Source: a virus
IMG/VR virus record: IMGVR_UViG_3300020165_000195
Location: 1 to 20,536 of that record
Length of the DNA stretch: 20,536 bases
Strand: one strand, 5' to 3'
A model generated the notes under the pieces. The model ran no database searches, had not been told where the DNA came from, and saw only the letters and a list, made by a program, of their open reading frames with translations. The translations under genes were made by a program, and so were the position numbers. Of the stretch, positions 1 to 20,536 are shown one piece after another; within the stretch, counting starts at the first letter, position 1; each line of letters starts with the position of its first letter.

Positions 1-255
1 CTTCACATCGATGCTCACACCCTCAAACCAAAGGTCAACGCCACCATCACTCACTACGTTGACGGTAGGCGTCTCTACCCCAAGTAATCGAGCAACAGCG
101 AACTCTGCCTTAAAGCCATAGATGTTTGCCTCTACCCTGCTTTGCCTGTCGTTCTCTAGCCTTGGCTTGAAGCCCTGCATCTCGCATAGCTTTACCGTAT
201 CGGCTCCCATAATTTCAGAGCTGTGAACGTCCTGCTTACTTAGCTTTATGAGCAT
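1..255 (-). CDS. PD-(D/E)XK nuclease-like phage protein, C-terminus cut by window edge
   Basis: Only the first 85 codons are present; the frame is open to base 1. I chose the ATG at 253-255 because an AAAGGA Shine-Dalgarno lies about 10 nt upstream, although this overlaps the end of the preceding gene by 20 nt; the next in-frame ATG is at 208-210. Visible residues suggest a restriction-endonuclease-like fold: a helix with E51 (GFKAEFAVARLLG), then GGVDLWFEG and SIDVK, giving the D74...D83-x-K85 spacing of a PD-(D/E)XK core. In this family the acidic residues and lysine bind metal and cleave DNA. It is the last visible gene of the minus-strand early operon, after another PD-(D/E)XK gene, so a role in phage DNA processing or host DNA degradation is likely. 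Function is inferred; the rest of the protein is unseen. Confidence 0.6.
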   Translation of the reverse strand, partial: MLIKLSKQDVHSSEIMGADTVKLCEMQGFKPRLENDRQSRVEANIYGFKAEFAVARLLGVETPTVNVVSDGGVDLWFEGVSIDVK

Positions 256-520
256 TTTTCCAAATTCCTTTCACGCCATTGATGATGAACTGTTTGGTGT
301 GTATTGGATCTGCAATCTCAGGTATTGAATTGATTGCCTTTCGTCTTTGTTCTTTTGTCTGGAGGTCAGCTATCTGTGACGGTAGATAATAGATTAGAGT
401 GGCTCTGGCGAGTGCGTGGAACTCTTTTGGCATACTTCCCTCTATGTGCTTTAGGCACTGGGGGTAATATATTTTTTCCGCCGCATTTTTTACGAGGACT
501 CTAAGCTTGTCTGGTTTCAT
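236..520 (-). CDS. Hypothetical phage protein (94 aa)
   Basis: I do not recognise this protein. It is a small basic protein, predicted mostly helical, with a Lys-rich C-terminus (GIWKNAHKAK) and no transmembrane segment or clear motif. The ATG at 518-520 overlaps the TGA of the upstream nuclease gene (TGATG), and GGAG sits about 8 nt before it, so translation is probably coupled; a GTG one codon upstream is an alternative start. Its 3' end overlaps the start of the next gene by 20 nt. The packed operon position supports a real gene with a nucleic-acid-related accessory role, but that is inference only. Confidence 0.65.
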   Translation of the reverse strand: MKPDKLRVLVKNAAEKIYYPQCLKHIEGSMPKEFHALARATLIYYLPSQIADLQTKEQRRKAINSIPEIADPIHTKQFIINGVKGIWKNAHKAK

Positions 521-918
521 CACATCTCCAGAAGCTCACGCATCAACATAATCCCAGTCTCATAATCGACTGTCGCAGTGTCTGATTCGTAGCCCTTTCC
601 CATTAAATCTGATAGCCGAAACACAAACTTAATTGGCTGTCGGTCATACTTATAAATTAGCACTGGAATATACTCATCACCGGCAGAGGTTAGCGTTTGA
701 TCCCACCAGTCTTCTTTGTGCCAGTTGCCAGACTTATAACGCTTGGCTTCGATCATCAAATTATTAAATTCAATGTCCGCTTTTCCGGCAGTCTGATACT
801 GTTCAAGATTGCGCTTCAAATGACTAGCGCACTCACCAAACTCATCTTGAAATTTCTTAATAAGATCGCGCTCAAAAGCGTGACCCTTCGAGCGTCCATT
901 AATCGGCACGAGGATCAT
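520..918 (-). CDS. PD-(D/E)XK nuclease / Holliday-junction-resolvase-like protein
   Basis: A 132-residue protein with the core of a PD-(D/E)XK endonuclease. The N-terminal helix carries E16 (GHAFERDLIKKF), followed by GKADIEF with D48 and LMIEAKRYK with E57-x-K59, then a helix starting WWDQTL that could supply the glutamine seen in resolvase-like members. The opening GRSKGHAFER is typical of phage enzymes annotated as Holliday junction resolvases. The likely role is cleavage of branched recombination or replication intermediates. The ATG is at 916-918, overlapping the end of the DUF3310 gene by 20 nt; a G-run abuts the start but there is no clean Shine-Dalgarno, so coupling is likely. A general structure-specific or host-DNA nuclease is the alternative. 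Confidence 0.75.
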   Translation of the reverse strand: MILVPINGRSKGHAFERDLIKKFQDEFGECASHLKRNLEQYQTAGKADIEFNNLMIEAKRYKSGNWHKEDWWDQTLTSAGDEYIPVLIYKYDRQPIKFVFRLSDLMGKGYESDTATVDYETGIMLMRELLEM

Positions 919-1294
919 CCCCCATGCTATATCGGGTGTACCAGATCGACTTCATCTTGTCTTGCTCTGGTGAATTTCCCGCCTTGTTGCCTTGGCGCCA
1001 TTGGTACTTAAACGCGGTGATTTCAGCCCACTCTCTGACGCGAGCCTCACCGTACAATTGCACCATGACATCGATGCATTCAACGCCACCGTCTTTAATG
1101 TAATGCTTGGGTTGAAATACGTTTTCTTCTCGCAAAATTGCAGGGTGTTCTTTTGCAACACGATCCCACTCCTCTGGCGTTGCGCTACTCAGTCCAGTTG
1201 ATCTTGTCCGCGATGTATTCTCTAAGATCGTACTCGGTTCCATACCGCGCAATGAACCGGCTTTTCGATGGGTGTCTTGATGTAAATTTTTCAT
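899..1294 (-). CDS. DUF3310 family protein
   Basis: The C-terminal half matches the DUF3310 pattern: HYIKDGGVECIDVM, then a segment ending ITAFKYQWR, then GNKAGNSPEQDKMKSIWY. This family is common in phages, sometimes annotated as nucleotide kinase or SaV-like, and its biochemical role is not established. The N-terminal ~40 residues are poorly conserved-looking. The start is interesting: the ATG at 1292-1294 has a strong AGGAGA Shine-Dalgarno about 6 nt upstream but lies 110 nt inside the upstream Ref-type nuclease gene. A start at Met18 (1241-1243) or a CTG near 1190 would shorten the overlap but has a weaker ribosome site. I keep the long form. It sits between two nuclease genes in the early operon. 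Confidence 0.75.
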   Translation of the reverse strand: MKNLHQDTHRKAGSLRGMEPSTILENTSRTRSTGLSSATPEEWDRVAKEHPAILREENVFQPKHYIKDGGVECIDVMVQLYGEARVREWAEITAFKYQWRQGNKAGNSPEQDKMKSIWYTRYSMGDDPRAD

Positions 1295-1490
1295 TGTCTT
1301 CTCCTGCGCGATGATGCGCGTAACACAGTGGAATTGTCAGTAAGTGAGCGTCCGGTTTTGTCTTGCCTTCAATGTGATGAATCTCGGCAGGACTGGTAAC
1401 GCCATACAATTTCTTGCATATGACGCAACCGAATTCAGCAATTGCCGACATCCACTTTTTTTCTTGGACACTTGGCGTTCTACTCTTCAT
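1185..1490 (-). CDS. Ref-type RecA-dependent HNH nuclease
   Basis: A 101-residue protein matching the Ref (recombination enhancement function) family known from phage P1, whose nuclease acts on RecA-ssDNA filaments. Diagnostic features from the chosen start are the CVIC pair (C22, C25), SPAEIHHIEGKTKPDAH (H38/H39, H49), TIPLCYAHH (C56, H59/H60) and GEDNEKFTSRHP (H73). These fit zinc-binding and HNH catalytic positions. I prefer the ATG at 1488-1490, which overlaps the stop of the upstream HTH gene by 11 nt; a TTG at 1535 would add 15 residues that look unlike the family. Its last 110 nt also encode the start of the DUF3310 protein. Its likely role is targeted nicking or cleavage during phage recombination. 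Confidence 0.85.
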   Translation of the reverse strand: MKSRTPSVQEKKWMSAIAEFGCVICKKLYGVTSPAEIHHIEGKTKPDAHLLTIPLCYAHHRAGEDNEKFTSRHPSKSRFIARYGTEYDLREYIADKINWTE

Positions 1491-1683
1491 TCGATGCGTA
1501 CAAGTGATCAACCGATACGTCGAAATGACTGGCAAGTTTCTTCATCACTTGAAAGCTTGGAAACAAAGTTTTGCCAACTAGAAACCGATGAATAGTGGGT
1601 TGAGGCACTCCAGTTTTTCTAGCCAGAGTGGACTGTGAAATTTTGTGATCTTGCATTAGTTGCTTTAAGACGTTCTCTTTCAT
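1480..1683 (-). CDS. Small XRE/Cro-type helix-turn-helix regulator
   Basis: A 67-residue single-domain protein, nearly all of it an XRE-type HTH. The recognition unit is SQSTLARKTGVPQPTIHRFL, roughly residues 17-36, followed by two helices ending VSVDHLY. There is no dimerisation or S24 peptidase extension, as in Cro-like proteins. The ATG at 1681-1683 has AGGA about 8 nt upstream. It lies mid-operon between the coiled-coil gene and the Ref nuclease rather than immediately divergent from the repressor-like gene at 4897. It probably binds operators in the divergent control region or represses its own operon late; the target is not visible. Confidence 0.85.
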   Translation of the reverse strand: MKENVLKQLMQDHKISQSTLARKTGVPQPTIHRFLVGKTLFPSFQVMKKLASHFDVSVDHLYASNEE

Positions 1684-1688
1684 TTTAC

Positions 1689-2033
1689 TTATCCTTGGTG
1701 GTTGTAAATTCTATTTTTTTCAAACCGTAGGTTAGCCATTGTTGACTGCCAGACTTTGAACTCGACCTCTGCCGCCGCGAGATTTGATTTTGCGGCAACC
1801 AATTTTCCTTTTGCCGTACCAACATCTAATCTGCACTGGTATACATCGCAATCTTCATCGGCGGTGCGAGATTGTTTCGCGTGAGTTTTGTGACCTCGCG
1901 ACTCTGCCCTTACCATTGTCAATGCAACCATCTTTTTTAATTCAGCCTCAGCCCCAGCCAGTTCATACTCCGCTCTTGCGATTGACTTGCCAGCCTGTCT
2001 AATGTTTTCTGCAAATTGCTCTTGATCGTCCAT
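1689..2033 (-). CDS. Hypothetical coiled-coil early protein
   Basis: I do not recognise the family. The 114 residues are dominated by Ala/Glu/Lys-rich heptad-like helices: about residues 5-40 (AEYELAGAEAELKK) and 72-100 (KGKLVAAKSNLAAAEVEF), separated by a charged loop with HKTHAKQS and a lone CDVYQC pair. This suggests a helical hairpin or dimeric coiled coil. Its ATG overlaps the stop of the primase-helicase (TAATG), so the two are probably translated together, and a role as helicase loader, recombination accessory or DNA-binding partner is plausible but unproven. Confidence 0.7.
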   Translation of the reverse strand: MDDQEQFAENIRQAGKSIARAEYELAGAEAELKKMVALTMVRAESRGHKTHAKQSRTADEDCDVYQCRLDVGTAKGKLVAAKSNLAAAEVEFKVWQSTMANLRFEKNRIYNHQG

Positions 2034-3880
2034 TACGCTTCCTTCGAGTAATTAATATAAAATTTTGGCTTACTGCCCTTTCTCTCCTTGTACTGCATGC
2101 AAGCCGTATCAAATTCAAAACCCACCTTGCCCTCATACATGCCGTTTCGATTCTTTAGCACTTCAAAATAAGAGTCCCATTGCTTGACATACTTTTCCGG
2201 TGGCTCTTCACCGAGCATCTCTGCTTGCTCAAGCATTTCAATCTTGCGCTTGTTCTTAAAAATGGAAATGAATGTATCGGCAAGATCAGTAATCGAGCCT
2301 GACCCCTTAACGTCATATTTGTTTGGCGCGGAGTACTCAGACTCACCCTTGCGAACGTGCGTAACTAAGAAAATTGTTACCGGAAAACTAAGCTTAAAAT
2401 TCACCAACATTTCGACAAACTTTTGCTGATTCTCATAGTCATCCTGCCTCACCATATTGGTTAGCGAATCAATGACAAAAACATTGATGCCATAACGGCG
2501 GTAGGCGTACTCAAAACACTCCATTAAATCCTTTGGTTTGGGCGTCAGCTTATCCACGAACAGCCATAAATTAGGGGCTAACCACTCCAGTATTTTCTGC
2601 CGATAAGGCTTAGGCGGTGTGCCTGATCCGGCGGCTTGCCGCATCATCCTGCCAAGGGTGGATTTGGGGGGCATCTCCATTGAGGCAATCAGCACTTTTT
2701 GATCTTGCTGAATCGCGTTGAGACACATTTGTCCAAGGAATAAAGACTTGCCATGACCGTTGATGCCGCAAAAGCCAATCATTTCATGGGGTCTGAATCG
2801 AATATCCTCTTCATCAAGCTTGCCCCAACCGGAACGAAAGCCACTGTCCTCACCTGTAACGCTGAAAAAATCATCAATGTCAGATTCAAATGCCGTAACA
2901 CTTTTTAGCGTTTCGGGGTCTTTCCAAACCGCTTCTTCATAAGCACCACTTAGGACAAATCGAGCGTATTCATAGGGGTTCTGACCTTGGGGTGCTTTCA
3001 TCAAAAGATCATTGATATCTTTGGTGGGAAGGTTGATTCGATGACATCGATCACCTAGCCGATTCATAATTTCTGCGGCGGCTAATTCACCTTGCTCATC
3101 CATATCGGTTGCCACAAGGATGCGCTCGAATCTTGCTAAATTCTCGTACTCGTTCTCAATCCACTTGGTTTGTTTGGCTCCTTTTCCGCCACCCATTGGC
3201 ACGGATAAAGCGGGAAATCCTAGCTCAGTACAGCAAATGGCATCCATTTCGCCTTCCACTAACCAGCCCTCTCTGGCGTCATCAGGGATAACGTGCCAAC
3301 CGAAAAGAATCGGTTTAAGGTTTTTTTGAGTAGAGGGGTTGCCGTCATAATTCATCGGCTTGGTCTTGATAAAAACCAGTTCGCCCTTGGGATCATAAAA
3401 AGGGAAGACAACGTCCTTACCGCCCTTCCCATCAGTTTCATAGATTCGATGTCTAAAGCACACCTCTCCCACATCTTTAAAGCCTCGGCTATCCATGTAG
3501 CCATGGAGGACTTCACTGTTCTTTTGTTCAGGAAGCTTTGGAATGTTGTAGGTTTTATTTTTTACCGCGCTGAATTTTTTTGCCGGAGCGCCATCACGAA
3601 TATTAAATCGCTTCTTCCCCCAATCCATGGCATCAACAAGACTTAACCCTAACGCATGCTGAATGAGATCCAACATATCGCCAGTATCACCGGTGGCAAA
3701 GTCAATATACCTGCCAGACTGTTCTCCATGCAGGTAGACAGACATTGACCTGCCCTTCTCGCCATCAATCGAACCAATTTTGTAACAGCCTGATTCCACG
3801 CGGCCATCGGGATAAAGTTCTTGACAGATACCGGAGGCGTTCTCGCCAAGGCGTTTTGAGAGATCTCTAATATCAATCAT
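2033..3880 (-). CDS. T7 gp4-like bifunctional DNA primase-helicase
   Basis: A 615-residue fusion of primase and replicative helicase acting at the phage fork. The N-terminal ~90 residues resemble the primase N-domain (VYLHGEQSGRYIDFATGDTG), but a four-cysteine zinc ribbon is not obvious. A TOPRIM domain spans about 190-300, with E209 in EGEMDA and the D259/D261 pair in TDMDEQGE. The C-terminal RecA-like DnaB/gp4 helicase has Walker A GINGHGKS (372-379, K378), Walker B FVIDS (D471), and VTHVRKGE downstream. The arrangement and length are normal for phage gp4-type proteins. The start overlaps the initiator stop by 4 nt (ATGA). It would unwind DNA and, if the TOPRIM domain is active, lay down primers; the missing zinc ribbon leaves sequence recognition uncertain. 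Confidence 0.93.
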   Translation of the reverse strand: MIDIRDLSKRLGENASGICQELYPDGRVESGCYKIGSIDGEKGRSMSVYLHGEQSGRYIDFATGDTGDMLDLIQHALGLSLVDAMDWGKKRFNIRDGAPAKKFSAVKNKTYNIPKLPEQKNSEVLHGYMDSRGFKDVGEVCFRHRIYETDGKGGKDVVFPFYDPKGELVFIKTKPMNYDGNPSTQKNLKPILFGWHVIPDDAREGWLVEGEMDAICCTELGFPALSVPMGGGKGAKQTKWIENEYENLARFERILVATDMDEQGELAAAEIMNRLGDRCHRINLPTKDINDLLMKAPQGQNPYEYARFVLSGAYEEAVWKDPETLKSVTAFESDIDDFFSVTGEDSGFRSGWGKLDEEDIRFRPHEMIGFCGINGHGKSLFLGQMCLNAIQQDQKVLIASMEMPPKSTLGRMMRQAAGSGTPPKPYRQKILEWLAPNLWLFVDKLTPKPKDLMECFEYAYRRYGINVFVIDSLTNMVRQDDYENQQKFVEMLVNFKLSFPVTIFLVTHVRKGESEYSAPNKYDVKGSGSITDLADTFISIFKNKRKIEMLEQAEMLGEEPPEKYVKQWDSYFEVLKNRNGMYEGKVGFEFDTACMQYKERKGSKPKFYINYSKEA

Positions 3881-4617
3881 TTCACAGCCCCCAACAGATC
3901 ATGCTTTCTGTCATGACCTTGAAATGACTTAAGCGCATCCCAGTCTGGCTTGCCAACGGACTTCCATTCTCTGCTGATTGCAAAATCCACAACACCTGAC
4001 AGGTCAAAGCCGTGCCTCTTCAAAATGAGAAAGTCTTGGGTGATTACCGTAACCATCTTCTTAGCTGGCTTTCTGCCTTCACGCTCATCAAGCTTGTACT
4101 CCCACCATTTCTTCCAAGCAGACTTACTAACACCTTCCGGTGAAGTGTTAAGGAGGATAGAGCGCCAACATGTTTGTTCTTTTTGATGTTTGTTCTTTAT
4201 GATATTTGTTCTTTGGGTCTGATTACCTTGATCTGGGTTTACTTGATCTGGGTTTACTTGATCTGGGTTTCGATGATCTGGTGGAAAGCGATTCCTAACA
4301 TCAGTCACCAACCAATCCCACCGCACGACATGACCGCTTTCGTTTCTAACAATTTCTCTACGGATGTATCCCGCGCTCTCAAGCTCATCGGTAATGCGCG
4401 TCATTTTGACGTTGCCGACTCCAAATACAGTGCAAAGCTGATTGTTGGTTATTTGCCATTCATCAATATGGCTCAAGAGATAAACAAGAACCCCTAGAGA
4501 CTCTGGACTCAATGAGTCATCTCGCTGTGTGCTTGCTGATTTTGTTTCGGAACCTCGAAGAAGGCTGTTGGGGAGGCGGGTGTAGTCTTGCTTGAGGGTG
4601 GCTCTTCGGTAAATCAT
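3877..4617 (-). CDS. Winged-helix replication initiator (lambda O-like role)
   Basis: A 246-residue protein. Residues about 37-95 form a winged-helix/DnaD-N-like domain (LSPESLGVLVYLLSH, QITNNQLCTVFGVG, KMTRITDELESAGYIRRE). A low-complexity linker at about 112-135 carries NPDQV repeats. A C-terminal helical region (WWEYKLDEREGRKPAKKM, then KRHGFDLSGVVDFAI) resembles phage O-like helicase-recruiting domains. It is directly followed by the primase-helicase with ATGA overlap, the classic initiator/helicase pairing. The linker is encoded by short tandem DNA repeats (4171-4270), in the place lambda keeps its origin. It probably binds those repeats and recruits the helicase. It is the first gene of the minus operon, starting ATG 4615-4617. 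Family assignment is by domain order, not by strong sequence identity. Confidence 0.78.
   Translation of the reverse strand: MIYRRATLKQDYTRLPNSLLRGSETKSASTQRDDSLSPESLGVLVYLLSHIDEWQITNNQLCTVFGVGNVKMTRITDELESAGYIRREIVRNESGHVVRWDWLVTDVRNRFPPDHRNPDQVNPDQVNPDQGNQTQRTNIIKNKHQKEQTCWRSILLNTSPEGVSKSAWKKWWEYKLDEREGRKPAKKMVTVITQDFLILKRHGFDLSGVVDFAISREWKSVGKPDWDALKSFQGHDRKHDLLGAVK
4171..4218. repeat. Three tandem 16-bp repeats inside initiator gene (putative origin iterons)
   Basis: Three consecutive 16-bp units start at 4171, 4187 and 4203 with the shared core TTTGTTCTTT. Units one and two differ at one position; unit three is less exact. Because 16 is not a multiple of three, the encoded protein (QTQRTNIIKNKHQKEQ) does not repeat, so conservation is at DNA level. 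This is AT-rich, as expected for an unwinding element or initiator-binding iterons. It sits directly beside a second, 15-bp repeat set. Confidence 0.65.
4227..4270. repeat. Three tandem 15-bp repeats inside initiator gene (putative origin iterons)
   Basis: The unit CTTGATCTGGGTTTA occurs at 4227-4241 and 4242-4256, and again at 4257-4270 with a variant last base; a degenerate GATCTGG follows at about 4275. The unit encodes NPDQV repeats on the minus strand, so the repeat could arise at protein or DNA level. Position inside the initiator gene and adjacency to the 16-bp set favour an origin, as with the lambda ori iterons in gene O. Confidence 0.6.
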
Positions 4618-4638
4618 ATGCGATCCATGTCAGTTCAC

Positions 4639-4679
4639 TGTGTTAAATTATGTACAAGTGTAAATCTTTAACTAACACA
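4639..4679. promoter_or_regulatory. Divergent control region: operator-like TGTGTTA inverted pair
   Basis: TGTGTTAAA at 4639-4647 and TAACACA at 4673-4679 form an inverted pair about 20-60 nt upstream of the initiator start. A third copy, TTTAACACA (4876-4884), lies just before the repressor Shine-Dalgarno. A weak minus-strand -10 (CATAAT) falls between the first two. The arrangement fits operators for one of the two HTH proteins. Apart from these elements and the plus promoter, 4618-4896 holds nothing I recognise. Confidence 0.35.
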
Positions 4680-4797
4680 TAGCAACGATGAATTTTTTTA
4701 AGTCGCGGCAAATCACAAAACTACCTTTGTGTTCATGCATATCTTTTTTTTCTACACTTAGATTTCTATTTTTTCACTAGCGTCTTATAATTAACTC

Positions 4798-4827
4798 TTC
4801 ACATTAATGTTTACCTTAGTGTATAAT
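4798..4827 (+). promoter_or_regulatory. Sigma70-type promoter of the repressor-like gene
   Basis: TTCACA (4798-4803) and TATAAT (4822-4827) are separated by 18 bp and point at the repressor-like gene, giving a leader of roughly 60 nt. The -10 is consensus and the -35 differs from TTGACA at two positions. Confidence 0.55.
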
Positions 4828-4896
4828 GCCAAATCAGATATTCTGAATTTATGCCTATATAAAGGTTTGCAATTGTTTAACACACGGAGATTGTTA

Positions 4897-5310
4897 ATGG
4901 ACAAACTTGGAAAAGAAAAAAGAGCAACGATAGTCAACAACGCACTTGATAACGCTGGCGTACCCAACTGGGGACGAGCCGGAATTATTAAAAGCGCGTT
5001 GAGCGTATCACCCGCAACAGCTAGTGGATGGCTCACTGGTTCGTTGCCAAAAGATCCTCATTCATTGCTACACTTCTGCGACAAGTATGATTTAAGCCCC
5101 CATGAGTGGGTGTTTGGAGAGAAAAGCGCCGATACATCTGCTCTAACTGAAGAAAAAATTATAAGTTATGTGGGGAAAATTAAAGAGTTTGAAGTCGCTT
5201 CGGGAAAGACGCTTACACCCGATCAGTTTGCAAAGCTCTTTGTTTTACTTACTCGCTCGGAAGATCAGGCAAAGTTTTTACTGGAACACGCTGACTTTTT
5301 GTTATCTTAA
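4897..5310 (+). CDS. Repressor-like HTH protein without S24 peptidase domain
   Basis: A 137-residue protein with an N-terminal HTH (about residues 8-75): GIIKSALSVSPATASGWLTG as the helix-turn-helix, then SLLHFCDKYDLSPHEWVFGE, the closing helix typical of CI-type N-domains. The C-terminal ~60 residues are helical and acidic, ending LLTRSEDQAKFLLEHADFLL, perhaps for oligomerisation. There is no Ala-Gly cleavage site or Ser/Lys dyad, so it is not a LexA-like self-cleaving repressor. ATG 4897-4899 is preferred over an in-frame ATG at 4807 because GGAG lies 7 nt upstream and the promoter -10 overlaps the longer form. It is divergent from the replication operon, which suggests lysogeny control or replication-operon repression. 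An activator or CII-like role is the alternative. Confidence 0.75.
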   Translation: MDKLGKEKRATIVNNALDNAGVPNWGRAGIIKSALSVSPATASGWLTGSLPKDPHSLLHFCDKYDLSPHEWVFGEKSADTSALTEEKIISYVGKIKEFEVASGKTLTPDQFAKLFVLLTRSEDQAKFLLEHADFLLS

Positions 5311-5376
5311 TTTTTAAAATGCACACCTCAAACCCGATGCTAGTGTGTCGCGGTAATGTATTCTTTAGTAAAAACG

Positions 5377-5393
5377 TATTAGAACAACTAATA
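5377..5393. promoter_or_regulatory. Operator-like palindrome before a tiny ORF
   Basis: TATTAG and CTAATA are perfect 6-bp arms around the 5-nt spacer AACAA, a 17-bp dyad of the size bound by phage HTH dimers. It directly precedes AAAAGGAG and the small frame at 5410. Confidence 0.35.
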
Positions 5394-5409
5394 AAAGGAG
5401 TATGAAAAA

Positions 5410-5475
5410 ATGATGGTCAATACACATACTAATTACTATTCGCTCGTATACTTGAGCTTTATAAATACACGATGA
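5410..5475 (+). CDS. Possible 21-residue peptide
   Basis: ATG at 5410 opens a 21-codon frame ending TGA at 5473-5475, encoding a Tyr/Asn/Thr-rich peptide starting MMVNTHTNYY. AGGAG sits 9 nt upstream, the only reason to consider it. An ATG at 5402 with the same ribosome site gives only three codons. It could instead be an untranslated leader element upstream of the recombination promoter. Confidence 0.25.
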   Translation: MMVNTHTNYYSLVYLSFINTR

Positions 5476-5496
5476 AATAAGTTTTACATATTTGCA

Positions 5497-5524
5497 TTGC
5501 TTTTACGTATTCAGGTGCTATAAT
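5497..5524 (+). promoter_or_regulatory. Extended -10 promoter of the recombination operon
   Basis: TGCTATAAT (5516-5524) is an extended consensus -10; TTGCTT at 5497-5502 is a reasonable -35 at 16 bp. Transcription would start about 25 nt before the annealase ATG, making this the promoter for the 5555-8281 gene string. Confidence 0.6.
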
Positions 5525-5554
5525 TAGTCCATAGATAACAAAATGGATTAGCAC

Positions 5555-6187
5555 ATGGATACGTTGAGTCGCGCACAAATCTGGAAAACTCTCAGCAACA
5601 TTGATGTAACTCCCCTCTGCACTGAAACCGAAATGATCGGCAAAGAGACCATTCACTATTTACCGTGGATGGCGGCTCACGAAATCATGATGGGTCAGTT
5701 TCCTGAGTACACTTGGGAATTTTCTGAAGATCCCCAAGGTCGAGAAGTGCATTACTTTGATGACGGCTCTGCGGAAGTCCGCTGTCGAATGACCATTGGC
5801 ACTCACACCAATATCACGTATTTACCAGTTCATCGGCATGGGGTGGCGATCCCTGCACCCAGCGCAATGGACATCAACAAAGCCAAACAACGCGCTAGAG
5901 TGAAAGCGTTAGGTGAATTTGGTTTAGGTTATCAGATGTGGCTCGCAAAGCCCGATACTTCACCCCAATTAAGAGAAGATGCTGAAGACAAGGTTACTGA
6001 AGATGACTTGGTTGCTCAGTGTTGGCTTGCCGCCAGAGATAAAATTGCCGAGGCAACTAATGTTAGCGCCGGTAAAAAGCATTTTAGCCGGTACAAAAAA
6101 GGTTTAGAAAATCGTGGCTTGGTTGACTCCAACGAAAATCGCTGGAAGGAAGTGTGTAAAGCAAAAGGCTGGAGGGCTGAGAAGTGA
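5555..6187 (+). CDS. DUF1071-type single-strand annealing protein
   Basis: A 210-residue protein matching DUF1071, a phage family regarded as Rad52/Red-beta-like annealases. Recognisable blocks are IWKTLSNIDVTP near the N-terminus, THYLPWMAAHEIMM-like text at about 33-46 (here IHYLPWMAAHEIMM), EVHYFDDGSAEVRC (64-77), and the hallmark PSAMDINKAKQRARVKALG (102-120) followed by GLGYQMW. The basic C-terminal ~60 residues are more variable. Such proteins coat and anneal complementary ssDNA made by the exonuclease encoded next. The gene lies 31 nt after a strong promoter and overlaps the exonuclease start by 4 nt. The ribosome site is weak (GGA, 7 nt). Confidence 0.85.
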   Translation: MDTLSRAQIWKTLSNIDVTPLCTETEMIGKETIHYLPWMAAHEIMMGQFPEYTWEFSEDPQGREVHYFDDGSAEVRCRMTIGTHTNITYLPVHRHGVAIPAPSAMDINKAKQRARVKALGEFGLGYQMWLAKPDTSPQLREDAEDKVTEDDLVAQCWLAARDKIAEATNVSAGKKHFSRYKKGLENRGLVDSNENRWKEVCKAKGWRAEK

Positions 6188-7215
6188 GCCTTGCTGTTCA
6201 GGGGTCACCTGAGTGGCATCTTGCCAGAGCCGGAAAGATCAAAGCCTCTGTGTGTGCCGCACTGGAAGGCAAACACCCCTATATGAAGCCTCAAGATCTT
6301 GTTCGTCAGGAAGTGAGAGCATTAGCCGGTGCAGAGTCTGAGTTTGTGATGGTTCCTGCGGTGGCGCACGGTCAAATGATGGAAGATGTAGCGAGAGTTT
6401 TTCTTGAAAAGCTACAGGACTACCGTGTTGAAGAGACCGGTTTAGTGGTTCACCCGAAATACGATTTCATTGCCGCTTCCCCCGATGGTTTGGTGGGGCT
6501 AGATGGCTGTGTAGAAATTAAGTGTCCCTACCCGAAATACACCAAAGAACCCTATTCGATTTTCAGCCCGAAACGAAGCATGTACTTGATGCAAGTCTAT
6601 ATGCAGATGGAGGTGCTGGATGTGGACTGGTGTGATTTTATTTGTTATCTCGCGCCAAACGAAACGCACAAGCCGCAATACACGTTAGAGCGGGTTGAGC
6701 GCAAAGAAGACTTTCTGACTGAAAAGCTGTCTCGAAAGTATTTACCGCAACCTGAGAAAGGCACTATTTCGCGGCTTGATCTTTATCAAGAATGGCACAG
6801 GCACATTCAGTCTCAGCATGATCATGAAGACACTCGCCAAGAACATGTAAAAACGGTAGTTAAAGATGATTTTGAGACGATTACTACGGATGATGACCTA
6901 AACCACCTATCTCAAGTTCAAAGCCGAATTAACAACATTAAAAGCCGGATTATCGATGAGTTAGACGCTATCGATGTGCTATCCAAGACCTCTGAACAAC
7001 TGAAAAAAATAATCGCGGAAAAATACGAAGGTTCAGTCAGCAATGGGTCAACGCTAATTAAGATTATCAACAAAACCCCGCCAATTGATTACCGACAAGC
7101 TTTCGAGTTTTTGGGTGGTGAAGAAGCGGTGTTAGAAAAAGACGAGCAGTTGGATTCGTTTCGGCGAACCACAGGCTCACGACAAATTTCAATTCAACAT
7201 GGAGATATCCAATGA
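6184..7215 (+). CDS. YqaJ-like phage recombination exonuclease
   Basis: A 343-residue PD-(D/E)XK exonuclease related to lambda Exo and the YqaJ family. N-terminal GSPEWHLARAGKIKAS is the family entry motif. Catalytic residues visible are E67 (HGQMMEDVAR), D101 (SPDGLVG), E111 and K113 (CVEIKCPYP), and the helix LMQVYMQMEV with Q137/Q141. It would degrade one strand of duplex ends to supply ssDNA to the annealase. Residues about 235-300 form a charged coiled-coil-like extension beyond the usual ~210-residue core, perhaps for contacting the annealase or SSB. It starts with GTG at 6184, overlapping the annealase TGA (GTGA), with a strong GGAGG upstream at 6171-6175. Confidence 0.92.
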   Translation: MSLAVQGSPEWHLARAGKIKASVCAALEGKHPYMKPQDLVRQEVRALAGAESEFVMVPAVAHGQMMEDVARVFLEKLQDYRVEETGLVVHPKYDFIAASPDGLVGLDGCVEIKCPYPKYTKEPYSIFSPKRSMYLMQVYMQMEVLDVDWCDFICYLAPNETHKPQYTLERVERKEDFLTEKLSRKYLPQPEKGTISRLDLYQEWHRHIQSQHDHEDTRQEHVKTVVKDDFETITTDDDLNHLSQVQSRINNIKSRIIDELDAIDVLSKTSEQLKKIIAEKYEGSVSNGSTLIKIINKTPPIDYRQAFEFLGGEEAVLEKDEQLDSFRRTTGSRQISIQHGDIQ

Positions 7216-7631
7216 GTAACTTTGAAGTGCAAGCCGGAAATGGTCGGCTGTATAAATTAACCCCTGAAAAGAAGCAGAAAGAGTTAGACCGATTAAAAGG
7301 GTTGCGCGAAGACAGAAATCAAGCATGGGCTACCGATGACAAGGCTCATGACTACGATGGCTTTTTGCAGATCGGTCAGAACTTTATCAACTGGTTGCAG
7401 GAAGGTTTGAACCAATCAGGCAATGATTTGATGCGAATGAACTGGAAAGGAAAAGTGGTTAAGACTGATAACGGTGCTGTGCTTCAGGTGAGAGATGCTT
7501 GGATTGGCAACGGCATGATGGATTTAAAGCAATTTAATGAGTCAGGCGCGAACGTGTCGAGCAGTCAAGCGCAGTCCAAGCCACAAGCGCCGGTTGAGAT
7601 GTTTGATGAAGAAGATGACCTCCCTTTTTAA
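7212..7631 (+). CDS. SSB-like protein with canonical acidic C-terminal tip
   Basis: A 139-residue protein whose last ten residues, MFDEEDDLPF, are a near-perfect SSB C-terminal tip (acidic run ending in hydrophobic-Pro-Phe), which bacterial SSB uses to recruit repair enzymes. A disordered Ser/Gln/Pro linker (about 112-128) precedes it, also as in SSB. The body does not look like a standard bacterial SSB OB fold: residues 17-40 are a charged helix and 75-100 (MNWKGKVVKTDNGAVLQVRD) could be a short beta region. ATGA overlap with the exonuclease ties it to the recombination cassette. It most likely binds ssDNA or mimics the SSB tail to recruit partners. Confidence 0.72.
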   Translation: MSNFEVQAGNGRLYKLTPEKKQKELDRLKGLREDRNQAWATDDKAHDYDGFLQIGQNFINWLQEGLNQSGNDLMRMNWKGKVVKTDNGAVLQVRDAWIGNGMMDLKQFNESGANVSSSQAQSKPQAPVEMFDEEDDLPF

Positions 7632-7652
7632 TAACCAACTAAAGGAAACGCA

Positions 7653-8045
7653 ATGTCACTCAGAATTACACGAAGCGTGGATTCTATTTTGTACGGTGGT
7701 GAAGATTTGGATCCTGACAACCTTGAAGGCACGTTTGAGCATCGCCTTTGGGTTCGACGAGTCAGAGACCATCGAGGCAAGCAAGACGCGCTGGTAAATG
7801 TGACATCTAAAGAGGGGATCAGCGAGCATATTTTACTCGCTGGAGAGGAAGGGATCTGGTTGAAAAATGACACCAACGTGAACATGGTTGGCGTTCAACA
7901 GTACTGGATGAAATCAAAACCATATTGTGACGAGTGCGGACGCGGTGATGTTGTGCCTGAACGCATGGTTCCACAAGCACGATTGGCGGTGTCAGCACCG
8001 CGCAAATACCAACTAATACGCCATGATGCGAGGAAGAAAAAATGA
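7653..8045 (+). CDS. Hypothetical protein with CsrA-like C-terminal region
   Basis: A 130-residue protein of no family I can name with certainty. The C-terminal part aligns by eye with CsrA: HILLAGEEGIWLKNDTNVNM followed by VGVQ (59-82) resembles the CsrA stretch around GETLMIGDEVTVTVLGV, and QARLAVSAPRKYQLIRHD (108-125) resembles VRIGVNAPKEVAVHREE, including the AP turn and an Arg near CsrA R44. Between them is a ~25-residue insertion with CDEC (92-95), a possible half zinc site. The N-terminal ~50 residues are extra. CsrA-type proteins bind mRNA leaders to control translation, so a host or phage mRNA regulator is conceivable. ATG 7653 is preceded by AAAGGAAAC; the next gene overlaps by 4 nt. 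Confidence 0.6.
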   Translation: MSLRITRSVDSILYGGEDLDPDNLEGTFEHRLWVRRVRDHRGKQDALVNVTSKEGISEHILLAGEEGIWLKNDTNVNMVGVQQYWMKSKPYCDECGRGDVVPERMVPQARLAVSAPRKYQLIRHDARKKK

Positions 8046-8281
8046 GTGAGCCACAAACTTTAATTATTGATGGGCAGTCCTATGATGCTGAATCTGTTGA
8101 TCAGCAATGTCGAGAGATGTTAGTTGCTGTCCAAACTGGAAATCAGGCAGTTGCCCTAGCCTCTGCCCTGATAGAGGTTGCCAAAGTTGGCATTGATTCC
8201 ACCTTCTCCAATGCGAAAAAGCTGTTACCAGAACCGCTTGATGTTGAGGGTGAGGTCGAAGCCGAGGAAGCAACACACTAG
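8042..8281 (+). CDS. Small hypothetical protein (79 aa)
   Basis: An acidic 79-residue protein. The start TLIIDGQSYDAESV resembles small phage proteins whose N-terminus reads 'IDGKEYD' followed by a long helix (DUF6447-like), and residues 20-62 are predicted helical (REMLVAVQTGNQAVALASAL). The tail is Glu-rich (VEGEVEAEEATH). It overlaps the preceding stop by ATGA and so belongs to the recombination operon. The DUF6447 comparison is tentative and no function is known. Confidence 0.65.
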   Translation: MSEPQTLIIDGQSYDAESVDQQCREMLVAVQTGNQAVALASALIEVAKVGIDSTFSNAKKLLPEPLDVEGEVEAEEATH

Positions 8282-8483
8282 CCCCCCTAGCCAAGGCGAA
8301 CTCCTCAGCGCCTAGATAGCTGGACTAGCTCACCAGTGGCGACAACGAGCTACTTACCAGATATTTTTTTTTATGATTTAGGCATAAGTGCCGATATTAG
8401 TGTTGTGTTATCCACTCCACACGCACAGGTAATAGAAGGATATGCCCGAATCATCAAACTTATAAACTACAAGGATATGTATT

Positions 8484-8729
8484 ATGTTAGACACAATTAA
8501 AAAAATAATTGCCGAAGAAAACCTCTTTGAAATCCCTTGGTCTACGACCCTTCAAACCATCGATGGTGACCGCGTCTGTCTGGTATCAAATTTTCAGGCC
8601 AGTGATGATTACCCGATTGTTTGTTTAATTGATTACGGCACTGAAGTGGGCAGTGACACCTACACCCTTGAGGGTGAATATGATGTAGGCGTTGCCTCTG
8701 GCAATAATTTGATGCCGATTTCAAAATAA
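8484..8729 (+). CDS. Hypothetical protein (81 aa)
   Basis: Not recognised. A soluble, acidic protein: an N-terminal helix (MLDTIKKIIAEENLFEIPW) then an alternating beta-like region (DRVCLVSNF, PIVCLIDYGTEVG, YTLEGEYDVG). ATG 8484 has AAGGA 8 nt upstream. The same AAGGATATG string also occurs at 8436-8444, where it starts a 7-codon frame, perhaps a leader peptide or a duplicated ribosome site. It is 202 nt from the upstream operon, so it may be transcribed separately. It precedes the integrase, the slot where phages often encode excisionase, but nothing in the sequence shows an HTH. Confidence 0.65.
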   Translation: MLDTIKKIIAEENLFEIPWSTTLQTIDGDRVCLVSNFQASDDYPIVCLIDYGTEVGSDTYTLEGEYDVGVASGNNLMPISK

Positions 8730-8772
8730 CACTACCCTGCCTAGAAACGATTTTTGCGCTATACTAAAAGGG

Positions 8773-8787
8773 CTTCTGGGTAGAAAG
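8773..8787. repeat. 15-bp repeat in integrase leader (inverted copy in attP)
   Basis: CTTCTGGGTAGAAAG occurs here and, as an exact reverse complement, at 10035-10049 in the attP arm. Here it lies just downstream of a TATACT -10-like hexamer (8760-8765) and upstream of the integrase ribosome site, so a protein bound here could repress integrase. Confidence 0.5.
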
Positions 8788-8806
8788 TCAGACATGGAGA
8801 ATGATT

Positions 8807-9817
8807 ATGACTTTTGAAGAAGTAGTAAAGCTATACCTAAAAACGCCGACTAAGAAGTTTGGTAACAAAAAAAGTCCGGCGGCACATAGCACTTTAACGT
8901 GGATGTGTTCTAAAACGCCTGAGGGGCTTAGAGATCCTGAGACTAGAAAGGTCTATAAATACAGTAAATATTTGTTAGACAAAAACCCTAGACGAAAGAT
9001 TATCTGGGATGACACTTCAGGAATGTTTAAGGGTCGAGATATGAAATCGATAAACTCGGCAGATGTGACTAAGATGGAAATTCTTCTTCGTTGTGACAAA
9101 GGACTTAGCGAGGCGGGGATAAATAACTATCTAAGGTATCTTCGCGCATTATGTTATTTTGCGAAGAAACGGCTAGCAATTAAGTTTGAAGACTTTCCCG
9201 ATTTTGAGTTGGGAACGGAAGAGGAAAGAGTAGAATGGCTTGAGCCTGAAGAGGCGCTTAAGCTGATTCGGTGGCTAGATCCTTTACGAGCCGATATGGT
9301 TCGATTTGCTCTTGCTACTGGGCTTCGGAATGCCAACGTCACCCTCATGAAGTGGGAGTATTGGAATCCGAAGACGAGGGATATCATTATTCCGAAAAAG
9401 GAAATGAAAAATGGTAGCTCTCATCACTTAATAGTCACTAAAAGTGCAAAAGAAGTTCTACAAAATAGGTTAAAGGTGAGGGAGAGGCTACTAAAAGATC
9501 ACCCAAGCTTGGCGGGTAAGCTGGACTATGTATTTGTCCAGACTAGCGCTAAGTCCCTTGGTAAGCCTTTTTATAGAACTTCTGTTTGTAACAAGACTTG
9601 GAAAAGGGCTGTTAGTTTAGCAGGTCTTCCTTCTTGGGTTCGTTTTCACAGCTTGCGACATACCTTTGCATCATGGCATATTATGGCGGGAACGACAGGG
9701 AAAGAGTTGATGGAGGTTGGGGGTTGGAAAACAGAGTCAGCGGTTGGACGTTACACCCACCAAAATGAACCGCACAAAAAGAAGGTAGCATCACGGTTGG
9801 ATGGGGTTTTGGCATAA
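8807..9817 (+). CDS. int: Tyrosine recombinase integrase
   Basis: A 336-residue phage integrase that inserts and excises the genome at attP. From the chosen start, the SAM-like core-binding domain spans about 70-140 (SINSADVTKMEILLR, NNYLRYLRALCYFAKK). The catalytic domain has R174 (ATGLRNANV), H281 and R284 (HSLRHTF), W307 in place of the second His (VGGWKTE) and nucleophile Y316 (GRYTH). A Lys in HLIVTKSAKEV fits the beta-hairpin position. An N-terminal arm-binding region precedes residue 65. I choose ATG 8807 because GGAG (8796-8799) is 7 nt away; the in-frame ATG at 8801 is too close to it. The gene ends at the first arm-type repeat of attP, 130 nt from the tRNA core. Confidence 0.95.
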   Translation: MTFEEVVKLYLKTPTKKFGNKKSPAAHSTLTWMCSKTPEGLRDPETRKVYKYSKYLLDKNPRRKIIWDDTSGMFKGRDMKSINSADVTKMEILLRCDKGLSEAGINNYLRYLRALCYFAKKRLAIKFEDFPDFELGTEEERVEWLEPEEALKLIRWLDPLRADMVRFALATGLRNANVTLMKWEYWNPKTRDIIIPKKEMKNGSSHHLIVTKSAKEVLQNRLKVRERLLKDHPSLAGKLDYVFVQTSAKSLGKPFYRTSVCNKTWKRAVSLAGLPSWVRFHSLRHTFASWHIMAGTTGKELMEVGGWKTESAVGRYTHQNEPHKKKVASRLDGVLA

Positions 9818-9839
9818 CACAACCCCAAATGGTAAGTTA
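9814..9839 (+). repeat. attP arm-type direct repeat, left copy
   Basis: This stretch and 10060-10084 share the pattern ATARCACAACCC followed by AAA, GGTAA and TTA with few differences. A shorter GATAGCACTAAC occurs at 9871-9882 and an inverted GATAGCAAAACC at 9993-10004. Repeated motifs flanking a core are expected for integrase arm-binding sites. The repeat begins inside the integrase stop codon region. Confidence 0.6.
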
Positions 9840-9913
9840 GGGTTTGTCGCTTTCAGGTTTTTTTTGGAACGATAGCACTAACACAGGAGGGTTGAGCTAT
9901 TTAGTAACCCTCA

Positions 9914-9926
9914 TAACATGTTGATT
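9914..9926 (-). promoter_or_regulatory. IHF consensus site, left of att core
   Basis: Read on the minus strand, AATCAACATGTTA fits WATCAANNNNTTR exactly. It lies 21 bp from the tRNA core and is part of an 11-bp inverted repeat (TTGATTTATAA) with 10011-10021. Confidence 0.6.
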
Positions 9927-9946
9927 TATAACGAAAAACTCCAAAA

Positions 9947-9994
9947 TGGAGCGGGAAACCGGGTTCGAACCGGCGACCTGTACCTTGGCAAGGT
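9947..9994 (-). other. attP core: 3' half of tRNA-Gly(GCC)
   Basis: On the minus strand this 48-nt stretch reads as the 3' part of tRNA-Gly(GCC): ACC, loop TTGCCAA with anticodon GCC, GGTAC stem, AGGTC variable loop, T-arm GCCGG-TTCGAAC-CCGGT, acceptor strand TTCCCGC and TCCA end. No 5' half follows: beyond ACC the anticodon stem pairs break (AA opposite AC) and no D-arm or acceptor 5' strand exists. It is therefore an attachment core that restores the host tRNA after integration, with crossover probably in the anticodon loop. It is not an expressed tRNA gene by itself. Confidence 0.88.
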
Positions 9995-10015
9995 TTTGCT
10001 ATCGATTTCCTTATA

Positions 10016-10028
10016 AATCAATGACTTA
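10016..10028 (+). promoter_or_regulatory. IHF consensus site, right of att core
   Basis: AATCAATGACTTA fits WATCAANNNNTTR exactly and lies 21 bp from the core on the opposite side and in the opposite orientation to the left site, with AT-rich sequence beside it. Confidence 0.6.
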
Positions 10029-10034
10029 CGAGAG

Positions 10035-10049
10035 CTTTCTACCCAGAAG
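10035..10049. repeat. 15-bp repeat in attP arm (inverted copy in integrase leader)
   Basis: CTTTCTACCCAGAAG is the exact reverse complement of 8773-8787. It lies between the right IHF site and the right arm-type repeat, where excisionase or integrase would bind. Confidence 0.5.
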
Positions 10050-10059
10050 AATTTTCGTG

Positions 10060-10084
10060 ATAGCACAACCCTAAAGGTAATTTA
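10060..10084 (+). repeat. attP arm-type direct repeat, right copy
   Basis: Partner of 9814-9839 in the same orientation; it contains ATAGCACAACCCTAAAGGTAA and runs into the start codon of the small ORF at 10084, so the two functions overlap. Confidence 0.6.
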
Positions 10085-10266
10085 TGAAGAAATTTAAGCA
10101 AAAAATCAAAGAAACTAACAAGCTAGCTGATGATTTAATTAAGGATGCTAAAACATCAAATTCATCGCTTTATGAATGGCTAGAAATTGACTTTAAAAAA
10201 GTGACTTTAAAGAACGGTCACTGCGTCCTTATCCTATTTGGTTGCATCCTGCTGTACATCCTATAG
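10084..10266 (+). CDS. Small protein with C-terminal membrane anchor
   Basis: A 60-residue frame. The N-terminal ~42 residues are charged and helical (MKKFKQKIKETNKLADDL), and the last ~15 (HCVLILFGCILLYIL) are a hydrophobic stretch compatible with a C-terminal tail anchor, though short. AAGG lies 6 nt before the ATG, inside the right attP arm repeat. Its position immediately beyond attP means integration would place it at a prophage end, a typical slot for lysogenic conversion or exclusion genes. I do not recognise a family; it could be a chance frame. Confidence 0.4.
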   Translation: MKKFKQKIKETNKLADDLIKDAKTSNSSLYEWLEIDFKKVTLKNGHCVLILFGCILLYIL

Positions 10267-10300
10267 ATGCATAACTGAGATAACCTTTTATCATTACTCA

Positions 10301-10330
10301 AGGCGCTAAACGAGCAGTATAATAGCGCCT
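10301..10330 (+). terminator. Hairpin with 8-bp perfect stem, probable terminator
   Basis: AGGCGCTA (10301-10308) pairs perfectly with TAGCGCCT (10323-10330) around a 14-nt loop; CTTTCGTT follows on the plus strand. It separates the plus-strand small ORF from the convergent virion genes. The U-tract is poor, so termination could be weak or bidirectional. Confidence 0.5.
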
Positions 10331-10430
10331 CTTTCGTTAACCCCCTTACCTCTAAAGGCTCTGATATGATCGTTGTGTGTGCGTGTGTTTTATTTGGTTT
10401 AGTTGTTATTGCTAGAGACGATCTTGCAAG

Positions 10431-13400
10431 CTAGCTCTCTGTCGCTAGAAGCTGTTGAATTAACTTCCAACGCTCTTCAAACTCTCTGCCTTTTGCTTCG
10501 CCAAATAAAAGGTCTGACTTCTTAATAGTATTCTTCAGAGTACTGTCTGACATTGCCCATGCCTCATAATCACCCCGAACAAGAGATCTTGCATCTTTTC
10601 TAGTAACGCCGTTAGACCGCAAAACCATCATCAGTTCGGTATCAGTTAAGCCTGAGGATCTTGCCGCTGACACTAGCTTTATCATGCGCTCAAAGCCTTC
10701 TCTTCTTGCGCGAGAGGCTCTTTCAAATGCATTGATTAGATCTCCATTAGATACTTCGTTAGGGTCTCTAAACGTAGATGTGAGAAGCGAGGTGGCATCT
10801 CTCTTATCTTGGTTAAACTCGTATGCTTTGAAGTGCAAGCTAACTTTAGGGTCGAAGGTAGTAGCTCTGAATCCAACTAACGCCAGCATCTCATCGCGCA
10901 TTTCGTATTTTTTACCTGACTTGCTGACTTCCCCAAAAAAAGCCTTACCTATTCTATTGGCATTTTGAAGCGCAGAAGGAGCCATATTTTTAATCATGAA
11001 CCCAGTCATATCTACAGTAATATTAGACGCAGTATCTGCGGGGTTATATATTCTTCCGCCCGAATCTTTTTCATTTATCATTAGGTTGAAGACAGTACCC
11101 GCTGAAATATCCTTACCAAAGAATGGTGATAGCATTTCTTGAGCAGATTGAGCTAAAGCATCATCTACAGGCTGATCTCTTAGTAGCGCATTGATAGGTC
11201 TCTTCCAGTAAGCGTATGGGTCAAGATAGGTCAGGTCTATGTACTCTAAGTCACCTTTCTCGTCTCGACCTGTAACGACTATATTTGAGTTTCTAGACCA
11301 TTCAGGACTCATAAGGCGAATAGCCTCTTCCTCCTCTTCCGAAACATCCCATGCCGCAAATGCCGCCGCTTGGATAGCGTATATACCGCCACTGACCAAA
11401 GCCATACCGGCAAGCCTACGGTGAGCAGAAGCCCTCATATCTGGGTCTGCCATGTCCTGCTTTAGGTACTTGAACATGTTGAAACTAGTTCTAATAATCT
11501 CCGCAGGGAAAGACACAAATGTTCCAGCTAAAGGGAATCGCCTTAACTGTTGCATTGCTCTACCAATTAAACTGTAGGTAGGATAGGTGTTTCGTATTCT
11601 TTCTGCGGCAATAGGTGCGGCTTCTTCGTAGCTAAGACCTTTAGCCTCCATGAGCAAATCCATCTCATTTTGGAATCCTACAATCTTCCAGAAATCATCA
11701 CCAAATTGGTAGAACTTAGCGGCTTTGCTAGCCCACCGTTGCATTTCCGATTTTGCTTTACCAAGCTTTCCCTTAGCCATTTCTGAGCCGACAAGATCAT
11801 TTTGTAGAGCATCAATTCCGGAATCTTCCATCGCTTTAATAAGCTCGCCAGCTACAGGAGTGTCATAAATAACGCCAAGTCTTTTTAGCTCTCTAATGTA
11901 AGCTAACTCGCCTCCTACAGAATTCATATAAGATTTATATACAGCTATTGATTTTTGCGTCTTGCTCCAATCAAAGTGACCATTAGCTATTGTAAAGAAG
12001 CCCGCTGACATAAAGTTTCTAGCAATAGTTGTAGGAGCAATAACTGTTTTGCCGTACTTAACAATGGAGTTAAGGGCAACAATATTGCGATACATGCCGT
12101 CGAGGGAGTCAAGTCCGTTAGCTTCGTCGAATCCCTGCTTTAATTCAGGAGTGACAAAAAATCCATTTAGTGGAGCCATAACACTAGACTGGTCTGCCGC
12201 TAGCTTTACATAAGCATCTGATGGCGCTGTCTCAGCAGTAAATAGGAATACTCCTTCACCTTGCTGTTTAACTTGCTCAAGGAACTTGTGGTTGAAAACC
12301 AACCGGCTTAACTTAGTAGCTGTCTTGACGAAATTAATTCTAGGTTCTTTGTATTCACCTAATAAAGCAAGTATCTCTGGAGCAATCGTGTTGTTCTTTT
12401 TCTTTAGAATAGATAGATCTTTTGCTCCAAGCTTAGAGTTAACAATGAAAGAACCAATGCCATCAAAGGCAGTGCCTTCTTTAAGAATTGTGTTTATAAC
12501 CCTCTCAACATTAGTTGCACCGTTTCTCTCTAAATATGCTTTAGCATCATCCAGTACGTTATCCGGTACGCTTTTTGCCCAATTAGGGTCATCAAAAGCC
12601 CTGTAAGATCGGTTTAAATACTTACCAAGATTAGACTTAAAGGTACTTAGCAAGCTTTGCTTTGCTTCTATTTCTTTAGTTTGTGTTTCACTATCTAGAG
12701 CATCGAGTTGTGATTGGATGACTGTTGAGTAATCCGCTGAGTACTTGTCAATATACCGTCTCATCCGACCAATTACTTCTTTGACTGCCTTAGGCAGATC
12801 GAGAGACTCTAGCTGATCAACAGGCACTTGCAATGCGTCATTTAAAAGAGACTCTGGAACATCAGTTCCTTCAGGATATGCGTTCTTTATTGCCTCATCG
12901 TATGATGCAATGTGCATTCTAATATCTATTTCAACAGCACCAATCTCGCCATCTCTCTTTATCTTAGACTCAAACACCTCATCGTTTAATAATCCTTGAG
13001 GTGCTAGGTTTCGCCTAAAAGTTCTTGATGCCCAGTCAGTAGCTTTATCAATAAAAGATTTCTCTTCTCTGATTCTCGCGTTCTGAGCGGCATTAGCCTC
13101 TTCAGGGGTTAGGTTAGGGGCTGACTCTTGTCTTGGGGGTGAGGAAAGCAGGTCATCACTTTGAGCCTTAGCTGGATCGAACTGGGCGTTTACTGAGCGG
13201 ATGTTCGGAGAACCTTGAGGGAATACAACAACAGTTGACCTAGGACCAGTAGCATTGATAAAGACAGGGTCATTAAGATTTTCAAAAATAACCTGATCGT
13301 AGCCCCTTTTGAACGCTCTATTAACCACTACGTCGGTTGACGTAGGGTTCGCCTGACTATCAAAAGGGTGTGGTATGTCAAAAGCATTATCGCTTTCACT

Positions 13401-16400
13401 AGCGTCTATTACTAAAGGGTTGCGACCTTTTTTTATATAGACAGGATAAATATGCCCTCTATGATTCCCTTCTGATTCTTCAAGTAATGACCCTCCGGCA
13501 GGGTCAGATCCTGCGTATTGGTTTGCAACCTCGCTGTTATCTGTCAAATAAATGCCAGCACTTCTGTGACCAACTTTAAAGTTTCTATACCCCATTAGGG
13601 TTTCTTTGCCAGACACTAAAGAGCCATGGTAATAAACAGTATCCGTATCAAACCCCTGAGCCTTAGCTTGCATCATTCGCTCAGGGTTTCTTCGAGGTGG
13701 TGAGCTTAGGAAAGCTACTTCTTGAGGAGGAACCCCAAGCTTCTTGGAGTTCTTTTGAATAAAGAGATTTAACTTGGTATCACGAGCTTCAGCTAGGCTT
13801 TTTGCGATTCCTTCAGCTTGCTGGAAATCACTAAGGCGCTGTTTGATAGACCCATGCGCTCGTTGAATTCTCGCGTTTCCTTGCCGCGTAAGATCTGACG
13901 CGGGACTTTTCCTTCGTAACGCGGCAATGATTTGCTTTTCGGTGAGGTCTCTGACCTTTCCATTTTGTTTCCTCTGGACTTTGCCAATTAGTTCTTGAGC
14001 TTGTTCAGTATATAAAGATTCTTTGAAAGAAGCAAAAACATCGTCGTAGTTTTGAATTTCAGAATAGCCAGCAGGTTGCCACTGAGCGTCTTTAGTGCCG
14101 ATATTAGTTATGCCTGAATCATCAACAACCAATATCTGGTCAGCCGCTAAAGCAATCTCATTCATATCTGGCGTGACAGGATCAAACGTCTCTTGATCAA
14201 AAGCCAAAACATTAAACTCGTAACCATTCGGGTAACGAGTAAAGTTAACCTCAACCCCTTCCGGCAATGCGTTAGCAAATGCTTCTATCTGATCTCTTGA
14301 GAGAGCATCTAAGGTTTCTACGAACACCTGACTGGTTTCCGTGTAACCCTCTCTAAGTCCGTCAGCGATATCGATAATGTGTGACGCAGGAACTGCATCC
14401 TGATCCCACTGCTTAGACAGTGAAGTCATTAGAACATTTAATTGATCACTTGTTACAGAAGCCGGAACAGGCACTCGAATATTGGGAGATACATCACCCT
14501 CATAAGTACCACCCACAGCAAGAGGAACGCCTCCTGTTGAGGTGGAAACTCTTGTGGGCTTGGCATCAACCTTAGACAGACCGAGAGCCTTAAAGTACGC
14601 TGTGAATGGATTGGTTGCGCCCTGAGAAGACTTATTTAAAAGCGTGGCAAAAATAGAGTGGTACTCATCGGCAATTTTTTGGTCGTTCTGCTCAATTGCG
14701 GCATCAAATACTGCTCTGGCGTCCTTACCTATATCATTGCGAAGGCTGTTAATTTCAGCGGTAATAGTTCTTTTTTCTCGGAAAGTAGCCGTTGTAGGGC
14801 TTAGTGCCGCAGGAACTCTTGGGTCTAGCAGTATTTCTTTAGTAATTTTGTCGTCAGGAACCGCTATACCAGCTTCCTTTAATATCTGTATTGCGCCTTT
14901 TCTGTCTCTTCGACCAGATGAGTCTTTTCGTAAGAGCGACATACTGTAGTCATCAACATCATTTACTCCACCAGATATTTCCTCAGCAGAGGCTGATTGA
15001 TAGGCGGCTAAAGCATCCGCGTCAGACACGCCTTCAGCATTCTTGTCTTGAATAAATTCATTTTTGTATCTTTGCTCAACCCAGCCAAGAGCCTGTAATT
15101 GCCATGTTTCGTATGGTTGCGCTCCATCAGGAAGATTGGCGTTTAGTTTATCTCTTAACCCTATATAGAACCGCGACATCACCTCATACAACTCAGGGTT
15201 CTTGCCAATGGATTCGCCGTCAGTATTAAATGTTGCGGCTACCTGTCTATCGTTTGTTGATAGGGTGGGCTTAGACATACCAAGAACTAAATGCATCGTG
15301 CCGCCAAAGGAACCTGTTTTTAATCCTTCAAGATCAGAAGTTTTTAGGGCATCCGTTACGTTTTTCTTAATAACAAGATCGTTATCTATTGGCTTACCTT
15401 GCAAATAATTAGCGTAACTCGCAATAGTGCGATGCATGTTTACAAAAGGGTTTGCTACAGGACTTGTTGCCGCCACGACAGATATAAATTGTTTTATCTC
15501 TTTGTTTGATAAATCAGGTAATACTTCTCGCATAGCTTCCGCTGAAACTTCATACCAGTACCTTGCATTATCAGATAGCTGAAGCGCACGATCCCAGAAC
15601 TCAACCGTATTAGCATTAATGCCCAAACGCTCTACCGTCTGCTTGGCTAGATTACCAACCTGCCCCTCCGCATTAGTGTCTGTTAGGCGAATAGCCTCAT
15701 CAAAAATTGAATCAAGATCCGCTTGAGGTATATCAAGACCATCTCCACGACGAGACAAATCAAGGTCTGAGTATCTTCCTCCAGAAATTGTTTTAAGAGG
15801 CTGTCCTTCTTTGTACTCGCCAGCAATTCTTTCGCTGTAGGGGATATGCTTTTGAAGCTGAACTAATGATCGAACTTTTGCTTGATTGTAGGCAGGGTCA
15901 ATTTCTTGAAGCCTATTTAAACTTTCCTGCTCTTTAGCTGGCGAAAAAAGAAAGTCATCATCAAAGGATGCAAGATCATCTTCAATATCTAGCTGACTTA
16001 CCTCTTCATCTAATCGCTGTTCTTCTCTGGCTTGTTGCTCTTGAAAATCGGAGTCTAGTTGTACAGGCTGTCCAGTATCGACCCTGTCTTCACGTTCGGG
16101 CGATCCTTCCACGATGGGACTGGCTTTTTCCTGACGAGCGCCATCTCCGCGAGAGAGTTGATCTCCTTCTCGGTCTTGAACTTGAACGCCTCTGGACTCG
16201 GCTCGTGACCGAACTTCTTCTTGTACTGTTCCAAGCTCTCCGACAGTGGCTTCGGCTTGATTGTCATTTTGGGCATTTTGATTAGTCTCCTTTGAAGGCT
16301 CTCTGAGCAACTTCACAAGATAATTATACGTTGTTGGGGCTGAACTTTCGAGTAGCTCAGGATTAGAGTGCAATACTGCAAACGCTTGAGCAAACGCCTC

Positions 16401-18854
16401 TTTCTTTAATACGTTAATCGCTGACTCAGCTTTATCAGGTCTAGCATTGACCCAGCTAAATATATGCCCAAACGGATACGACATCTCTCTACCAAGCTCA
16501 GTCTTTTGCTCATAGTTTTGACCAAGCTCAAATAAGACATCACCAAGCTCAACGTCTAAACCATTGGCTCCCATCTCGTTTATCTCGGCATAAAACTCCA
16601 CGCTGTTGTCTGTAATGTTGTTATTAACGTCAAACGCATGACCAATTTCATGAGCAATGGTGTAGCGAATTTTTTCGGCGTCACTAGCATTATTAGCCAG
16701 ATTGTTAACATAGCCTTTCTTTAAAGAAACATAGCCAGCGTTCATGCTGTAGGAGCCATCACTATTCTTCATGCTGGGGTGTGACGCAGGGTCATGTATC
16801 CCTATGCCTTGGAAGTCGTTTAAAACCGACTTAGGCATACCCATTTCAATAAGATCCACAACGGCATTTAAGATTTCGTTTTTAGGGGCATCATCACCGT
16901 AAAACTCTTCAGCACCAACTACAGGATTACCATCCACTACTTCTGGATTTGCAATACTTAAAGTGGTTTTTAATCGCTCTTCATCGATAGGCGTTCTTTC
17001 CGCGCCTAGCTCCTTATTAACTTCAGCTATGGCTTCCGGTAAGGAAACTTGAGCAGGTCTTCTTACTGAGCCAACATACTTAGATTCAGAAAAAAACTTT
17101 TTATCTGTCGGCTTAAACAGCATTGATGATTGAACAGACTCTTCAATCTCTAAAACAGCAGACTGGTTATCGGTCTCTGGCAGTAATTCAGCAACCTCTA
17201 GCGCCTCATCAACTGAGACTTCATCGTTAATTGGTGTGCCAGACTCCGCACCTCTTTGTACAATCACTTCTTGGATTGAGACAGGTAAATCGTCTAATGG
17301 TATTAACGTACCTGTGTAGCCCTGAGGTTTGTTTATTTGCGCCTCAATGCGCTGTACTATCTCAGGTTCTCTTATTGTTTTGTTTTTACCTTTCTCATCC
17401 CTTACAGCAAGACTAATAGGGTTTCCTTTATCGTCTCTTCGTATTGTGGTGAGGGTAAGTTCTTTTCCCCGCAAAATAAATTTTTTGCTTTCAGGATCAA
17501 TTGTTACATCGTTTTCAAAAACAACATTTTCGTCTGTCGGGATAATACCCAACTGCTCTGGTGACTGTGCTTCACCGCTTTCAATGAAGATATCTTCATC
17601 CTGAGATACAACAAAAAATCCTTCATCTCTTTTTGTTAAAACACCTTTTACACCCTCATAAGTAACGTCCTGTCCAGATAGAGAGTCTAGAGAAGGGGCT
17701 TTGTCTTGAGGAAGGTCAATAACCTCTGTCTGTTCAGTTTTTTGAGGTTCGTTTTGGACTGGCTCTTCTTCAGCAAGACGTTGATCAGGAATCTTATTAG
17801 CGTCACCATCATATTCCAAAAGATTTGTAGGCGAACTTATTTCACTGCGCGGATCTTTCGCTATACCGGAAACACCACCTATTGCCGCACCGCCGATGAT
17901 TCCCGCAACTGCTGAGTTAAGATATTGTGAAAGCTTATCTTCCGAAGTCATTCTCTCAAGCCAAGAATCTTCTATTTCAGGATTGTCGCTTCTGATATAT
18001 TCAAGGGTAGCGTTTTGTATAACCTCTTGCAGTCCCTCAACAACGCCCTCCGCTCCGGCGCTTTTAGCTCCCTGTTTTATAATTCTTTTAGCCATGCTGG
18101 GTTGCTTGGCTATGTTTCCAGCTATCGCCTCTGAGGCGTCCTTAAATGTCTTTTGAGGCAATATTCGTTTTAATGCTCTCATTGGGGTGTACTGATCTAA
18201 AGCGCCGCTTGCTACACCTGTAATTAAGGCGGCTATTGGGGCTTCTTCACCACCTTCTTCTAATACTTTTGTAAACGATTCACCAGCGCCAGCGGCTGTA
18301 CCGAAAGCAAGCGCACCACCTATCTGCCCCCTTACTGCCTTTTTGCCAAGCGCCTCCTGACCTGCCTTTGTTTTTGCAAAGTTTTTTGCGCCCTGTCTTT
18401 TGGCTAACTTCTGCGCTGAAGGCTTTATCGCCTTATCCATCGCTTTGGCGGCAATCTTTTTTAAACCACCTTTTGCTATTGCTCCACCTGCCGCACCACT
18501 GAGTCCACCGCCAAGCAAGCTAGAGCCTAAATTACCGATAATGTATGCAGTGTAATTAATGCCATCAACGAACCCATCGATCTCTTCTAGGCTACCAACT
18601 GCGGCTTCATTTCTCATTGCATCAGTCATTTGCTCGTTGTAATACTGCATGCCATCAACGAACCACTCATCATTGCCAAACAAGCTACCAGCCAAGGCTT
18701 TACCGCCACCGCCAATAAGCCCTTGAAGCTGATCAATGCCAGCACTAAAGCCCTTACCTATCTCGCTTAAAGGGTTGGTATCCTCTTCTCTATCCTTGCT
18801 GACCCTAAGAGAGGTCGGCTTGCGCGAGGCATATAGGTTTTCGGAATAAAGCAT
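10431..18854 (-). CDS. Giant polyvalent virion protein: metalloprotease + ADP-ribosyltransferase-like + LPD38-like domains
   Basis: A 2807-residue protein of the phage polyvalent type, thought to be packaged and ejected with the DNA. Residues about 40-340 are Gly/Ala-rich and hydrophobic (SSLLGGGLSGAAGGAIAKGG), suggesting membrane insertion. Small beta-rich segments follow (~390-500). A zinc-metallopeptidase motif HEIGH lies at 735-739 (TIAHEIGHAFDV). A low-complexity charged linker runs ~850-965. A helical unknown domain spans ~1040-1290 (ARYWYEVSAEAM, ATSPVANPF). An ART-like domain spans ~1725-1900: VYYHGS with H1743, AGIYLTDNSEVANQYAG, and E1858 in IFENLN. The C-terminal ~600 residues resemble LPD38 (FVSFPAEIIRTSFNMFKYL near 2445). 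Motifs FLFSP, FLSSPPR and LLSSPPR punctuate the linkers. ATG 18854 has GGAG about 7 nt upstream. I see no lysozyme or transglycosylase motif. Confidence 0.88.
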   Translation of the reverse strand: MLYSENLYASRKPTSLRVSKDREEDTNPLSEIGKGFSAGIDQLQGLIGGGGKALAGSLFGNDEWFVDGMQYYNEQMTDAMRNEAAVGSLEEIDGFVDGINYTAYIIGNLGSSLLGGGLSGAAGGAIAKGGLKKIAAKAMDKAIKPSAQKLAKRQGAKNFAKTKAGQEALGKKAVRGQIGGALAFGTAAGAGESFTKVLEEGGEEAPIAALITGVASGALDQYTPMRALKRILPQKTFKDASEAIAGNIAKQPSMAKRIIKQGAKSAGAEGVVEGLQEVIQNATLEYIRSDNPEIEDSWLERMTSEDKLSQYLNSAVAGIIGGAAIGGVSGIAKDPRSEISSPTNLLEYDGDANKIPDQRLAEEEPVQNEPQKTEQTEVIDLPQDKAPSLDSLSGQDVTYEGVKGVLTKRDEGFFVVSQDEDIFIESGEAQSPEQLGIIPTDENVVFENDVTIDPESKKFILRGKELTLTTIRRDDKGNPISLAVRDEKGKNKTIREPEIVQRIEAQINKPQGYTGTLIPLDDLPVSIQEVIVQRGAESGTPINDEVSVDEALEVAELLPETDNQSAVLEIEESVQSSMLFKPTDKKFFSESKYVGSVRRPAQVSLPEAIAEVNKELGAERTPIDEERLKTTLSIANPEVVDGNPVVGAEEFYGDDAPKNEILNAVVDLIEMGMPKSVLNDFQGIGIHDPASHPSMKNSDGSYSMNAGYVSLKKGYVNNLANNASDAEKIRYTIAHEIGHAFDVNNNITDNSVEFYAEINEMGANGLDVELGDVLFELGQNYEQKTELGREMSYPFGHIFSWVNARPDKAESAINVLKKEAFAQAFAVLHSNPELLESSAPTTYNYLVKLLREPSKETNQNAQNDNQAEATVGELGTVQEEVRSRAESRGVQVQDREGDQLSRGDGARQEKASPIVEGSPEREDRVDTGQPVQLDSDFQEQQAREEQRLDEEVSQLDIEDDLASFDDDFLFSPAKEQESLNRLQEIDPAYNQAKVRSLVQLQKHIPYSERIAGEYKEGQPLKTISGGRYSDLDLSRRGDGLDIPQADLDSIFDEAIRLTDTNAEGQVGNLAKQTVERLGINANTVEFWDRALQLSDNARYWYEVSAEAMREVLPDLSNKEIKQFISVVAATSPVANPFVNMHRTIASYANYLQGKPIDNDLVIKKNVTDALKTSDLEGLKTGSFGGTMHLVLGMSKPTLSTNDRQVAATFNTDGESIGKNPELYEVMSRFYIGLRDKLNANLPDGAQPYETWQLQALGWVEQRYKNEFIQDKNAEGVSDADALAAYQSASAEEISGGVNDVDDYSMSLLRKDSSGRRDRKGAIQILKEAGIAVPDDKITKEILLDPRVPAALSPTTATFREKRTITAEINSLRNDIGKDARAVFDAAIEQNDQKIADEYHSIFATLLNKSSQGATNPFTAYFKALGLSKVDAKPTRVSTSTGGVPLAVGGTYEGDVSPNIRVPVPASVTSDQLNVLMTSLSKQWDQDAVPASHIIDIADGLREGYTETSQVFVETLDALSRDQIEAFANALPEGVEVNFTRYPNGYEFNVLAFDQETFDPVTPDMNEIALAADQILVVDDSGITNIGTKDAQWQPAGYSEIQNYDDVFASFKESLYTEQAQELIGKVQRKQNGKVRDLTEKQIIAALRRKSPASDLTRQGNARIQRAHGSIKQRLSDFQQAEGIAKSLAEARDTKLNLFIQKNSKKLGVPPQEVAFLSSPPRRNPERMMQAKAQGFDTDTVYYHGSLVSGKETLMGYRNFKVGHRSAGIYLTDNSEVANQYAGSDPAGGSLLEESEGNHRGHIYPVYIKKGRNPLVIDASESDNAFDIPHPFDSQANPTSTDVVVNRAFKRGYDQVIFENLNDPVFINATGPRSTVVVFPQGSPNIRSVNAQFDPAKAQSDDLLSSPPRQESAPNLTPEEANAAQNARIREEKSFIDKATDWASRTFRRNLAPQGLLNDEVFESKIKRDGEIGAVEIDIRMHIASYDEAIKNAYPEGTDVPESLLNDALQVPVDQLESLDLPKAVKEVIGRMRRYIDKYSADYSTVIQSQLDALDSETQTKEIEAKQSLLSTFKSNLGKYLNRSYRAFDDPNWAKSVPDNVLDDAKAYLERNGATNVERVINTILKEGTAFDGIGSFIVNSKLGAKDLSILKKKNNTIAPEILALLGEYKEPRINFVKTATKLSRLVFNHKFLEQVKQQGEGVFLFTAETAPSDAYVKLAADQSSVMAPLNGFFVTPELKQGFDEANGLDSLDGMYRNIVALNSIVKYGKTVIAPTTIARNFMSAGFFTIANGHFDWSKTQKSIAVYKSYMNSVGGELAYIRELKRLGVIYDTPVAGELIKAMEDSGIDALQNDLVGSEMAKGKLGKAKSEMQRWASKAAKFYQFGDDFWKIVGFQNEMDLLMEAKGLSYEEAAPIAAERIRNTYPTYSLIGRAMQQLRRFPLAGTFVSFPAEIIRTSFNMFKYLKQDMADPDMRASAHRRLAGMALVSGGIYAIQAAAFAAWDVSEEEEEAIRLMSPEWSRNSNIVVTGRDEKGDLEYIDLTYLDPYAYWKRPINALLRDQPVDDALAQSAQEMLSPFFGKDISAGTVFNLMINEKDSGGRIYNPADTASNITVDMTGFMIKNMAPSALQNANRIGKAFFGEVSKSGKKYEMRDEMLALVGFRATTFDPKVSLHFKAYEFNQDKRDATSLLTSTFRDPNEVSNGDLINAFERASRARREGFERMIKLVSAARSSGLTDTELMMVLRSNGVTRKDARSLVRGDYEAWAMSDSTLKNTIKKSDLLFGEAKGREFEERWKLIQQLLATES
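16055..16276 (-). CDS. Nested overlapping gene inside the polyvalent gene (73 aa)
   Basis: A 73-codon frame on the same strand as the giant gene, shifted by one base and entirely inside it (host codons about 860-934). The ATG at 16274-16276 has a strong AAAGGAG 10 nt upstream. The product looks like a real folded protein: MPKMTIKPKPLSESLEQYKK, then KFGHEPSPEAFKF, INSLAEMALVRKKPVP, SWKDRPNVKTGSILDSLYN, with spaced aromatic, Pro and Gly residues. By contrast the giant protein here is low-complexity Glu/Arg/Gln/Asp text, as expected of an overprinted linker. Its function is unknown; a small virion or scaffold-type protein is plausible. The main doubt is that no conservation test could be run. 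Confidence 0.6.
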   Translation of the reverse strand: MPKMTIKPKPLSESLEQYKKKFGHEPSPEAFKFKTEKEINSLAEMALVRKKPVPSWKDRPNVKTGSILDSLYN

Positions 18855-18886
18855 TCAATGCTCCGTAAGATTGGGAGAAAATTTGT

Positions 18887-20431
18887 TTAAAATACTGTTG
18901 GAACATTGGGTGCTTGCTCGCCGTAAGCACCGTAAACTTGAGAGCCAAAAATCCTATCTTGAAACTTCCGCCAGCCGTCCGCGTCATCTACAATAATTTT
19001 TGACTTATCTTTGCTTAAACCCATGTATGTCCTTGCTTCCATTACCTGAGAGTCGGTCAACGGTCTATACTCCTCTCCTTTACTTTTATATTTGCGCTGA
19101 AAAAGTGACTCAAGCCTAGTGACTGCCGGTAATGATCTTGTTTGAGCAATTTCGCCAGCAGTTTCATCTCTGTAACTTATAGGGATAGAATCTCCAGTAA
19201 GAAGCTGATGTCTAATGTATTCTTTTTTTAATTTAGGATCTTGAGCTAATTCTCCAAAAGTTTTATTTGAGCCTTGCATGACCTTTTGATCTGCCCTAAA
19301 TTCCAACCTTTCATCAAAAAGCTGTTCCGCTTCATTCATTGCCCTAACATAAGATGGGCGGTCATATTGACCATTCTTGCGGTACTGTGCTTCTGCCATT
19401 CCGTTGTACAATGCTTCTTTATTTTTTGAAATTTCAGAACTGTAATGAACCATACCAGCAAATCCGCCAGTAAATTCTTCGGCATTAATTTTTACAGCCA
19501 GTCCATTTGACTCCCTTCCCTCGGTTGCTGGTGCTATATATTTTGTTATCCGACCCTCCTTGTCCTTTACTCGCACAAGAACCGATACTCCGATAGATCC
19601 ATCTGAATTAGCAACAATGTCGTAGGCTTCCTTAGAGATAATCTCGTACTCTCCTGTCCTAAAATTTGGAGGAGCGTTAGTAAATGGATGTGGTTGACCT
19701 TCAACCGTAGCTGGAATAATTTCTCCAATACCTTTAGTATTTTTAGAAATTAAAATGTTTGTGCCGCCTAAAATATTTTCTTTATTAGACAGATCCTGTC
19801 CGCTTGCAAATACCTGTATGTCCTTTGATACGTTTTGAGCAACCTCAGGAGTAAACGGATTCAAAGCACCCTTAATAGATAGAACGCTATTATCTGTTGC
19901 CTGAATAGCTTGGTTGAATGCCCCAGCATTAGTGTCATTTAAACCCTCTACCGGAACTTCAAATGCTAAAAGATTGTTAGCGGCTTGACCGGCGGCTACA
20001 ATCTTTTCTTCTTTTACCCTGTCTGTTTTCTTTTGGTCTAAAGCCGCGTTTTCCTTATCAAATATTGTCTGTTTATTTGCTGAGTCTATTTTGTTTTGTG
20101 CAAGCTTTGCCTTGAGTTCGGGGTTTGTTTCAGGATTTAAGAGGCTTTTCTTATAAGCTAACTCTTTTTCACGAAAGGTATTATTTAAGTCTCTTTGATC
20201 GGCGGCTGTTTTAAGATCAGTCGCTCTGTTTGTAGCCGCTAAAGCATCTCGATTAGTTCTATAGTCAAGGTCAGCCTGTCGGTCTTTTCGGCGCTCTTTT
20301 CGATCTTCATCTCTAAGTCTTAGTTCTTCTTCAGCAAGTTCTTGCCTAGCAAAATTATCTTGTACATTAGATACAAGACCAAAACCTTGAGTGAATCCGT
20401 CTGCAAAACCACCATATTTATTAAGTGCCAT
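18887..20431 (-). CDS. Internal virion / ejection-type coiled-coil protein
   Basis: A 514-residue protein not assigned to a named family. It begins MALNKYGGFADGFTQGFGLV, a Gly/Phe-rich lead common at the start of phage internal virion proteins, followed by a long charged coiled coil (about residues 28-150; RQELAEEELRLRDEDRKERR) and a more globular region (~155-500, with GGTNILISKNTKGIGEIIP and VRVKDKEGRITKYIAP). There is no signal peptide or enzyme motif. It lies 32 nt upstream of the polyvalent gene in the same direction, so the two are probably co-expressed and co-packaged. ATG 20431 has AGGT about 8 nt upstream. A structural or DNA-ejection role is inferred from context. Confidence 0.75.
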   Translation of the reverse strand: MALNKYGGFADGFTQGFGLVSNVQDNFARQELAEEELRLRDEDRKERRKDRQADLDYRTNRDALAATNRATDLKTAADQRDLNNTFREKELAYKKSLLNPETNPELKAKLAQNKIDSANKQTIFDKENAALDQKKTDRVKEEKIVAAGQAANNLLAFEVPVEGLNDTNAGAFNQAIQATDNSVLSIKGALNPFTPEVAQNVSKDIQVFASGQDLSNKENILGGTNILISKNTKGIGEIIPATVEGQPHPFTNAPPNFRTGEYEIISKEAYDIVANSDGSIGVSVLVRVKDKEGRITKYIAPATEGRESNGLAVKINAEEFTGGFAGMVHYSSEISKNKEALYNGMAEAQYRKNGQYDRPSYVRAMNEAEQLFDERLEFRADQKVMQGSNKTFGELAQDPKLKKEYIRHQLLTGDSIPISYRDETAGEIAQTRSLPAVTRLESLFQRKYKSKGEEYRPLTDSQVMEARTYMGLSKDKSKIIVDDADGWRKFQDRIFGSQVYGAYGEQAPNVPTVF

Positions 20432-20440
20432 CTTGATAAC

Positions 20441-20536
20441 CTAATCGAATAATTTGTTAAGTAAAAATGCTACGCCAAGACCAATTGCTACTGGTGCGGC
20501 TATTGTTCCAAGAGTCGCCATCCCTCCGCTAGATCC
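20441..20536 (-). CDS. C-terminal end of a hydrophobic virion protein, cut by window edge
   Basis: The last 31 codons of a minus-strand gene whose start lies beyond the window. The visible tail is GSSGGMATLGTIAAP then VAIGLGVAFLLNKLFD, a Gly/Ala-rich hydrophobic segment that could span a membrane. The TAG at 20441-20443 is 10 nt before the start of the 514-residue gene, so it is in the same late operon. It may be another internal virion protein, but too little is visible to name it. Confidence 0.6.
   Translation of the reverse strand, partial: GSSGGMATLGTIAAPVAIGLGVAFLLNKLFD

What the first reader, a model, noticed from the sequence alone, without database searches (positions are those of the whole stretch)
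16055..16276. Overprinted 73-codon gene hidden in the giant polyvalent gene
Seen: a +1-shifted same-strand frame with AAAGGAG 10 nt before its ATG, encoding a protein-like sequence (KFGHEPSPEAFKF, SWKDRPNVKTGSILDSLYN). The host frame there is low-complexity and lies between the metalloprotease region and the next domain. Inference: a nested gene has arisen in, or been inserted over, a tolerant linker. Standard gene callers discard such overlaps, so it may be systematically missed in related phages.
Basis: partly seen in the sequence, partly recalled or inferred. Interest (0 to 1): 0.8.

Follow-up and report, generated by a model that had tools for sequence, protein, structure and literature searches.

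The report
Conserved hidden gene inside phage giant gene
A 73-codon gene really is hidden in a shifted reading frame inside the phage's giant injected-protein gene; dozens of distantly related phages keep it at the same spot, so it very probably makes a real but unannotated small protein, perhaps a partner of the neighbouring protease.

Summary
Confirmed and strengthened. The ORF at 16055-16276 (-) lies in the +1 frame of a 2807-codon polyvalent (injected-effector) gene and has AAAGGAG 10 nt before its ATG. An open frame here proves little by itself (about 8% chance). Comparison with relatives decides it. A scan keyed only on the adjacent metalloprotease found 31 further contigs with the ORF. 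In all, 57 loci that match this key carry it, all in the same relative frame. Six loci lack it and belong to another metalloprotease subclade, which carries a different conserved +1 ORF at the same spot. Across 38 distinct sequences the nested protein is far more similar than the host amino acids can explain (618/618 divergent pairs). The host wobble base is the least variable position, although it is the most variable one in the adjacent protease. A Shine-Dalgarno match precedes 35/38 starts. The host frame there is a disordered linker. One stand-alone homologue was found, in a bacterial integrative element; none in cultured phages, plasmids, Pfam, PHROGs or NCBIfam. Best reading: an independently translated, anciently conserved small gene that travels with the metalloprotease module; its product is probably a protease or polyvalent-protein partner (inferred, untested). 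Other linkers appear to hold similar nested genes.

The parts
16055..16276 (-). nested gene (family A), 73 codons plus stop, +1 frame of the host gene
16287..16293 (-). Shine-Dalgarno AAAGGAG, 10 nt before the nested ATG
   Evidence: a >=4-nt SD match precedes 35/38 homologous starts, against 23% of background ATG/GTG codons
10431..18854 (-). host: giant polyvalent protein gene, 2807 aa
   Evidence: ART-PolyVal; phrog_22602 virion structural protein
16290..16766 (-). zincin-like metalloprotease domain of the host protein (HEIGH at 16638-16652)
   Evidence: weak, sub-threshold ATLF match; invariant HExxH; AF2 pLDDT mostly 75-96
16029..16289 (-). host-frame linker under the nested gene, predicted disordered
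   Evidence: pLDDT below 50 throughout; G/E/S/Q-rich, almost no F, W, Y, C, H, K, M
13793..13963 (-). candidate second nested +1 ORF (family D, 56 aa); dual coding not settled because the host is also conserved there
13218..13637 (-). host ADP-ribosyltransferase domain (ART-PolyVal)
10503..12692 (-). conserved C-terminal virion structural region of the host protein

Best explanation
The ORF is a genuine, independently translated small gene lying wholly inside the giant late gene for the phage's injected (polyvalent) protein. Ribosomes start at an internal SD and ATG/GTG on the same mRNA (inferred from sequence) and make a roughly 73-residue, mainly helical protein with a Y-x3-FGH-x-P-x2-E ... 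A-x2-AL ... KP-x3-W-x2-R core. The host frame reads the same DNA as a disordered tether between the metalloprotease and the next exchangeable domain, so the nested frame carries most of the selection. The gene travels with the metalloprotease module and was present in the ancestor of one metalloprotease subclade. Most likely function (inferred, about 35%): a small partner made in step with the giant protein that holds its metalloprotease inactive or chaperones it until packaging or injection. The stated confidence refers to the gene being real and separately translated, not to this function.
For: (1) Found without using the nested sequence: C-terminal scan and metalloprotease-motif scan, 57 loci, always frame +1. 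(2) Nested-protein similarity far above expectation with the host protein fixed (2.21 vs -0.32 BLOSUM per position, mean z 8.3, 618/618 pairs); host similarity given the nested protein is close to expectation (z 1.6). (3) Host codon positions 1/2/3 differ 0.52/0.41/0.68 in the metalloprotease but 0.41/0.36/0.29 over the nested gene. (4) Start codon 19-22 codons before the FGH core in all 38 distinct sequences; SD match in 35/38; start region less structured than the rest of the gene in 34/38. (5) The antisense frame, open in the window, is open in only 3/38. (6) Host linker disordered, metalloprotease well folded. (7) Nested and metalloprotease identities correlate, r 0.89; partial 0.76 given the N-terminus, against 0.31 for the N-terminus given the metalloprotease. 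A different nested family (B) sits in the same place beside another metalloprotease subclade.
Against: No ribosome-profiling, proteomic or genetic data. All nested copies come from uncultivated contigs. The model of the nested protein is moderate (pLDDT 79.5, pTM 0.52) with no fold match, so the function is unknown. Travelling with the metalloprotease may be plain physical linkage. The closest pair (window vs L003) has only 4 differences in the ORF (host: 3 codons changed, all non-synonymous; nested: 3 non-synonymous, 1 synonymous), which is uninformative.
Confidence: 0.93

Rival explanations
1. A chance open frame in a low-complexity, GC-richer linker, kept open only by the host's amino-acid bias.
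For: Single-sequence openness is not rare: stop-free probability 0.08 in the window and 0.03-0.50 in relatives.
Against: Sequence conservation, codon-position pattern, start and SD conservation, and the antisense control frame all contradict it.
Confidence: 0.01
2. The frame is real but reached by programmed +1 frameshifting, giving a metalloprotease fused to the nested domain rather than a separate protein.
For: Always the same relative frame, always just after the metalloprotease; several members have a longer open nested frame upstream.
Against: Start codon and SD are conserved. In-frame stops lie 1-2 codons before the start in several members (L050, L064, L057, L074, L071), leaving little room for a shift.
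Confidence: 0.04
3. The gene was an existing small stand-alone mobile-element gene inserted into the linker, and the host simply reads through it.
For: A stand-alone homologue (GGAGG SD, 84 aa, overlapping the next gene) lies between tRNA-Lys and a tyrosine integrase in a gammaproteobacterial genome. Reading nested genes with shuffled synonymous codons in the host frame stays open 46% of the time, so read-through needs little adaptation. This concerns origin and is compatible with the best explanation.
Against: Only one stand-alone homologue in over 1,000 genomes sampled; direction of transfer unknown.
Confidence: 0.5
4. A real nested gene whose product has nothing to do with the metalloprotease (for example counter-defence or host takeover) and is merely carried in a tolerant site.
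For: Disordered linkers tolerate such cargo; other nested families lie in other linkers (E; C and D candidates).
Against: Family A tracks one metalloprotease subclade and family B another.
Confidence: 0.4

Closest known systems
Rz1 nested in Rz (lambda spanins, embedded architecture; PMC6139136)
   Same: A complete small gene in the +1 frame of a larger phage gene, with its own start, widely conserved.
   Different: Rz1 is an outer-membrane lipoprotein in a lysis cassette. This product has no Cys or lipobox, and its host is a multi-kilobase polyvalent gene; no sequence relation.
Overprinted viral genes in general (review PMC8227390)
   Same: Two frames, with selection falling mainly on one of them.
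   Different: The usual picture (own knowledge and the review's abstract) has a young nested gene in an old host. Here the nested protein is the conserved, folded one, the host segment is a disordered tether, and a stand-alone homologue exists.
Polyvalent proteins with zincin-like metallopeptidases (PMC5512222)
   Same: The host gene: giant multidomain protein with HExxH protease and ART-PolyVal domains.
   Different: A text search of that paper found no mention of 'overlap' or 'frame', so nested genes do not appear to be described there.

Membership tests
nested (overprinted) protein-coding gene | complete ORF in another frame, wholly inside a longer coding sequence | tested here: met
   57 loci
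nested (overprinted) protein-coding gene | purifying selection in the nested frame beyond that imposed by the host frame | tested here: met
nested (overprinted) protein-coding gene | own translation initiation signals | tested here: met
   (sequence evidence only)
nested (overprinted) protein-coding gene | protein detected in vivo | not testable with these tools
   no expression data held; all nested copies are in metagenomic contigs
Rz1-type o-spanin | lipobox cysteine and signal sequence | tested here: not met
   no Cys in the product; charged, mainly helical sequence
polyvalent protein (host gene) | giant multidomain protein with zincin-like metallopeptidase and effector domains | tested here: met
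   ART-PolyVal above cut-off; invariant HExxH with a well-predicted fold; ATLF only below its cut-off
polyvalent protein (host gene) | packaged in the virion and injected | tested here: inconclusive
   C-terminus matches phrog_22602 virion structural protein and a protein annotated from MS/MS in Cellulophaga phage phi18:3; last gene of the late operon in a relative; injection itself not testable
any described small-protein family (Pfam, PHROGs, NCBIfam) | profile match above threshold | tested here: not met

The most novel reading that the evidence does not exclude
Linkers of giant polyvalent ejection proteins form a hidden coding layer: several unrelated small genes (family A here, B beside another protease subclade, E and possibly C, D and F in other linkers) are each overprinted in the +1 frame of an inter-domain tether. 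They move with the neighbouring effector module and encode its dedicated partner or inhibitor.
Probability: 0.4. Interest if true: 0.9.

Novelty: new variant of a known kind. Interest (0 to 1): 0.8.

Why it matters
Gene callers normally reject such overlaps, so a family kept for a long evolutionary time in uncultivated phages has no profile in any library searched. It gives a clear, testable case in which the overlapping small protein is the conserved partner and the long frame is a passive tether. It also suggests where to look for more: the disordered linkers of polyvalent and other ejection proteins.

Tried and rejected
Direct homology searches with the 73-mer in phages, plasmids and genomes found nothing usable; only relatives reached through the host gene revealed the diverged family. 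Fold searches gave nothing. The first metalloprotease pattern had one N too many and was corrected. Close-relative substitution counts were too few to use. Family A and B profiles are unrelated. A weak Ddi2_HDD hit of family B (below cut-off) was not pursued. Searches for more stand-alone A and for stand-alone E homologues found none. Many other +1/+2 ORFs are shadows of host conservation (host wobble most variable, median z mostly 2-5).

Full report
Observation. The window is a 20,536-base virus record. It has AAAGGAG, 10 nt, then ATG. It lies in the +1 frame of a 2807-codon gene (10431-18854 -). That gene is a polyvalent protein: ART-PolyVal at aa 1740-1879, a HEIGH metalloprotease just upstream of the ORF and a C-terminal virion-protein region. 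Openness alone is weak evidence: with host amino acids and codon usage fixed, about 8% of resampled sequences would be open.

Homologues. The 73-mer has no match in phage records at E <= 1, plasmids (only E > 1), Pfam, PHROGs or NCBIfam. Close relatives are 96-100% identical and their few differences are uninformative. Searching with the host's C-terminus gave diverged phages. All seven diverged ones that carry the metalloprotease also carry the ORF at 37-51% identity, inside an open host frame. A DNA pattern of the nested motif found 31 contigs, all nested in the same frame. To avoid circularity I then scanned with a pattern of the metalloprotease helix only (one search was a mistyped pattern). 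Of 39 new loci, 31 carry the nested ORF, one is a chance hit, one is cut off, and six belong to another protease subclade. In total 57 loci that match the protease key carry it, all in frame +1.

Selection. For 38 distinct sequences and 618 divergent pairs, nested similarity exceeds every resampling that keeps the host protein (mean z 8.3). Host similarity is near that expected from the nested protein alone (z 1.6). Shared ancestry could inflate such z values. Two controls address this. First, shadow ORFs elsewhere mostly reach median z 2-5 with the host wobble most variable. Second, over the nested gene the host wobble is the least variable position (0.29, or 0.34 without the columns used for searching), while in the adjacent metalloprotease of the same genomes it is the most variable (0.68). 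In the protease-keyed set the order is the same (0.49/0.44/0.39). The antisense frame, open in the window, is open in only 3 of 38.

Initiation. A start codon lies 19-22 codons before the FGH core in all 38, and 35 have an SD match of 4 nt or more, against 23% of background ATG/GTG codons. The start region is less structured than the rest of the gene in 34 of 38. In-frame stops 1-2 codons upstream in several members leave little room for a frameshift fusion.

What the host does there. AlphaFold2 gives a confident metalloprotease fold and a completely low-confidence tail exactly where the nested gene lies. The linker is G/E/S/Q-rich with almost no aromatic residues. In L064 the linker is over 100 codons longer, yet the nested gene is kept. 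In the L003 group the host is replaced just after the linker (near window 15952) while metalloprotease and nested gene stay together. The relative G035 has a podovirus-like late operon that ends with the giant gene, followed by an integrase-like gene on the other strand (the integrase reading is by eye).

Function and origin. The product is predicted to be a small helical protein without fold matches. Nested and metalloprotease divergence correlate (r 0.89; partial 0.76 vs 0.31 for the N-terminus). Loci of another metalloprotease subclade carry an unrelated +1 ORF, family B, at the same place. This suggests a dedicated partner, such as an inhibitor or chaperone; that step is inference. Polyvalent metallopeptidases are proposed to process the giant protein before or after injection (PMC5512222). 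One stand-alone homologue was found in a small integrative element, so insertion of an existing gene is as likely as de novo overprinting.

Wider pattern. An all-against-all test of nested ORFs in all loci returned A and B, plus E (z 7.4, host wobble least variable, SD-like sequences present) as a strong case; C, D and F are candidates.

Verdict. A real, conserved, unannotated nested gene: known in kind (as Rz1 in Rz, PMC6139136), new in family, host and setting.

Noticed in passing
L093, L097, L100, L105, L108, L123, just after the metalloprotease: A second, unrelated conserved +1 nested ORF (family B, 56-58 aa, e.g. MNRKQQEQQAQQRQALLESKFSPQELLKVQQFNPKLAQNALMSAELRDSKIEVLEK); nested identity 0.42-0.58 against host 0.16-0.37 in divergent pairs.
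   Followed up: yes
L015:5073, L019:9201, L099 (- strand): A further nested +1 ORF (family E, 'RExYL..AYPDR.LDP...EFLQ', 63-65 aa) in another linker, with SD-like sequence and reduced host wobble variation.
   Followed up: partly
window 13793-13963 (-); L018:9264 and other loci: Candidate nested ORFs D (in the window) and C (20 loci) where the host frame is also conserved; dual coding not settled.
   Followed up: partly
window host aa 1717 and 1904; L016 host aa 1448 and 1616: A repeated linker motif FLSSPPR flanks exchangeable modules of the giant protein in this lineage; it could be a protease cleavage or recombination site.
   Followed up: no
G129:C7 about 181,000-187,100 (L082 17013 to L083 3179): A small integrative element between tRNA-Lys and a tyrosine integrase carries the only stand-alone homologue of the nested protein, overlapping a second small gene.
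   Followed up: partly
window near 15952 (-) (rc 4585): Sharp recombination boundary: relatives are about 97-98% identical up to just after the nested gene and linker, then have a different module, then are about 90% identical again.
   Followed up: no
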